Origin: Reyranellaceae bacterium
GTDB lineage: Bacteria > Pseudomonadota > Alphaproteobacteria > Reyranellales > Reyranellaceae
Assembly: GCA_022844045.1 (NCBI GenBank)
Contig: JALHMM010000009.1
Span: 1 to 64,000 of the forward strand
DNA: 64,000 bases
Direction of reading: 5' to 3'
The translations under genes were made by a program, and so were the position numbers. Position 1 is the first letter of the stretch. The number at the start of each line of letters is the position of its first letter. Below are positions 1-64,000 of the stretch, in pieces. A model generated the notes under the pieces. That model ran no database searches and was not told where the DNA came from. It worked only from the letters and a program-made list of their open reading frames with translations.

Positions 1-777
1 GGCCCGCGGTCCACGAACACGCGCCCGCCGGCGCCGCCCGCCACGCTCGCCGATCTCGTGGGCCACGCGGCGCTGTCGCCGGCCGACGCCGCCGGGCGGC
101 GCGCCGCGGCGCGCGGCCGGCTCAACGTCCTGGTCAGCGGCCGCGCCGAGTCCGGCCGCACGACCATGCTGTCGGCGCTGGCGCGGGCCGTCGCGCCGGG
201 TGAACGCGTCGTGACGGTCGAGCGTCGGCCGGAGCTGCGGCTCGACCTCGGCAACGTCGTCAGCCTGGTCGCGCCCGAGGCTGGACCGGAGATGGTGCCG
301 GCGATCGACCTGTCGCTGGCGATCGCCGCGGCGTCACGCTTGCGGCCCGACCGGTTGGTGATCGACGGGCTGGGCAACGGTGCGGTGGCCGCGCTGGTGA
401 GCCTGATCGACGGCGGTCGCGACGGCGTGGTGGCGAGCTGCGAAGCGAGTTCCCCAGGCGCCGCACTCGAAGAACTGGCGCGCCACATCGCCGAGGCGGA
501 ACCCCGCGAGACACTGGCGGCGGCGCGCACGCGCGTCGCCGGCGCGTTCGACCTGGTGGTCCATCTCGAGGCGTTCCGTGACGGCACGCGGCGTGTCGCG
601 CACATCGCCGAGGTCGCCGGCGCCGACAGCGAGAGCGTCGTCGGCCTGGATCTCTTCACCTACGATCCGGCGTCGAGCCGCCCGGATGGCGGGTTCGTCG
701 GCGCCGGCCGCCGGCCACTCTTCCTGCCGCGCCTGGCGAAGCTCGGCCTCGATCAGGGCCTGTTCGACCCGGCATAG
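1..777 (+). CDS. CpaF/VirB11-like secretion ATPase domain, degenerate; 5' end outside window
   Basis: The reading frame is open to the first base, so the gene begins upstream; the GTG at 58 is internal. The order of motifs matches the C-terminal half of CpaF (Flp/Tad pilus ATPase): a GRLNVLVSG strand, a P-loop, an ERRPELRL segment, RLVIDG and a DLVVHLEAFRDGTRRV tail. The P-loop reads GRAESGRTT, with Arg (codon 157-159) where the Walker A Lys should be. The family's GE(C/V)RGGE and HAN segments are replaced by DGLGNG and CEAS. The fold is therefore probably kept, but ATP hydrolysis looks impaired. It may be a paralogue with a structural or regulatory role. No other tad genes are in the window. 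Confidence 0.72.
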   Translation, partial: GPRSTNTRPPAPPATLADLVGHAALSPADAAGRRAAARGRLNVLVSGRAESGRTTMLSALARAVAPGERVVTVERRPELRLDLGNVVSLVAPEAGPEMVPAIDLSLAIAAASRLRPDRLVIDGLGNGAVAALVSLIDGGRDGVVASCEASSPGAALEELARHIAEAEPRETLAAARTRVAGAFDLVVHLEAFRDGTRRVAHIAEVAGADSESVVGLDLFTYDPASSRPDGGFVGAGRRPLFLPRLAKLGLDQGLFDPA

Positions 778-805
778 AGCACGGCCCGATCGGCTCGACC
801 CGGTG

Positions 806-835
806 CTGTCATCCCTCGCTGCGCTCGGGATGACA
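806..835. repeat. Short palindromic repeat, TGTCATCCC family
   Basis: CTGTCATCCC and GGGATGACAG face each other across an 11-nt spacer. The element lies between the convergent CpaF-like and amidohydrolase genes. The same arms recur in longer elements at 22085-22160 and 59542-59610. It could act as a bidirectional terminator. Confidence 0.7.
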
Positions 836-870
836 GTTGCATCTGACTAACCACTCGATGCTCCTGTCAC

Positions 871-2589
871 TCAGCCGGTCGAGCGCACCAGCTTGCCGGG
901 CCGGGCGCCGGTCTCCTCGCCCTTCTCGAAGATCGGCGTGCCCGAGCAGATCGTCATGTCGTAGCCGTCGACCTGCTGGACCAGGCGTCGCCCGCCCGCC
1001 GGCAGGTCGAAGATCATCTTCGGCGAATGCAGCCGCAGGCCGTCGAAGTCGATGACGTTCACGTCGGCCTTGAGGCCCGGCTGCAGGCGGCCACGGTCCT
1101 TGAAGCCGTAGAAATCCGCCGTCTCGCTGGTCATGTGCTTGACGACGCGCTCCAGCTTCAGGCGCGGGCCGCGCGTGCGATCGCGCACCCAGTGCGACAG
1201 CATCGAGGTGTTGAGCGAGGCGTCGCAGATCACGCCGCAATGCGCGCCGCCATCGCTGAGGCCAAGGATGGTGTGCGGATGCTCGATCATTTCGCGCACC
1301 ACTTCGAGATCGCCGTGCACGTAGTTGGTGACCGGGAAGTACACCATCCGGTTGCCGTCGCCGCCGACCAGATAGTCGTAGCAGAACTCCGCGGGCGTGA
1401 TGCCCTCGCGCGCCGCCATGGCGGCGATGCTGCGCTCCGGCGGCGGCTCGTAGTCCGGCAGCTCGCCGAGCGGATACATGCGGTCCCAGCGTGTCGCGAT
1501 CTGCCGTGACAGCGGCGGCAGCACTTCGAGCAGGCGGGGCGAGGCTTCCTGCGACAGCACCAGGCGGCGCACCTCAGGCGTGCGCAGCTTCGCCAGCATC
1601 TGGGCGGGCGGCAGCTTGGCGACCTCGGCGTAGGCCTCGCGCAGCCCGAAGGGGTTGAGCGAGGTGCCCAGCCCGAGCGTGAGGCCCACCGGGCGTCCCG
1701 CGACCTGGGCGAACATCGGCAGCTTGTCGGCGCGCGCGGCGTCGACGCCGGCCATCAGGCGGCGCCAGCGCTCAGGATCGTAGCTGCGATCGGTGAGCAG
1801 GAACCACACCGGCCGGCCGCTGTCCTTGGCGACCTGCCGCATCCAGCGGAACTCGCTGGCCTCGTCCTCGAAGTCGGAGAGCATGCCGAAGGTGCCGCGG
1901 CCGGCGCGACCCATGGCCTTGCCGATGGCGATCAGCTCCTCGTGCTCGGCATAGCGGCCGGGCACCAGGTCGCCGGCCAGGGTCTTGTGCTGATCGGTGC
2001 GGCTGGTGGTGAAGCCGACGGCGCCGGCCTTCAAGGCCTCCTCCGTCAGGCGGCCCATAGCCTCGATGTCCTCGGCCGTCGCCTGCTCACGGGCGATAGC
2101 GCGCTCGCCCATGACATAGACGCGCAGCGGGTGGTGGGCGATCTGTGCCGCGATGTCGATGGTGCGTGGCAGCCGCGCCAGCGCGTCGAGATACTCCGGG
2201 AAGCTCTCCCAATCCCACTTGAGGCCTTCGGTGAGCGTGATGCCGGGGATGTCCTCGACCCCCTCCATCATCTCGATCAGCGCCTGCTGATGCTTCTGGC
2301 GCACGGGCGCGAAGCCGACGCCGCAATTGCCGAAGGCGATGGTGGTGGCGCCATGCCAGGAGGAGGGCGCCAGCACGGGATCCCAGGTCGCCTGGCCGTC
2401 ATAGTGCGTGTGCACATCGACCCAGCCTGGCGTGACGATCCGCCCCTCGGCCTTCACTTCGCGCTTGCCGGGGCCCGCCTTGCCGCCGACCTGGACGATC
2501 CGGTCGCCGTCGATGGCGACGTCACCGTGGACGGCTGGCGCTCCCGTGCCATCGACGATCTTGCCGCCGCGGATGACGATGTCGTGCAT
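871..2589 (-). CDS. Amidohydrolase, N-acyl-D-amino-acid deacylase (D-aminoacylase) family
   Basis: 572 aa from the ATG at 2589, which follows an AAGGAC ribosome site; a longer frame to 2628 lacks support. The N-terminus MHDIVIRGGKIVDGTG is the typical amidohydrolase beta-sandwich start. The HTHYDGQ metal motif follows, then FGNCGVGFAP, whose NCG cysteine is the metal ligand peculiar to D-aminoacylases. A late LSDGGAHCG segment carries the catalytic Asp. By family it would hydrolyse N-acyl-D-amino acids or a related cyclic amide in the cytosol. The substrate cannot be read from sequence. It is divergent from panE with about 100 bp between start codons. Confidence 0.85.
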   Translation of the reverse strand: MHDIVIRGGKIVDGTGAPAVHGDVAIDGDRIVQVGGKAGPGKREVKAEGRIVTPGWVDVHTHYDGQATWDPVLAPSSWHGATTIAFGNCGVGFAPVRQKHQQALIEMMEGVEDIPGITLTEGLKWDWESFPEYLDALARLPRTIDIAAQIAHHPLRVYVMGERAIAREQATAEDIEAMGRLTEEALKAGAVGFTTSRTDQHKTLAGDLVPGRYAEHEELIAIGKAMGRAGRGTFGMLSDFEDEASEFRWMRQVAKDSGRPVWFLLTDRSYDPERWRRLMAGVDAARADKLPMFAQVAGRPVGLTLGLGTSLNPFGLREAYAEVAKLPPAQMLAKLRTPEVRRLVLSQEASPRLLEVLPPLSRQIATRWDRMYPLGELPDYEPPPERSIAAMAAREGITPAEFCYDYLVGGDGNRMVYFPVTNYVHGDLEVVREMIEHPHTILGLSDGGAHCGVICDASLNTSMLSHWVRDRTRGPRLKLERVVKHMTSETADFYGFKDRGRLQPGLKADVNVIDFDGLRLHSPKMIFDLPAGGRRLVQQVDGYDMTICSGTPIFEKGEETGARPGKLVRSTG

Positions 2590-2687
2590 GGTCTGTCCTT
2601 CTGAGATCGGATCGCGAGCTTTCCACACTTCAGCGGATAATGGAAAGTCGACGTGCTATCGTGCCGCCCCGGGGAGACAAGACAGAC

Positions 2688-3617
2688 ATGCGGATTCTGG
2701 TTCTCGGCGCGGGCGCGCTCGGCGGGTATTTCGGCGGCCGGCTGCTCGAGGGCGGCGCCACGGTCGAGTTCCTGGTGCGGCCGGGCCGCGCCGCGCAACT
2801 CGCGAAGGACGGTCTGATCGTCAGGCTGCAGGACGGGCGCGAAATCCGCCGCCCGGTGACGGCGGTGCAGGCCGGCGAGCTGAGCGGTCGCTACGATGCG
2901 GTGCTGCTCTCCTGCAAGGCCTACGATCTCGAGACGTCGATGGAGGCGATCGCGCCCGCGGTGAGCGGCGCCTGCGCCATCGTACCGGTGCTGAACGGCA
3001 TGCGTCACATCGAGACTCTCGCGACACGCTTCGGCCGCCAACACGTCCTCGGCGGGCTGACCGGGGTCAACGCCCACTTGATGCCGTCGGGCGAGATCGT
3101 GCAATCGCCACTGCGAGCCGAGTTCAATGGATTTGGCGAACTCGACGGCGCGCTGTCGCCGCGCCTTCTGGCGCTGCAGCAGGCCTTCGCCGACGGCGGC
3201 ATGAAGGCCGACGCCAGCCAGACGATCATGAGCTCGATGTGGGCGAAGTTCACCGCATTCGCCGCCATCGCCACCGTCGCCACGCTAACGCGCTCGCGCG
3301 CCGGCGCGATCGCCCGCACGCCGTCGTCCCGGTCGCTGATCGAGGCCATCATCGCTGAAGCGTCAGCCATCGCCGCCGCCGAGGGCTTCGCCATGCCCGA
3401 CGGCATGAAGGACGCCGTGCGCGGCATCTATTCGCAACCCGACTCGACCTACGCGCCGTCCATCCTGGTCGACATGGAGAACGGCCGCACCACCGAGGGC
3501 GAGCACACGATCGGCGATCTGGTCGATCGCGCCGCGAAGCATGGCGTGGCCACGCCGCTTCTTGCCGCGGCGCGCGTCAACCTGCAGGTCTATGAAGCTG
3601 GACGCTCGCGGACCTGA
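2688..3617 (+). CDS. panE: 2-dehydropantoate 2-reductase (ketopantoate reductase) family
   Basis: 309 aa from the ATG at 2688, preceded by GGGGAGA; the upstream start at 2640 gives an unlikely extension. The N-terminal Rossmann motif GAGALGGYFGGRL binds NADPH. The C-terminal helical domain carries the SSMWAKF segment expected around the catalytic lysine of the PanE/ApbA family. The classical reaction reduces ketopantoate to pantoate in CoA biosynthesis. Bacteria often have several paralogues, so its identity as the pantothenate enzyme is an inference. Confidence 0.82.
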   Translation: MRILVLGAGALGGYFGGRLLEGGATVEFLVRPGRAAQLAKDGLIVRLQDGREIRRPVTAVQAGELSGRYDAVLLSCKAYDLETSMEAIAPAVSGACAIVPVLNGMRHIETLATRFGRQHVLGGLTGVNAHLMPSGEIVQSPLRAEFNGFGELDGALSPRLLALQQAFADGGMKADASQTIMSSMWAKFTAFAAIATVATLTRSRAGAIARTPSSRSLIEAIIAEASAIAAAEGFAMPDGMKDAVRGIYSQPDSTYAPSILVDMENGRTTEGEHTIGDLVDRAAKHGVATPLLAAARVNLQVYEAGRSRT

Positions 3618-3619
3618 AT

Positions 3620-3706
3620 TGGTGCCCCCGGTCGGACTCGAACCAACACGCCCTCGCGGGCAACAGATTTTGAGTCTGCCGCGTCTACCAATTCCGCCAC
3701 GGGGGC
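3620..3706 (-). tRNA. tRNA-Leu (anticodon CAA)
   Basis: Read on the minus strand, the 7-bp acceptor stem GCCCCCG/CGGGGGC closes the cloverleaf. The anticodon loop CTCAAAA gives CAA. A long variable arm (TTGCCCGCGAGGGCGT) marks a class II leucine tRNA, and the T arm is GGTTCGAGTCC. CCA is encoded at 3622-3620. The gene lies 2 bp beyond the panE stop and is convergent with it. Confidence 0.95.
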
Positions 3707-3830
3707 ACCGGGCCGGACGCGGGCGCAATGAACCCCATTCGCATCGCACGGTCAACAACGCCGCTATGACTTGAGCCGGCGCGCCGGTGCGTGCTTTGGT
3801 GGGTAGCGCCCTAGAACTCGGAGACTCGCG

Positions 3831-5372
3831 TTGCATCCGTATATCCACGCCCAGCGCACACCCGACAAGCCGGCCTATGTCATGGCCGGCAGTGGCGAGG
3901 TGGTGACCTATCGCCAGCTCGACGAGCGCTCGAACCGTATCGCGCAGATGTTCCGGGCGCGCGGGCTGAAGCCGGGCGACCACATCGCCATCTTCATGGA
4001 GAACAACCCGCGTTTCTTCGAGATCTGCTGGGGCGCGCAGCGTGCGGGGTTGGTCTACACGCCGGCCAGTTCGCGCTTGACCACCGCCGAGGTCGACTAC
4101 ATCGCCGGCGACTGCGGCGCGCGGCTGTTCATCACCTCGAAGGCGCTGGCGGCCACGGCGGCGGAGCTGCGGTCGCTGATGCCCGGGGTCAGTGCGCGGT
4201 TGATGGTCGACGGCGCGACCGAGGGCTACGAGTCGTTCGAGGATGTCGTGGCGGCGTTCCCGGCCACGCCGATCGCCGACGAGGTCGCCGGCCAGGACAT
4301 GCTCTACTCGTCGGGCACCACGGGCCGGCCCAAGGGTGTGATGACGCCGCTGACCACGGAGAAGATCGACGTCGTGAACCCGGCCTTCGATCTCAGCCGC
4401 AAGCTCTACGGCATCGACGAGAACACGATCTATCTGTCGCCGGCGCCGCTCTATCACGCGGCGCCGTTGCGCTTCAACATGATGATCATGCGCTCGGGCG
4501 GCACCAGCGTCGTCATGGAGCACTTCGACGCTGAGGAATTCCTGAAGCTGGTGCCGAGGTACAAGATCACGCACACGCAGCTGGTGCCGACCATGTTCGT
4601 GCGCATGCTCAAGCTGCCCGACGTGGTGCGCCTGAGACACGACATGTCCTCGCTGCGCTGCGCGATCCACGCCGCCGCGCCGTGCCCGATTCCGGTGAAG
4701 GAGAAGATGATCGAGTGGTGGGGGCCGATCATCTGGGAATACTACGGCGGCACCGAGGGCAACGGGCTCACCATGGCCAACGCGCAGGAGTGGCTGGCGC
4801 ACAAGGGCACGGTCGGCCGCGCTATCGTCGGCAAGCTGAAGATCGTCGGCGATGACGGCGAGGAGCTGCCGGTGGGCGAATCGGGCACGGTGTACTTCGC
4901 CGAGGGCCGCGAGTTCGCCTATCACAACGATCCCAAGAAGACCGCCGAGTCGCGCCATCCCAAGGGTTGGACCACCTTGGGCGATGTCGGCTACGTCGAT
5001 GCCGACGGCTTCCTGCATCTGACCGACCGCAAGGCCTTCATGATCATATCGGGCGGCGTGAACATCTATCCGCAGGAGGCCGAGAACCTGCTGGTCACCC
5101 ATCCCAAGGTGGTCGACGTCGCGGTGTTCGGCGTGCCCAACGAGGATTTCGGCGAGGAAGTGAAGGCGGTGGTGCAGCCGCGCGACATGCGCGAAGCCGG
5201 CCCCGCTTTGGCCGAGGAACTGATGGCGTGGTGCCGCGAGCGGCTGTCGCCGATCAAATGCCCGCGCAGCATCGACTTCGAGGCCGAGCTGCCGCGCCAT
5301 CCCACCGGCAAGCTCTACAAGCGCCTGCTGCGCGACCGCTACTGGCAGGGCCGGACGAGCCGTATTGTCTAA
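3831..5372 (+). CDS. AMP-dependent acyl-CoA synthetase/ligase
   Basis: 513 aa from a TTG start preceded by GGAG at 3820-3823. The adenylate-forming signature YSSGTTGRPKGV is at residues 159-170, YGGTEG at 304-309 and GDVGYVDADGFLHLTDR near 385. The C-terminal PTGKLYKR holds the acyl-AMP-forming lysine (about K494). The enzyme activates a carboxylic acid to the acyl-CoA via an acyl-AMP. Chain length cannot be told. A palindromic repeat separates it from the next co-directional gene. Confidence 0.85.
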   Translation: MHPYIHAQRTPDKPAYVMAGSGEVVTYRQLDERSNRIAQMFRARGLKPGDHIAIFMENNPRFFEICWGAQRAGLVYTPASSRLTTAEVDYIAGDCGARLFITSKALAATAAELRSLMPGVSARLMVDGATEGYESFEDVVAAFPATPIADEVAGQDMLYSSGTTGRPKGVMTPLTTEKIDVVNPAFDLSRKLYGIDENTIYLSPAPLYHAAPLRFNMMIMRSGGTSVVMEHFDAEEFLKLVPRYKITHTQLVPTMFVRMLKLPDVVRLRHDMSSLRCAIHAAAPCPIPVKEKMIEWWGPIIWEYYGGTEGNGLTMANAQEWLAHKGTVGRAIVGKLKIVGDDGEELPVGESGTVYFAEGREFAYHNDPKKTAESRHPKGWTTLGDVGYVDADGFLHLTDRKAFMIISGGVNIYPQEAENLLVTHPKVVDVAVFGVPNEDFGEEVKAVVQPRDMREAGPALAEELMAWCRERLSPIKCPRSIDFEAELPRHPTGKLYKRLLRDRYWQGRTSRIV

Positions 5373-5375
5373 TTT

Positions 5376-5529
5376 CCTTCTCCCCGCGAAGGCGGGGAGA
5401 AGGTGCCGAGCGCCAGCGAGGCGGATGAGGGGCTTCCTCGCGCAACACCTGCGGCCTTCGTCGTAGAGACTCCGCTAAGCCCCTCATCCGCCCTTCGGGC
5501 ACCTTCTCCCCGCCTTCGCGGGGAGAAGG
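5376..5529. repeat. Palindromic intergenic element, family A copy 1
   Basis: Each end is itself a hairpin (CCTTCTCCCCGC..GCGGGGAGAAGG), and the two ends pair with each other through GCGGATGAGGGGCTT and AAGCCCCTCATCCGC. The centre is not conserved. The same architecture recurs at 21017, 33296, 57497 and 60933. Confidence 0.9.
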
Positions 5530-5554
5530 ACAAGAACAGTTGGAGGAATTCGTC

Positions 5555-6526
5555 ATGAAAGCAGCAGTCGTCGGCGCCAACGGCGTCGAGATACAGGACG
5601 TGCCCAAGCCGGAGCCGAAGGCCGACGAGATCCTGATCCGCGTGCGCGCCGCCAGCCTGAACCGCGCCGATCTCGGCATCGCGTCGGGCGCGCGGCACGG
5701 CTCGATCGGCGGCGTCGGCGCGCGCCTGGGCCTGGAATGCGCGGGCGAGGTCGAGGCGGTGGGCAGCGCGGTCAAGGACATCAAGGCGGGTGACCGCGTG
5801 ATGGCATCGGCGGCCGGCGGCTATGCCGAATACGCCGTCACCGATGCCGGGCGCGTCAGTCGCGTTCCCGCCAACAACATGACCTTCGAGCAGGCCGCCT
5901 GCTATCCCGTGGCGCTGCAGACCATGCACAACGCGGTGATCACCGCCGGGCGCCTGAAGAAGGGCGAGAGCGTGCTGATCCAGGGCGCCAGCTCCGGCGT
6001 CGGCCTGATGGGCATGCAGATCGCCAAGCTGAAGGGCGCGTCGATCGTCATGGGCACGTCGACCCACGCGGGCCGCCGCGCGCGGCTGAAGGAATATGGC
6101 TGCGACCTCGCTATCGACACGACCGACCCACAATGGCCGGAGAAGGTGAAGGCGGCCACCGGCGGCAAAGGTGTCGACCTGATCGTCGACCAGGTCTCGG
6201 GCGGCGTCGCTGACCAGAATATGGAGGCCTGCGCCATCCTCGGCCGCATCGTCAATGTCGGTCGGCTCGGCGGCAACAAGGGCGAATTCAACTTCGACCT
6301 GCATGCGCTCAAGCGCATCGACTATATCGGCGTGACCTTCCGCACCCGCTCGCCGGAAGAAGTACGGGAGATCGTCAGACTGATGCGCGCCGATCTGTGG
6401 GATGCGGTCGAGGCCGGCAAGCTCACCCTGCCGATCGACAAGACCTTTCCGCTGGCCCAGGTCGCGGACGCGCTGGCGATGATGAAGGCCAACCAGCATT
6501 TCGGAAAAATCGTGCTGACGGTGTGA
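5555..6526 (+). CDS. Zinc-type alcohol dehydrogenase-like protein (quinone oxidoreductase family)
   Basis: 323 aa from the ATG at 5555; GGAGG at 5542-5546 overlaps the alternative upstream TTG and so decides the start. The N-terminal GroES-like domain (VRAASLNRADL, LGLECAGEVEAVGS) precedes a Rossmann fold with QGASSGVGLMGMQIAKLKGA. The structural zinc cysteines of classical ADHs are absent, as in NADPH:quinone oxidoreductases. The family reduces quinones or activated double bonds. It is followed after 4 nt by the metallo-hydrolase, so the two are probably translated from one mRNA. Confidence 0.83.
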   Translation: MKAAVVGANGVEIQDVPKPEPKADEILIRVRAASLNRADLGIASGARHGSIGGVGARLGLECAGEVEAVGSAVKDIKAGDRVMASAAGGYAEYAVTDAGRVSRVPANNMTFEQAACYPVALQTMHNAVITAGRLKKGESVLIQGASSGVGLMGMQIAKLKGASIVMGTSTHAGRRARLKEYGCDLAIDTTDPQWPEKVKAATGGKGVDLIVDQVSGGVADQNMEACAILGRIVNVGRLGGNKGEFNFDLHALKRIDYIGVTFRTRSPEEVREIVRLMRADLWDAVEAGKLTLPIDKTFPLAQVADALAMMKANQHFGKIVLTV

Positions 6527-6530
6527 CGCT

Positions 6531-7298
6531 ATGACCGTGAAGCTCTACGCGCTGACCTGCGGCCATCTCACCGGCTGCCTGAAGCACCTGATGGAGGGCG
6601 GCGAAGGCGACGTGCGTCTGCCGATCCCGAGCTACCTCATCGAGCATCCCAAGGGCCTGGCGCTGTACGACAGCGGCATGCATCCGCAATGCCAGACGGC
6701 GCCGGCGGCGCGCGTCGGCGAGCGCCTCGCCGGCATCTTCAAGTTCGAGTACGCGCCGGGCGAGGAGATCTCGGCCAAGCTCGAGGCGATGGATCGCGAT
6801 CCCAGGCGGATCGACTATCTCATCAACTCGCACCTGCACTTCGACCATTCCGGCGGCAACGCCCAGATCCCCAACGCCAGCCTGGTGATCCAGCGTGCCG
6901 AGTTCGAGGTCGGCCGCGACGCCGAACAGGCTCAACGCTACGGCTTCAACCCTGATGAGGTGAATTGCGGTCATCCGGTTATCGCGCCAGAGGGCGAGTA
7001 CGACGTGTTCGGCGACGGCAGCGTGGTCTGCCTGCCGACACCAGGCCACACCCCGGGCCATCAGTCGCTGCGCGTGCGGCTGGACGGCGGCGATGTCGTG
7101 CTGACCGGCGACGCCTGCTACTTCTGCCGCACGCTCCGTGAGCGGCGCCTGCCACGCTTCGCCCACGACCGGGAGCAGATGTACGCCTCGCTCGACCGCC
7201 TGGCGGCGCTGGAGGCCGGCGGGGCGCGGATCTTCTTCGGCCACGATCCCGAGTTCTGGGCCACGGTGACCCAGGGCCCGACGCCGATCACTTTTTGA
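6531..7298 (+). CDS. Metallo-beta-lactamase-fold hydrolase, N-acyl-homoserine-lactonase-like
   Basis: 255 aa. The HLHFDH zinc motif is at residues 101-106, with further ligands H177 in GHTPGHQ, D194 in TGDACYF and a late His in FFGHDPEFW. The YDSGMHPQ segment and the Tyr-containing ACYF are typical of the AiiA/AttM lactonase branch of the superfamily. Members open lactone rings such as AHL quorum signals, but many homologues act on other lactones. The 4-nt gap to the oxidoreductase gene suggests shared expression. Confidence 0.75.
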   Translation: MTVKLYALTCGHLTGCLKHLMEGGEGDVRLPIPSYLIEHPKGLALYDSGMHPQCQTAPAARVGERLAGIFKFEYAPGEEISAKLEAMDRDPRRIDYLINSHLHFDHSGGNAQIPNASLVIQRAEFEVGRDAEQAQRYGFNPDEVNCGHPVIAPEGEYDVFGDGSVVCLPTPGHTPGHQSLRVRLDGGDVVLTGDACYFCRTLRERRLPRFAHDREQMYASLDRLAALEAGGARIFFGHDPEFWATVTQGPTPITF

Positions 7299-7380
7299 GG
7301 CGGCAACGCGGCGTCACAAACCCCGGCGTGAGTCGGCCGGGGGGCGGGTGTATAGAGTCCCGTGATCCGGCCCCGGAAGG

Positions 7381-9009
7381 GTGCATCGGACCTATGCGAC
7401 AGGGCTCGTGGTGCTCAACAAGTGGAAATGGCTGATCGGTGGAGCGGTGCTGCTGGCGGCGCTGGCGGTGGGCGCGTTCGCCTTCACGTCGGGCGGCGAG
7501 CCGCCGCCGAAGTACCGCACGGTGAAGATCGAGCGCGGCCCGATCACGTCGGTCATCACCGCGACCGGTACGGTCACGCCGGTGACGACGGTCGTCGTCG
7601 GCTCGCAGCTCTCCGGCCAGATCGTCGAGCTCAAGGCCGATTTCAACACGCGCGTGAAGGCTGGCCAGGAGCTGGCGCGCATCGATACCGAGCTGATCGA
7701 GGCGCGGCTGCTCTCGGCGAAGGCCGACCTCGCCGCCGCCGAGGCCGCCGTCATCATGCAGGCGGCGCAGATCGAGAAGGCCGCCGCCGACGTCGAGAAT
7801 TTCCAGGCCACGCTGGCGACCGCCGAGGGTGAATCGACGCGGCGCGAGGGGCTGGCGCGCAGCGGCGCGGGGTCGACCGCCGACGCCGAGCGGGCGCGCA
7901 ACACCGCGCTGGCGACGCGCGCCTCGCTACGCGCCGCCGAGGCCAACCTCAAGGTCGCCGAGGCGCAGCTCCTGAACCTCAGGGCGATCGTGCAGCAGCG
8001 CCAGGCCGCGGTGCGCCAGGTCGAGGTCGACATCAAGCGCTCGGTGATCCGCGCGCCGATCGATGGCGTCGTCGTGCAGCGCTCGATCGACGTCGGGCAG
8101 ACCGTGGCCGCCAGCCTGGCGTCGCCGACCCTGTTCACCGTGGCGCAGGATCTGCGGCAGATGCAGGTCGAGACCACGGTCGACGAGGCCGATATCGGCC
8201 GCGTGCGCGACGGTCTCGAGGTGACCTTCACGGTCAACGCCTATCCCAACGAGCGGTTCGCCGGCAAGGTCGCGCAGGTACGGCTGGCGCCCAACAACAT
8301 CCAGAACGTCATCACCTACACGGTGGTGATCGCCGCCGATAATCCCGACCTCAAGCTGTTGCCCGGCATGACGGCGACGGTGACGATCATCACCGACCGA
8401 CGCGACGACGTGCTAAAGGTCGCCAATGCCGCCTTGCGCTGGAAGCCACCGGGTCGCGCGCCGCAGCAGCCGCAGCCGCAGCCGGGCGCCGGTGGCGACG
8501 AGCCGGGGGCGCCGCCGACGACCCAGGGCGGCACGCCGCGCGGTACCAATCCGCAGGCCAACGCCGATGCGATGAAGAAGGCGCTGACCGAGCAGCTCAA
8601 GCTCACCGACGACCAGCGCAAAGAGCTCGATCGCATCTTCGCCCAGAGCGGCAACGAGATCCGCGCGGTGTTCGCCAGCGGCGCGCCGCCGGAGGAACGC
8701 CGCGCCAAGGTGCGCGCCATCCGCGAGGCTGCCGCCAAGCAGATCGATGCCATGCTCGATGCCGAGCAGAAACCGAAGTACGCCGCGATCCGCGCCGCGG
8801 CGGCGGGCGCGCCGCCGGCCGAGTTGTTCGTCGTCGGTCCCGACGGCCTCGCCAAGCCGGTGCGCATCCGGCTCGGCGTCAGTGACGGCACCACCACCGA
8901 GATCATCACGACGGAGCTCAAGGCGGGCAGCGAGGTGATCGTTGGCGGCGGCCCGCGCGCTACGCCGGCCGCGGCCGACTCCTCCGGACCGCCGCGCCTG
9001 CGCTTCTGA
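7381..9009 (+). CDS. MacA-like periplasmic adaptor (membrane fusion protein) with C-terminal insert
   Basis: 542 aa from the GTG at 7381; GTG codons at 7408 and 7411 are also possible starts. An N-terminal TM helix (WLIGGAVLLAALAVGAFAF) anchors it. Next come a lipoyl half-domain (VGSQLSGQIVELKADF), a long coiled-coil hairpin (about 100-210), the second lipoyl half and a beta-barrel. A Pro/Gln linker at about 355-395 leads to a helical insert with LTDDQ and LDAEQ motifs like Spy/CpxP. The membrane-proximal domain then resumes (AELFVVGPDGLAKPVRIRLG). It should link the MacB-like transporter to an outer-membrane channel. No TolC gene is nearby. Confidence 0.85.
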   Translation: MHRTYATGLVVLNKWKWLIGGAVLLAALAVGAFAFTSGGEPPPKYRTVKIERGPITSVITATGTVTPVTTVVVGSQLSGQIVELKADFNTRVKAGQELARIDTELIEARLLSAKADLAAAEAAVIMQAAQIEKAAADVENFQATLATAEGESTRREGLARSGAGSTADAERARNTALATRASLRAAEANLKVAEAQLLNLRAIVQQRQAAVRQVEVDIKRSVIRAPIDGVVVQRSIDVGQTVAASLASPTLFTVAQDLRQMQVETTVDEADIGRVRDGLEVTFTVNAYPNERFAGKVAQVRLAPNNIQNVITYTVVIAADNPDLKLLPGMTATVTIITDRRDDVLKVANAALRWKPPGRAPQQPQPQPGAGGDEPGAPPTTQGGTPRGTNPQANADAMKKALTEQLKLTDDQRKELDRIFAQSGNEIRAVFASGAPPEERRAKVRAIREAAAKQIDAMLDAEQKPKYAAIRAAAAGAPPAELFVVGPDGLAKPVRIRLGVSDGTTTEIITTELKAGSEVIVGGGPRATPAAADSSGPPRLRF

Positions 9010-9026
9010 TGGTGATGCTCGTTCAT

Positions 9027-9056
9027 CTCCCTCTCCCAGCAAGCGGGGAGAGGGAG
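9027..9056. repeat. Single hairpin of the CTCCC repeat type
   Basis: CTCCCTCTCCC and GGGAGAGGGAG pair perfectly across an 8-nt loop, between the adaptor stop and the ATPase start. The arms are the same as in the element at 35036-35158. It lies inside an operon, so read-through must occur. Confidence 0.7.
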
Positions 9057-9068
9057 AAGAGGGTTGCC

Positions 9069-9821
9069 ATGACCGCCCTGATCGAGACACGCGATCTGGC
9101 CAAGACCTACATCATGGGCGATCAGCGCGTGCGCGCGTTGCGACGCGCGAGCCTGTCGATCGCCCGTGGCGATTTCGCCGCGGTGATGGGGCCGTCGGGC
9201 TCGGGCAAGTCGACCTTCATGAACCTGCTGGGCTGTCTCGACACGCCGAGCAAGGGCGACTACGTGCTCGACGGCGAATCGGTGGCCGGCATGTCGCCGG
9301 ACCAGCTCGCGGCGTTGCGCAATCGCAAGATCGGCTTCGTCTTCCAGTCGTTCAACCTGCTGCCGCGCTCGACCGCTTTGGCCAATGTCTGCCTGCCGAT
9401 GGTCTATGCTGGCGCCTCGCGCGCGGCGCGCGAAGCCAAGGCCAAAGCGGCGTTGGAGACGGTCGGACTCGGCGATCGTCTCGACCATCGTCCAGCGCAG
9501 CTCTCAGGCGGCCAGCAGCAGCGCGTCGCCATCGCCCGCGCGCTGGTCAACGATCCGGCGCTGCTGCTCGCCGACGAACCCACCGGCGCGCTGGATTCGC
9601 GCACCAGCCTGGAGATCATGGCGCTGTTCCAGCGGCTCAACCGCGACGGCCAGACCGTGGTGATCGTCACCCATGAGCCCGATGTCGCAGGTTTCGCCAG
9701 CCGCGTGATCCGCTTCCGCGACGGCAAGGTGGTCGACGATCGGCGGCAGGAACCGAACGACGCGGCCAAGGAGCTCAACCGACTCATCGCCGGCGTCGGG
9801 CAGCACGAGGACGCGGGATGA
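9069..9821 (+). CDS. ABC transporter ATP-binding protein, MacB/LolD type
   Basis: 250 aa from the ATG at 9069; the upstream in-frame ATG lies before the intergenic hairpin. Walker A is GPSGSGKST, the Q-loop region is FVFQSFNLLPRS, the signature is LSGGQQQRVAIARAL, Walker B with the catalytic Glu is LLLADEPTGALDS and the H-loop is VIVTHE. It powers the permease that follows, with which it overlaps by 4 nt. Together with the adaptor it forms a tripartite export pump of the MacAB kind, here with ATPase and permease on separate chains. Confidence 0.9.
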   Translation: MTALIETRDLAKTYIMGDQRVRALRRASLSIARGDFAAVMGPSGSGKSTFMNLLGCLDTPSKGDYVLDGESVAGMSPDQLAALRNRKIGFVFQSFNLLPRSTALANVCLPMVYAGASRAAREAKAKAALETVGLGDRLDHRPAQLSGGQQQRVAIARALVNDPALLLADEPTGALDSRTSLEIMALFQRLNRDGQTVVIVTHEPDVAGFASRVIRFRDGKVVDDRRQEPNDAAKELNRLIAGVGQHEDAG

Positions 9822-11053
9822 GCGTGCTCGAGGCCCTGCGCTCCGCGCTCGACGCGCTGCGCGCCAACCTGCTGCGCAGCGCGCTCACCATGCTGGGCAT
9901 CATCATCGGCGTCACCGCCGTGATAGTCATGGTCGCGGTCGGCTCGGGCGCCAAGGCCAAGGTGATGCAGCAGATCCAGAGCCTGGGCTCGAACCTGATG
10001 ATCGTGATCTCCGGCAGCACGACCTCGGGCGGCGTGCGCATGGGTTTCGGGTCGCGCTGGACCTTGTCCGAGGAGGACGTCAACGCCATGGCGCGCGAGG
10101 TGCCGGCGGTGCAGGTCGCTGTCGGCACGGTGCGCGGCAGCGCGCAGATCGTCGCCGGCGGCGTGAACTGGTCGACCGTCGTGCTCGGCGTCACCGCGGG
10201 CTTTCTCGAGGCGCGCGACTGGGAGCTCAAGAGCGGCCGCGACTTCACCGCCCAGGAAATCTCCGGCGCCGCCAAGGTGATCCTGCTGGGCGAGACGGTG
10301 GTGAAGAACCTGTTCGGCGAGGACGTCGATCCCGTCGGGCAGACGATCCGCGTCAAGTCGACGCCTTTCATGGTCGTGGGCGTGCTGGCGCGCAAGGGCC
10401 AGAACACGTCGGGCCAGGACCAGGACGACGCCGTGCTGGTGCCGCTGTCGACCGCCAAGCAGAAGGTCGTCGGCACCAGCCGGGCCAATTCGCGCGCCGT
10501 CGCCGCGGTGCTGATCAAGGTCCGCGACGGCGAGGACATGGGCGACGCCGAGCAGGCGCTGACCAACCTGCTGCGTCAGCGCCACCGCCTGACGGCGGCG
10601 CAGGAGAACGATTTCTGGATCCGCAATCTCACCGAGGTGGCCGAGACACAGGCCGCCTCGGCGCGCATCCTGGCGCTGCTGCTGGCCGCCGTCGCCGGTG
10701 TGTCGCTGCTGGTCGGCGGCATCGGCATCATGAACATCATGCTGGTCTCGGTCACCGAGCGGACCAAGGAGATCGGCCTGCGCCTGGCGGTGGGCGCGCG
10801 GCGCGGCGACATCATGCGCCAGTTCCTGATCGAGGCGACGACGCTCTCGGCGATCGGCGGCGCCATCGGCGTGGTCCTGGGCATCGGCGGCTCGGTGATC
10901 GTCGCGCGCGCCGCCGGCTGGCCGACGCTGATCCAGCCCGAGGTCATCGTCGTCGCCGTCGGCTTCAGCGCCCTGATCGGCGTGTTCTTCGGCTTCTACC
11001 CGGCCCAGCGCGCGTCGCGCCTCGACCCGATCGAGGCGCTGCGCCACGACTGA
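9818..11053 (+). CDS. ABC transporter permease, MacB/FtsX type
   Basis: 411 aa; its ATG overlaps the ATPase stop (ATGA). The N-terminal helix (LTMLGIIIGVTAVIVMVAVG) is followed by a large periplasmic MacB-PCD domain. Three C-terminal helices follow, with the conserved MNIMLVSVTERTKEIGLR and a terminal PAQRASRLDPIEALRHD. MacB-type transporters do not pump through the membrane; they drive periplasmic substrates into the exit duct by mechanotransmission. The substrate is unknown. Confidence 0.9.
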   Translation: MSVLEALRSALDALRANLLRSALTMLGIIIGVTAVIVMVAVGSGAKAKVMQQIQSLGSNLMIVISGSTTSGGVRMGFGSRWTLSEEDVNAMAREVPAVQVAVGTVRGSAQIVAGGVNWSTVVLGVTAGFLEARDWELKSGRDFTAQEISGAAKVILLGETVVKNLFGEDVDPVGQTIRVKSTPFMVVGVLARKGQNTSGQDQDDAVLVPLSTAKQKVVGTSRANSRAVAAVLIKVRDGEDMGDAEQALTNLLRQRHRLTAAQENDFWIRNLTEVAETQAASARILALLLAAVAGVSLLVGGIGIMNIMLVSVTERTKEIGLRLAVGARRGDIMRQFLIEATTLSAIGGAIGVVLGIGGSVIVARAAGWPTLIQPEVIVVAVGFSALIGVFFGFYPAQRASRLDPIEALRHD

Positions 11054-11065
11054 GCCCGGTGACTG

Positions 11066-11288
11066 CCGCGGACGTTGCGGACGTTTTGTCCGCGGTGCCC
11101 CCTACAGAGCCGCGTCCAGGGGCGCGGGACCCTGCGGACGACAAGGACGTTCCCTAACCTCCCCCCCTTTTATATCCCCCCTCCTCTTTTTTTCTTTCTT
11201 CAACAGAGGAGGGATGAGGGAGATAACGTCCATAACGTCCGCAGTGCTGGTTTATCGGGCCCTATGCTGCGGACGTTATGCGGACGTT
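11066..11288. repeat. Cluster of GCGGACGTT repeats with hairpins
   Basis: Exact GCGGACGTT occurs at 11068-11076, 11077-11085, 11269-11277 and 11280-11288, and its complement AACGTCCGC at 11234-11242. A tandem ATAACGTCC pair sits at 11223-11240 and a related AAGGACGTT near 11143. CCGCGGAC (11066-11073) can pair with GTCCGCGG (11088-11095). The cluster fills the gap between the MacB-like permease and the convergent sulfatase, and no protein can be supported in it. Its function is unknown. Confidence 0.75.
11179..11213. other. Polypyrimidine hairpin inside the repeat cluster
   Basis: CCCTCCTCT and AGAGGAGGG form a perfect 9-bp stem around a 17-nt T-rich loop. It is preceded by a C run, TTTTATAT and more C. 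The strand bias is unlike the surrounding DNA. It could be a terminator or part of a structured RNA; orientation cannot be decided. Confidence 0.5.
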
Positions 11289-11307
11289 CTGTCAGCCCAG
11301 TCGGCGC

Positions 11308-12843
11308 CTACTCGCGCCGCGCCGAGAGCCCCATCACCGTCTTGGGCGGATATTTGCGGAAGGTCGCGAGGTGGTCGCGCATGCCCTGCTGGAACGCGTC
11401 CACATAGGCGAGCTTGCGCGTCATGTAATTGTGCTGCTCTTTCGGGTCGAGATAGAGGTTGTAGAGCCTGGCGTAGGTGAAGCGGTCCAAGGTGCCGGTG
11501 AACCCGCCCGGCCCCGCCGCGTCGCTCGCGTCGTCGCTGATCGCCGACAGCACCATCTTGTACTCGCCGCAGCGCATCGCCGAGAACGTCTTCACCAGCC
11601 AGTAATGGTGATACTTGCGATTCGACAGCCCGTCATCGGCGAGCAGAAACGAGGTCTGGTCGACGCCGTCGATGTAGCGGTCGCTCGGCAGGCGCGCGCT
11701 CTCGCCGGCGATGCCCAGCAAGGTCGGCAGGATGTCGTTGAAGTCGAACATGCCGTCGCTCTGGCGGCCCGCCTCGATCATGCCCGGCCACATCATCAGA
11801 CCCGGCACGCGTACGCCGCCTTCCCAGGTCGAGCCCTTGGCGCAGCGGAACGGCGTGAACGCGGCGTCCGGCCAAGTCTCCATGTGCGGACCGTTGTCGG
11901 AGGAGACGAAGATCAGCGTGTCCTCGAGCTGGCCGGTACGGCGCAACGTCTCGACCAGGCGGCCCATGATCGCGTCGAGCTCGAGCAGCGTGTCCTTGTA
12001 GGGATGCCGCGCCGGCGACTTGCCGAGGAAGCTCTCGTGCGGGTAGTTGTCGAAATGGGCGCCGCGCGTGCAGTGGTACAGCAGCCACGGCTTATCGCCG
12101 CCGGCCATGCGCTCGATGAAACCCTCGGAATAGCGACACCATTTCTCGTCGAGCAGGGACAGGACGGGGATCGTGACCTCCTCGACATCCTGCGCCTTGC
12201 CGCCCTTGGTGGCGTGCACGAAGCAGCGGTTGAACGGCATGTTCTTGATCCACTCCGTGCGCGCGTCGGAGTAGACGATCTCCGGGAAGAAGTGCGGATC
12301 GCGCCACTCCGTGTACATGTCCGAGACGGAGAGGAAGCCGTAGAAATCGTCGAAGCCGACGTTCTGGGCCTGCGAGGTTTCGTTCTCGCCGACATGCCAC
12401 TTGCCGACGGCCTGCGTCGTATAGCCGGCGTCCGACAGCAGTTGCGCGATGGTGATCTCGCCCTGCAGGCCGCCGGGTTCGCCGTACATCGGCGGGCGGT
12501 GCAACCCGTGCCGGTTGGGCACGCGGCCGGTGAGCAGCGTGGCGCGCGATGGCGAGCAGGTCGGCTCGGAATAGCAGGAGGTCAGCTGCAGGCCGTTGCG
12601 CGCGACCCTGTCGAAGTTAGGCGTCGGCGCGCCCACCGCCACGCCGCCGCCGTAGCAACCGAAATCGCCCCAGCCGACATCGTCCATCAGGAAGATCAGG
12701 ATATTCGGCCGCTTCTTGCGCCGCGCCAGGCGGTCCGCGAGCTTGCGCCGTGCGACCTCGACCTGCTCCTTGTGCACGAAGCCGGGCTCGAGATGCGGCG
12801 CCACCCGTACGGTGGCCGATGCGATCGGGTCGAACGGGGGCAT
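11308..12843 (-). CDS. Sulfatase (arylsulfatase family)
   Basis: 511 aa. ILIFLMDDVGWGDFGCYGG near residues 48-66 supplies the first metal aspartates (D54, D55). CSPSRATLLTGR begins at C96, the cysteine that a formylglycine-generating enzyme would oxidise to the catalytic aldehyde. SSDNGPHMETWPD supplies later ligands. The family hydrolyses sulfate esters. There is no signal peptide, so a cytoplasmic site or exotic export is implied. No maturase gene is in the window. A DUF815 ATPase lies 28 bp upstream on the same strand. Confidence 0.88.
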   Translation of the reverse strand: MPPFDPIASATVRVAPHLEPGFVHKEQVEVARRKLADRLARRKKRPNILIFLMDDVGWGDFGCYGGGVAVGAPTPNFDRVARNGLQLTSCYSEPTCSPSRATLLTGRVPNRHGLHRPPMYGEPGGLQGEITIAQLLSDAGYTTQAVGKWHVGENETSQAQNVGFDDFYGFLSVSDMYTEWRDPHFFPEIVYSDARTEWIKNMPFNRCFVHATKGGKAQDVEEVTIPVLSLLDEKWCRYSEGFIERMAGGDKPWLLYHCTRGAHFDNYPHESFLGKSPARHPYKDTLLELDAIMGRLVETLRRTGQLEDTLIFVSSDNGPHMETWPDAAFTPFRCAKGSTWEGGVRVPGLMMWPGMIEAGRQSDGMFDFNDILPTLLGIAGESARLPSDRYIDGVDQTSFLLADDGLSNRKYHHYWLVKTFSAMRCGEYKMVLSAISDDASDAAGPGGFTGTLDRFTYARLYNLYLDPKEQHNYMTRKLAYVDAFQQGMRDHLATFRKYPPKTVMGLSARRE

Positions 12844-12871
12844 GGTCCGGTCTCCGGGCTGTGGCGGGTCG

Positions 12872-13729
12872 CTACTCTAGCCGGCGCTCCAGCCTGCCGG
12901 CGAGGTCCTGGATGAACTGCCAGGCGACGCGGCCGGAGCGGCCGCCGCGCGTCACCGACCACTCGATCGCCTGGGCGCGCAGGCTCTCGGGATCGATGTC
13001 CAGGCCGTAGCGCCGCACGTAGCCCTCGATCATCGCGAAATAGGTCGGCTGATCGGCGTTGTGGAAGCCCAGCCACAGGCCGAAGCGGTCCGACAGCGAG
13101 ACCTTCTCCTCGACCGCTTCGCCCGGGTTGATCGCCGTCGAACGCTCGTTGTCGATCATGTCGCGCGGCATCAGGTGCCGGCGGTTCGAGGTGGCGTAGA
13201 AGATCACGTTCTCCGGCCGGCCCTCGACGCCGCCTTCCAGCACCGCCTTGAGCGACTTGTAGGCCGCGTCCTGGCCGTCGAAGCTCAGATCGTCGCAGAA
13301 CAGGATGAAGCGGCGCGGCGCGCGGCGCAGCGTGCCCAGGACGGTCGGCAGCGAGGGTATGTCCTCGCGGTGGATCTCGATCAGCGCCAGCGGCCGGCCC
13401 GGGATCTCGTCGTTGATCGCGGCATGCGCGGCCTTGACCAGCGAGCTCTTGCCCGACCCGCGCGCACCCCACAGCAGGGCGTTGTTGGCCGGGAAGCCCT
13501 TGGCGAAGCGCCGCGTGTTGTCGAGCAGCTGCGCTTTCTGCCGGTCGATGCCTTGCAGCAGGCCGATATCGACCCGGCTGACCTCGGGCACCGGCTCCAG
13601 GCGATGGCTGTCGACATGCCAGACGAAGGCGTCGGCGGCTTTCAGGTCGGTGTCCTGGCGGGCTGCGGGGGCGAGGCGCTCGAGCGCGTCGGCAATCCGG
13701 CGCAACAGGGGTTCGGTCTCGGCTGTCAT
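12872..13729 (-). CDS. DUF815 family ATPase
   Basis: 285 aa from the ATG at 13729; an in-frame ATG at 13804 would add 25 residues and cannot be excluded. The P-loop LLWGARGSGKSSLVKA is followed by FILFCDDLSFDG as Walker B and a YATSNRRHLMPRD segment with the sensor Asn, all characteristic of the AAA-like DUF815 family. These cytosolic proteins are widely conserved and of unknown biochemical role. The gene is the first of a minus-strand pair with the sulfatase and is divergent from yajC. Confidence 0.8.
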   Translation of the reverse strand: MTAETEPLLRRIADALERLAPAARQDTDLKAADAFVWHVDSHRLEPVPEVSRVDIGLLQGIDRQKAQLLDNTRRFAKGFPANNALLWGARGSGKSSLVKAAHAAINDEIPGRPLALIEIHREDIPSLPTVLGTLRRAPRRFILFCDDLSFDGQDAAYKSLKAVLEGGVEGRPENVIFYATSNRRHLMPRDMIDNERSTAINPGEAVEEKVSLSDRFGLWLGFHNADQPTYFAMIEGYVRRYGLDIDPESLRAQAIEWSVTRGGRSGRVAWQFIQDLAGRLERRLE

Positions 13730-13855
13730 TGGGGGCGCTAGCGGCTGATGGCGGGGCGGAAGCGGCCGGGAACCTATCTCTAATGCCTTGATCATCCAAG
13801 GCATTTTTCCAGCAGCGCGCCTCGCGCTGGGGCCTTCGACACCTCATCTGTCGCG

Positions 13856-13883
13856 TTGCAATGCGGGGTGGGGTCTGTATAGT
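13856..13883 (+). promoter_or_regulatory. Putative sigma-70 promoter of the yajC-secDF operon
   Basis: TTGCAA (13856-13861) and TATAGT (13878-13883) are spaced by 16 bp, about 50 bp before the yajC ATG. This is a good match to housekeeping promoter elements in an otherwise GC-rich stretch. Confidence 0.5.
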
Positions 13884-13933
13884 CCGGCGTCTTTTTTCCG
13901 GCCCCCCTGCGGGCCCAGATCCGGGGACGCGAC

Positions 13934-14338
13934 ATGTTCATCAGCAAGGCCTATGCGCAGGCGGCGGGCGCTGGCGGCGGTATGGACGGGCTGCTGGCGA
14001 ACGTCGCCCCGCTGATCCTCATCTTCGTCGTCTTCTACTTCCTGCTGATCCGTCCGCAGCAGCGTCGCGCGCGCGAGCACCGGGAGATGCTGGCCAGCGT
14101 GCGGCGCGGCGACCAGGTGGTCACCGGCGGCGGCTTCCTCGGCAAGGTCACCAAAGTGCTGAACGAGACGGAGATCGAGATCGAGCTCGCCGAGGGTGTG
14201 CGCGTGCGTGCGCTGAAGGGTACCTTGCAGAACATCGTCAGCCGTGGCGAGCCGGCGGCCAAGGAGGCGGCCAACAAGGACGCCGCCGAGAAGCCGGCCG
14301 GCCTGCTGGGCGGCCTGTTCGGCGGCCGCAAGAAGTAG
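13934..14338 (+). CDS. yajC: Preprotein translocase subunit YajC
   Basis: 134 aa. One TM helix (LILIFVVFYFLLIRPQQRR) is followed by a cytosolic domain with GDQVVTGGGFLGKV, the YajC hallmark. YajC associates with SecDF and YidC at the Sec translocon and helps insertion and export. It is first in a run yajC-secD-secF-Mth938, with a 15-nt gap to secD, as in many alphaproteobacteria. The tail is rich in Lys and Gly. Confidence 0.95.
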   Translation: MFISKAYAQAAGAGGGMDGLLANVAPLILIFVVFYFLLIRPQQRRAREHREMLASVRRGDQVVTGGGFLGKVTKVLNETEIEIELAEGVRVRALKGTLQNIVSRGEPAAKEAANKDAAEKPAGLLGGLFGGRKK

Positions 14339-14353
14339 CCGGGCCCGCCCCGG

Positions 14354-15997
14354 ATGCTGAATATCTCGCGCTGGCAGATCTGGTCGATCTTCGGCATCAC
14401 CCTGTTCTGTGTGCTGCTCGCGCTGCCGAACCTGCTGCCGCGTTCGGTGCTCAATCATCTGCCCAGCTGGTACGCCGGCAATCAGATCAATCTCGGCCTC
14501 GACCTGCGCGGCGGCGTCCATCTGCTGCTCGACGTCGATACGCGTTCGGTCTTCCGCCAGAACGCCATCAACCTCACCGGAACGGCGCGCGAGCGGCTGC
14601 GCGAGAAGGGCATCCAGGCGCGCGACATCGTCGCCGAAGCCGGCACGGTGACCGTCACCATTCGCGACGAGGCGCAGAGCAACGACGCGCTCGCGGTGCT
14701 GCGCAGCATCGATGCGACGCTGACGGTGGATCGCACCACACCGACCACCTTCCGCATGTTCTTCAGCGAGCAGGAGCAGACGCGTCGCCGGCGCGAGATC
14801 CTCGAGCAGTCGATCGAGGTGCTGCGCCGGCGCATCGATGAGTCGGGCACCAAGGAGCCGTCGCTGCAGATCCAGGGCAATGACGGGATCGTCGTGCAGG
14901 TGCCGGGTGTACAGGATCCGGCCGAGCTCGAACGTATCGTCGGCAAGACGGCGCGCCTGTCGTTCCGCCTCGCCGACATCGACTGGGTTCCCGGCTCCCC
15001 GGTATCCGCCAGCGCCGTGCTGTTGCCCACCAAGGAAGGCTGGGACGCGGCGCTGAAGCTGTGGGAGACGCAGAAGCGGCCGGACGAGAAGGAACTGCGC
15101 GCCGCCGACGTCTGCCGTCGTTTCCAGGTGCAGTGCCAGGCGGTGCGCCGCGCCATCATCGTCGGCGGCGAGGATCTCACCGGCGCCAACGCGACCTACG
15201 ACCAGCAGACCAGCCAGCCGATCGTCGGCTTCCAGTTCAACACCGTCGGCGGCCGTTCGTTCTGCCGCGTGACGACCAACAATGTCGGCATGCCGCTGGC
15301 CATCGTGCTCGACGACGTGGTGATCAGCGCGCCGCGCATCAACAGCGCGATCTGCGGCGGCAGCGGCATCATCACCGGTCAGTTCACCGTGCAGCAGACC
15401 AACGAGCTGGCGCTGCTGCTGCGCGCCGGCGCGCTGCCGGCGACGCTCACCATCGTCGAGAAGCGTACGGTCGGCGCCGATCTCGGCGCCGACGCCATCC
15501 GCGCCGGCCTGATCGCCTCGATCGTCGGCACCGTGCTCGTCGTGCTGTTCATGTTCATCTCCTATGGCGTGGTCTTCGGCTTCTTCGCCAACCTCGCCAT
15601 GGTCGTGAACATGATCATGGTTTTCGCCGGCATGTCGGTGCTCGGCGCGTCGCTGACCCTGCCGGGCATCGCTGGTCTCGTGCTGACCGTGGGTCTGGCC
15701 GTCGACTCCAACGTGTTGATCTACGAGCGCGTGCGCGAAGAGCAGGCGGCGGGGCGCCAGCCGCTGTCGGCCCTGGTCGCCGGCTACGAGCGCGCGCTAT
15801 CGGCGATCGTCGACGCCAACCTCACGACGCTTATCGCCGGTCTGCTGATGTTCGGCTTCGGCAGCGGCCCGATCCGCGGCTTCGCCGTGACCCTGTCGCT
15901 GGGCCTGATCACGTCGATGTTCAGCTCGACGATCTTCACCCGCATGGTGCTGGGGTGGTGGCTGCGCACCTTCCGCCCGCGCGAACTGGTGATCTGA
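14354..15997 (+). CDS. secD: Protein translocase subunit SecD
   Basis: 547 aa. An N-terminal TM helix leads to the periplasmic P1 domain, opening with INLGLDLRGGVHLLLDVD. The C-terminal RND-like bundle begins near VGADLGADAIRAGLIAS and includes LTLPGIAGLVLTVGLAVDSNVLIYERVREE. SecD with SecF uses the proton gradient to pull translocating proteins through SecYEG. The secF start is 7 nt downstream. Confidence 0.96.
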   Translation: MLNISRWQIWSIFGITLFCVLLALPNLLPRSVLNHLPSWYAGNQINLGLDLRGGVHLLLDVDTRSVFRQNAINLTGTARERLREKGIQARDIVAEAGTVTVTIRDEAQSNDALAVLRSIDATLTVDRTTPTTFRMFFSEQEQTRRRREILEQSIEVLRRRIDESGTKEPSLQIQGNDGIVVQVPGVQDPAELERIVGKTARLSFRLADIDWVPGSPVSASAVLLPTKEGWDAALKLWETQKRPDEKELRAADVCRRFQVQCQAVRRAIIVGGEDLTGANATYDQQTSQPIVGFQFNTVGGRSFCRVTTNNVGMPLAIVLDDVVISAPRINSAICGGSGIITGQFTVQQTNELALLLRAGALPATLTIVEKRTVGADLGADAIRAGLIASIVGTVLVVLFMFISYGVVFGFFANLAMVVNMIMVFAGMSVLGASLTLPGIAGLVLTVGLAVDSNVLIYERVREEQAAGRQPLSALVAGYERALSAIVDANLTTLIAGLLMFGFGSGPIRGFAVTLSLGLITSMFSSTIFTRMVLGWWLRTFRPRELVI

Positions 15998-16004
15998 GGC
16001 CGCC

Positions 16005-17186
16005 ATGTGGAAACCCCTGCGCCTGATCCCGATCAAGACCAACTTCGACTTCCTCGGCAAGCGCATCCCCGCACTGGTGCTGTCGACGGCGACGAACATC
16101 GCCGCGCTGGTGTTGGTCTTCACCGTTGGCCTCAACTTCGGCATCGACTTCCTGGGCGGTATCGCCATCGAGGCGCGCTCCACCAAGGGCCCAGCCGATC
16201 TCGCCGCGATCCGCACGACGACCGCCACGCTGGGTGTCGGTGAGGTCACGCTACAGGAGTTCGGTAACGCCGAGACCGTGCTGGTGCGCGTGCAGCGCCA
16301 GGATCCCGGTCCGGTCTGCGTCGCCAATGCCGGCAAGCTGCTGGTCGCGGCGCTGGGCCCGGGCTGGGGCCTGAAGCCGGCGACCGGTGGCTTGGGCGGC
16401 GAGCTCGAGGTCATCGCGCCGCAGCCGCTGAACGACGAGCGTCGCGTCGAGGTGGCGCGCACCATCGCCGTCAATGACGGCCAGGTGGCGCGCGGCACCG
16501 GCGCCACGTCGCGCGTGCTGATGACCCCGGAGCAGCAGGCTGAATGGTGCCAGCAGGTGGCGATCCGCCTGGTCAAGGCCTCGCTGGGCGCCGATTACGA
16601 CATCCGCCGCACCGAGACGGTGGGCCCGAAGATCGGCGCCGAGCTTATGCGCTCGGGCATCATCGCCGTGATCGTCACCATGCTCGGCATCGCCGCTTAT
16701 GTGTGGTTCCGCTACGAGTGGCAGTTCGCCGTCGGCGCGCTGATCGCCTTGACGCACGACGTGCTGACCACTATCGGCTTTTTCGTCATCACCCAGCTCG
16801 AGTTCAACCTGACGGCGCTGGCCGCGCTGCTGACCATCGCCGGCTACTCGATCAACGATACCGTCGTGGTGTTCGATCGCGTGCGTGAGAACATGCGGCG
16901 CTACAAGAAGATGTCGCTTGTCGACATGCTCAATGTCAGCGTCAACGAGACCTTGTCGCGTACCCTCATGACATCGGGCACGGTGTTCTTCGCTATGATG
17001 GCGCTGGCCCTGTTCGGCGGGCCGGTGCTGCACAGCTTCTCGTACACGATGCTGTGGGGCGTGATCGTCGGCACCTACTCCTCGATCTGGATCGCCAACG
17101 CCAGCCTCGTCTATCTCAACTTGCGGCCCGAGCGGCTGCGGCCCGACGACGACGCCAAGCCGACCACCACGCCGGCGCGGCCGTGA
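16005..17186 (+). CDS. secF: Protein translocase subunit SecF
   Basis: 393 aa, slightly long for SecF because the first periplasmic domain is extended (about residues 55-215). The NFGIDFLGG segment follows TM1. Five further helices include IAGYSINDTVVVFDRVRENMRRYK, the SecF signature. It forms the SecDF complex with the preceding gene. The tail ends in a charged Asp/Lys/Pro stretch. Confidence 0.96.
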   Translation: MWKPLRLIPIKTNFDFLGKRIPALVLSTATNIAALVLVFTVGLNFGIDFLGGIAIEARSTKGPADLAAIRTTTATLGVGEVTLQEFGNAETVLVRVQRQDPGPVCVANAGKLLVAALGPGWGLKPATGGLGGELEVIAPQPLNDERRVEVARTIAVNDGQVARGTGATSRVLMTPEQQAEWCQQVAIRLVKASLGADYDIRRTETVGPKIGAELMRSGIIAVIVTMLGIAAYVWFRYEWQFAVGALIALTHDVLTTIGFFVITQLEFNLTALAALLTIAGYSINDTVVVFDRVRENMRRYKKMSLVDMLNVSVNETLSRTLMTSGTVFFAMMALALFGGPVLHSFSYTMLWGVIVGTYSSIWIANASLVYLNLRPERLRPDDDAKPTTTPARP

Positions 17187-17193
17187 TGCATCG

Positions 17194-17225
17194 CTTGCCT
17201 TCCCCCGCCAGCGGGTGAAGGCAAG
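17194..17225. repeat. Single hairpin of the CCTTCCCCCGC repeat type
   Basis: CTTGCCTTC..CCGC pairs with GCGGG..GAAGGCAAG in the 48-bp gap between secF and the Mth938-like gene. It resembles one arm of the larger palindromic elements of this genome. It may attenuate transcription into the downstream gene. Confidence 0.55.
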
Positions 17226-17234
17226 ACTGCGCCC

Positions 17235-17612
17235 ATGACGACACCGACCGACAAGACCTTGCCGATGCCCGATCCGTCGGAGCGGCAGGTCATCCAGAGC
17301 TACGGCGACGGCGGATTCAGGGTCAGCAATGCGCGCCATGACGGCGCGATCATCGTGACGGCGGGCCGCACGATCGCCTGGGCCGATGCCGGAATCGCGA
17401 CGCTCGCGCCGGATTCGATCGCCGCCGAGATCGATGTGCTGGTGATCGGCTGCGGTGCGCGCGCGGCGTTCGTGACGCCGGCGATGCGCGAGGCGTTCAA
17501 GCGGCGCGGCGTCGCGCTCGAGGTTGCGGACACGCCGGCGGCGTGCCGCACCTACAACATCCTGCTGTCCGAAGGACGGCGCGTGGCCGCCGCCCTTCTG
17601 CCGGTGGCCTGA
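17235..17612 (+). CDS. Mth938-like domain protein (DUF498; NDUFAF3 homologue)
   Basis: 125 aa covering the whole domain. IQSYGDGGFRVSN opens the fold, VLVIGCGARAAF forms the central strand-loop and AACRTYNILLSEGRRVAAALLP closes it. Human NDUFAF3, a complex I assembly factor, has the same domain, and in alphaproteobacteria the gene is typically found behind yajC-secD-secF as it is here. The biochemical activity is unknown. It is convergent with sodB, with 3 bp between stops. Confidence 0.88.
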   Translation: MTTPTDKTLPMPDPSERQVIQSYGDGGFRVSNARHDGAIIVTAGRTIAWADAGIATLAPDSIAAEIDVLVIGCGARAAFVTPAMREAFKRRGVALEVADTPAACRTYNILLSEGRRVAAALLPVA

Positions 17613-17615
17613 ACG

Positions 17616-18272
17616 CTAGACCAGGTTGCCGTTGGCGAAGTCCCAATTGACCAGGTGATCGAGGAAGGTCTGAACGTACTTCGCTCGATCCTGCTGATAG
17701 TCGAGATAGTAGGCGTGCTCCCAGACGTCGAGCGTCAGCAGCGCCTTCTGGCCGTGCACCATCGGCAGGTCGGCGTTGCCGGTGCTGGTGACGGCGAGCT
17801 TGCCGTCGGCGATCACCAGCCAGGCCCAGCCGGAGCCGAACTGCCCGGTCGCCGCGGTCTTGAACGCATCCCGAAACTTCTCGTAGCCGCCGAGATCCGC
17901 ATCGATGCGCTCACCGATCGCGCCTGTGGGGCGGCCGCCGCCCTGCGGCTTCATGCTGTGCCAGAGGAACGTGTGGTTCCACACCTGTGCGGCGTTATTG
18001 AAGATCTTCGCCTTGGCCTTCTTGCGCGCCGTGGCGCGGATCACCTCCTCCAGCGGCATCTTGGCGAGTTTGGAGCCCTGGATCAGCTCTTTGAGCGTCG
18101 TCACGTACTTGGCGTGGTGCTTGCCGTGGTGGTGATCGAGCGTGCGGGCGGAGATGTGCGGCTCGAGCGCGTCGCGGGCATAGGGCAGTGGCGGAAGCTC
18201 GTGAGTCACCAGGCCCATGGCCCCAGGCGCGGTGGGCGGCGTTTCCGACAGGTGCGGGTTGTGATGGTCCAT
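17616..18272 (-). CDS. sodB: Superoxide dismutase, Fe/Mn family
   Basis: 218 aa, with about 20 extra residues before the usual start. Metal ligands are visible as H48 in the HHHGKHHAKYV helix, the His of WNHTFLW, and Asp and His of DVWEHAYYLDYQ. GSGWAWLV is the conserved core. It dismutates superoxide to peroxide and oxygen in the cytosol. Metal preference is hard to call; GQFGSGW is compatible with Fe. It lies between the two complex-I-assembly-type genes. Confidence 0.93.
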   Translation of the reverse strand: MDHHNPHLSETPPTAPGAMGLVTHELPPLPYARDALEPHISARTLDHHHGKHHAKYVTTLKELIQGSKLAKMPLEEVIRATARKKAKAKIFNNAAQVWNHTFLWHSMKPQGGGRPTGAIGERIDADLGGYEKFRDAFKTAATGQFGSGWAWLVIADGKLAVTSTGNADLPMVHGQKALLTLDVWEHAYYLDYQQDRAKYVQTFLDHLVNWDFANGNLV

Positions 18273-18414
18273 GACGCGACTCCTGCTGTGGGGATGGAGT
18301 CGATATGGGGTCTGCCCATGACGCCTGCACGGTTATCCCGGCAGATGCCTCGGAATGGCCCAACTTCGTGCAGGAAGTGTTCTGCGACAAGACGGGCCGA
18401 TGAAAACGGGGAGC

Positions 18415-18446
18415 CAACGAAAACGGGGCCCCGCGGGGCCCCGTCG
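18415..18446 (-). terminator. Rho-independent terminator of the PuuD-like gene
   Basis: A 22-bp perfect palindrome at 18423-18444 (ACGGGGCCCCG and its complement) lies about 27 bp past the PuuD-like stop. On the minus strand it is followed by TTTTCGTT. Confidence 0.75.
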
Positions 18447-18470
18447 CATTGTGTCGTCAAGCGATTGTGT

Positions 18471-19067
18471 TCAGAGGCCGCCGTTCTGCTGCGCGACCAT
18501 GCAGTACAGCATCGCGATCGACAGCATGGTGTTGATGCGCGAGGTCAGCATCGCGGTGCGCGCCGCCTTGGGCTTCTGGTCGGCCGGGCAGTCGACGAGG
18601 CCCAGCGCCTTCTGCTGGTTCGGCCAGATGATGAACCAGACGTTGAAGGCCATGATCAGCGCCAGCCACATGCCGATGCCGATGGCGTGCACGCCCTTCT
18701 TCAGGATCAGCGCCTCGATCAGGTAGCCGTTCATCCACGCCAGCAGCAGGCCGGTGACGACTGTGGCCAGCGCGCCGTAGCGGAACCAAAACAGTACCTC
18801 AGGCGCGATGAACTTGCTGATCGCCGCGCGGTGCTCGGCCGGCTCGATCTTGGGCACGGTCGGGATCTGCACGAAGTTCAGATACCAGAGCAGGCCGATC
18901 CACATGATGCCCGACACCACGTGCAGCCAGCGCATGATGAAGGCGCCCCAGGTGTGATCGATCTTGGGCATGCCGCCGCTCAGCAGCCCGACGATGACGA
19001 TGATGGCGATCAGCAGGACAAGGCCTGCCAGCAGGGTGCGCCCTAGGGACTGGAGAATAACGGCCAT
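18471..19067 (-). CDS. PuuD-type membrane protein (urate hydroxylase N-terminal domain-like)
   Basis: 198 aa with about five TM helices. The first is LLAGLVLLIAIIVIVGLL, followed by WLHVVSGIMWIGLLWYLNF, whose His is a candidate haem ligand. Later helices include LATVVTGLLLAWM and IGIGMWLALIMAFNVWFII. This matches the integral-membrane part of PuuD, a cytochrome-c-linked urate oxidase. The C-terminal cytochrome c domain (CXXCH) is absent. Urate oxidation is therefore uncertain; a haem-membrane electron carrier is another option. Confidence 0.7.
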   Translation of the reverse strand: MAVILQSLGRTLLAGLVLLIAIIVIVGLLSGGMPKIDHTWGAFIMRWLHVVSGIMWIGLLWYLNFVQIPTVPKIEPAEHRAAISKFIAPEVLFWFRYGALATVVTGLLLAWMNGYLIEALILKKGVHAIGIGMWLALIMAFNVWFIIWPNQQKALGLVDCPADQKPKAARTAMLTSRINTMLSIAMLYCMVAQQNGGL

Positions 19068-19182
19068 AGCTGGCTCCCCTCATTGGTTCTTGTGGGACTC
19101 GGTATCGGGACCGGAGGCTATCATATCGGCGAGTCGTTTCAATATGTGGTAGGTCCGCCTTGCGGTCGGACGAGGTATCGCG

Positions 19183-20052
19183 ATGCGGCATGACCCCCAG
19201 GGGGGTGACGGCGAAATGGCGGCTGCCTGGGCCTATTGCGCGGCCCAGGCGCGGACCGCCGATCACGGCCGCTGGCTCTGCAGCCTGTTCGCGCCGGAAG
19301 CCGCCCGCCGCGACCTCTGGGCGCTGCTGGCCTTCAACGCCGAGATCGCCCGCACCCGCGAGGTCGTGCGCGAGCCGATGCTGGGGCAGATCCGCCTGCA
19401 ATGGTGGCGCGAGGCGATCGCCGAGGCCTATGGCGGGCGAGCCCGTGCCCACCAGGTGATGGCGCCATTGGCCGATGCCATCGCCCGCCGCCGGCCGCCG
19501 CGCGAGTGCTTCGAGACCCTGCTCGACGGCCGTCTGCGCGATCTCGACGATGAGCCCTTCGCGACCCTCGCGAACCTTGAGGCCTATGCCCAGGCGACGT
19601 CCGCGACGTTGTCGCTGCTGATGCTGGACGTGCTCGGTATCGACGACGGCGCCGCGCGCGAGGCGGCAGCGGCGATTGGCACCGCCTGGGCGCTGGTCGG
19701 CCTGGTGCGCGCGACCCCACACCTGGCCGCGCGTCGCCAGCTGATGCTGCCTGGGGACCTGATGGGCGACATCAATCCCGAATCGCTGTTCACCGGCCGG
19801 CCCGACAGCCGCCTGGCCGACGTGCTGCGCGCAGTGGTCGATCGCGCGTCCGCGCTCCTGGTCGAGGCGCGGCGCCACCGCCACAAAGTGCCCGCCCCGG
19901 CGCTGCCGGCGCTCTTGCCGGCACGGCTGCTCGACCGGCGCATCGCGGGTATCCGGCGTGCGGATCACCAGATGTTCGATCAGCCCCAGGAGGCGCCCTC
20001 GGCCACCGATCCGATCCTTCTGTGGTGGGCGGTGCGCACGGGCCGTTTCTGA
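19183..20052 (+). CDS. Phytoene/squalene synthase-like protein (NDUFAF6 family)
   Basis: 289 aa from the ATG at 19183, which has GAGG upstream; an ATG at 19216 is an alternative. The ALLAFNAEIARTREVV and LGQIRLQWWREAI blocks are the squalene/phytoene synthase fold in the NDUFAF6 subtype. The aspartate-rich DXXXD prenyl-diphosphate motifs of true synthases are not evident, since FNAEIART replaces the first. NDUFAF6 is a mitochondrial complex I assembly factor. The gene stands close to the NDUFAF3-like gene, supporting a shared, non-terpenoid role. Confidence 0.8.
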   Translation: MRHDPQGGDGEMAAAWAYCAAQARTADHGRWLCSLFAPEAARRDLWALLAFNAEIARTREVVREPMLGQIRLQWWREAIAEAYGGRARAHQVMAPLADAIARRRPPRECFETLLDGRLRDLDDEPFATLANLEAYAQATSATLSLLMLDVLGIDDGAAREAAAAIGTAWALVGLVRATPHLAARRQLMLPGDLMGDINPESLFTGRPDSRLADVLRAVVDRASALLVEARRHRHKVPAPALPALLPARLLDRRIAGIRRADHQMFDQPQEAPSATDPILLWWAVRTGRF

Positions 20053-20087
20053 GGCACGATGGCGCCATCGACGACACAGGAGCGGAC

Positions 20088-20996
20088 ATGCCCACGGCCA
20101 AGGCCAATGGCCTCACCATCGCCTATGAGACATCGGGTGATCCTCGTAACCCCACCATCCTGCTGGTGATGGGTTTGGGTGCCCAGCTCACGCTGTGGCC
20201 GGATGCCTTCGTCGAGGTGCTGGCGGCCAGCGGCCTGCACGTCGTGCGCTACGACAATCGCGATGTCGGCCTGTCGAGCGATTTCGACTCCTTAGGCGTC
20301 GTCGACATGAACGAAGTGATGATGAAGGCGATCGCGGGCAGGCCGATCAGCCCGCCCTATACCGTGGCCGACATGGCGGCCGACGGCATCGGTCTGCTCG
20401 ACGCGCTGGGCATCAAGTCCGCGCATGTCGTCGGCCTGTCGATGGGTGGCATGATCGTGCCGCACATGGCGACGAAGCATGCTGGTCGCGTCGAGAGCAT
20501 GACCGTGGTCATGTCGAGCTCGGGCCGCCGCGGCCTGCCGCCCGGCAAGCCCGAAGCGGTGAAGATGCTGATGACGCGGCCGATGTCCGACGATCGCGCC
20601 GAGATCCTGCGCCACAGCATCGCGCTGCGCCGCGCTATCGCCGGCCCGGCCTATCCCGAGAACGACGAGGAACTGCGGGCCAAAGTCGAACGGCAGATCG
20701 ACCGCCGCTATTATCCGCAGGGCGCGAGCCGGCAGTACTTCGCCGTCATCGCCGATGGCGATCGCACCAACCTCCTGAAGTCGGTGAAGGTGCCGACCCT
20801 GGTGATCCACGGCAGCGACGATCCGCTGCTCCCCGTGGAATGCGGCCGCGATATCGCCGCCGCGGTGCCCGGCGCCGTCATGCACGAGGAGCCGGGCATG
20901 GGACATGAGATCCCGGCCGCGCTCTGCCAGAAGCTGGCCGCGCGGATCGCGGCGCATTGCAAGGCGATCAAGGCGCGGTCAGTCGCCGCTGAGTAG
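20088..20996 (+). CDS. Alpha/beta hydrolase
   Basis: 302 aa from the ATG at 20088 with AGGAG at 20078-20082. The nucleophile elbow is GLSMGG, the acid lies in VIHGSDDPLLP and the histidine in GMGHEIP, giving a complete Ser-Asp-His triad. VVRYDNRDVGLS and ILLVMGLGAQ form the usual N-terminal strands. It resembles epoxide hydrolase or esterase-type enzymes (the YDNRD variant is common in AclR/polyketide-like hydrolases). The substrate is unknown. Confidence 0.88.
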   Translation: MPTAKANGLTIAYETSGDPRNPTILLVMGLGAQLTLWPDAFVEVLAASGLHVVRYDNRDVGLSSDFDSLGVVDMNEVMMKAIAGRPISPPYTVADMAADGIGLLDALGIKSAHVVGLSMGGMIVPHMATKHAGRVESMTVVMSSSGRRGLPPGKPEAVKMLMTRPMSDDRAEILRHSIALRRAIAGPAYPENDEELRAKVERQIDRRYYPQGASRQYFAVIADGDRTNLLKSVKVPTLVIHGSDDPLLPVECGRDIAAAVPGAVMHEEPGMGHEIPAALCQKLAARIAAHCKAIKARSVAAE

Positions 20997-21016
20997 GCGG
21001 CGCTATAGACCGTGCG

Positions 21017-21183
21017 CCTCTTCCCTTCTCCCCGCGCAGGCGGGGAGAAGGTGCCGAGCGCCAGCGAGGCGGATGAGGGGCTTCTTGCGCAACGACCAGC
21101 ATTGTTGCCGTTGAGACTCCGAGAAGCCCCTCATCCGCCCTTCGGGCACCTTCTCCCCGCCTGCGCGGGGAGAAGGGAAGAGG
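21017..21183. repeat. Palindromic intergenic element, family A copy 2
   Basis: The arms extend further here (CCTCTTCCCTTCTCCCCGC at one end and its complement at the other). The internal GGCGGATGAGGGGCTTCT/AGAAGCCCCTCATCCGCC pairing is intact. It sits between two convergent genes. Confidence 0.9.
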
Positions 21184-21194
21184 CCGAACAGGCG

Positions 21195-22037
21195 TCAGGC
21201 GGCGCGCATCAGCGCGGCGCCCTTGTCGAGCAGCGGCAGGACCTTGTCCCTGCCTTCCGGCGGGACGCCGAAGACGACACGATCGACGCCGGCGTCGCGC
21301 GCCTGCTTCAGCGCGTCACCGTTCATGCCGGTGCCGAAGATGGTCACCGGCACGTCGGCCTCGGAGCGGCCGGCCTCCTTCAGCATCTGGCGGAACGGCG
21401 GCAGCATCGACAGCGTGTCGCCGCCGCGGCCGCCGATCGGCATCCAGCCATTGGCGTAGGCGATGGCGCGCCGCGCGCCCTGCGGGAAGCCGCCGCCGAC
21501 GATGATCGGCGGATAGGGCTTCTGCACCGGCTTGGGCCACTGCATCATCTCGTCGAACTTCACCATCTCGCCCTGGTATTTCGGCTTCGACTTCGTCCAG
21601 ATCTCCTTCATCGCCTCGATACGCTCGCGCACCAGCTTGAAGCGCGTCTCGAAGGCGGTGCCATGGTCCGCCATCTCCTCGGCGTTCCAGCCGCCGCCGA
21701 TACCGAACAGCAGCCGGCCGTTCGACAGCCGGTCGACCGTGGCGACCTCCTTGGCGGTGTAGATCGGGTCGCGCTGCTGGACGAGGCAGACGCCGGTCCC
21801 CAGCTTGATGGTCTTGGTGACCACCGCCGCGGCGCCCAAAGCGACGAACTGGTCATAGGTGTCGTAGTACCACTTCGGCAGCTCGGCGCCGCCGGGCCAC
21901 GGCGACTTGCGGCTGGTCGGGATGTGGCTGTGCTCGGGGAACCACAGCGATTCGTAACCACGCGCCTCGACCTCGACCGCCAGCTCGTGCGGCTGCATCG
22001 AATAGTCCGTCGGAAACATCGTGATGCCGATCTTCAT
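21195..22037 (-). CDS. LLM class (luciferase-like) F420/FMN-dependent oxidoreductase
   Basis: 280 aa from the ATG at 22037 with GGAGG upstream. The TIM-barrel landmarks are GYESLWFPEHSHIP, KTIKLGTGVCLVQQRDP, LSNGRLLFGIGGGWNAEE and PPIIVGGGFPQGARRA. This is the pattern of the TIGR03619-like F420-dependent subgroup. The family performs hydride transfer or monooxygenation on diverse substrates. The gene is monocistronic between two repeat elements. Confidence 0.87.
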   Translation of the reverse strand: MKIGITMFPTDYSMQPHELAVEVEARGYESLWFPEHSHIPTSRKSPWPGGAELPKWYYDTYDQFVALGAAAVVTKTIKLGTGVCLVQQRDPIYTAKEVATVDRLSNGRLLFGIGGGWNAEEMADHGTAFETRFKLVRERIEAMKEIWTKSKPKYQGEMVKFDEMMQWPKPVQKPYPPIIVGGGFPQGARRAIAYANGWMPIGGRGGDTLSMLPPFRQMLKEAGRSEADVPVTIFGTGMNGDALKQARDAGVDRVVFGVPPEGRDKVLPLLDKGAALMRAA

Positions 22038-22084
22038 GCCTGGTCCTCCCGCTATCGTTGGCGGGAGACTAAAGCACATCTCTT

Positions 22085-22160
22085 CACTCTGTCATTCCGA
22101 GCGTAGCGAGGAATCCACTGAGCGGCCTGGATTCCTCGCTACGCTCGGAATGACAGAGTG
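22085..22160. repeat. Palindromic repeat, TGTCATCCC/TGTCATTCC family, long form
   Basis: CACTCTGTCATTCCGAGCGTAGCGAGGAATCC and its exact complement flank a 12-nt centre. It ends only 2 bp before the trmFO stop and lies upstream of the LLM gene on the same strand. Confidence 0.85.
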
Positions 22161-22162
22161 GC

Positions 22163-23530
22163 CTACTCCGCAGCCTGCCGCGTCACGCCCAGCCAGGCGT
22201 CGAGGTCGGCCAGCGCACGGCTGGTGATGGCCAGCTTCTTGTCCTTGCCGCGCGGCGGACGCTTGGCGCCGGCCGGAGTCGGCACGTCGGGGAACAGGCC
22301 AAAGTTCACGTTCATCGGCTGATAGGTCGCCGCGTCGGCGCCGCCGGTGATGTGCGCCAGCAGCGCACCCAAGGCCGTCGTACGTGGCGGCAAGGAAGGG
22401 GCGGCACCCAGCCGTTCGGCGGCGGCGAAGCGGCCGGCCATCAGGCCGACCGCGGCGCTCTCGACATAGCCTTCGCAGCCGGTGATCTGGCCGGCGAAGC
22501 GCAGGGCCGGGCGCGCCTTCAGCCGGAAGGTGCCGTCGAGCAGGCGCGGACTGTTGATGAAGGTGTTGCGGTGCAGGCCGCCCAGCCGCGCGAACTCGGC
22601 GTTCTGCAGGCCGGGGATCATGCGGAAGATCCTGGTCTGCTCGCCGTGCTTCAGCTTGGTCTGGAAGCCGACGATGTTGAACAGCGTGCCCAGCGCGTTG
22701 TCCTGGCGCAGCTGGACCACGGCATGCGGCCGCCGGCCGGTGCGCGGATCGGTCAGGCCCACTGGCTTCATCGGCCCGAAGGCCAGCGTGTCGCGGCCGC
22801 GCTCGGCCATGACCTCGATCGGCAGGCAGCCGTCGAAGTAGGGCGTGTCCTTCTCCCATTCCTTGAACGAGGTCTTTTCGCCGGCGATCAGCGCGTCGAT
22901 GAAGGCGTAGTAGCCGTCGCGATCGAGCGGGCAGTTGATGTAGTCGGCGCCGTCGCCTTCCGGCCCGACCTTGTCGTAGCGCGACTGGAACCAGGCGATG
23001 TTCATGTCGATCGAGTCGCGATGCACGATGGGCGCGATGGCGTCGAAGAAGGCAAGGTTGCTCTCGCCGCTGAGTTCGAGGATCGCTTGGCTGAGCGAGG
23101 GTGAGGTCAGCGGGCCGGTGGCGACGATCACGCTGTCCCAGTCCTGCGGCGGCGCGCCGGCGATCTCCTCGCGACGGATCTCGATCAGCGGCTCGGCCTC
23201 GATCGCCGCCTGCGCCGCGCCCGAGAAGCCGTGCCGGTCGACGGCCAAGGCGCCGCCCGCCGGGACCTTGTGGGCGTCCGCCGCGCGCAGGATCAGCGAG
23301 CCGCAGCGGCGCATTTCCTCGTGCAACAGGCCGACGGCGTTGTTGGCGGCGTCGTCGGAGCGGAAGGAGTTGGAGCACACCAGCTCGGCCAGCGAATCGG
23401 TCAGATGCGCATCCGTCCCGCGAATTGGCCGCATCTCGTGCAAAATCACGGGAACACCCGCGCGCGCGAGCTGCCAGGCGGCTTCACTGCCGGCGAGACC
23501 GCCGCCAATCACATGCACGGGCTTGAACAT
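22163..23530 (-). CDS. trmFO: Methylenetetrahydrofolate-tRNA-(uracil-5-)-methyltransferase TrmFO
   Basis: 455 aa starting [18 protein letters not shown], an FAD-binding dinucleotide motif at residues 8-15. [20 protein letters not shown] and [12 protein letters not shown] are TrmFO blocks; the conserved cysteines of CSNS and [12 protein letters not shown] are the family's catalytic region. [16 protein letters not shown] closes the FAD domain. It forms m5U54 in tRNA with 5,10-methylene-THF as carbon donor. No strong ribosome site precedes the ATG at 23530, but homology supports it. Confidence 0.95.
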
Positions 23531-23638
23531 CGCTGCCGACACCGCTTCAATCCCATCAGGCGTCTCGGGAGGCGCAGCAATAGTCCCGCGGGCCTGCCGG
23601 CGCAATCGCCGGCGCGTCGCGGACGATCGGGAGGATCC

Positions 23639-24025
23639 ATGCCAGTCACGCGCCACAATCCGAAGACGGTGCCGCTCTCCGGCAAGTACACCCATGGCGT
23701 CGAGCTGCCGCCGGGGCAGCGCGTCCTCTACGTCTCCGGCCAGGTCGGCACCGACGCCAAGGGCAAGGTCGCGGCCGGCATCGAGAAGCAGTGCGACAAT
23801 GTCTGGAAGAACATCGGCACGGTGCTGAAGAGCGCCGGCATGGGCTACGCCGATATCATCAAGGCCAACGTCTATCTCACCGATGCGCGTTACATTGGCG
23901 CCTATCGCGCGGTACGCGACAAGTACATCCACGACCCGTTCCCGGCCTCGACCCTGGTGCTCGTCAGCGGCCTGGCGTCGCCCGACATGCTGGTCGAGGT
24001 CGAGGTGGTCGCGGCCAAGCCCTGA
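23639..24025 (+). CDS. RidA/YjgF/YER057c family protein
   Basis: 128 aa from the ATG at 23639 with GGGAGG at 23629-23634. [40 protein letters not shown] and [24 protein letters not shown] follow the trimeric RidA fold in order. RidA enzymes deaminate reactive enamines and imines. The usual Arg of the PTRS(A/T) motif is replaced (PFPASTLV), as in several paralogous subfamilies, so activity may differ. It is divergent from trmFO. Confidence 0.85.
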
Positions 24026-24049
24026 CGCTTCTGTCGTCCTTCGCCGCGC

Positions 24050-25324
24050 TCACGAGCACGGCGGCGAAAGGGCTTCGAGACGTCGCGCGAGGAAGCGGCG
24101 CGCCGGCGCCGAGGCGGTGAGCCGTGCGGCTTCGGCCAGCGCGGCCGACGCTTCGGCGTGGCGACCTAGCCGGCGTAGCAGCTCGCCACGCGTCGCGGGC
24201 AGCAGGAAGTAGTCGGCGAGCACGTCCTCGCCCGAGATCGCGTCCAGCTCGCTCAGGCCGCTGGCCGGGCCATCGGTCATCGCGACCGCCACGGCGCGGT
24301 TGAGGCGATGCACCGGCGAGGGCGCGAGCGCCACCAGCGCGTCGTAGTAGTCGAGGATCGCCGGCCAGTCGGTCTCCTCGAATGTGGCGGCGCGCGCGTG
24401 CTCGGCGGCGATGCCGGCGAGCAGGTGGAATTCCTGGAGGCGTTCACCGGTGGCGGCACGCTGCATGCGCGCGAAGCCCTCGGCGATGGCGGCGCCATCC
24501 CAGCGCGAGCGGTCCTGGTCGGCGAGCAGCACGATCTCGCCGGCGGCGTCGGTGCGCGTCGGCAGCCGTGCGAGATGGAACAGCAGCAACGCCGCCAGCG
24601 CCTGGGTTTGCGGCACGCCGGTGACCGGATGGTCGGCGAGCAGGCGCGCCAGCCGTACCGCCTCGCCACAGATGTCGGCGCGCACCAGCGCGTCGCCGCT
24701 GGCCGCGCCGTGACCTTCGTTGAAGGCGAGGTAGAGCGCGTCGAGCACCGGCGCGAGCCGCGACGGCAGCTCGGCCGATGACGGCATGTCGAGCGACAGG
24801 CCTTGCTCGCGCACGCGCCGGCGCGCGCGCACCAGCCACTGCGCCACCGTGGCTTCCTCGCGCAGCACGCCCGCCGCGATCTCGCGGGTCGACAGGCCGC
24901 AACCGACGCGCAGGATCAGCGCCAGCCGCATCTCCTCGGACAGCGCCGGATGCGCGCACATGAACAGCAGACGCAACTCGTCGTCGGCCAGCTCGTCGGC
25001 GAAACGCGCGCCGGGCGGCGCGGGCGCGCGCGCCAGCAGCTCGCGCTCGATGGTGCCGGCGTGACGCCGCAGGTTGGCGTCGCGGCGGGCGGCGTCGATC
25101 GCCAGCCGCCGCGCCGCGGTATAGAGCCACGCCGCCGGATCGTCGGGCACGCCGCGATAGGGCCAGACGCGCAGCGCCTGCAGCAGCGCCTGCTGTGCCA
25201 CATCCTCGGCGAGATCGAGACGAGCCGCGCCCAGAGTGCGCGCGAGCGCGGCGACCATGCGCCCCGACTCGCGGCGGAACAGCCGGTCGACCAGGGCGCC
25301 GATATCATCCGCCGCGCCGGTCAT
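24050..25324 (-). CDS. ECF sigma factor, ECF42 type (SigJ-like with long C-terminal extension)
   Basis: 424 aa. Region 2 lies at about 1-80 (DLAEDVAQQALLQALRVWPY, AAWLYTAARRLAIDAAR). Region 4 includes LILRVGCGLSTREIAAGVL and QWLVRARRRV. About 230 further residues (PVLDALYLAFNEGHGA onward, with TPR-like helices) are the DUF6596-type extension that defines ECF42 factors. These have no anti-sigma factor and are encoded with a YCII/DGPF protein, present here 5 nt upstream. A matching promoter lies at 25716-25742. The regulon is unknown. Confidence 0.9.
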   Translation of the reverse strand: MTGAADDIGALVDRLFRRESGRMVAALARTLGAARLDLAEDVAQQALLQALRVWPYRGVPDDPAAWLYTAARRLAIDAARRDANLRRHAGTIERELLARAPAPPGARFADELADDELRLLFMCAHPALSEEMRLALILRVGCGLSTREIAAGVLREEATVAQWLVRARRRVREQGLSLDMPSSAELPSRLAPVLDALYLAFNEGHGAASGDALVRADICGEAVRLARLLADHPVTGVPQTQALAALLLFHLARLPTRTDAAGEIVLLADQDRSRWDGAAIAEGFARMQRAATGERLQEFHLLAGIAAEHARAATFEETDWPAILDYYDALVALAPSPVHRLNRAVAVAMTDGPASGLSELDAISGEDVLADYFLLPATRGELLRRLGRHAEASAALAEAARLTASAPARRFLARRLEALSPPCS

Positions 25325-25329
25325 CGCGC

Positions 25330-25686
25330 TCAGGTCTCGTGAATCTGGCGGACCTCGATGGCGCCGGTGTAGCCTGGCCGGATATGCGGGCAGCCTTTGG
25401 CGATCTCGACCGCGGCGGCGTAGTCCGCGGCCTCGACCATGAAGTAGCCGCCCATCATCTCCTTGCTCTCGGGATAGGGGCCATCCTTGACGGCGATGGT
25501 CGCGCCGGTGTGACGCAGCACCTTGCCGACATCGTCGCTCAGCTTCTCGCCGGAGATCATTTGACCCTTGTCACGCAGGCCCTGCGACCAGGCGCGATAG
25601 CGACCGATGATATCCTGCATCTCCGCTGGCGACAGCGACGTGAACTCGCCGGGCACGCTATGCAGCAGCAACATGAACTTGGCCAT
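25330..25686 (-). CDS. YciI/DGPF-domain protein, partner of ECF42 sigma factor
   Basis: 118 aa. MAKFMLLLH opens the ferredoxin-like fold, and KDGPYPESKEMMGGYFMVEA contains the DGPF-type core (DGPY here). It is the first gene of the pair and is translated just ahead of the sigma factor gene. DGPF proteins always accompany this sigma group; their molecular role is not settled and they are not classical anti-sigma factors. Confidence 0.9.
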   Translation of the reverse strand: MAKFMLLLHSVPGEFTSLSPAEMQDIIGRYRAWSQGLRDKGQMISGEKLSDDVGKVLRHTGATIAVKDGPYPESKEMMGGYFMVEAADYAAAVEIAKGCPHIRPGYTGAIEVRQIHET

Positions 25687-25715
25687 CTCAGTCTCCCTTG
25701 GTTGGACACTCTAGA

Positions 25716-25742
25716 GACGGGCGAGCCGGGGCGGAATCGACA
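25716..25742 (-). promoter_or_regulatory. Putative autoregulated ECF42 promoter
   Basis: On the minus strand TGTCGA (25742-25737) is followed 17 nt later by CGTC (25719-25716), 30 nt before the YciI start. TGTCGA and CG(A/T)C are the reported ECF42 -35 and -10 elements. The site suggests the pair activates itself. Confidence 0.65.
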
Positions 25743-25782
25743 GCCGGTTGCCGATTCCTTAAAATGAGCGCATACTCACTCC

Positions 25783-26817
25783 ATGAGCCTCGTGGCTGTC
25801 CCCTTCTTCGATGCCCGCGATGGCGGGCCGGCGGCGCACGCGCGCGCGCGTGTCGCGCAGGCGCTGGCGGTGCGCGACGCCTGCCTCGGCTGGTTCCCGG
25901 CCGGCGGCGCATTGGCGCGGGTCGCCGATCCGCTGGTCCGTCGCTGGATGCGCCGGTCCGCGTCGCCTTATGTCGAGGATATCGCCGACATCCAGGCGCA
26001 GCTCGGGCGGTCTGGCGCGTGGACCCTGCACGGCGCCTATCTCTTCGGCTGCACAGCGTTGGCCGACGAAGCCGCGGCCGGCCCAAGGCTGCGGCGCACG
26101 CTCGACTGGCCGTTCCCCGGCCTGGGCCGACTTGCCGAGACGGTGTGGCAAAGCGGACCGGCGGGTGACTTCGTCAATGTCACTTGGCCGGGCTTCGTCG
26201 GCGTGCTCACCGCGATGGCGCCGGGGCGCTTCGCGGCGTCGATCAACCAGGCGCCGATGCAGCGCCGAACCGCGGCCGATGCGCTGCGCTGGACCGACTA
26301 CGCCCGCAACGCCATGCGGCCGTTGTGGTCCAAGGACACCTGGCCGCCGGAACACCTGCTGCGCCACGTCTTCGAGACCTGCGTGACGTTCGAGGAGGCC
26401 CGAGCGCTGCTGGAGCGGGCACCGCTCGCGCGCGCGGTGCTGTTCATGCTGGTGGGAACCAAGGCCAGCGAGCGCGTGGTGATCGAGCGCGAGGAGACGA
26501 CGTTCCGCACCCGCGTCGCCGACGAGGCGATCGCCAATGCCTGGCAGGATGCGCGCGATGGCTGGGAGCCGCGCGTCTGTGGCATCGGTCGACCGGCCGA
26601 GAACAACGCCAGGCGCATCGCCGCGCTGTCGGCATGGTCTGGTCGCGACGCGTCGTCCTTCGACTGGGTGGTGCCGCCGGTGCTCAACGCCTTCACGCGT
26701 CTGAGCGTCGACATGTCGCCGGCCAATGGGTCGCTGCGCGTGATGGGCTGGGAGCCCGATGCCAGCGGCAATGCCGTGCCGGTCTCGGCCGGCAGCGTCA
26801 GCCCATCGCCTGGCTGA
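25783..26817 (+). CDS. Putative acid-ceramidase/NAAA-like Ntn hydrolase
   Basis: 344 aa. Residues 86-110 read as a nucleophile strand around C90, with R105 and D108 (RRTLDWP) spaced much as Cys, Arg and Asp are in choloylglycine hydrolases and acid ceramidase. VNVTWPGFVGVLTAMAPGRFAASINQAP then resembles the ceramidase WPG-hydrophobic-SIN stretch. If so, the first 89 residues are a propeptide removed by self-cleavage. No signal peptide is evident. The substrate is unknown; amides of fatty acids are the family's usual targets. It overlaps the convergent GNAT gene by 20 bp. Confidence 0.6.
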   Translation: MSLVAVPFFDARDGGPAAHARARVAQALAVRDACLGWFPAGGALARVADPLVRRWMRRSASPYVEDIADIQAQLGRSGAWTLHGAYLFGCTALADEAAAGPRLRRTLDWPFPGLGRLAETVWQSGPAGDFVNVTWPGFVGVLTAMAPGRFAASINQAPMQRRTAADALRWTDYARNAMRPLWSKDTWPPEHLLRHVFETCVTFEEARALLERAPLARAVLFMLVGTKASERVVIEREETTFRTRVADEAIANAWQDARDGWEPRVCGIGRPAENNARRIAALSAWSGRDASSFDWVVPPVLNAFTRLSVDMSPANGSLRVMGWEPDASGNAVPVSAGSVSPSPG

Positions 26818-27634
26818 TCAGCGCGAAGCGGCGTACTGGACCGGCGGGAACCGGCACGTCGCCGCGCACCATGATGGGTGATTCACCACCGCGCTTCAGG
26901 CCGATTTGGTCGAGCCAGGCGCCGAGCGCCGCGTGCTCGGTCGGCACGTCGATACGCAGCGTCTTGCCGAGATGGTGCTTCAGCCAGAATGCGATCAGCC
27001 GGCGCGCCGAGTCATCGTCGCGCGCGACCACCGGGCCGACTACGTGTCCGGCGCCGAACAGGCGGCAGATCGCGAAGCCGACGATACCACCATCCTGCCG
27101 CAGCACGGCGATCTCGCCTGAAACGGCCAGCGCGGTGAACAAGGAATCGCGCGCGAAGCCCAGCGCAGCGGCGTCGAGCGCCAGGAGCGCCGGCAAGTCA
27201 GCACGGCTTGCTGGCTCGATCACGCCGGATACGCCGGGATCGACCGCGGTACCCATATGCGCGCAGTTGCCGCCGATGGCCACGAATCCGAGTGATTCGT
27301 AGAGCCGGCGACCGGCGTCGGTCGAGATCAGCTGCAGCGAACGGCCGGTGGCGTCGGCGATCATGCGCGCCATCAACGCGCGGCCTATGCCGCCGCGATG
27401 CAAGGAGGGATCGACGGCGACCATGCCGATCGAGCCAAAGGTCTCGCCGTACGGGAACCACATCAGTGCGCCGCGCAACGCACCGTCGCTGTCGAGCGCG
27501 CCAAGCCCGCGGCCGACCGATAGCGCGAACTGCCAGTCCTCGTAGCGATGAGCCCATCCGACAGCGCTGGTCAGGCCATGCGCGGCCGTGGCATGCGCGG
27601 CTGTGAGCGGCGCGACCTCGAAGGGCAGGCTCAT
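26798..27634 (-). CDS. GNAT family N-acetyltransferase
   Basis: 278 aa. The N-terminal GNAT domain shows GSIGMVAVDPSLHRGGIGRALMARM, the acetyl-CoA-binding V-x-P-x-x-(R/Q)-G-x-G/A region, and RRLYESLGFVAIG. The C-terminal half (from about 135) is a second GNAT-like domain of the YitH/HolE type. Acceptor unknown. It begins 3 bp after the uvrA stop, so it is co-transcribed with uvrA and may be SOS-regulated. Confidence 0.82.
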   Translation of the reverse strand: MSLPFEVAPLTAAHATAAHGLTSAVGWAHRYEDWQFALSVGRGLGALDSDGALRGALMWFPYGETFGSIGMVAVDPSLHRGGIGRALMARMIADATGRSLQLISTDAGRRLYESLGFVAIGGNCAHMGTAVDPGVSGVIEPASRADLPALLALDAAALGFARDSLFTALAVSGEIAVLRQDGGIVGFAICRLFGAGHVVGPVVARDDDSARRLIAFWLKHHLGKTLRIDVPTEHAALGAWLDQIGLKRGGESPIMVRGDVPVPAGPVRRFALISQAMG

Positions 27635-27637
27635 GAC

Positions 27638-30535
<2,898 letters not shown>

Positions 30536-30594
30536 TGGACACTGAACGCGCGAGGGGGTCGGCAAACCGGACGCGCATTATCCGTGCCACCGCC

Positions 30595-30609
30595 GTTCGC
30601 GCCATGTTC
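30595..30609. promoter_or_regulatory. LexA (SOS) box of uvrA
   Basis: GTTCGCGCCATGTTC fits the alphaproteobacterial LexA operator GTTC-N7-GTTC exactly. It lies 60 bp upstream of the uvrA ATG and differs by one base from the box of ssb. Confidence 0.85.
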
Positions 30610-30620
30610 TTGTTGTGGGG

Positions 30621-30629
30621 TTGTCCACA
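30621..30629. promoter_or_regulatory. DnaA-box-like site
   Basis: TTGTCCACA matches the relaxed DnaA consensus and stands 11 bp from the uvrA LexA box. One 9-mer alone is weak evidence. Confidence 0.3.
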
Positions 30630-30642
30630 GACAGGACCGGAT

Positions 30643-31035
30643 TCAGGCCTCAGACAAGTGCCTGCGATACCACGCCGCGAGTTCGGCCTCGGTCAGCTTG
30701 CCGGCCGCGAGATCGTTGAAGACGACGACCGCCTCGGCTTCAGCGACATCGATGAACGCGCCGTTCCGCACGAGGAACGCGCCCGCAGTCACAAAGGCCG
30801 TGCGCTTGTCGCCGTCCACAAACGGGTGGTTGCGCGCGATGCCAAACGCATACGCCGCAGCCAGCTCAGCAAGATCAGGCTCGCCATAGGCGGCAAGGTT
30901 TTTGGGTCGCGCGAGTGCCGACTCCAACAGACCGGCATCGCGTACGCCGCTGCCGCCGCCATGGTCCCGGATCTGTTCCTCGTGGATTGTCAGGACGGTC
31001 TTGGTCGGCAGACAGCGCGTGACCTTTGCGCTCAC
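30643..31035 (-). CDS. doc: Doc-type toxin (death-on-curing, Fic fold)
   Basis: 130 aa. The HPFVDGDKRTA motif is the Doc variant of the Fic active site (HxFx[D/N][G/A][N/D]KR), which phosphorylates EF-Tu in P1 Doc. VRDAGLLESALARP upstream is the conserved Doc helix. The ATG overlaps the stop of the antitoxin gene by 4 nt (ATGA), the classic antitoxin-first arrangement. It lies directly upstream of the uvrA promoter on the same strand. Confidence 0.92.
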   Translation of the reverse strand: MSAKVTRCLPTKTVLTIHEEQIRDHGGGSGVRDAGLLESALARPKNLAAYGEPDLAELAAAYAFGIARNHPFVDGDKRTAFVTAGAFLVRNGAFIDVAEAEAVVVFNDLAAGKLTEAELAAWYRRHLSEA

Positions 31036-31265
31036 TTCGCGAGCTCACGCAAGGCATTGCGGTACTTCCGCATCACCTTGCGCGCCGCTTCCATGTCGGC
31101 CGCGAACTCCGGATCGTAGGGCGTGAGTTCAACGCCGTTTGGCGTCTCGACAACCGTCAGGGTGTCGCCCTTCTCCACGTTCAAGCGCGCGACTATTTCC
31201 TTCGGCAGGATCACTCCAACCGAGTTGCCGACCGCTGTGACTTTGACCTTGAGTGGGCCGCTCAT
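31032..31265 (-). CDS. AbrB/MazE-family antitoxin
   Basis: 77 aa. The swapped-hairpin AbrB fold covers residues 1-48 (KVTAVGNSVGVILPKEIVARLNV, GDTLTV). The charged C-terminal helix (FAADMEAARKVMRKYRNALREL) looks like the toxin-binding tail of Phd-type antitoxins. It should neutralise the Doc toxin and repress the operon through the palindrome just upstream. Confidence 0.9.
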   Translation of the reverse strand: MSGPLKVKVTAVGNSVGVILPKEIVARLNVEKGDTLTVVETPNGVELTPYDPEFAADMEAARKVMRKYRNALRELAK

Positions 31266-31271
31266 CGTTAG

Positions 31272-31300
31272 AACATAAGTTATAACTGACTGAACTTCAA
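31272..31300 (-). promoter_or_regulatory. Putative promoter and operator of the toxin-antitoxin operon
   Basis: On the minus strand TTGAAG (31300-31295) and TATGTT (31277-31272) are spaced by 17 bp, and the spacer contains the perfect palindrome AGTTATAACT (31278-31287). The -10 lies only 6 nt from the antitoxin ATG, which would give a leaderless mRNA. It overlaps the 3' end of the MFS gene. Confidence 0.5.
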
Positions 31301-32541
31301 GCCGCCGCGCCCTGTGCCGCCACGCGCGCCGTCGGCCTGTCGTTCATCAGCAGCTGGGCCGTTCCCGCGATGAGCCCGATCAGCACACCGATCTTCCACG
31401 CCGTCTCGTAGTTGCCCATCAGGTCGTAGAGATAGCCGCCGCCCCAGGCGCCGAGGAAGGAGCCGGCCTGGTGGCTGAGGAAGGCGAAGCCGGTGATGGT
31501 CGAGAGGTAGCGCAGGCCGAAGATCTGCACCACCAGGCCGTTGACCAGCGGGATCACGCCCAGCCACAGAATGCCCATCACGGCGGCGAAGATCAGCGTC
31601 GTGGCTGGTGTCGGCGGGATCATGAAATAGAGCGCCAGCACGGCCGAGCGCGACAGGTAGAGGCCGCCCAGCAGGTAGCGCTTGGGGAAACGGTCGCCCA
31701 GCCAGCCGGCGCCCCACGAGCTCAGGATGTTGAAGCCGCCGATCAGCATCAGCGACAGCGCGCCGTAATAGGCGCCGTCCATACCGCAGCTCGCGAGATA
31801 GGTCGGCAGATGCGTGGTGAGAAACACCAGCTGCAGACCGCAGACGAAATAGGCGCAGGCCATGATGATGAAGCCGCCGTGGCCGCGGGCTTCGCCCAGC
31901 GCCCCGCCGATGGTGAGCTGGCGGTCGGCAGCCGTGCCGTTGGGCAGCCGATCGGCACCGCCGCCGATGAAGGCGGCCGGCAGCATCGCCAGACCGAGGA
32001 TGGCGAAGGCCCACAGCCCGGCGCGCCAGCCTTCCGTGGTCAGCATGTACTGCGCCAGCGGCGCGGTGAGCAGGCTGCCGACGGAACCCGCCGCGCCGAC
32101 AATGCCGAAGGCCAGCGTGCGGCGCTGCGGGCGGACCACGCGCGCGGCGATGTTGGAGGTGATGCTCGAGCTGGTGCAGGAGAGCGCCGTGCCGATCAGC
32201 ACGCCGACGCCGATGGTGATGTGCAGCGCGCTGGTCGCGGTCGCCGCCATATACAGGCCGAGGATGAACATTACGCTGCCGGCGATGGCGACCCAGCGTG
32301 TGCCGAAGCGGTCGGCCAGCATGCCGGCGAATGGCTGCGTGACGCCCCAGGCGACCTGCTGCACGGCGACGGCAAAGGCAAAATCGGCGACGGCGATGCC
32401 CAGCCCGTCGGCGGCGGGCTTCTGGAACAGGCCGAGATTCTGACGCATGCCCATGGCCAGCGTCATCATCAGCGCGGCGCTGCCGAGCAGGGCGTAGGCC
32501 TGCCGGCGCGCGACAAGCTCGGTGTGGAACGGTGTCGACAT
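31297..32541 (-). CDS. MFS transporter (last gene of the BMP-amidase cluster)
   Basis: 414 aa from the ATG at 32541; upstream in-frame ATGs give no plausible start. Twelve hydrophobic segments are seen. GMLADRFGTRW is the MFS loop 2-3 motif and MGMRQNLGLFQKPAA the TM1 region of the monocarboxylate/oxalate-formate type branch. It is clearly paralogous to the MFS protein at 40314-41543 (shared MGMRQ.LGLF, GVTQP/GITQP, FVCGLQLVF.TTHLPTYLA.CG). The substrate is probably a small organic anion or amide product. Confidence 0.85.
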   Translation of the reverse strand: MSTPFHTELVARRQAYALLGSAALMMTLAMGMRQNLGLFQKPAADGLGIAVADFAFAVAVQQVAWGVTQPFAGMLADRFGTRWVAIAGSVMFILGLYMAATATSALHITIGVGVLIGTALSCTSSSITSNIAARVVRPQRRTLAFGIVGAAGSVGSLLTAPLAQYMLTTEGWRAGLWAFAILGLAMLPAAFIGGGADRLPNGTAADRQLTIGGALGEARGHGGFIIMACAYFVCGLQLVFLTTHLPTYLASCGMDGAYYGALSLMLIGGFNILSSWGAGWLGDRFPKRYLLGGLYLSRSAVLALYFMIPPTPATTLIFAAVMGILWLGVIPLVNGLVVQIFGLRYLSTITGFAFLSHQAGSFLGAWGGGYLYDLMGNYETAWKIGVLIGLIAGTAQLLMNDRPTARVAAQGAAA

Positions 32542-32616
32542 GGCGTGGATAGTACGGCCGCGCGGAGTCGCGTGACCATGCGTTCGCGGCATGGCTGCCC
32601 GCGATGCGGAAGCGCT

Positions 32617-33276
32617 TTACAGTGCCGGCAGCACCTTCGCCAACGGCGCGGTCCAGCCGACAATAGCGCCCTGGGCGCGGATCATGTCGAGGGCAGCACG
32701 CTTGAATTCGGGGAAATAGCTCTCGGTGCAGTCCTCGACCAGCAGGCACTCGTAGCCCCGATCGTTGGCCTCGCGCATCGTCGTCTGCACGCAGACCTCG
32801 GTGGTCACGCCGGCGAACAGCAGATGCGTGATGCCGAGATCAGTGAGCATCTTGTTGAGCGACGTGGCGTGGAAGGCGCCCTTGCCGGGCTTGTCGAGCA
32901 CGATCTCGCCGGGCAGCGCCGCGAGCTCGGGCACGATGTCGGCGCCGGGCTCGCCCGATATCAGGATACGGCCCATCGGGCCGGGATCGCCGATGCGCAG
33001 CGAGGGCTTGCCGCGCGTCAGTTTGGCCGGCGGGCAGTCCGACAGGTCGGGCCGGTGGCACTCGCGGGTGTGGATGATCGGCAGCCTCGCCGCGCGCGCG
33101 CCATCGAGCAGCCGGCGCACCGTGGGCACGATCGCCGCGATCGGCCGCACGTCGTTGCCCAGCGTGGCGCCGAAGCCGCCGGGCTCGACGAAGTCGCGCT
33201 GCATGTCGATGACGATCAGGCCGAGCTTGCCGGCTGGGAATTCGAAGGCATAGGGCTGGGCGTCGATCACGGGCAT
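32617..33276 (-). CDS. Isochorismatase-like cysteine hydrolase
   Basis: 219 aa. [10 protein letters not shown] carries the catalytic Asp (D24), LDKPGKGAF the Lys and [17 protein letters not shown] the Cys of the cysteine-hydrolase triad. It is a paralogue of the biuret-hydrolase-like protein at 35168, sharing IGDPGP.GRI, GEPG.DI.PEL and DKPGKG.F.AT, but lacks that protein's WPYNG N-terminus. The family cleaves amide or carbamoyl C-N bonds (RutB, nicotinamidase, biuret hydrolase). The substrate is unknown and presumably belongs to the same pathway. Confidence 0.85.
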
Positions 33277-33295
33277 GGTGGAGGGACCTTTGTTT

Positions 33296-33448
33296 CCTTC
33301 TCCCCGCGAAGGCGGGGAGAAGGTGCCGAGCGTAGCGAGGCGAATGAGGGGCTTCCTCGCGCAACGATCAGCGCCGCTGCTATTGAAGCACCGCGAAGCC
33401 CCTCATCCGCCCTTCGGGCACCTTCTCCCCGCCTTCGCGGGGAGAAGG
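33296..33448. repeat. Palindromic intergenic element, family A copy 3
   Basis: Full-length copy with intact terminal hairpins, lying between the ABC ATPase and the cysteine hydrolase genes, which have the same orientation. Confidence 0.9.
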
Positions 33449-33468
33449 GAAGAAAGGCTACGAGCATC

Positions 33469-35022
33469 TCAATGCCCGGCCATATGGTGGCCGACGATGT
33501 CGGGCCGCGCTTCGGCGATCGGGGCGTCGTAGGCGATGCGGCCCTCGAACATCACCAGCACGCGGTCCGACAGCTCGAAGATCTCGTCGAGGTCCTCGCT
33601 GACCAGCAGCACGGCTGCGCCGGCGTCGCGCGCCTCGACGATGCGGCGGCGCGTCTCGGAGACGGCGACGAAGTCGAGGCCGAAGCAGGGGTTGGCGACC
33701 ACCAGCACGCGCGCGGCGCGGCCCAGCTCGCGGCCCAGCACCGCGCGCTGCACGTTGCCACCCGAGAGCGTGCCGATCGGCGCGTCGGGTCCCGGCGTGC
33801 GCACCTTGAAGGTCGAGATCAGGCCGCGGGCGCGCTCACGCATCGAGGCCGGCTGCAGCCACCAGCCGCCTTTGGCGTGCGGCGGCACGTCGAAGTCGCG
33901 GAAGGCCATGTTCTCGGCCACGCTCATGGCGCCGACGCAGGCGTTGCGCAGCGGCTCTTCGGGCAGGCAGGCGACGCCCAGCGCCGAGGCTTCAGCGCGC
34001 GTGGCGCCATAGGCCTTGCCGTCGATGGCCATGCCGCCCTCGTCGGCGATGCGCTGGCCGGCGAGGATCTCGACCAGCTCGCGCTGGCCATTGCCGGACA
34101 CGCCGGCGATACCGACGATCTCGCCGGCGCGCACATCGAGCGAGGCGCCGCGCAGCATGCGCTTGCCGGCCTCGTTGGTGACCGCCAGTCCCTCGACTTT
34201 GAGCCGCACCTCGCCGGCGTCGCGCTGCGCGCGCGCGGCCGGCGGCGCGATCTCGCCATCGCCGATCATCATCGCCGCGAATTGCGCGGCGCCACCCGTG
34301 GCGACGTCGGCGCTGCCTACCAGTTTGCCCTGGCGCAGCACGGTGACGCGATCGGCGAAGGCCATCACCTCGCGCATCTTGTGGGTGATCATCATCACGG
34401 TGATCGACTTCTCGCGCGTCATGGCGCGCAGCAGACCGAGCACCTCGGTCGCCTCGCCCGGCGTCAGCACCGAGGTCGGCTCGTCGAGGATCAGAAACCG
34501 ATTGTCGAGATAGAGCTGGCGCAGGATCTCGACCTTCTGCTTGTCGCCGGCCGCGAGATCGGCGGCGTAGGCGTCGAGCGGCACCTTGAACGGCATCTTC
34601 TCGAGGAAGGCCTCGAGGCGTGCGCGCTCCGCCTTCCAGTCGAGCACCGCCGGCAGCATGGCGCGCGACAGAACGAAATTCTCCAGCACCGTCATGCCGG
34701 GCACGAGCGTGAAGTGCTGGTAGACCATGCCGATGCCCAGTGCCTGCGCCGCGCGCGGCCCGTCGACCACCTGCTCGCGGCCGTCGATCATGAGCTGGCC
34801 GGCGTCGGCGTGATAGAAGCCCATCACGCACTTCACCAAGGTGCTCTTGCCGGCGCCGTTCTCGCCCAACAGCGCATGCAGCTCGCCGGCCTCGACCTTC
34901 AGCGAGACGTCGTCGAGCGCCTTGTTGGTGCCGAAGGCCTTGCTCATGTGCACGGCTTCCAGCGCCAGCGCGCGCGGCAGGTCGGCGGCGCGCGGCGGCA
35001 CGCCGATGACGTCGGGCGTCAT
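33469..35022 (-). CDS. BMP-type ABC transporter, duplicated ATP-binding protein (YufO/NupO-like)
   Basis: 517 aa with two ABC modules. The first has a good Walker A (GENGAGKST), Walker B (FLILDEPTSVLTP) and H-loop, but its signature is LAAGDKQKVEILR rather than LSGGQ. The second keeps TLSGGNVQRAVLGREL but has a degenerate P-loop (GVSGNGQREL). This asymmetry is normal for the sugar/nucleoside-type importers. It should energise the two permeases encoded upstream in the operon. A repeat element lies on either side. Confidence 0.9.
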   Translation of the reverse strand: MTPDVIGVPPRAADLPRALALEAVHMSKAFGTNKALDDVSLKVEAGELHALLGENGAGKSTLVKCVMGFYHADAGQLMIDGREQVVDGPRAAQALGIGMVYQHFTLVPGMTVLENFVLSRAMLPAVLDWKAERARLEAFLEKMPFKVPLDAYAADLAAGDKQKVEILRQLYLDNRFLILDEPTSVLTPGEATEVLGLLRAMTREKSITVMMITHKMREVMAFADRVTVLRQGKLVGSADVATGGAAQFAAMMIGDGEIAPPAARAQRDAGEVRLKVEGLAVTNEAGKRMLRGASLDVRAGEIVGIAGVSGNGQRELVEILAGQRIADEGGMAIDGKAYGATRAEASALGVACLPEEPLRNACVGAMSVAENMAFRDFDVPPHAKGGWWLQPASMRERARGLISTFKVRTPGPDAPIGTLSGGNVQRAVLGRELGRAARVLVVANPCFGLDFVAVSETRRRIVEARDAGAAVLLVSEDLDEIFELSDRVLVMFEGRIAYDAPIAEARPDIVGHHMAGH

Positions 35023-35035
35023 GACGACATGCCCT

Positions 35036-35158
35036 CCCTCTCCCCGCGCGCGGGGAGAGGATCGGGGTGAGGGGTGGTTTCAGGTTGCGTACAGCGATCG
35101 AGCGACACTTGATAAAGCCCCTCACCCCAACCCTCTCCCCGCCTGCGGGGAGAGGGAG
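35036..35158. repeat. Palindromic intergenic element, CCCTCTCCCCGC type
   Basis: CCCTCTCCCCGC..GCGGGGAGAGG hairpins at both ends flank CGGGGTGAGGGG and CCCCTCACCCC. It has the same two-hairpin plan as family A but a different arm sequence. It lies inside the BMP-amidase operon. Confidence 0.8.
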
Positions 35159-35167
35159 AAAGACGGT

Positions 35168-35845
35168 TCACGGCAAGCCCTCGACGAAGGCGGCGCTGTT
35201 GGACACCGAGCCGAATACGCCGCCCTGCATCTTCACCATCTTGATCGCCGCGAGGTGGTTGCCGTGGTCGGTGGCGCCACAGCAATCCTCCAGCAGCACG
35301 CATTCGAAGCCACGGTCGTTGGCCTCGCGCATCGTCGTGTGGACGCAGACGTCCGTCGTGATGCCCGTGAGCACGAGGTTCTCGATGCCGCGCATGCGCA
35401 GCAGCAGCTCGAGATCGGTGGCGCAGAAGCTGCCCTTGCCGGGCTTGTCGATGATCGGCTCGCCCGCCACAGGCGCCAGCTCGGGGATGATGTCCCAGCC
35501 CGGCTCGCCGCGCACGAGGATGCGGCCGCACGGGCCGGGATCGCCGATCCCCGCGCCGATGCGCTGCGAGCGCCAGCGTTTGTTGGCCGGCAGGTCGGAG
35601 AGGTCGGGGCGATGACCCTCGCGCGTGTGGATGATGTGGTAGGCCTTCGCGCGCATCGCGCCGAGTACGCGCTTGATCGGCTCGATCGGCGCGCGGGTCA
35701 GCGACAGGTCGTAGCCCATCGTGTCGACATAGCCGCCCTTGCCGCAGAAGTCGGTCTGCATATCGATGATGATCAGCGCCGTGTTGGCCGGCCGCAGCTC
35801 GCCGTTGTAGGGCCAGGGATAGGGATCGGCGGTGATCATGCTCAC
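35168..35845 (-). CDS. Biuret-hydrolase-like cysteine hydrolase
   Basis: 225 aa from a GTG at 35845 that overlaps the formamidase stop (GTGA) and follows GGAGG by 6 nt; the ATG at 35839 is the alternative. Residues read [63 protein letters not shown] and [15 protein letters not shown]. This is close, by recall, to rhizobial biuret amidohydrolase BiuH, including the WPYNG start. It would release ammonia from biuret or a similar acylurea. No allophanate hydrolase is present in the window, so the physiological substrate may differ. Confidence 0.82.
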
Positions 35846-36840
35846 GTAGCACCTCCATAGGTGCGATTGGGCACCGGGAAGCCACAGCTCGTGCCGTCCT
35901 TGACCTGCACCTGGTCTTCCCATGGCAGGCGATACTTCCCGCCGACGAGATCATGCATGTAGGAGTAGGGGCAATCGCCGGCGCCGCCATTGACCGCGAC
36001 ATAGCCGCGATGGCCGAACTGGTAGATGTTGTTCTCGACGCCCCAGCCGTTGCGCGCCTCGCGGATCAGGTCGGGCCGCACTTCGGCGGTGATGATCTCA
36101 TCAGGAATGCCGCTGCCTTCGACCAGCATCGTGCCGTCGAAGTCGCAGATCATCGCCTCGCCCATCGAGTTGAAGGTGCCGTCGGTGCCGCACATGCAGA
36201 CGCTGGCGGTGGCCATCAGATTGCAGAAGGCGTTGGACTGGTTGGTGACCTTCCACGCGTGGCGGATCGGCGCGGTGTAGCCGGCGGTGCGCAGCATGAT
36301 CTCGGCGCCCTTGTAGGCAGCCTCGCGAGCCATCTCGGGGAACATGCCGTCGTGGCAGATGATCAGCGACAGCTTGGAGCCGTTGGGCCCGTCGCATACC
36401 GGGATGCCGATATTGCCCGGCTCCCAAGGCTCGACCGGCACCCAGGGATGGAGCTTGCGGTAGTAGAGCTTGATCGCGCCGGTATCGTCGATGATCAGGC
36501 CGCTGTTGTAGGGATTGCCGTCGGGGTTGCGCTCCATGATCGAGAAGCAGCCCCAGATCTTGTTGGCGTGGCAGGCGGTGCGGAAGGAGGCGACCTCGGG
36601 CCCGTCGAGATCGCACAGGATCTCCGGCCGCGTATCCATCGACAGGCCATGCAGCGAGTATTCGGGGAATACGACGAGGTCCATCGTCGACATGCCGCGC
36701 TTGGCCTTGGCGACCATCGAGACGATCTTCGCCGCCTGTCTGGTGACGTCGGCGCGAGTCTCGATCACCGGCAACTGCAGTTGCACCAGGCCTATCACCA
36801 CGCCATTGGCCGATTTGTTGAGTCCGCCCAGTCCGCTCAT
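35842..36840 (-). CDS. amiF: Formamidase (AmiF, nitrilase superfamily)
   Basis: 332 aa. The Glu-Lys-Cys triad is E60 ([10 protein letters not shown]), K129 (YYRKLHPW) and C162 ([11 protein letters not shown]), spaced as in Helicobacter AmiF (E60, K133, C166). [41 protein letters not shown] and the C-terminal [10 protein letters not shown] are all AmiF-specific blocks. It hydrolyses formamide or a similar short amide to ammonia and formate. Gene order places it between an importer permease and the biuret-hydrolase-like gene, with translational coupling to the latter. Confidence 0.88.
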
Positions 36841-36853
36841 CGGTCCCTCTCTC

Positions 36854-37777
36854 CTATCGCGTGACGCCGAGTTCGGCCGGCGCGCCGCGCAGGCTGCGCG
36901 TCGGCGAGCAGGTGGCGATCATGATGCCCAGGGTCAGCACGTAGGGCGCGGCGCCGAACAGGTAGTAGCCCCAGGTGACGCCGACCGACTGCAGCGCCGG
37001 CCCGAGCGCGCCGGCGGCGCCGAACAGCAGCGAGGCCCAGATGCAGCGAATCGGCTGCCAGCGCGCGAAGATCACCAGTGCGATCGCCATCAATCCCTGG
37101 CCGCTCGACAGGCCCTCGTTCCAGCTTCCCGGATAGTACAGCGAGAGAAACGCGCCACCGATGCCCGCCAGGGCGCCGCCGGCCGTGGTCGCGGTGAAGC
37201 GCATGGTCTCGGCCGAATAGCCCATGGCGCGCACAGCTTCGGAGCTGTCGCCGGCGGCGCGCAGGATCAGGCCCCAGCGCGTGCGGCCGAGGAACCAGGT
37301 CAGCCCCAGCGCCAGCAAGATGCCGACGACGAACAGCGGATTGATCTCCAGCGCCGCGCGCAACTCGGGCTGCTCGATCCACCAGCCCAGCGAGATCGAC
37401 GGCAGGTTGGGCGCCTTGGGCTGCACGAAGGGCTTGCCGAGGAAGAAGGCGATGCCGGTGCCGAACAGCATCAGCGAGATGCCGACGGCGATGTCGTTGA
37501 CCTTGGGCAGGCCGCAGAGCAGCGCGTGCAGTCCGCCGAGGAAGGCGCCGGCCAGCATCGCCACCAGCACGCCGAGCCACGGCGAGCCGCTGAGATAGGC
37601 GATGCCGTAGGCGCTCATCGCGCCCAGCACGAGCGTGCCCTCGAGGCCGAGATTGATACGGCCGGAGCGCTCGGTGAGGCATTCGCCAAGGCTGACGAAG
37701 ATATAGGGCGTGCTGACGCGAATCGCGCCGGCCAGCATCGCCACCGGCACCGCCCAGAGTCCGAGGTCACCGGACAT
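36854..37777 (-). CDS. BMP-type ABC transporter permease (YufQ/NupQ-like)
   Basis: 307 aa with eight to nine hydrophobic helices. GECLTERSGRINLGLEGTLVLGA is the diagnostic EAA-like opening of the nucleoside/BMP branch of the BPD2 permease family (GE..ERSG..N.G.EG). LFGTGIAFFLGKPF and LILRAAGDSSEAVRAMGYSAE follow. It pairs with the permease at 37934 to make the channel. It is 13 bp upstream of the formamidase gene. Confidence 0.9.
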   Translation of the reverse strand: MSGDLGLWAVPVAMLAGAIRVSTPYIFVSLGECLTERSGRINLGLEGTLVLGAMSAYGIAYLSGSPWLGVLVAMLAGAFLGGLHALLCGLPKVNDIAVGISLMLFGTGIAFFLGKPFVQPKAPNLPSISLGWWIEQPELRAALEINPLFVVGILLALGLTWFLGRTRWGLILRAAGDSSEAVRAMGYSAETMRFTATTAGGALAGIGGAFLSLYYPGSWNEGLSSGQGLMAIALVIFARWQPIRCIWASLLFGAAGALGPALQSVGVTWGYYLFGAAPYVLTLGIMIATCSPTRSLRGAPAELGVTR

Positions 37778-37790
37778 GGGACGCGTCCTT

Positions 37791-37919
37791 TACCTTCCCC
37801 CGGAGGGGGAAGGTGGCGCGCGCAGCGCGACGGATGGGGGATCTCTCAACGACATGGATGTTCGTCTTCGACATCCCCCATCCGCCCTGTCGGGCACCTT
37901 CCCCCTCCGGGGGAAGGTA
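37791..37919. repeat. Palindromic intergenic element, CCTTCCCCC variant
   Basis: TACCTTCCCCCGGAGGGGGAAGGT at one end faces the same hairpin at the other, with GGATGGGGGAT/ATCCCCCATCC inside. It separates the two permease genes of one transporter. Confidence 0.85.
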
Positions 37920-37933
37920 AGGCGCAAGACCAC

Positions 37934-39025
37934 TCATGCCTTGCCACCAAACAGGCTGCGGCCGCGCAGCGTTTCGCTGGCGAGCAGGACGACGAAGAGG
38001 ATGCCCTGCAGCACCAGCACCGTGGCGTCGGGCAGGTCCAGGCGTCGCTGCAGCAGGCCGCCGGCGGCGTTGATGCCGCCGAACAGGATGGCGACGGGGA
38101 TCACGGCTGCCGGCTCATGCCGCGCGAGGAAGGCGACGAGGATGCCGGTGTAGCCGTACCCGGTCGCCAGCGAGGCGTTGGCCTTGCCGTGGATGGCGGC
38201 GACCTCGATCATGCCGGCCAGCCCACCGGCTGCGCCACCCATGGCGCAGGTGGTGATCACCAGTCTGCCGATCGGCAATCCGGCCATCCTGGCCGCGCGC
38301 GCGTTGCCGCCGACCATGCGGGCGGCGAAGCCGAAGGTCGTCTTGCGCATCAGCACGGCCATGGCGAGGCAGACCACGATGCCGATGGCCAGGCCCCAAT
38401 GCACGTCGGTGCCGGGGATATTGCCGATCATGTGGTGATCGCCGATCGACGCGGTCGACGGCTTGTTCAGGCTGGCGGGATCGCGCAGCGGTCCCTCGAC
38501 CAGATGATTGAACACCGCGACGGCGATGTAGGTCAGCAGCAGGCTGGAGATCGTCTCATTGACGCCGCGCGCATGGCGCAGCCAGCCGGCGAGCGCGATC
38601 AGCGCCGCGCCGGTGACCATCGCCGCCGCCGCCATCAGCAGCAGCGCCGGCACGTAGGGCGCATCGATCAACACGACGCCGATCGCCGCCGCGGCGAGGC
38701 CGCCGAAGACGATGGCGCCTTCGCCACCGATGATCACCAGCCCGAGCCGCGCCGGCAGCGCGGTGCACAGCGCCACCAGCAAGAGCGGCGCGGCGCGCAG
38801 CAGCGTGTTCTGCAGCGAGAACCAGCTGCCGAAGGCGCCGGTCCAGATCAGCCCGTAGACCGCTAACGGATCGGCGCCGGCGGCGAACAGGAACACGGCG
38901 AAGATCACCGCGGTGACCAGCAGGGCGAACACGGTCGGCGCGGCGGCTTGCGCCGCCGCCAGCACCTTTGTGATCAACGCCGCCGGCCGTTCGGCGCGGA
39001 CGCTGGCGGCCGTCGTGACGCTCAC
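37934..39025 (-). CDS. BMP-type ABC transporter permease (YufP/NupP-like)
   Basis: 363 aa. Hydrophobic helices start at about residue 30 (VFALLVTAVIFAVFLFAAG). ALPARLGLVIIGGEGAIVFGG is the family motif, and GFAARMVGGNARAARMAGLP matches the cytoplasmic coupling loop. It lies 10 bp downstream of the substrate-binding protein gene. It forms the translocation pore together with the protein at 36854-37777. Confidence 0.9.
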   Translation of the reverse strand: MSVTTAASVRAERPAALITKVLAAAQAAAPTVFALLVTAVIFAVFLFAAGADPLAVYGLIWTGAFGSWFSLQNTLLRAAPLLLVALCTALPARLGLVIIGGEGAIVFGGLAAAAIGVVLIDAPYVPALLLMAAAAMVTGAALIALAGWLRHARGVNETISSLLLTYIAVAVFNHLVEGPLRDPASLNKPSTASIGDHHMIGNIPGTDVHWGLAIGIVVCLAMAVLMRKTTFGFAARMVGGNARAARMAGLPIGRLVITTCAMGGAAGGLAGMIEVAAIHGKANASLATGYGYTGILVAFLARHEPAAVIPVAILFGGINAAGGLLQRRLDLPDATVLVLQGILFVVLLASETLRGRSLFGGKA

Positions 39026-39035
39026 CGCGCGCTCG

Positions 39036-40148
39036 TTACGCGATGACGCCTTCGACCATCCAGTTCATCGACTCCAGCCACGGATCGGTCTGGGCGTGCG
39101 ACTTGCCGGCGGCGATGACGGTGTTGCCCTTGTTGTCCTTCAGCGCGCCCTTGAAGATGGTGAAGGCGCCGCCCAGCATCTGCGCCTTGATGCCCTCGGC
39201 CATGGTGCGCGCCTTCTCAGGGACCGCCGCGCCGTAGGGCGAGGTCTTCACGAAGCCTTCCTTCAGCCCGCCGCGCACGAAATTGCCCGGGGCCCTGCCG
39301 GCCTGCATGTCGGCGATGAAGTCGCCATAGACCTTGTGCCAGTTCCACTCGGCGCCGGTCAGGTAGCCCTTGGGCGCGAGCTTCGCCTGGTTGGCGTGGT
39401 AGCCGCAGGTCATGATGCCGCGCCGCTCGGCGGTCTCGACCACGACCTTCGGGCTGTCGACGTGACAGGTCACGACGTCGACACCCTGCGCGATCAGGCT
39501 GTTGGTCGCCTCGGCTTCCTTCACCGGCAGCGCCCAGTCCCCGGTGATGATCACCTGCGTCGTCGCCGCCGGATTTACCGAGCGCGCGCCGAGCGTGAAG
39601 GCGTTGATGTTGCGCAGCACCTGGGGGATAGGCTTGGCGGCGATGAAGCCCAGCTTGCCGGTCTTGCTGGCATGGCCGGCGACGACGCCGTTGAGGTACT
39701 GGCCCTCGTCGATGTAGCCGAAATAGCTGCCCGTGTTCATCGGGTGCTTGCCCTGGGTCCACATGCCGCCGCAGTGACGGAACTGCACCTTCGCGAACTT
39801 CGCCGCCATCTTCAGCATGTGCGGGTCGAAGTAGCCGAACGAGGTCGGGAACACGAGCGAGGCACCGTCGAGGTTGATCATGCTCTCCATCGATTTCTCG
39901 ACGGCGACGGTCTCCGGCACCTTCTCCTCTTCCAGCACCTTCACGCCGGCCATCTTCTTCAGCGCCGCGGCGCCCTCGGCATGGGCTTGGTTGTAGCCAT
40001 AGTCGTCGCGCGGCCCGACATAGATGAAGCCCACGACCAGCGGCTTGGCCTGCGCCAGCGCGCCGCCCAGCGGCAGGGCGGCGGCGGCAAGGCCGGCGGC
40101 GGTCGTGCCGAGCAGGCGGCGGCGGCCGATTGCGGTGAAGTCGTTCAT
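39036..40148 (-). CDS. BMP-family ABC transporter substrate-binding protein, Tat signal
   Basis: 370 aa. The N-terminus GRRRLLGTTAAGLAAAALPLG is a twin-arginine signal with an AQA cleavage site near residue 34. The mature part follows the PnrA/Med fold (VVGFIYVGPRDDYGYNQAHAEG, SFGYFDPHML, GYIDEGQYLNGVVAGH, DVVTCHVDSPKVVVE). PnrA relatives bind nucleosides, and other members bind purines, sugars or ureides; the linked amidases argue for a nitrogen-rich ligand here. It is the first gene of a seven-gene minus-strand operon that ends with the MFS gene. Confidence 0.9.
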   Translation of the reverse strand: MNDFTAIGRRRLLGTTAAGLAAAALPLGGALAQAKPLVVGFIYVGPRDDYGYNQAHAEGAAALKKMAGVKVLEEEKVPETVAVEKSMESMINLDGASLVFPTSFGYFDPHMLKMAAKFAKVQFRHCGGMWTQGKHPMNTGSYFGYIDEGQYLNGVVAGHASKTGKLGFIAAKPIPQVLRNINAFTLGARSVNPAATTQVIITGDWALPVKEAEATNSLIAQGVDVVTCHVDSPKVVVETAERRGIMTCGYHANQAKLAPKGYLTGAEWNWHKVYGDFIADMQAGRAPGNFVRGGLKEGFVKTSPYGAAVPEKARTMAEGIKAQMLGGAFTIFKGALKDNKGNTVIAAGKSHAQTDPWLESMNWMVEGVIA

Positions 40149-40261
40149 TGGAGGTCCCCATCGAAGGCGGAGGCCTCTCGCGGCCCCGATCGCGAACGAT
40201 GGGAGAGCAAGCGTCGGGCCAACGCAGAAGCGCCGGGAAATGGGCGCTTCAGGGGTTCCAG

Positions 40262-40289
40262 GAGAAAAAACTGCCTAAGTTAAAGGCAT
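40262..40289 (-). terminator. Rho-independent terminator after the upstream MFS gene
   Basis: On the minus strand TGCCT/AGGCA forms a short stem followed by GTTTTTT, 25 bp beyond the MFS stop. It should separate that gene from the BMP operon. A second perfect 8-bp hairpin without a T tract lies at 40227-40250. Confidence 0.6.
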
Positions 40290-40313
40290 AATTCTGAAAA
40301 TGTGTACAGTCCG

Positions 40314-41543
40314 TCAGGCCGGCTGGGCCGCCATTCTAGCCGTCGGCTTCTCATCCATCAGCAGCTGCATCGTGCCGGCGACCAGGCCGATGACGACGCC
40401 GATCCTCCAGGCGAGGTCGTAGTTGCCGCCCCAATCGAAGAGCAGGCCGCCGCCCCAGGCGCCGAGGAACGAGCCGAGCTGGTGGCTGAAGAAGGTGATG
40501 CCGTAGAGCGTCGCCATGAAGCGCAGGCCGAAGATCTGCGCGATCAGCCCGTTGACCAGCGGCACCACGCCCAACCATGTCAGCCCCATCGCGGCGGCGA
40601 ACAGAAGGGTCGAGAGCGGCGTCGGCGGCAGCGCGAAGTACAGGCCGAACACCACTGTGCGTACGAGGTAGATGATCGCCAACAGCAGGCGCTTGGAGTA
40701 GCGGTCCGACAGCCAGCCGAACAGGAACGAGCCGGCGACGTTGAAGGCGCCGATCAGCGCCAGCGCCTGCGCGCCCACCATCGGGTCGATGCCGCACGTG
40801 GCGAGATAGGTCGGCAGATGCGTGGTGATGAACACCAGCTGCAGGCCGCAGACGAAGAAGGCGATGGTCATCACCACATAGCCGCGATGACCGCCAGCCT
40901 CGACCAGCGCCTCGCGCAGGCTGAGCGCGCGGTCGCTCGACGCGGCCACCGGAACGCGATCGGCGATGCCGGTGGCGAAGGCGGCGGGCAGGATGGCGAT
41001 CGCCAGCGCCAGGAAGCCCAGCAGCGCCATCCGCCAGTCGAAGGACTGCATCATCGCTTGCGCGAAGGGCGCGCAGAGCAAAGTGCCGAACGACCCGGCG
41101 GCGGAAACGACGCCGACCGCCAGCCCCCGCCGCGCCGGCGAGACGCTGCGTGTGGTGGCGTTGAGCGCGGTGGCGAAGGCGGTGCAGGACAGTGCGATGC
41201 CGATGCCGACACCGGCGCCGAGGATCAACGTCAGCAGCGAGCCGCCCCAGATCATCAGCGCGATCGAGCCGACATAGATCGCGCCGCCGATCACCGCGAT
41301 CCAGCGCACGCCGTAGCGATCGACCCACGGTCCGATCATCGGCTGGGTGATGCCCCACACCGCGTTCTGCACCGCCAGCGCCAAGGTGAAGTCGGCCGCC
41401 GAGAGCTGCAGGTCGCGCACCATCGGCGGCATGAACAGGCCGAGGCTCTGGCGCATGCCCATGCTCAGCGTCAGCATCGTGGCGGCGCCGACGAGCACGG
41501 CGATGGTCTGGGAGCGGGAAAGCGGAGCGGTACTACTGGTCAT
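40314..41543 (-). CDS. MFS transporter (paralogue flanking the BMP-amidase cluster)
   Basis: 409 aa, twelve hydrophobic segments. GPWVDRYGVRW is the loop 2-3 motif, and MGMRQSLGLFMPPM begins TM1. It is a paralogue of the MFS protein at 31297-32541, with the same conserved FVCGLQLVFITTHLPTYLA block. It has its own terminator and is not within the BMP operon. Substrate unknown. Confidence 0.85.
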   Translation of the reverse strand: MTSSTAPLSRSQTIAVLVGAATMLTLSMGMRQSLGLFMPPMVRDLQLSAADFTLALAVQNAVWGITQPMIGPWVDRYGVRWIAVIGGAIYVGSIALMIWGGSLLTLILGAGVGIGIALSCTAFATALNATTRSVSPARRGLAVGVVSAAGSFGTLLCAPFAQAMMQSFDWRMALLGFLALAIAILPAAFATGIADRVPVAASSDRALSLREALVEAGGHRGYVVMTIAFFVCGLQLVFITTHLPTYLATCGIDPMVGAQALALIGAFNVAGSFLFGWLSDRYSKRLLLAIIYLVRTVVFGLYFALPPTPLSTLLFAAAMGLTWLGVVPLVNGLIAQIFGLRFMATLYGITFFSHQLGSFLGAWGGGLLFDWGGNYDLAWRIGVVIGLVAGTMQLLMDEKPTARMAAQPA

Positions 41544-41711
41544 GGGCCGCGTCTGTGGCGGCTTGCGGACGCCGGTACAACCGCGGAATTCGCACCTAGG
41601 GGTGACGGGAAATCATGCGACGGCGAGGCTGGGTTATGCACCGTGACTCGCGCCTGAGGATCGGCGAGGGTGCGCCCGCGCGGTCAGAGGCCGTGTGAGG
41701 AAATCGGTAGT

Positions 41712-41720
41712 TTATCCACA
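41712..41720. promoter_or_regulatory. Perfect DnaA box upstream of ssb
   Basis: TTATCCACA is the strong DnaA-binding 9-mer. It stands 3 bp from the ssb LexA box. A related 9-mer is next to the uvrA LexA box. Confidence 0.45.
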
Positions 41721-41723
41721 AGA

Positions 41724-41738
41724 GTTCGCGCTATGTTC
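41724..41738. promoter_or_regulatory. LexA (SOS) box of ssb
   Basis: GTTCGCGCTATGTTC is an exact GTTC-N7-GTTC operator, 58 bp upstream of the ssb ATG. It matches the uvrA box in 14 of 15 positions. Confidence 0.85.
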
Positions 41739-41795
41739 TGGCGCGTGAGGTAGGAGCGGTCCCCGCCGCTCCGGGAAAGCCGAAAGGAGGCCGCT

Positions 41796-42308
41796 ATGGC
41801 CGGCAGTGTGAACAAGGTGATTCTCGTCGGAAATCTCGGCCGCGACCCCGAGGTCCGCAACATGCCCAGCGGCGGCATGATCGTTCAGATGTCGGTCGCG
41901 ACGTCGGAGAACTGGCGCGACAAGGCCTCGGGCGAGCGCAAGGAGCGCACCGAGTGGCACCGCGTCGTGATCTTCAACGACAAGCTGGGCGAGATCGCGC
42001 AGAAGTACCTGCGCAAGGGTTCCAAGGTCTATCTCGAGGGCCAACTCACGACCCGCAAATGGACCGACAAGGACAACCAGGAGCGTTACACGACCGAGGT
42101 CGTGGTGCCGCGCTTCGGCGGTACGCTCACCCTGCTCGACAGCCGCGGCGGCGGCGGCATGGGCGAGGGCGCCGATGACGATGGCGGCGTCTATGACGGC
42201 GGTGGCGCTGGCGGCAGTGGTGGTGGTGGCGGCGGCGCACGCGCGGCCTCGGCCCGCCCGGCCGCGCGTGGTGGCAAGAGCGACCTCGACGACGATATTC
42301 CGTTCTGA
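41796..42308 (+). CDS. ssb: Single-stranded DNA-binding protein
   Basis: 170 aa. The OB fold occupies residues 1-115 ([50 protein letters not shown] in two blocks). A Gly-rich flexible linker follows, then the acidic tip DLDDDIPF that docks SSB partners. It coats ssDNA in replication and repair. The SOS box upstream implies DNA-damage control. Confidence 0.97.
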
Positions 42309-42318
42309 TCGTTTTATT

Positions 42319-42460
42319 CCTTCCCCCTGCTTCGCGAGGGAAGGTGCCCGAAGGGCGGATGGGGGTGCCGGCATCGCGGTCAGATGCGGGCGCCGGTGTT
42401 GTCGTACCAACCACCCCCATCCGGCGCTTCGCGCCACCTTCCCCCGCCAGCGGGGGAAGG
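42319..42460. repeat. Palindromic intergenic element, CCTTCCCCC variant
   Basis: CCTTCCCCCTGC..GAGGGAAGG and CCTTCCCCCGC..GCGGGGGAAGG hairpins bracket GGCGGATGGGGGTG and its near complement. It lies between the convergent ssb and HAD genes, where it could serve as terminator for both. Confidence 0.85.
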
Positions 42461-42466
42461 TAGGAG

Positions 42467-43105
42467 TTAGGCCGGCAGACCCATCTCCCGTAGCTGGGCG
42501 ATGGTCTCGTCCGGCGTGCGGTGGTGGATGGCGCGCAGGCCGAAGGCGCGCGCGCCTTCGACGTTCTTCAGCGAATCGTCGACGAACACGCCATGCTCGG
42601 GCGTGAAGCCGCCGCGCCGGCAGACCAGCGCAAAGATGCGTGGGTCGGGCTTGATGATGCCTTCCTCGCCCGACACGGTGATGTGGCCCATCAGGTCGAG
42701 CACCGGCAGGCGCGCGCGGGTTGCGGCGAAGGTGTCGGCCGCCCAGTTGGTCAGCCCATGCATCGGCACGCCCGCTCTGTGCAGTCGGCGCATCAGGTCG
42801 CCCATCGGCGCGATCTCGCCGCGCACCGTCTCGGCGAAACGCTCGACGTAAGTCTTCAGGTGATGCGCGTGGTCGGGGAACAGCGCCATGTGCGGCTTGG
42901 CCGCCTCGTGCGAGTCTTTGGCCAGGTCGAGCGCGAGGAAGAACTTCTGGTTGCAGACATTGTCCAGGAACCAGTCGAGCTCGCGCGTCTCGGCGATGAT
43001 CGAGCTGAACAGATAGCGCGGGTTCCAGTCGGCGATAACGCCGCCCAGATCGAACACCACGACCGACGGCGGAGCGGCTGAAACGGAGCGCACGGGACCT
43101 CGCAA
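42467..43105 (-). CDS. HAD-superfamily hydrolase (subfamily IA)
   Basis: 212 aa. Motif I is VVFDLGGVIADWNP with nucleophile D19. Motif II is MHGLTNWA, motif III Lys is in EGIIKPDPRIF and motif IV is GVFVDDSLKNVEGA. The position two after the nucleophile is Gly rather than Asp, as in many YihX-like phosphatases. It resembles small-molecule sugar-phosphate phosphatases. It lies between ssb and gyrA on the opposite strand. Confidence 0.87.
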   Translation of the reverse strand: MRGPVRSVSAAPPSVVVFDLGGVIADWNPRYLFSSIIAETRELDWFLDNVCNQKFFLALDLAKDSHEAAKPHMALFPDHAHHLKTYVERFAETVRGEIAPMGDLMRRLHRAGVPMHGLTNWAADTFAATRARLPVLDLMGHITVSGEEGIIKPDPRIFALVCRRGGFTPEHGVFVDDSLKNVEGARAFGLRAIHHRTPDETIAQLREMGLPA

Positions 43106-43357
43106 ACAGGGGCGGCGGACCCTAGCCCGAGGCGGCTTTCGGGGCGACCAGATTCGTCAGGATGGCAAAGCCGCGGCCAAGCCTTCGCAGATGCAAAATG
43201 AGAGGCATTTTCTTTAATTAAATCAGTTGGTTATCGTGCCTGAAATAGCATCGATTTCGATTGCCTCCAGAGGCCTGTCTGATAGTGTGCGCCGATCGTG
43301 TTCAGGGGCCTCAGAATCGCGCCCGGAACCCACCCCGATCGGCCTTAGACACCACCC

Positions 43358-46225
<2,868 letters not shown>

Positions 46226-46336
46226 TTCCGCTCTGCTGTGTTGCGGTGCCGCAACATGGTGGCAACCCGCCTGTAATCCGGCTAATAGGTCGTCCCGCAA
46301 CGCACCATAAACGTCGGTTCAGACGGCGGGGGGAAC

Positions 46337-46855
46337 ATGGCGAACGAGCGGATCGGTGTCTATCCGGGCACCTTCGACCCGATCACCAGCGGCCATTCCG
46401 AGATCGTGCGGCGCTCGATGCGCCTGGTCGACAACCTCGTGCTCGCGCCGGCGATGAATGTCGGCAAGGGCCCGCTGTTCTCGCTCGAGGAGCGCATCGA
46501 GATGCTCGGCGAGGTGATCGCCGAGCAGCCCGAGGAGATCCGCTCGCGCATCAGTATCGTGCCCTTCACCGGCCTGCTGGTGCATTTCGCCAAGTCGCAG
46601 AGCGCCACCTGCATCATCCGCGGCCTGCGCGCGGTGTCGGATTTCGAGTACGAGATCCAGATGGCCAACATGAACGCGCGCATGGAGCCGGCGATCGAGA
46701 CCATCTTCCTGATGGCCTCCGACCGGCACCAGTTCATCGCCTCGAGCCTGGTCAAGGACATCGCGCGGCTGGGCGGCAACACCTCGTCGTTCGTCTCGCC
46801 CAAGGTCTTCGAGCGGCTGAAGGCGAAATTCGCCGGTGAGCGCGGCGTGAACTGA
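46337..46855 (+). CDS. coaD: Phosphopantetheine adenylyltransferase
   Basis: 172 aa. VYPGTFDPITSGH contains the nucleotidyltransferase T/H-x-G-H motif. IRGLRAVSDFEYEIQMANMN and IASSLVKDIARLGG (the ISSxxxR-like motif) complete the active site. It converts 4'-phosphopantetheine and ATP to dephospho-CoA. It is 111 bp downstream of gyrA. Confidence 0.96.
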   Translation: MANERIGVYPGTFDPITSGHSEIVRRSMRLVDNLVLAPAMNVGKGPLFSLEERIEMLGEVIAEQPEEIRSRISIVPFTGLLVHFAKSQSATCIIRGLRAVSDFEYEIQMANMNARMEPAIETIFLMASDRHQFIASSLVKDIARLGGNTSSFVSPKVFERLKAKFAGERGVN

Positions 46856-46969
46856 GGTGCCGCGAAGTCCCGGTCACAGGGCGGTCACAGGGAACGCGCT
46901 CGCCTCCCTCGCCGTTTAGGCCTTCAGCCCGACGCCGATCCCCGGCATCGGATGTGAAGGAGCCTTCCC

Positions 46970-47299
46970 ATGAGCGTCCTGTCCCGCCGAGGTATGTTCG
47001 CCAGCCTGGCGCTGGCCAGCGGTTGTGCGTTGGTCCTGTCGTCTGCGCTGGCGCAACCACAGATCCAGATCGTGCCGATGGAGCCGCCTCCGCCGCGTGT
47101 CGAGATGGTGCCGGTGATTCCGATGGAGCGCCGCGAGGTCGAGTTCTGGCAGCCCGGCTACTGGCGCTGGAACGGCCGTAGCCACGACTGGGTCGAGGGT
47201 CGTTACGTCGTGCGTCCACGCACCGGCGCGACCTGGGTGCCTGGTCGCTGGGAGCGCAGCGGGTCAGGCTGGATCTATGTCGAGGGCAGCTGGCAGTAA
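46970..47299 (+). CDS. Small exported Tyr/Trp-rich repeat protein (YXWGXW-like)
   Basis: 109 aa. A signal peptide (RRGMFASLALASGCALVLSSALA) ends near AQP; a Cys inside it makes lipoprotein processing possible but the lipobox is poor. After a Pro-rich spacer come FWQPGYWRWNGRSHDWVEG and WVPGRWERSGSGWIYVEG, the PGxW/W-x-W-V-x-G repeats seen in the YXWGXW family. The role is unknown, presumably in the periplasm or outer membrane. Confidence 0.8.
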   Translation: MSVLSRRGMFASLALASGCALVLSSALAQPQIQIVPMEPPPPRVEMVPVIPMERREVEFWQPGYWRWNGRSHDWVEGRYVVRPRTGATWVPGRWERSGSGWIYVEGSWQ

Positions 47300-47315
47300 C
47301 CTCGGCAACAGCACC

Positions 47316-47355
47316 GAACCAGGCGGAGTCACCTCCGCCCGGTTCTGTCTTCTGT
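47316..47355 (+). terminator. Rho-independent terminator after the YXWGXW-like gene
   Basis: GAACC-A-GGCGGAG and CTCCGCC-C-GGTTC form a 12-bp stem with one mismatch and a TCAC loop, followed by TGTCTTCTGT. Confidence 0.6.
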
Positions 47356-47408
47356 CCACACGCGTTGACCGCGTCGAGCCCGCCGCCTATACCGGCGCCG
47401 CCGAGGGC

Positions 47409-47483
47409 GGGCGCGTAGCTCAGCGGCAGAGCATCTGACTTTTAATCAGAGGGTCGCGGGTTCGATCCCCGCCGCGCTCACCA
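47409..47483 (+). tRNA. tRNA-Lys (anticodon TTT)
   Basis: Acceptor GGGCGCG pairs with CGCGCTC (one G-T). D arm GCTC..GAGC, anticodon stem TCTGA/TCAGA with loop CTTTTAA giving TTT, and T arm GCGGGTTCGATCCCCGC are all intact. CCA is encoded at 47481-47483. Confidence 0.96.
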
Positions 47484-47602
47484 ACCCTGCCCGATACCAA
47501 GCATGTGCTGAAGATGCGGCTGGCTCACGCCATTGTCGGTTGGATGGTCGCGCGATATGGTTGAGGCGCCGATCGGGTTGGATATGGAGCGGAGGGCGCA
47601 CC

Positions 47603-48655
47603 ATGAGATCGATTCCGGCATCACTAGCTTTTCTCGCGGCGTTGATGCCGATGTCCGCTCTAGGCCAGGCGTGGGAGGAGATTCCCGGCACTCGACAAAA
47701 ACTTGGTAACTGGGATCTTGTCGCATGGAGAGAAGGCGGCCGTTCCGGTTGCTCGATGATTGTCGGCTATTCCAACGGCGCCCACATGAACTTCGTGCTG
47801 GAAGGCGATCAGTTGCGGATTCGCTGGTGGCACCCGGACTGGCGCTACGTCGTTGGCCAGACGATCTCCGTTACATTCTGGGTCGACGGATCGTCGCCGC
47901 ATACCGTCGATGCCAAGCGTGTTGGCAGTGCCAAGGAGCCTTGGCTGCTCGCGGTCCTCCACGATTCGCCCGACCTGTTCGATCAACTCCGTACCGGTGG
48001 CCAATTGTACGTTCGCGCGCAGGGAGGCGCCAGCTACGCGTTCGTTCTCACGGCAACCAACGCCGCTTTGACCGCCCTCCGCGGCTGCGCTGCACGACAT
48101 AGGGGTACCGAGCCGCCACCCCCGGCGTCGGGCGCCCCGCGCGACGGTCAGACGGCGCGCGCTCTGCCTTTGCTCACCGCCGACCAGCGCGTCAACGCGG
48201 TGCGTCTCGCGGCGAACCTGCTGACGAAAATGCCCGGGTTCCGAATCTTGAACGAGGAGGAACAGAGGGCGTTGAATCCGACGCTGGCCAAGCTGGAAGC
48301 GGCGGTTGTCTGGCGCTCCGAAGGTGGCGCTTACGGGGCGATCCATTTGTTTGCCAATCAGACGGAAGCGACCATCCCGAAGCTTGCGTCGGCCATCACC
48401 GGTGCGATGGGCGAGCAATGCAAGGGAGAGTTCACACTCACAATGGCACCCGACGTGAGGTCCGCCGCGGTGCGACGAATTCACGTCTCATGCTCGGATG
48501 AGACACCCCAAAGGGTGTCGAGAATCATCCTCATGCCGTGGGCCAAGGAGGGTGTATATTTGTTCACTACCGAGGGGACGACTGAAAACAACGCGGCCGT
48601 CGTCCGAGCCGAGGAACTCTTGCGGAACGCGCTGTTCGAGATCGCGCAGCGCTAG
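47603..48655 (+). CDS. Exported protein of unknown function
   Basis: 350 aa from the ATG at 47603 (GGAGGG at 47591-47596); the longer frame from 47540 is unsupported. A signal peptide (SIPASLAFLAALMPMSALGQA) precedes an N-terminal domain of about 130 residues with one Cys (SGCSMIVGYSNG) and a likely beta fold. A Pro-rich spacer then leads to a second domain of about 170 residues (VNAVRLAANLLTKMPGF, CKGEFTLTMAPDVRSAAVRRIHVSC). No family is recognised. The third-position GC bias is lower than in neighbours, hinting at recent acquisition. Confidence 0.75.
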   Translation: MRSIPASLAFLAALMPMSALGQAWEEIPGTRQKLGNWDLVAWREGGRSGCSMIVGYSNGAHMNFVLEGDQLRIRWWHPDWRYVVGQTISVTFWVDGSSPHTVDAKRVGSAKEPWLLAVLHDSPDLFDQLRTGGQLYVRAQGGASYAFVLTATNAALTALRGCAARHRGTEPPPPASGAPRDGQTARALPLLTADQRVNAVRLAANLLTKMPGFRILNEEEQRALNPTLAKLEAAVVWRSEGGAYGAIHLFANQTEATIPKLASAITGAMGEQCKGEFTLTMAPDVRSAAVRRIHVSCSDETPQRVSRIILMPWAKEGVYLFTTEGTTENNAAVVRAEELLRNALFEIAQR

Positions 48656-48679
48656 ATCGGACCAGGGAAGACTCCACAC

Positions 48680-49024
48680 ATGTCCATGCCCGCCGCCGAG
48701 AAGGCCAAGCGTCCGATCGCCATCACCATCATCTGCGTGCTGGGTCTCATCGGCGCGGTGGTCTCCGTCCCCCTCATCTTCTCCTCGGTCGCGCGGAGTA
48801 TCGGTGCCTGGTACCCGCCCTACCTGGCGCTCTGCAGCGTCATCGGCCTGGCCTGCATGGTCGGCCTGTGGATGATGAAGAAGTGGGCGGTGTTCCTGTA
48901 CACCGGCCTGCTGGTGATCAATCAAGTTGTCCTGCTGGCGATGGGCGTGTGGAATCCTCTCGCCCTCGTGGTGCCGCTGATCGTCGTCGTTGTCGCCTTC
49001 ATGAACCTCTCGAAGATGTCCTGA
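48680..49024 (+). CDS. Small membrane protein of unknown function
   Basis: 114 aa with three to four TM helices (IAITIICVLGLIGAVVSVPL, YLALCSVIGLACMVGLWMM, FLYTGLLVINQVVLLAMG, ALVVPLIVVVVAFM). It begins 24 bp after the preceding exported-protein gene and may be co-transcribed. No motif points to a function. Confidence 0.75.
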   Translation: MSMPAAEKAKRPIAITIICVLGLIGAVVSVPLIFSSVARSIGAWYPPYLALCSVIGLACMVGLWMMKKWAVFLYTGLLVINQVVLLAMGVWNPLALVVPLIVVVVAFMNLSKMS

Positions 49025-49034
49025 GGCGCAGGTC

Positions 49035-50210
49035 TCAGGCCAGTACCGCGCGTAGCGCCACGCCGAGCCGCCCGAAGTCATCGGCCGAGAGATAGGGCGC
49101 CGCGGCGATTCGCACCCAGGCGCGGTCCTGGAACGGCACGATCTGCGCTTCCAGCGCATGCTCCTCGCGCAACCGTCTCTTCAGTGCGAGCGTGTTATCG
49201 CGCGTCCCGGATACGCGCGAGGGCAGCGCGACAGTCGCCATCATCGCGCGCGCGTCCGGCGGCGTCGCCTCGTTGACCTCGAGCGCGGCGCAGAGCGACG
49301 GCACGGCGTGTTCGATCAAGCCATAGTTCCACGCCACCAGCCGCGCACGGCCGATCCGCTCGGCGAAGTCGAAGGCGGCGTCGACGCACAGCATCGGCGT
49401 CGGATCGTGCGTACCCTGCCAGTCGAACTCGGCGTTGTAGCCCTGGCCGTAGCCATGGCTGATCACCGTGGGATGCAGCCGCTCGCGCCACGCCGGCGAG
49501 GCCCACAGCACGCCGCAGCCACGCGGCACGAAGGCCCATTTGTGCAGGTTGCCGACATAGAGGTCGGCGCCCAGCGCCGGCACGTCGACGTCGCGCAGAT
49601 GGCCGGGCGCGTGCGCGCCGTCGATCGCCAGGGCCACGCCCTTCACCCGACACAGCGCGGCGATGCGCGCCACCGGCAGGATCAGCGCCGTGGGCGAGGT
49701 GATGTGGTCGACGATCACCAGCTTCGTGCGCGGCGTGATCGCGCGCTCGACCGCCTCGACAGCGCCGTCGTGGCTGTAATCGGGCCAGGGCAGGCGCGCG
49801 ATCACCACCTTCGCGCCGGGCGCCGATGATTCGTACAGCGCCGCCTGCAGCACGGCGTTGTAGCCGTGATCGGTCAGCACGATCTCGTCGCCCGCCTTCA
49901 GGCCGAGCGAGCGCAACACGCTGTTCAGCCCGGCCGTGGCGTTGGCAACGAACACCCAGCTCTCGCCGCTGCCGCCGAGCCACGCCGCGACGCGATGGGC
50001 CGCGGCGCGCGCCAGCGCCGCGAAGTGCTCGCGGTCGAAGAACGCCGTGGGGTTGGCCTCGATCTGGCGGCGCCAGACGTCCTGGGTGACGCGCACCGGC
50101 ACCGGCGTGACGCCATAGCCGCCGTGGTTGAGATAGGCGATGTCCGGGTCGAGGCCGAACAGGGCGGCCATCTCGTGCGACCCGAACGCTGGCGTGTCGG
50201 CCGGTGGCAT
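49035..50210 (-). CDS. Class V aminotransferase, isopenicillin-N-epimerase-like
   Basis: 391 aa from the ATG at 50210, with GGAGG upstream. YLNHGGYGVTP begins the fold, VFVANATAGLNSVLRSL binds the PLP phosphate, and IDGAHAPGHLR holds the PLP-stacking Asp/His. NLHKWAF carries the Schiff-base lysine. It belongs to the CefD/EgtE-like subgroup with epimerase or C-S lyase activities. The substrate cannot be assigned. Confidence 0.85.
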   Translation of the reverse strand: MPPADTPAFGSHEMAALFGLDPDIAYLNHGGYGVTPVPVRVTQDVWRRQIEANPTAFFDREHFAALARAAAHRVAAWLGGSGESWVFVANATAGLNSVLRSLGLKAGDEIVLTDHGYNAVLQAALYESSAPGAKVVIARLPWPDYSHDGAVEAVERAITPRTKLVIVDHITSPTALILPVARIAALCRVKGVALAIDGAHAPGHLRDVDVPALGADLYVGNLHKWAFVPRGCGVLWASPAWRERLHPTVISHGYGQGYNAEFDWQGTHDPTPMLCVDAAFDFAERIGRARLVAWNYGLIEHAVPSLCAALEVNEATPPDARAMMATVALPSRVSGTRDNTLALKRRLREEHALEAQIVPFQDRAWVRIAAAPYLSADDFGRLGVALRAVLA

Positions 50211-50315
50211 GGATCCTCCGGAAGGCTTCTGCGCCCTCGCCCCATCTTCGAGAGGCGCGGAGCGGGTTGCAAGGCGTCGTGCCATGGCTATGGTGCCGGC
50301 GAAAGGGACATCGCC

Positions 50316-50888
50316 ATGAACGGAACCGACGGCGCCGCCCTTGAGGCCGGCGATCTGGGACGCTCGCTGCGCGTCTGGCGCGCGCTGCGCCGCATGAAAC
50401 AGGGCCACGCCGCCGAGTTGCTCGGCGTATCGCAGGCCACGGTGTCGCGCTGGGAGTCCGGCCACCAAGCACCAACGTCGCCCGAACGCCAGGCGTTGCG
50501 CGCGTTGATGGCGGCACGGCTCGATGGCGCGGCCGATCATGCGCTGGCGCGGCTGGTGCGCGGATCGTCGCGCGAGGCGCACCTGATTTGCGACCTGACG
50601 CATCGTCTGCTGGCCGCCTCGCCCGCGCGCGAGCGGCGCTGGAGGCTGTCCGCCCGCGAGCTGCTGGGCACGTCGATGTGGCGCTTCCACACCGAAGCGA
50701 TCGCCCGCGCCGAGGCGGCGCTGCCGGCGCTGGGCTGGTACGGCGAGGCCCCACCAGAAGTCGAGGTGCTGACCGGCGCCAACGAATCGCGCGAGGTACC
50801 GATCCGTCGCGGCCGCTGCCGCTGGACGCGACTGCGCCTGTCCGACGGCAGCTACGCGCGGCTGGTCGAGACCGAGGCCGCCGCCTGA
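50316..50888 (+). CDS. XRE-family helix-turn-helix regulator
   Basis: 190 aa. The HTH lies at about residues 28-50 (QGHAAELLGVSQATVSRWESG). The C-terminal part (about 95-185) has no recognised domain; a small-ligand sensor is possible. It is divergent from the aminotransferase gene with about 105 bp between starts, so it may regulate that gene. Its 3' end overlaps the convergent methyltransferase gene by 37 bp. Confidence 0.82.
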   Translation: MNGTDGAALEAGDLGRSLRVWRALRRMKQGHAAELLGVSQATVSRWESGHQAPTSPERQALRALMAARLDGAADHALARLVRGSSREAHLICDLTHRLLAASPARERRWRLSARELLGTSMWRFHTEAIARAEAALPALGWYGEAPPEVEVLTGANESREVPIRRGRCRWTRLRLSDGSYARLVETEAAA

Positions 50889-51580
50889 TCCTTCGCCCAG
50901 ACCATGGCGAAGCTCACCGGTCGGTCGCGCTGCGCCGCCCATTTGGGTTTGGCCGCGATCCAGTCGTCGTCGACCAGGCCCTCGACCATCTCCGCCAGGC
51001 GCAGCCCGGCACCGAGGCCGGCCGCGACATGATCGCTGGTGAGATGCACGTGGCTTTCGATCGCAACCGGCTCGCCCGGCGCGCGATCGAAATGCGTCGG
51101 CATGCCGACCATCATCAGGAAGAACGGGTGGTAGCCCACCAGCACGAAACGGCGGCCGGGCGCGAGCAGGCGCGCGGCCTCGCGATATACCGGCCGCAGA
51201 TCGGCAAGATGCTCGTCGGCCAGCACCATGGTCGCGAGATCGCATGAACCGCCGCCGAGTCCCGTGGCGGTGATATCAGCGAGTGTCAGGCGCTGATAGA
51301 CGCCCTTGCCGCGCGCGCCCTCGAGCATCGCCTGGGTGAAGTCCACACCGTGCAGATTCGTGACGCCTGACTTGCGCAGCCACACCCCGATGCGGCCAGT
51401 GCCGCAGGCAAGGTCGATGGCGTTGGCGGCGCGCGGCCACTCGACGCTTCGTAAACGGCCCAGCAGCCGCAGGTCCATCAGGTCGAGGACTGTGTCCTCG
51501 TACGTGCGAGCCCATTCGCCGTAGCCCTCGCGCACGGGCACGGTCGGGTAGTGACGCTGGTCGAATTTCGCGAAGTCCAT
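50852..51580 (-). CDS. Class I SAM-dependent methyltransferase
   Basis: 242 aa. Motif I is AIDLACGTGRIGVWL, followed by LHGVDFTQAMLEGAR (motif post-I) and CDLATMVLADEHLADL. The later RLLAPGRRFVLVGYHP is the motif II/III region of the Methyltransf_11/25 group. The acceptor is unknown. It is the only gene on its strand here. Confidence 0.85.
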   Translation of the reverse strand: MDFAKFDQRHYPTVPVREGYGEWARTYEDTVLDLMDLRLLGRLRSVEWPRAANAIDLACGTGRIGVWLRKSGVTNLHGVDFTQAMLEGARGKGVYQRLTLADITATGLGGGSCDLATMVLADEHLADLRPVYREAARLLAPGRRFVLVGYHPFFLMMVGMPTHFDRAPGEPVAIESHVHLTSDHVAAGLGAGLRLAEMVEGLVDDDWIAAKPKWAAQRDRPVSFAMVWAKDQAAASVSTSRA

Positions 51581-51634
51581 GGCCGCAGAATACGCCCGGG
51601 CGCCCCGGACCGGGATGAATGAATTATGCGTGGG

Positions 51635-51916
51635 CTACTTCAGTTCCACGCCGATAGCGTCGCGCAGCGCCTCGAAGGCCTTCGCCGGCCCGAGCTTCAG
51701 CATCAGTTCGTGCCACCAGGCGGCGGTGTCGGCGACATGCAGGTTGAAGGTCGAGGGCGGCAGGTCGCGCGACCATTTCGCCAGGCCCTGGCTGTTGAAC
51801 ACCAGCAGGATGGCGAGCGCGATGGCCATGATCGGCGGCAGCACCCACAGGCGCTGTGGCCGCATGTCGGTCTCGAGCTCGATCGTGCCCGGGGCGAGGT
51901 CGTCGCTCGCGCTCAT
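51635..51916 (-). CDS. Small single-TM protein linked to the O-acyltransferase
   Basis: 93 aa. One TM helix (LWVLPPIMAIALAILLVFN) separates a short cytosolic head from a tail of about 50 residues. It begins 12 bp after the MBOAT stop, so the two are co-expressed. No family is recognised; an accessory subunit of the acylation machinery is an inference from position. Confidence 0.7.
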   Translation of the reverse strand: MSASDDLAPGTIELETDMRPQRLWVLPPIMAIALAILLVFNSQGLAKWSRDLPPSTFNLHVADTAAWWHELMLKLGPAKAFEALRDAIGVELK

Positions 51917-51928
51917 CGCCGTGCTCCC

Positions 51929-53347
51929 TCAGAACTGGAAGTAGATGAAGGGGGCGGCACCATCGCCGCCGATCGCCTCGATCACCAGCAGCGAGACGCC
52001 GATCAGCGCGCCCACCGCCCAGGTGGGCAGGCGGTGGTAGAGGCGATCGGTGCGCTGCAACGTGTCGGCCGGCGTGAACTGGATGGCCATGCCGAAGGCG
52101 ATCAACACCAACAGGAAGGGCGTCAGCAGCTCCGATGGCCGCGACCAGTCGCCGAAGCCGGCCAGCATCTCCCAGACCCGCGCCAGGTTCTCGGCGCGGA
52201 AGAAGATCCAGCAGAAGCAGACGAAGTGGAAGATCAGCAGCACGCCCAGCGCGCGGCGCCACAGCGGCTTGTTTTCGGCGTCGCGGCCGAAACCGGTGGC
52301 GCGCTCCAGCGCGAGGAAGCCGCCATGCAGCGCGCCCCAGATCAGGAACTTCCACGCAGCACCATGCCAGATGCCGCCCAGCACCATGGTCAGCAGCAGA
52401 TTGCGATAGGTCTTGAGCTCGCTGCCGCGATTGCCGCCGAGCGGGATGTAGAGGTAGTCGCGCAGCCAGCTCGACAGCGACATGTGCCAGCGGCGCCAGA
52501 AATCGGCCAGGGTCTCGGCGCGGTAGGGCTGGTTGAAGTTGCGCTGGAAGCGATAGCCGAGCAGGGCGGCGACGCCGATGGCGATGTCGCTGTAAGCGCT
52601 GAAGTCGCAGTAGATCTGCACCGCGTAGGCGTAGACCGCGAACAGCAGGTCGACGGCGCCGTAGGCTGTGGGATCGAAGAACGCCTTGTCGACCAGGCTG
52701 ACCGCCAGATAATTGGCGACGATCGCCTTCTTGAATACGCCCCACATGATCAGGATCAGCCCCAGCCCGACGAAGACGCGGTTGGGGCTGGGCGGCGTCT
52801 CGAGCTGCGGCAGGAAAGCGGCGGCGCGCACGATCGGGCCGGCCACCAGATGCGGGAAGAACGAGATGAAGAACATCACGTCGATCAGCGGCCGCGAGCG
52901 GTCGAGATCGCCGCGATAGAGGTCGACGATGTAGGAGATGCCCTGGAAGGTGAAGAACGAGATGCCCACCGGCAGGATGATCTCGAGGAAGGGCAGCTCG
53001 CGCTCCATGCCGAGCGAGCGCAGCAGCTCGCCGAGCGATTCGATGAACCAGCCGTAGTACTTGAAGAAGCCCAGCAGCGAGAGGTTGAGGATCACAGCGA
53101 GGATGACGACGCGTTTGCACCAGACGGTGCCGCGCGTGCGGTCGATCAGCCTGCCGGCGATGAAGTTCAGCGCCACGCTGCCGAACAGCAGGAAGGCCAG
53201 CTTCCAGTTCCAGAAGGCGTAGAAGAAATAGCTCGCGCCGATGATCGCCAGCTTGTGCAGAGTGTGCGCGCGCGTGATCGCCAACGCCCAGGCGATCGGG
53301 CAGACCACCAGGAAGAACAGCAGAAAGTTGAGCGTCGGGAAGATCAT
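51929..53347 (-). CDS. MBOAT-family O-acyltransferase (AlgI/DltB/PatA-like)
   Basis: 472 aa with at least ten hydrophobic segments. FWRRWHMSLSSWLRDYLYIPLGGNRG is the AlgI core block, and MVLGGIWHGAAWKFLIWGALHG contains the catalytic histidine of the family. These membrane proteins pass acyl groups across the membrane to surface polymers such as alginate or peptidoglycan. The adjoining SGNH proteins are likely extracytoplasmic partners that complete the transfer. The acceptor polymer is not encoded nearby. Confidence 0.93.
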   Translation of the reverse strand: MIFPTLNFLLFFLVVCPIAWALAITRAHTLHKLAIIGASYFFYAFWNWKLAFLLFGSVALNFIAGRLIDRTRGTVWCKRVVILAVILNLSLLGFFKYYGWFIESLGELLRSLGMERELPFLEIILPVGISFFTFQGISYIVDLYRGDLDRSRPLIDVMFFISFFPHLVAGPIVRAAAFLPQLETPPSPNRVFVGLGLILIMWGVFKKAIVANYLAVSLVDKAFFDPTAYGAVDLLFAVYAYAVQIYCDFSAYSDIAIGVAALLGYRFQRNFNQPYRAETLADFWRRWHMSLSSWLRDYLYIPLGGNRGSELKTYRNLLLTMVLGGIWHGAAWKFLIWGALHGGFLALERATGFGRDAENKPLWRRALGVLLIFHFVCFCWIFFRAENLARVWEMLAGFGDWSRPSELLTPFLLVLIAFGMAIQFTPADTLQRTDRLYHRLPTWAVGALIGVSLLVIEAIGGDGAAPFIYFQF

Positions 53348-53398
53348 CGCGAGGTGCTGTCGTCCTGAGCGCAGCGAAGGACCCGGCGCGAGCTCATC

Positions 53399-54739
53399 TC
53401 AGCGCCGGCGGTAGCCGGCCATCAGCTCGGTGAACAGCCGGTCGGCGGTGAGGTGGTAGCCGGCTTCGCGCATGTGGACACGGTCGCCATGGCCCAGCCC
53501 GTCGCGCGCGAAGCGGTCGGCGCCGCAGTCGCCGCCCTGCACGCGCGACCAGTCGAAGAAGTAGAGGTTGCGCTGGCGCGCCGCCAGGCGCTGCGCTTCG
53601 CGCACATGGGCGATGCCCGCCGGCGCGTGCCAGCGGCAGAGCTTGCGGTCGCGTCCGTTGAGCATGGCGGTGTAGTTCTCGATCTCCGCCCCGCGCAACG
53701 GCGCGCAACTGGCGCCGGCGCCGCCACCGCCGCAAAAGGACGGGAAGCGGTTGGCGTCGGGTGGGCCCACGATCACGACCGAGGCGTTGGGCACGGCCTG
53801 GCGGATCATATCGACATAGGAGCCGAACTCGCGGCCGTAGTCGCCCAGTCGCTCCTTGGCGGCGAAGCCTTCGTTGGTGCCGAAGGCCAGCACCACCAGG
53901 CCGGGATCGAGATGCTTGAGCTCGTAGGCGGTGATCTTCCAGTCCCAGCGGCCGAGGATATTGATCTGCGCGCCGCCGAAGCCCAGCGCCGCGAGCGTCA
54001 CGCCACGCTGGCGGCGGTAGACTCCCCAGTCGGCGATATCGACCGGCCCGTTGCCGCGCGGCCGCAGCTCCAGCGAGCGCGCGTTGGGCGCGTTGATGGT
54101 GGCGCGATCGAGCAGATAGGCGCCGCCAGAGGTGTTGATCTCGGAATGGAAGCGGCCGTCGATATAGACCTGGATGGCGCCGCCGCCGGGCCGCTTGAAA
54201 TAGTGGATCTCGGCGCTGTCGAAAGAGCCGCCATCCCGGGCGTTGGCGTTGTCAGCGACCAGCGACATCGAATCGGTCGACTTGCTGCCACGGGTGACGA
54301 AGCCCGACAGGCCGAAGGTGCCCTCGGCGCCGACCCGGTTGCTGCTGAGCACCTGCCACGCGCCGGTCTGCTGCACCTTGACCTGGTAGGGCCGCCAGTA
54401 GGGGAAGGGATAGCCCGGCGGCATCAGCCCGCGGCCGGCGTCGCCGAACTGGCGCTGGAAAAGCTCGCGCAGGCGGCCGCTGAAATGATCGTTGGAGGTG
54501 TGGCTGTCGCCGATCTGCACGATGTTGACCCGGCCGCGCCGGCCGCTCTGCAGCTCGTTGAGCTGGCGGTGCAGGCCGGTGAGCTGGGTCGCGGGCGCCG
54601 CCGCCGCGGCACCGCCGGCGGTGCTGCTCTCGCCGCTGTCGGGCGAGCACGCGAGCATCAGTCCGAGCGCGAAGATGCCGGCGAACAGCGGCAGGCGGCG
54701 CGGCGCGAGGGCGGTCGCGGAGGTCAAGCGCGGCATCAT
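53399..54739 (-). CDS. SGNH/GDSL hydrolase-family lipoprotein, O-acetylation partner
   Basis: 446 aa. A lipoprotein signal ends at LMLAC near residue 31. Block I IVQIGDSHTSNDHFSG supplies the Ser; VVLAFGTNEGF is the Asn block; the final DRVHMREAGYHL gives Asp and His. A jelly-roll insert occupies the middle. The GDAGRGLMPPG stretch is typical of SGNH proteins encoded with MBOAT acyltransferases. It probably attaches or removes acetyl groups on an exported polymer. It is 51 bp upstream of the MBOAT gene. Confidence 0.85.
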   Translation of the reverse strand: MMPRLTSATALAPRRLPLFAGIFALGLMLACSPDSGESSTAGGAAAAAPATQLTGLHRQLNELQSGRRGRVNIVQIGDSHTSNDHFSGRLRELFQRQFGDAGRGLMPPGYPFPYWRPYQVKVQQTGAWQVLSSNRVGAEGTFGLSGFVTRGSKSTDSMSLVADNANARDGGSFDSAEIHYFKRPGGGAIQVYIDGRFHSEINTSGGAYLLDRATINAPNARSLELRPRGNGPVDIADWGVYRRQRGVTLAALGFGGAQINILGRWDWKITAYELKHLDPGLVVLAFGTNEGFAAKERLGDYGREFGSYVDMIRQAVPNASVVIVGPPDANRFPSFCGGGGAGASCAPLRGAEIENYTAMLNGRDRKLCRWHAPAGIAHVREAQRLAARQRNLYFFDWSRVQGGDCGADRFARDGLGHGDRVHMREAGYHLTADRLFTELMAGYRRR

Positions 54740-54802
54740 GGGCGGCGTGGTCCGTCCGGGTGAGGGGGAAACCGCCGCCGTCCTTCTGCGGAACGGGCGA
54801 CG

Positions 54803-55633
54803 CTAGCCTTTGGCCGCCAGAATCTTGAACGGCGGCACGTTCTCGCGCAAGAGCTTGAGCACCGAATCGCCGATCAACTCGTAGGCAGGGTCGGCGAAAT
54901 GCACGCCGTCATTGGCGCGCATCAGCCGGGTGACGCCCTTGAGGTCCTTGAAATGGGCCTGATAGGCGCCGTTCTCGTCGGCGGTCATCTGCCAGGTCGG
55001 CAACAGCTTCACGTAAGGACGGGTCCGGGCGGCGTTGGTGACGATCTCGTTGATCAGCCGCGCGTCGGCGCTGGCGTCGTCGGCGCGCATGACCGGTAGC
55101 AGGATCCAGATCGTCGGCAGCTTGTGCTGCTGCAGCTTGTCCATGAAGGCGCCGACTCGGCCGGCGTAGAGTTCCTGCCAGGCCTTGCTGCGGAACAGCG
55201 CCTTGGACTGGTTGCCGACGAAGAACGAGCGTCGGTCGTTGGCGCCGATCATCATCACCACGGCGTCGACCGGGCCGGCGGCCAGCGCCGCGTCGATCAT
55301 GTCGGTGAGGTCGCTGCCGGTGAAGCCGACCGAGTTCTTGGCGCCCCTGTGGAAGCTGTAGCGCTTGTCGCGCACCATCAGGCGGTAGAGGCCGCCCCAC
55401 ATGCCGTCGCCCAGCGAATCGCCCATCACGGCGACGGTGACCTTGGCCGGTGGCGGGCCGGCGGGGGCGACGTTTGCGTTGGGCGGCCAGGCGCCGCCCT
55501 TGGGCGGGGCCGCGAAATCGGCCGAGGTCGGCGGCGGCGGCGGCTCGACGAACGGGATGGATGGCATCCCCTGCTGCGCCTGAGCGGGCATGGTGAACAG
55601 GAGAAGCGACAACACGAAGATCAGGGTACGCAC
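54803..55633 (-). CDS. DUF459-type SGNH protein, exported
   Basis: 276 aa if the GTG at 55633 is used, which gives a compact signal peptide (TLIFVLSLLLFTMPAQAQQ); an ATG at 55681 would add 16 residues. A Pro-rich spacer precedes VAVMGDSLGDGMWGGL (Ser block), VVMMIGANDRRSF (Asn block) and NDGVHFADPAYELIGD (Asp-His block). DUF459 proteins often accompany MBOAT genes. With the two genes downstream it forms an SGNH-SGNH-MBOAT module. Confidence 0.8.
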   Translation of the reverse strand: MRTLIFVLSLLLFTMPAQAQQGMPSIPFVEPPPPPTSADFAAPPKGGAWPPNANVAPAGPPPAKVTVAVMGDSLGDGMWGGLYRLMVRDKRYSFHRGAKNSVGFTGSDLTDMIDAALAAGPVDAVVMMIGANDRRSFFVGNQSKALFRSKAWQELYAGRVGAFMDKLQQHKLPTIWILLPVMRADDASADARLINEIVTNAARTRPYVKLLPTWQMTADENGAYQAHFKDLKGVTRLMRANDGVHFADPAYELIGDSVLKLLRENVPPFKILAAKG

Positions 55634-55818
55634 GTTGGCACACCGGTACGAAGAGGGTGAGTCTTTGTAAGCGCGGGGCATGAGTCGGACAACGGCCGAA
55701 GCGTCGCACGCGTCATGCGCGCGCGTGGGCGAGCGCGGCCGGAAAACCGCCATGTTCCGGGGCGGTCGTGCGGATTTGGTGCAGTGGTTGCTGTCATCCC
55801 GCGCAGAGCGCGGAATGG

Positions 55819-56604
55819 CTACAGCTTGATGCCGCGCAGGAAGCTGGTGCGGGCGCGGGCGGCTTCCATCAGGAAGGCGAAGTCGTTGCCGGCCAGCAGC
55901 ATGCGCACGCCCATCTTGATGTAGCGCTCCATGATCGGCGGGTTGTAGACGCCGCCCATGCCGGGCTGCTTGCCGTGCTTCTTGCAGGCGGCGATCACCG
56001 TCTCGTAGGCCTTCACGACATCGGCATGGTCGATCTGGCCGGGCACGCCCATCTCCATAGTCAGGTCGCTGGTGCCGATCATCAGCACGTCGATGCCCGG
56101 CACGGCGGCGATGGCCTCGGCGTTGGCGATCGCCAGCGGCGTCTCGAGCATGACCGTGACCAGGATCGCCTCGTTGACCATCTTGGTGCTCTGCGCCTGC
56201 GACAGGGCCTCGAAGGCCATCTGCGGTGCGGCGCCGGCGACCGAGCGGTGTCCCACAGGCGGATACCGCAGGCGGTCGGCGATCGCCTTGGCCTGCTCCG
56301 GCGTGTCGACATGCGGCATGACGATGCCCATGGCGCCGCCGTCGAGCACGCGGGTGGCCATGTCGAGCTGGAACTCCGGCACGCGCACGATCGGCGCGAT
56401 GCCGTAGCCGTTGGCGGCGACCGAGATCTGCACCGCCATGTCGAGGCTCATCGAGTTGTGCTCGCAGTCGATGAACAGCCAGTCGAAACCGGCGGTCTTC
56501 ATCGCCGGCGCGATGTCGACGGTGCGCGCCTGGCGCAGCCCGCAGCCCAATGCCGGCTCGCCCTTGTTCATGCGCTCGCGCGCGGAATTGCGCAGCTCGG
56601 CCAT
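55819..56604 (-). CDS. HpcH/HpaI aldolase/citrate lyase family protein
   Basis: 261 aa. FDWLFIDCEHNSMSLD, RVLDGGAMGIVMPHVDTPEQA and LETPLAIANAEAIAAVPGIDVLMIGTSDL follow the metal-dependent class II pyruvate aldolase fold; Glu of LETP and Asp of GTSD are metal ligands. The family cleaves 2-keto-3-deoxy acids or 4-hydroxy-2-oxo acids to pyruvate and an aldehyde. Nearby SDR, D-2-hydroxyacid dehydrogenase and alpha/beta hydrolase genes hint at sugar-acid or aromatic-acid catabolism, but no operon joins them. Confidence 0.87.
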   Translation of the reverse strand: MAELRNSARERMNKGEPALGCGLRQARTVDIAPAMKTAGFDWLFIDCEHNSMSLDMAVQISVAANGYGIAPIVRVPEFQLDMATRVLDGGAMGIVMPHVDTPEQAKAIADRLRYPPVGHRSVAGAAPQMAFEALSQAQSTKMVNEAILVTVMLETPLAIANAEAIAAVPGIDVLMIGTSDLTMEMGVPGQIDHADVVKAYETVIAACKKHGKQPGMGGVYNPPIMERYIKMGVRMLLAGNDFAFLMEAARARTSFLRGIKL

Positions 56605-56725
56605 GGTCGTTCCTTCCCTGTCGATGTTTCACGGGGGATCGTAGAGGCCTGCCCGGCTACCTTCAATTCATCGCCATCGGCCACGCCGCATGGCAGGGTC
56701 ACGCGTCAGCAGCGGGGAGGAACGC

Positions 56726-57493
56726 ATGGCACAGGATCGCGTGGCACTGGTCACCGGTGCCGGCTCGGGCATCGGCCGCGCCACGGTGCGCAAGCTGCTG
56801 GCCGCCGGCGCGCGCGTCGTCGCCACCGATCGCGACGCCAAGGGCCTGGCGGAGACGGCGACCTTGGCAGCCGCCGGCGACCGTCTGCGCACCCTGGTGC
56901 AGGACGTGACGCACGACACCGCGCCGGCCGACGCCGTGCGCGTTGCGGTCGATGGCTTTGGCGGGCTCGACTGGCTGGTGAACAACGCCGGCATCGGCCG
57001 GTCGACCAATGTCGCCGACACCGAGGACGCCGACTGGGACCGCTTCATGCAGACCAACCTGCGCAGCGTGTTCCGCTTCTCGCGCCAGGCGCTGGGCGTG
57101 ATGCGGCCCGGCCGCGGCGCCATCGTGCACCTGGCCTCGGTCTTCGGCCTGATCGGCTACCCTGGCTCGGCCGCCTACTCGACGGCCAAGGCGGCGGTGG
57201 TGGGGCTGACGCACCAGATGGCCGCCGACTACGGCCCCAAGGGCATCCGCGTTAACGCCGTGGCGCCGGGCCTGATCGAGACCGGCATGACGCGCGAACG
57301 CCTGCACGGCGATGCGCGCTATCGCAAGCTGATGCTCGACACCACGCCATTCCCGCGCTGGGGCCAGCCCGAGGACATCGCCAACGCCATCGCCTTCCTG
57401 CTGTCGGACGAGGCCTCGTTCATCAACGGCCATGTGCTGGCCGTCGATGGCGGATGGAGCGTAACGAACTACGTGAAGAGCGCGTTCGACTGA
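56726..57493 (+). CDS. Short-chain dehydrogenase/reductase (SDR)
   Basis: 255 aa from the ATG at 56726 with GGGGAGG at 56714-56720. TGAGSGIGRA is the cofactor motif, NNAGIG follows, and the catalytic YSTAK sits after LASVFGLIGYPGSAA. The C-terminal INGHVLAVDGGWSV is typical of classical SDRs. ATDRD at the end of strand 2 suggests NAD(H). Substrate unknown. The gene is divergent from the aldolase gene. Confidence 0.9.
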   Translation: MAQDRVALVTGAGSGIGRATVRKLLAAGARVVATDRDAKGLAETATLAAAGDRLRTLVQDVTHDTAPADAVRVAVDGFGGLDWLVNNAGIGRSTNVADTEDADWDRFMQTNLRSVFRFSRQALGVMRPGRGAIVHLASVFGLIGYPGSAAYSTAKAAVVGLTHQMAADYGPKGIRVNAVAPGLIETGMTRERLHGDARYRKLMLDTTPFPRWGQPEDIANAIAFLLSDEASFINGHVLAVDGGWSVTNYVKSAFD

Positions 57494-57496
57494 ATA

Positions 57497-57649
57497 CCTT
57501 CTCCCCGCGAAGGCGGGGAGAAGGTGCCCGAAGGGCGGATGAGGGGCTTCGCGGTGCCGCTACCAACAACGTCGGCGATGTTGAGACAGAAGCCCCTCAT
57601 CCGCCTCGCTAACGCTCGGCACCTTCTCCCCGCCTTCGCGGGGAGAAGG
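57497..57649. repeat. Palindromic intergenic element, family A copy 4
   Basis: The outer hairpins are conserved. In this copy the CCCGAAGGGCGGATGAGG arm comes first and the CTCATCCGCCTCGCTAACGCTCGG arm second, so it is inverted relative to copy 1. It lies between convergent genes. Confidence 0.9.
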
Positions 57650-57654
57650 AAAAC

Positions 57655-58635
57655 CTACCGCTTCAGCACTTCCTTGTTCACCACGTTGTTCGGGTCGGGC
57701 TTGCCGTCGAACACGTCGAGCACGTTCTGCACCGTGGCCTGGGCCATGCGGGCCGAGGACTCGACCGTCACGCCGGCCATGTGCGGCGCCATGATGATGT
57801 TGGGCAGCGAGCAGAGCTTGTGGATCTCGGTCGGCGGCTCCTTGTCGAGCACGTCGAGACCGGCGGCCTTGATCACGCCGCCCTTGAGCGCGTCGTAGAG
57901 CGCGTCCTCGTTGATGATGCCGCCGCGCGCGGTGTTGACGATGTAGGCCGTCTTCTTCATCGCCGCGAGCTCGTTGGCGCCGATCAGGTTGATCGTCTCC
58001 GTGTTCTTCGGGCAGTGCACGGTGACGAAATCGGCGCGCGCCAGCCCGGCCTTCAAATCGCTGACCGGCTCGCAGCCGGCGGCGCGGATGGTCTCGGCCT
58101 TCACGTAGGGATCGTAGACCAGCACGGACATCTCCATGCCCAGCGCGCGCTTGGCGGTGCGCGTGCCGATGCGGCCAAAGCCGATGATCAGCAGGGTCTT
58201 CTGCCAGAGATCGACGGGCATGTCGTGGCGGCGGTCCTGCCAGCGGTTCTCCTTGACCATGCGGTCGTAGTCGAGCGCGCGCTTGGCCACCGCCATCATC
58301 AGGAACATCGCGTGCTCGGCGACCGTCACCGAGTTGGCGACGCCGGCGATCATCAGCGGCAGGCCGCGCTTGGTCAACGCCGGCACGTCGACGGTGTCGT
58401 AGCCGACGCCGATGCGCGCCGCGCACATCAGCTTGCTCGCGACCTGCAGCTCGGGCTCGCCCAGCGGTGTGAGACCCAAGGTCACGCCGTGCGCCTCTTT
58501 CAGCGCCTCGTGGAACTGCGCCGTGGTGAAGTTGTTGAGGACCACCGCCTCGACATCGTCACGCGCGTCGACGAGCGCCATGCCGGCGGGATGCATCCCC
58601 ATGGGCATCAGGATGCGCTTCATATTGGTGGCCAT
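57655..58635 (-). CDS. D-isomer-specific 2-hydroxyacid dehydrogenase
   Basis: 326 aa from the ATG at 58635 with GGGAGAGGA upstream. LLIIGFGRIGTRTAKRA is the NAD site, IVNTARGGIINEDAL holds the catalytic Arg, a Glu follows in LDVLDKEPP, and APHMAGVT gives the His (NIIMAPHMAG, Met where Ile or Thr is usual). It resembles SerA/hydroxypyruvate reductase. A phosphoglycerate role is unlikely because no ACT domain is present. Confidence 0.88.
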   Translation of the reverse strand: MATNMKRILMPMGMHPAGMALVDARDDVEAVVLNNFTTAQFHEALKEAHGVTLGLTPLGEPELQVASKLMCAARIGVGYDTVDVPALTKRGLPLMIAGVANSVTVAEHAMFLMMAVAKRALDYDRMVKENRWQDRRHDMPVDLWQKTLLIIGFGRIGTRTAKRALGMEMSVLVYDPYVKAETIRAAGCEPVSDLKAGLARADFVTVHCPKNTETINLIGANELAAMKKTAYIVNTARGGIINEDALYDALKGGVIKAAGLDVLDKEPPTEIHKLCSLPNIIMAPHMAGVTVESSARMAQATVQNVLDVFDGKPDPNNVVNKEVLKR

Positions 58636-58695
58636 ATCGATCCTCTCCCTGGATTTGCGCGGCACCCTGTCACGCCCGTGGGCGCGCCGCATCCC

Positions 58696-59505
58696 TCATG
58701 TCGCGGAAGCTGCCTTGCCGAAAAGGAAATCCAGCAGGATCCGCTGATAGGCGTCGGGCACGACGTTGGGAAAGAAATGCCCGCCATAGGGCAGGACCAC
58801 CGTACGGCAGTCCGGCACCAACCTGCCGATCTCCTCGGTGAAATAGGACGGTGTCACCTGGTCGTCGCGCGCGCCGATCGCCAGGGTCGGCGCGCCGATG
58901 CGATGCATCTGATCGCGCCGGTCGTGCGCGACGATGGCGGCGATGCGTGACAGCAGGATCTCGGGCACCGGGATGGTCTCCTGCGCGCGCGCCTCGTTGG
59001 CCGCCAGCACGTCGTCGTGGTCGCGGATCCAGGCCGGCGCGTGCAGCGCCAGGCCGCTGGTCTTCAGATACGCCTCCGGTCCGAGTTCGCGCAGCACCGT
59101 GGCGCGCAGCTCGAAGCCGCGGCGAAAGAAGGCGTCGGTCTTGGCCCAGGTGCCGCACAGCACCAGCCGATCGATACGTTCAGGATGATCGATGGCGATC
59201 GCCTGACCCATCGCGCCACCGGTCGAATGCCCGACCCAATGCGCGCGCCCGACGCCCAGCGCGTCCATCAGCTGCAGCGCGTCGTCGGCCATCTGCTCGA
59301 CCGAGTAGTCGATGCGCGACAGCGCCGAGCGGCCGCAGCCGCGATGGTCGTGCAGGATCACCGTGAAGTGCCGCTCGAAAGCCTGGACATGCGGCTCCCA
59401 GAAGGTGGCGACGCCGCCCAGGCCGGTGACCAGCATCAAGGGCGGGCCGGAGCCGTGGGTTTCGAAGTACAGCGAGGCGCCGTCGCGCAGGGTGGTGTGG
59501 GGCAT
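58696..59505 (-). CDS. Alpha/beta hydrolase (RutD/3-oxoadipate enol-lactonase-like)
   Basis: 269 aa from the ATG at 59505; longer frames run back through a repeat element. VTGLGGVATFWEPH carries the oxyanion region, HDHRGCGRS follows, the nucleophile is in WVGHSTGGAMG, the acid in GARDDQVTPSYF and the His in PYGGHFFP. The pattern matches the enol-lactonase/RutD subgroup. Substrate unknown. Confidence 0.87.
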   Translation of the reverse strand: MPHTTLRDGASLYFETHGSGPPLMLVTGLGGVATFWEPHVQAFERHFTVILHDHRGCGRSALSRIDYSVEQMADDALQLMDALGVGRAHWVGHSTGGAMGQAIAIDHPERIDRLVLCGTWAKTDAFFRRGFELRATVLRELGPEAYLKTSGLALHAPAWIRDHDDVLAANEARAQETIPVPEILLSRIAAIVAHDRRDQMHRIGAPTLAIGARDDQVTPSYFTEEIGRLVPDCRTVVLPYGGHFFPNVVPDAYQRILLDFLFGKAASAT

Positions 59506-59541
59506 GGCTGCGCAGGGTAGCAGAACCACCACTGAAGCAAA

Positions 59542-59610
59542 TCTGTCATCCCGAGCTGAGCGAGGGATCTCGGCCGACACTAGATCCCTCGCTCCGCTCG
59601 GGATGACAGA
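59542..59610. repeat. Palindromic repeat, TGTCATCCC family, long form
   Basis: TCTGTCATCCCGAGC..GAGCGAGGGATCT pairs with AGATCCCTCGCTCCGCTCGGGATGACAGA around a short centre. It lies between the divergent hydrolase and phosphodiesterase genes. A decayed partial arm also occurs near 55790. Confidence 0.85.
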
Positions 59611-59656
59611 GACGGATTGGTCTATGGTATCGCTGGTTCGCGGGAGCAGGTGACAC

Positions 59657-60925
59657 ATGGCCGATCGACGCGTGGTGCTGGTGATCTGCGACGGGCATCG
59701 TCGCGACTTCGTGCGGCCCGAGCTGTGCCCGGCGATCGTCGATCTCGGCCGCTTCGGCCGGCGCTTCGGGAATCATCGCGGCGTCTTCCCATCGGTGACG
59801 CGCGCCTCCTCGGCGTCGATCGCCACCGGCTGCCATCCGGCACGGCACGGCCTGCACGGCAACACCATGGGCCTGCCCGACGGTGACGGTGTGGTCGTGC
59901 ACGATGTCGGTCCGCCGCAGTTCCGCGACGCCATGCGCCAGGCGCTGGGTCGCACCTTGAAGGCTCCAACGTTGGCCGAACGCTTGCGCGACGCCGGCGG
60001 TTCGATCGTGTTCTCCAATGTCTCGCCCGGCGCCGCCTATTTCCAGGATCCCGACGGGCACGGCCACGTCTATCACCGCGCCGGCTCCTTCGCGCCCGGC
60101 TTGGTGCCGATCAGCGGCGCCGGAAGGCTCGACATCGCCAAGGACGCCTCGGGCGATCGTGCCATGGCTGCGCGTTTCTGCCAGGAGGTGCTGCGCGAGC
60201 GCCGCCCGCCGCTCGCGGTGCTCTGGCTGAGCGACCCCGACGCCACCATGCACGCCAGCGAACTCGGCGGCCCTGTACATCTGCGAGCGATCGCGTCAGC
60301 CGATGCCTGTGTGGCGCAAGTCCGCGCCACCGTCGATGCGTTGCGTGCGTCGGGCGAGGACATCCTGCTGATCGTCGGCTCCGACCACGGGCAGGAGACC
60401 GTCACCGGCGCGATCGAGGTCGATCGCCTGCTGGTCGAGGCCGGCCTGAAGGACTCGCTGGACTCGCGCGAGGTCGCGGTGGCCTCACAGGGCACCTCCG
60501 GCCTGATCTATGTCGCGCCGCGCGCCGCCCAACGCCGCGCCGCCATCGAGGCCTTCGTGCGCGCGCAGGATTGGGCCGATGGCGTGTTCGCGGGCGAGGG
60601 GCTGGCCGCGATCGGCATGGCGCCCGAGGGCCACCTGCACCTCGCCTTCAGCATGGCCAAGACCGAGGCGCCGAACGCACATGGCTGTCCTGGCGGTAGC
60701 CTGATCGTCGCCAAGGCGGGCGCCGCCGAGAAGCTCGGCCTGGGCCAGCACGGCGGCACCGGCCGCTTCGAGCAGGCGCCATTCCTGACCGTCGAAGGCG
60801 CCGGCTTCGCGCCGGGCACCGTCTGTGACGACCCCACCTGCATCGTCGACATCGCGCCCACGGTGCTGACGCATCTCGGCCTGCCCACCGACGACATGGA
60901 CGGCCGCGCACTGCAGGGGCTCTAG
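59657..60925 (+). CDS. Alkaline-phosphatase-superfamily protein (nucleotide pyrophosphatase/phosphodiesterase-like)
   Basis: 422 aa. VICDGHRRD supplies the first metal Asp. FPSVTRASSASIATGCHP holds the likely nucleophile Thr. WLSDPDATMH, GSDHGQETV and LGQHGGTGRFEQAPF provide the remaining Asp and His ligands, as in NPP-type two-zinc enzymes. There is no signal peptide, so it may be cytosolic, acting on a phosphodiester or phosphonate; the closest relatives include phosphonoacetate-hydrolase-like proteins. Confidence 0.82.
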   Translation: MADRRVVLVICDGHRRDFVRPELCPAIVDLGRFGRRFGNHRGVFPSVTRASSASIATGCHPARHGLHGNTMGLPDGDGVVVHDVGPPQFRDAMRQALGRTLKAPTLAERLRDAGGSIVFSNVSPGAAYFQDPDGHGHVYHRAGSFAPGLVPISGAGRLDIAKDASGDRAMAARFCQEVLRERRPPLAVLWLSDPDATMHASELGGPVHLRAIASADACVAQVRATVDALRASGEDILLIVGSDHGQETVTGAIEVDRLLVEAGLKDSLDSREVAVASQGTSGLIYVAPRAAQRRAAIEAFVRAQDWADGVFAGEGLAAIGMAPEGHLHLAFSMAKTEAPNAHGCPGGSLIVAKAGAAEKLGLGQHGGTGRFEQAPFLTVEGAGFAPGTVCDDPTCIVDIAPTVLTHLGLPTDDMDGRALQGL

Positions 60926-60932
60926 AGGTTTT

Positions 60933-61090
60933 CCTTCTCCCCGCGACGGCGGGGAGAAGGTGCCGAGCGTCAGCGAGGCGGATGAGGGGCTTCCCCGTCC
61001 AACAATATGCATCGTCGTCGTCGTCGAGACTCCGCGAAGCCCCTCATCCGCCCTTCGGGCACCTTCTCCCCGCCGTCGCGGGGGAGAAGG
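60933..61090. repeat. Palindromic intergenic element, family A copy 5
   Basis: Full-length copy with GACG/CGTC in place of GAAG/CTTC in the terminal loops, a compensated change on both ends. It separates convergent genes. Confidence 0.9.
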
Positions 61091-61094
61091 AAAG

Positions 61095-63428
61095 CTACTC
61101 CGCCGCGACCTTCATCGCCCCGCCGTGCAGCGCCTCCCAGATCGCGCGCGGCGTCGCCGGCATGTCGATGTGCTTCAGGCCGGTGGCTGGCTTGAGCGCG
61201 TCGACGATCGCGTTGATCACCGCCGGCGGCGAGCCGATGGCGCCCGCCTCGCCGGCGCCCTTCAGGCCCAGCGGGTTGGTCGTGCAGCGCGAGTGGTGCG
61301 TGTCGAAATGCACGTGCGGCACGATGTCGGCGCGCGGCAGCGCATAGTCCATGAACGAGCCCGACAGCAGCTGGCCGCTCTCGCTGTCGTAGACCGTGCG
61401 CTCGGTCAGCGCCTGGCCGACGCCCTGGCCGACGCCGCCATGCACTTGGCCCTGCAGCAGCAGCGGGTTCATCACCCCGCCGAAATCGTCGACGATGGTG
61501 TAGTTGACGATGGCGGGCGTGCCGGTGTCGGGATCGATCTCGATCTCGCAGATATGGCAGCCATTGGGGAAGGTCGCCGCGTCGGGCACGCGGGTGAACT
61601 CGTCGTCCAGCGGCTTGCCGCCGTGCTTGGGATCCTTCGCGGCCCGCGCGACGTCGAATAGCGAGACCCTGCGGTCGGTGCCGACGATGCGGAAGTCGCC
61701 GTCTTTGTACTCGACGTCCTGGGCTGACGCCTCGAGCATCGAGGCCGCCACCGGCTTGCCCTTGGCGATGATCGATTCGGATACGCCATAGACCGCGGCG
61801 CCGGCGACCGGGATCGAGCGTGAGCCGCCGGTCATGCCCTCGGGCGTCACGTCGCTGTCGCCCTGCACGATGCGGATGCGCTCGGCGTCGATGCCCAGTC
61901 GGTCCGACATGATCTGCGTGAACGCCGTCTCGTGGCCCTGGCCGTTGGTCTGCACGCCGAGATAGAGCGTGATCGTGTCGTCGGCGTTGAACTTGGCGAT
62001 CGCCGTTTCCTGCGGTGCGGCGCTGCATTTCTCGACATAGGTCGCCATGCCGATGCCGCGCAGCTTGCCGCGCTTCTTCGCCTCGGCGCGGCGCGACTCG
62101 AAGCTGCTCCACGACGCCTTCTGCATCGCCTTGCGCATCACCGTCTCGAAGTCGCCGGAGTCGTAGACGTCGCCCAGCGCGGTGTTGAACGGGATCTGGT
62201 TGGGCCGGATCAGGTTGCGCGCGCGGATCTCGTCGGGCGAGACGCCGACCTCGCGCGCGATGTGATCGACGAAACGCTCCAGCAGATAGGCAGCCTCGGG
62301 CCGGCCGGCGCCGCGATACGCGTCGGTCGGCACGGTGTTGGTCGCCATGCCCTTGACGTTCACGTAGATCGCCGGCGTCTGGTACAGGCCGGCCAGCATG
62401 CTCGATCCCGCCATGGTCGGGATGAAGGCCGAGAAGTGTGAGAGATAGGCGCCCAGCGCGGCGTAGGTGGTCACACGCAGGCCGAGGAAGCGGTGCTCGC
62501 TGTCGAGCGCCATCTCGGCGAACGAGACGTGGTCGCGGCCCTGCACGTCGGACAGGAAGGCCTCCTGGCGATCCGGGATCCACTTCACCGTGCGCTTCAG
62601 CAGACGCGAGGCCCAGACCACCAGCGGATATTCGGGGTGCATGAAGATTTTCATGCCAAAGCCGCCGCCGACGTCGCCGGTGCGCACCCGCAATTTGTCC
62701 TGGGGAATCTTCAGCACCATGTCGGCCAGCACCGGGCGGATGACGCTGACGCCCTGTGACGACACCCACAGGGTCGAGTGGTCCCGGGCCGCGTCGTGCT
62801 CGCAGATCGCGCCGCGCGGCTCCATCGAGTTGACGATCAGGCGCTGGTTGACGAGCTGCAGCTTCACCACGCGCTTGGCCGAGGCGAAGGCCTTGTCGGT
62901 GGCGGCGCGATCGCCCATCTCCCAGTCGAAGATCAGATTGTCCTTGATGTGTGGCCAGACCAGCGGCGCGCCCTTCTGCGCCGCGCCATAGGTGTCGACG
63001 GAATGCGGCAGCGGCTCGTAGTCGATCTCGATCAGCTCGGCGCCATCCTTGGCCTGCTCGAGCGTCTCGGCGACGACGAAGGCCACCGGATCGCCGACAT
63101 GGCGTACGACGCCGTTGGCCAGCATCGGCCGCGATGTGTCGGCGCGTTCGGTGCCGTCGCGATTGGTGATCGGCACCAGGCAGGGCAGGTCGCCGTAGCC
63201 CGCCGCCTTGACGTCGGCATAGGTGAAGACGCTCAGCACACCCGGCGCCTTCTTCGCCGCCGCGATGTCGATGCCGCGGATCCTGGCGTGCGCGTGCGGG
63301 CTGCGCAGCACATAGCCGCGCGCCACACCGATTCCGGCCTTGGTGTCGTCGGTGTAGCGCCCGCCGCCGGTCAGCAGGCGGGGATCCTCGACGCGACGCA
63401 CAGCTTGACCGATTCCGAACTTGGCCAT
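61095..63428 (-). CDS. Molybdenum hydroxylase large subunit, form II CoxL-like
   Basis: 777 aa from the ATG at 63428 with GAGGAG upstream. RVEDPRLLTGGGRYTDD opens the first domain, and TGDVGGGFGMK and QTNGQGHETAF are molybdopterin-cytosine-dinucleotide contacts. The active-site loop reads AYRGAGRPEA, the form II signature, not the AYxCSFR of true CO dehydrogenase. GLKGAGEAGAIGSPPAVINA includes the catalytic Glu. It should hydroxylate an unknown heterocycle or aldehyde. The FAD (CoxM) and 2Fe-2S (CoxS) subunit genes are not adjacent. Confidence 0.9.
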   Translation of the reverse strand: MAKFGIGQAVRRVEDPRLLTGGGRYTDDTKAGIGVARGYVLRSPHAHARIRGIDIAAAKKAPGVLSVFTYADVKAAGYGDLPCLVPITNRDGTERADTSRPMLANGVVRHVGDPVAFVVAETLEQAKDGAELIEIDYEPLPHSVDTYGAAQKGAPLVWPHIKDNLIFDWEMGDRAATDKAFASAKRVVKLQLVNQRLIVNSMEPRGAICEHDAARDHSTLWVSSQGVSVIRPVLADMVLKIPQDKLRVRTGDVGGGFGMKIFMHPEYPLVVWASRLLKRTVKWIPDRQEAFLSDVQGRDHVSFAEMALDSEHRFLGLRVTTYAALGAYLSHFSAFIPTMAGSSMLAGLYQTPAIYVNVKGMATNTVPTDAYRGAGRPEAAYLLERFVDHIAREVGVSPDEIRARNLIRPNQIPFNTALGDVYDSGDFETVMRKAMQKASWSSFESRRAEAKKRGKLRGIGMATYVEKCSAAPQETAIAKFNADDTITLYLGVQTNGQGHETAFTQIMSDRLGIDAERIRIVQGDSDVTPEGMTGGSRSIPVAGAAVYGVSESIIAKGKPVAASMLEASAQDVEYKDGDFRIVGTDRRVSLFDVARAAKDPKHGGKPLDDEFTRVPDAATFPNGCHICEIEIDPDTGTPAIVNYTIVDDFGGVMNPLLLQGQVHGGVGQGVGQALTERTVYDSESGQLLSGSFMDYALPRADIVPHVHFDTHHSRCTTNPLGLKGAGEAGAIGSPPAVINAIVDALKPATGLKHIDMPATPRAIWEALHGGAMKVAAE

Positions 63429-63488
63429 GGTGAACTCCTCGATTTGGCGCGACGTTAGCAAACCGGCCGGGTCGGCGTGCAAGGTTTT

Positions 63489-63660
63489 CCTTCGCCCCGC
63501 GACGACGGGGAGAAGGGAAGCATGCGGCGGGCGACAACCCTTCCCCCGGAGGGGGAAGGTGCCCGAAGGGCGGAAGGGGGATGTTGAAGCCGGACTCCGA
63601 GTGTGTTGAGACATCCCCCATCCGTCGCTGCGCGCCACCTTCCCCCTCCGGGGGAAGGTA
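63489..63660. repeat. Palindromic repeats in the 375-bp gap before the TPR gene
   Basis: A single CCTTCGCCCCGC..GGGGAGAAGG hairpin (63489-63516) is followed by a full CCTTCCCCC-type element (63539-63660) with GGGGGATG and CATCCCCC inside. The rest of the gap (63661-63803) shows no gene; it presumably contains the promoter of the TPR gene. Confidence 0.85.
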
Positions 63661-63803
63661 GAGACACTTTCGTCGGGAGTTAGGACAATTCTAGTGCCAC
63701 GGGGAACAGAGGCGGATAGCGGATTGGGATAGTTCGGTTGCCATCGAAGCAGTGACGACGGGCCTCAGGGTACGTCGCCGCCGCGCAACGACTGGAGAGG
63801 ACT

Positions 63804-64000
63804 ATGTTGATCAAGGACACCCACGGAAATGTGTTGACCGGCGCCTCGGGCGCCGCGCGCGAGCACTACGAAGCGGCGCTCGACCTCATGCGGGTCTATC
63901 GCAACGACCCGATGGCGAAGACGGAGGCCGCCCTCGCCGACAGCCCCGGCTTCGCCATGGCGCATGCGCTCAAGGCCTGGATGTTCCTGCTCGGCACCGA
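63804..64000 (+). CDS. TPR-repeat protein (TTC38-like), 3' end outside window
   Basis: The frame opens at an ATG (63804) with GGAGAGG at 63794-63800 and runs to the window edge, giving 65 complete codons. GAAREHYEAALDLMRVYRNDPMAK and ALADSPGFAMAHALKAWMFLLG (each a helix pair) resemble the N-terminus of bacterial TTC38-like TPR proteins. The function is unknown. Confidence 0.72.
   Translation, partial: MLIKDTHGNVLTGASGAAREHYEAALDLMRVYRNDPMAKTEAALADSPGFAMAHALKAWMFLLGT

Follow-up and report, generated by a model that had tools for sequence, protein, structure and literature searches.

A probable orphan iteron array of the phage and satellite replication type between two convergent genes of a Reyranellaceae bacterium

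A cluster of nine-nucleotide repeats in Reyranellaceae bacterium is most probably an orphan iteron array, a replication cis-element of the type of P4 crr and the PICI/SaPI origin. The cluster lies in a 64,000-nt stretch of DNA (GCA_022844045.1, contig JALHMM010000009.1, positions 1 to 64,000), which is called the window here. It shares its architecture with P4 crr, and arrays of this architecture are associated with primase-helicase genes of phages. In the window it stands as a single copy away from any such gene, and it is absent in a congeneric genome.

Results

Layout of the array

As listed in Table 1, the array lies entirely in the gap between the stop codons of two convergent genes, so its location is non-coding, as the original prediction had stated. 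There are five exact copies of GCGGACGTT, four on the + strand (11068, 11077, 11269 and 11280) and one on the - strand (11234-11242), and three near copies, GCGGACGAC at 11134, AAGGACGTT at 11143 and AACGTCCAT at 11225. The GGACGTT core occurs seven times in 11070-11288, five times on + and twice on -. The copies are paired with a period of 9 or 11, and their order on the + strand is a forward pair, a degenerate forward pair, the spacer with its hairpin, a reverse pair and a forward pair. On the + strand the spacer, about 70 nt long, is rich in C and T (11152-11221), and its GC content is 50%, against 68% in the flanks. This recount bears out the five exact nonamers with near copies, in tandem pairs of both orientations, that were first noticed in the sequence, and likewise the strand-biased C/T tract and the perfect 9-bp hairpin. 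The inner left pair belongs to a 20-nt stretch with 85% complementarity to 11225-11244. Folding is strong, with z scores against shuffles of -7.0 for 11130-11245 as DNA and -5.9 for 11040-11310 as RNA, because the facing arms pair with each other.

Table 1. Coordinates of the array, its neighbours and the related loci (G000, the window's genome; G001, G002 and G003, congeneric genomes; C1 D5_N/array locus, a locus of the C1 D5_N gene with its array or of a C1-type array; features without a locus handle are in window coordinates)
Feature	Location	Strand	Remark
Intergenic space between convergent genes, containing the array	11054..11307	.	254 nt
Left neighbour, MacB-like ABC permease gene (MacB_PCD + FtsX)	9818..11053	+	ORF, Pfam; syntenic in congener G003
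Right neighbour, sulfatase-family gene	11308..12843	-	ORF, Pfam
Outer left iteron pair	11068..11085	+	GCGGACGTT GCGGACGTT, period 9
Inner left iteron pair, degenerate	11134..11151	+	GCGGACGAC AAGGACGTT, period 9
Spacer between facing arms	11152..11224	+	C/T-rich, relatively AT-rich
Perfect 9-bp hairpin, 17-nt loop	11179..11213	+	arms CCCTCCTCT 11179-11187 / AGAGGAGGG 11205-11213
Inner right iteron pair	11225..11242	-	GCGGACGTT ATGGACGTT (5'-3' on -)
Outer right iteron pair	11269..11288	+	GCGGACGTT-AT-GCGGACGTT, period 11
Second D5_N gene (primase-polymerase) in own genome	L350 (G000:C58) 433-2904
C1 D5_N/array locus	L233 (G000:C1) 8662-10276
C1 D5_N/array locus	L249 10344-10435
C1 D5_N/array locus	L250 9694-9781
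C1 D5_N/array locus	L248 7563-7649
C1 D5_N/array locus	L251 8265-8469
C1 D5_N/array locus	L254 2106-2190
C1 D5_N/array locus	L255 4660-4853
C1 D5_N/array locus	L252 6282-6370
C1 D5_N/array locus	L353
Element with CCCTCACCC / GGGTGAGGG arms	window 35052-35140
Element with CCCTCACCC / GGGTGAGGG arms	L202 16782
Element with CCCTCACCC / GGGTGAGGG arms	L244 10599
Element with CCCTCACCC / GGGTGAGGG arms	L247 1544
Element with CCCTCACCC / GGGTGAGGG arms	L253 1676
Facing ATGGACGTT array by terminase genes	L269 3552-3650
Facing ATGGACGTT array by terminase genes	L278 3302-3391
Facing array of phage contig IMGVR_UViG_3300009092_000009	L282 12775-12935		unit GGACGTTC, common to both arrays
Facing array of phage contig IMGVR_UViG_3300009092_000009	L283 1564-1655		unit GGACGTTC, common to both arrays

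Rarity and the array-less allele

Is the cluster a product of chance? All five exact copies of GCGGACGTT in the 64-kb window are confined to 221 bp. In a unit-agnostic scan that covered 1.90 Mb of the 6.4-Mb genome, the array was the sole place where a 7-mer occurs at least seven times, in both orientations, within 235 bp. The cluster is therefore not due to chance. Searching the genome and its relatives for the repeat cluster, as had been proposed with the original prediction, gave, within the thresholds applied, no second copy in the own genome, in 75 genomes of the family or in 385 of the class. In the own assembly no further array with unit GCGGACGTT was found. A host multi-copy palindrome with this unit was rejected on these results. 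Exact GCGGACGTT pairs occur in at least 119 stretches in a genome-wide scan, mostly as single pairs without inverted copies; the tandem-only arrays L157, L139 and L174 were set aside for having no facing arrangement. The DNA search for plasmid or annotated-phage homologues of the array gave chance matches only, and tblastn with an idealised translation of the array gave no matches.

In the congener G003 both flanking genes are present at high identity, and the right flank (11280-11460) is 93% identical. The gap between macB and the sulfatase gene is about 200 nt shorter there and holds a single GCGGACGTT at the junction. The window array is therefore an accessory segment bounded by the 9-mer. 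Note that G003 fits insertion and loss equally, since an exchange between the first direct copy and the last one would leave the same single unit. Homologous gaps lacking the repeats had been named beforehand as counting against the original prediction. That point applies by half: one homologous region, that of G003, was found without the array, and it speaks for accessory status rather than meaninglessness.

Facing arrays at primase-helicase genes

What is the usual setting of such arrays? Tandem GCGGACGTT in IMG/VR led to the phage contig L175. Its eight copies of the core occur in both orientations and surround a spacer that contains a C-run and a hairpin; the array stands directly 3' of a primase/helicase-like gene of 877 aa. 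At 13 loci with this protein, the L175 contig included, facing arrays lie just downstream, and their unit depends on the clade (TGCGGACGTT, TCCGGACGTT, GCAGACGTTT, GCCGAACGTTT). IMG/VR was also scanned for facing GGACGTT arms. Their neighbours encode a Prim-Pol/D5 primase (L272), a VapE-like helicase (L276), a Toprim/DUF7146 protein (L277) and an NrS-1-polymerase-like protein (L287); the repeats of L144 adjoin a gene for an AAA_25 helicase-like protein, and those of L165 and L176 lie within O-like replication-initiation genes. There are exceptions. Facing ATGGACGTT arrays of L269 and L278 stand directly upstream of the terminase small and large subunit genes, and of those of L282 and L283, which belong to one phage, one stands near a serine recombinase gene and the other near an exonuclease gene. 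The copies in L268, L279, L280 and L281 are fewer or scattered and look incidental. The core of the window array aligns best with the array of the VapE phage L310, and 5 of 500 shuffles gave as high a score for the spacer; judged from this alignment, the best of many comparisons, the likeness of the two spacers appears modest. Separately, a facing tandem CGCGAAACA array, apparently without a replication gene, was seen in another phylum (L088 6593-6747, a Victivallales MAG).

The viral scans described above used the window's own unit, and for this reason a unit-agnostic search was run, with a detector for facing tandem 9-mers of any sequence around relatives of primase-helicases. Among 55 viral loci, which include near-duplicates and some members of the unit-selected L175 protein family, 26 have such 9-mers between -250 and +500 nt relative to the match end. 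Per DNA, there are 27 arrays in the 41 kb near the match end versus 4 in the other 343 kb, and three of these four sit 321-339 nt upstream of the match end. The same detector found no array in three block-shuffled sets and one in 880 kb of unrelated bacterial loci. The viral units are diverse, for example CTGACGCAC, CAGTGCCGC, TGTTTCCTC and TGTAGCCGA. Named phages with an array are AcaML1 (unit GTCTGACGG), RcRios, Streptococcus phage SW6 and vB_Pae_U5; BL94 and BF503P1 have none. By this detector about half of the viral primase loci are without an array. Primase-helicase genes thus commonly bear a sequence-independent signature at their 3' end, namely facing tandem 9-mers whose unit drifts while the layout is kept.

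Arrays within the genus

The window's genome has two D5_N primase-helicase genes, each followed by a facing array with a unit other than GCGGACGTT. On contig C1 the array, roughly 90 bp with unit GTGAAGGAT, begins 11 nt after the D5_N stop; on contig C58 the distance from the stop is 21 nt, and the unit is GTGACGGAT, placed about a hairpin rich in CGCGCG. The C1 gene is genus-specific and occurs together with its array also in G002. Arrays of the C1 type without a primase lie between ordinary genes in all of G000, G001, G002 and G003 (at least nine copies), and therefore orphan arrays have a precedent in this genus. The four units mostly agree within a copy and differ between copies (TGTGAAGGAT, GGTGAAGGAT, GGTGAGGGAT, TGTGAGAGAT), and a core of type CGACCGTCCGCGCGCGTGACG is kept in either orientation. 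The search of the genus for VapE-family genes found none, and hence no resident donor of the VapE type.

Other repeats of the genus were also met. A palindromic element with CCCTCACCC / GGGTGAGGG arms, its interior partly kept, forms a separate dispersed family in G000 and G003. In G002 there are ERSEG-type repeats (GTCGAGCGCAGCGAGACAT, translation HPERSEGSR; L353 (G002:C4) from about 2523, and L008 about 1422-1500), some of them next to the macB homologue, at the place that the sulfatase junction takes in the window genome.

Discussion

Comparison with known replication elements

The closest match is found in the satellite phage P4 (X51522), whose crr has annotated ori type 1 repeats at 4314 and 4323 (+), 4366 and 4384 (-) and 4398 (+). 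This crr lies directly 3' of alpha, its first repeat pair has period 9, a T/C-rich stretch separates the facing arms, and a second such repeat block is present. The window array is also non-coding and built of period-9 iterons, two forward, a T/C-rich spacer, two reverse and then forward again. However, the unit is GCGGACGTT instead of TGTTCACC, the spacer is about 70 nt instead of about 35 nt, there is no alpha-like gene nearby, and P4 has crr as two 120-bp direct copies plus a separate ori. In the pri-rep-ori arrangement of PICI/SaPI, two iteron sets flank a presumed melting region (PMC6092414; PMC7581432). SaPI Rep uses its C-terminal domain to recognise iterons that stand directly downstream of its own gene, and Cch2 of SCCmec binds repeats downstream of its own gene (PMC7581432). 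The window array likewise has two iteron sets around a spacer, but there are no rep, integrase or other satellite genes around it, and its spacer counts as AT-rich only when set against the 68% GC of the genome. The arrays of D5, VapE and Toprim phage loci (L310, L213, AcaML1, RcRios, and the own C1 and C58) consist of facing tandem 8-9-mers across spacers of roughly 40-130 nt that often contain a hairpin, as in the window; their units differ and they adjoin their own primase gene, whereas the window array is an orphan. Short tandem iterons with a period of about 9 in two opposed sets, and a hairpin-bearing spacer that is locally AT-richer in relative terms, are therefore shared with P4 crr and PICI. 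A position 3' of a cognate primase-helicase is not, since the neighbours are a MacB-like permease and a sulfatase, and because of this lack of adjacency to a cognate initiator the array is not classed as a functioning member of that group.

Alternative origins

Could the cluster be a host element with no link to replication? REPtron-type dispersed palindromes consist of a gene-linked palindrome and dispersed orphan copies. The C1-type arrays also have a gene-linked copy plus dispersed orphans, but the linked gene is a D5 primase-helicase and not a Y1 transposase, and the window array is single. A dispersed palindromic intergenic element of REP or MITE type, with the tandem 9-mers as terminal repeats, would suit the convergent-gene site, the present/absent allele, the direct 9-mer copies as bounds with one copy at the G003 site, and the genus's multi-copy palindromes of roughly 90 bp with tandem 9-10-mer arms. 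It is nevertheless unlikely. Within the thresholds of the searches, multiple copies of the window array were found neither in the genome nor in the genus, and the wider family and class search agrees; the multi-copy elements of the genus match the array just 3' of the D5_N primase-helicase (G000, G002); and the order of sites agrees with P4 crr.

Another thought is that the array was made in place, by slippage or template switching at a quasi-palindrome that multiplied a pre-existing GCGGACGTT, so that the unit came from the target and marks no protein site. The exactly one GCGGACGTT at the G003 junction would suit this, but one unit would remain just as well if the array had been lost through recombination of its outermost direct copies, and for this reason the idea of a target-copied unit was demoted to an alternative. 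Slippage accounts neither for the 70-nt pyrimidine spacer with its hairpin nor for the phage order of the array. Separate arrays of one phage genome have a common unit (L175; L282/L283), as expected for a reader acting in trans, and we consider formation in place very improbable. We give just as little credence to an operator, or a structured RNA or terminator, serving both flanking genes as a shared terminator or regulator array, in spite of the 3' space of two convergent genes and the strong fold. The array is missing in G003 while both genes are kept. There is one terminator-like site (11066-11080) against 0.6 in shuffles, a number within the range of chance, no sigma-70-type promoter-like site was found in the array by the promoter scan, and no Rfam family matched it above the gathering score. 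Moreover, the arms are period-9 tandem repeats like annotated iterons of DNA replication. Of the readings first offered for the cluster, the structured RNA is not supported, while the protein-binding array and the mobile-element remnant are both supported in a more specific form, which would be an iteron array as seen with phage and satellite primase-helicases, orphaned in a chromosome.

Proposed mechanism and present state

How might an orphan iteron array of this type work? In its two opposed sets, tandem 9-bp sites face each other across a locally AT-richer, hairpin-bearing spacer with a pyrimidine strand. Normally such an array lies just 3' of a primase-helicase gene of D5, VapE or Toprim type, whose product would occupy the 9-mers, build up on each arm, melt the spacer and so initiate replication in cis. 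At the window locus there is the cis part alone, as a present/absent segment in a convergent intergenic space. Since no primase-helicase gene lies near the array and no other array with unit GCGGACGTT was found in the assembly, a cognate protein can only be hypothesised. That the window array is bound or unwound, replicates or acts as a decoy, and by which route it arrived, is what we infer; it would presumably work like a P4-crr/PICI element if a matching initiator entered the cell, and recognition in trans would be limited to an incoming element whose initiator reads GCGGACGTT. The orphan-origin reading has points against it: the missing primase-helicase neighbour, the degenerate inner left pair, the modest spacer likeness to L310, the viral primase loci without an array and the arrays beside non-primase genes (L278, L282/L283). 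Among a fossil, a decoy and a site fired in trans, the likeliest and most economical present state is that of a passively carried stray. On plasmids, lambda iterons plus oop block lambda replication, and deletion of the iterons abolishes the effect (PMC3349717). This case is a precedent for interference in trans, not evidence for the window locus. A bolder proposal is that chromosomes of the genus carry non-autonomous replication-site elements, namely orphan iteron arrays, some of them dispersed around a resident D5 primase-helicase, that are fired or bound in trans by phage or satellite initiators, act as decoys or minimal replication parasites, and spread with their units changing in concert. 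We regard it as unlikely.

Implications

With the orphan iteron array as the preferred reading, an unexplained repeat cluster becomes a recognisable cis-element, and the layout signature can help to find where phages and satellites that are uncultured are likely to replicate. The open literature, which omits most subscription journals, yielded no description of such orphan arrays. Is a stray site of phage type a benefit to the chromosome, a burden or of no consequence, as a decoy, by over-replication in situ or as a fossil? Orphan arrays raise this question for the organism, and if a phage with the same unit infects, the window iterons could matter in trans.
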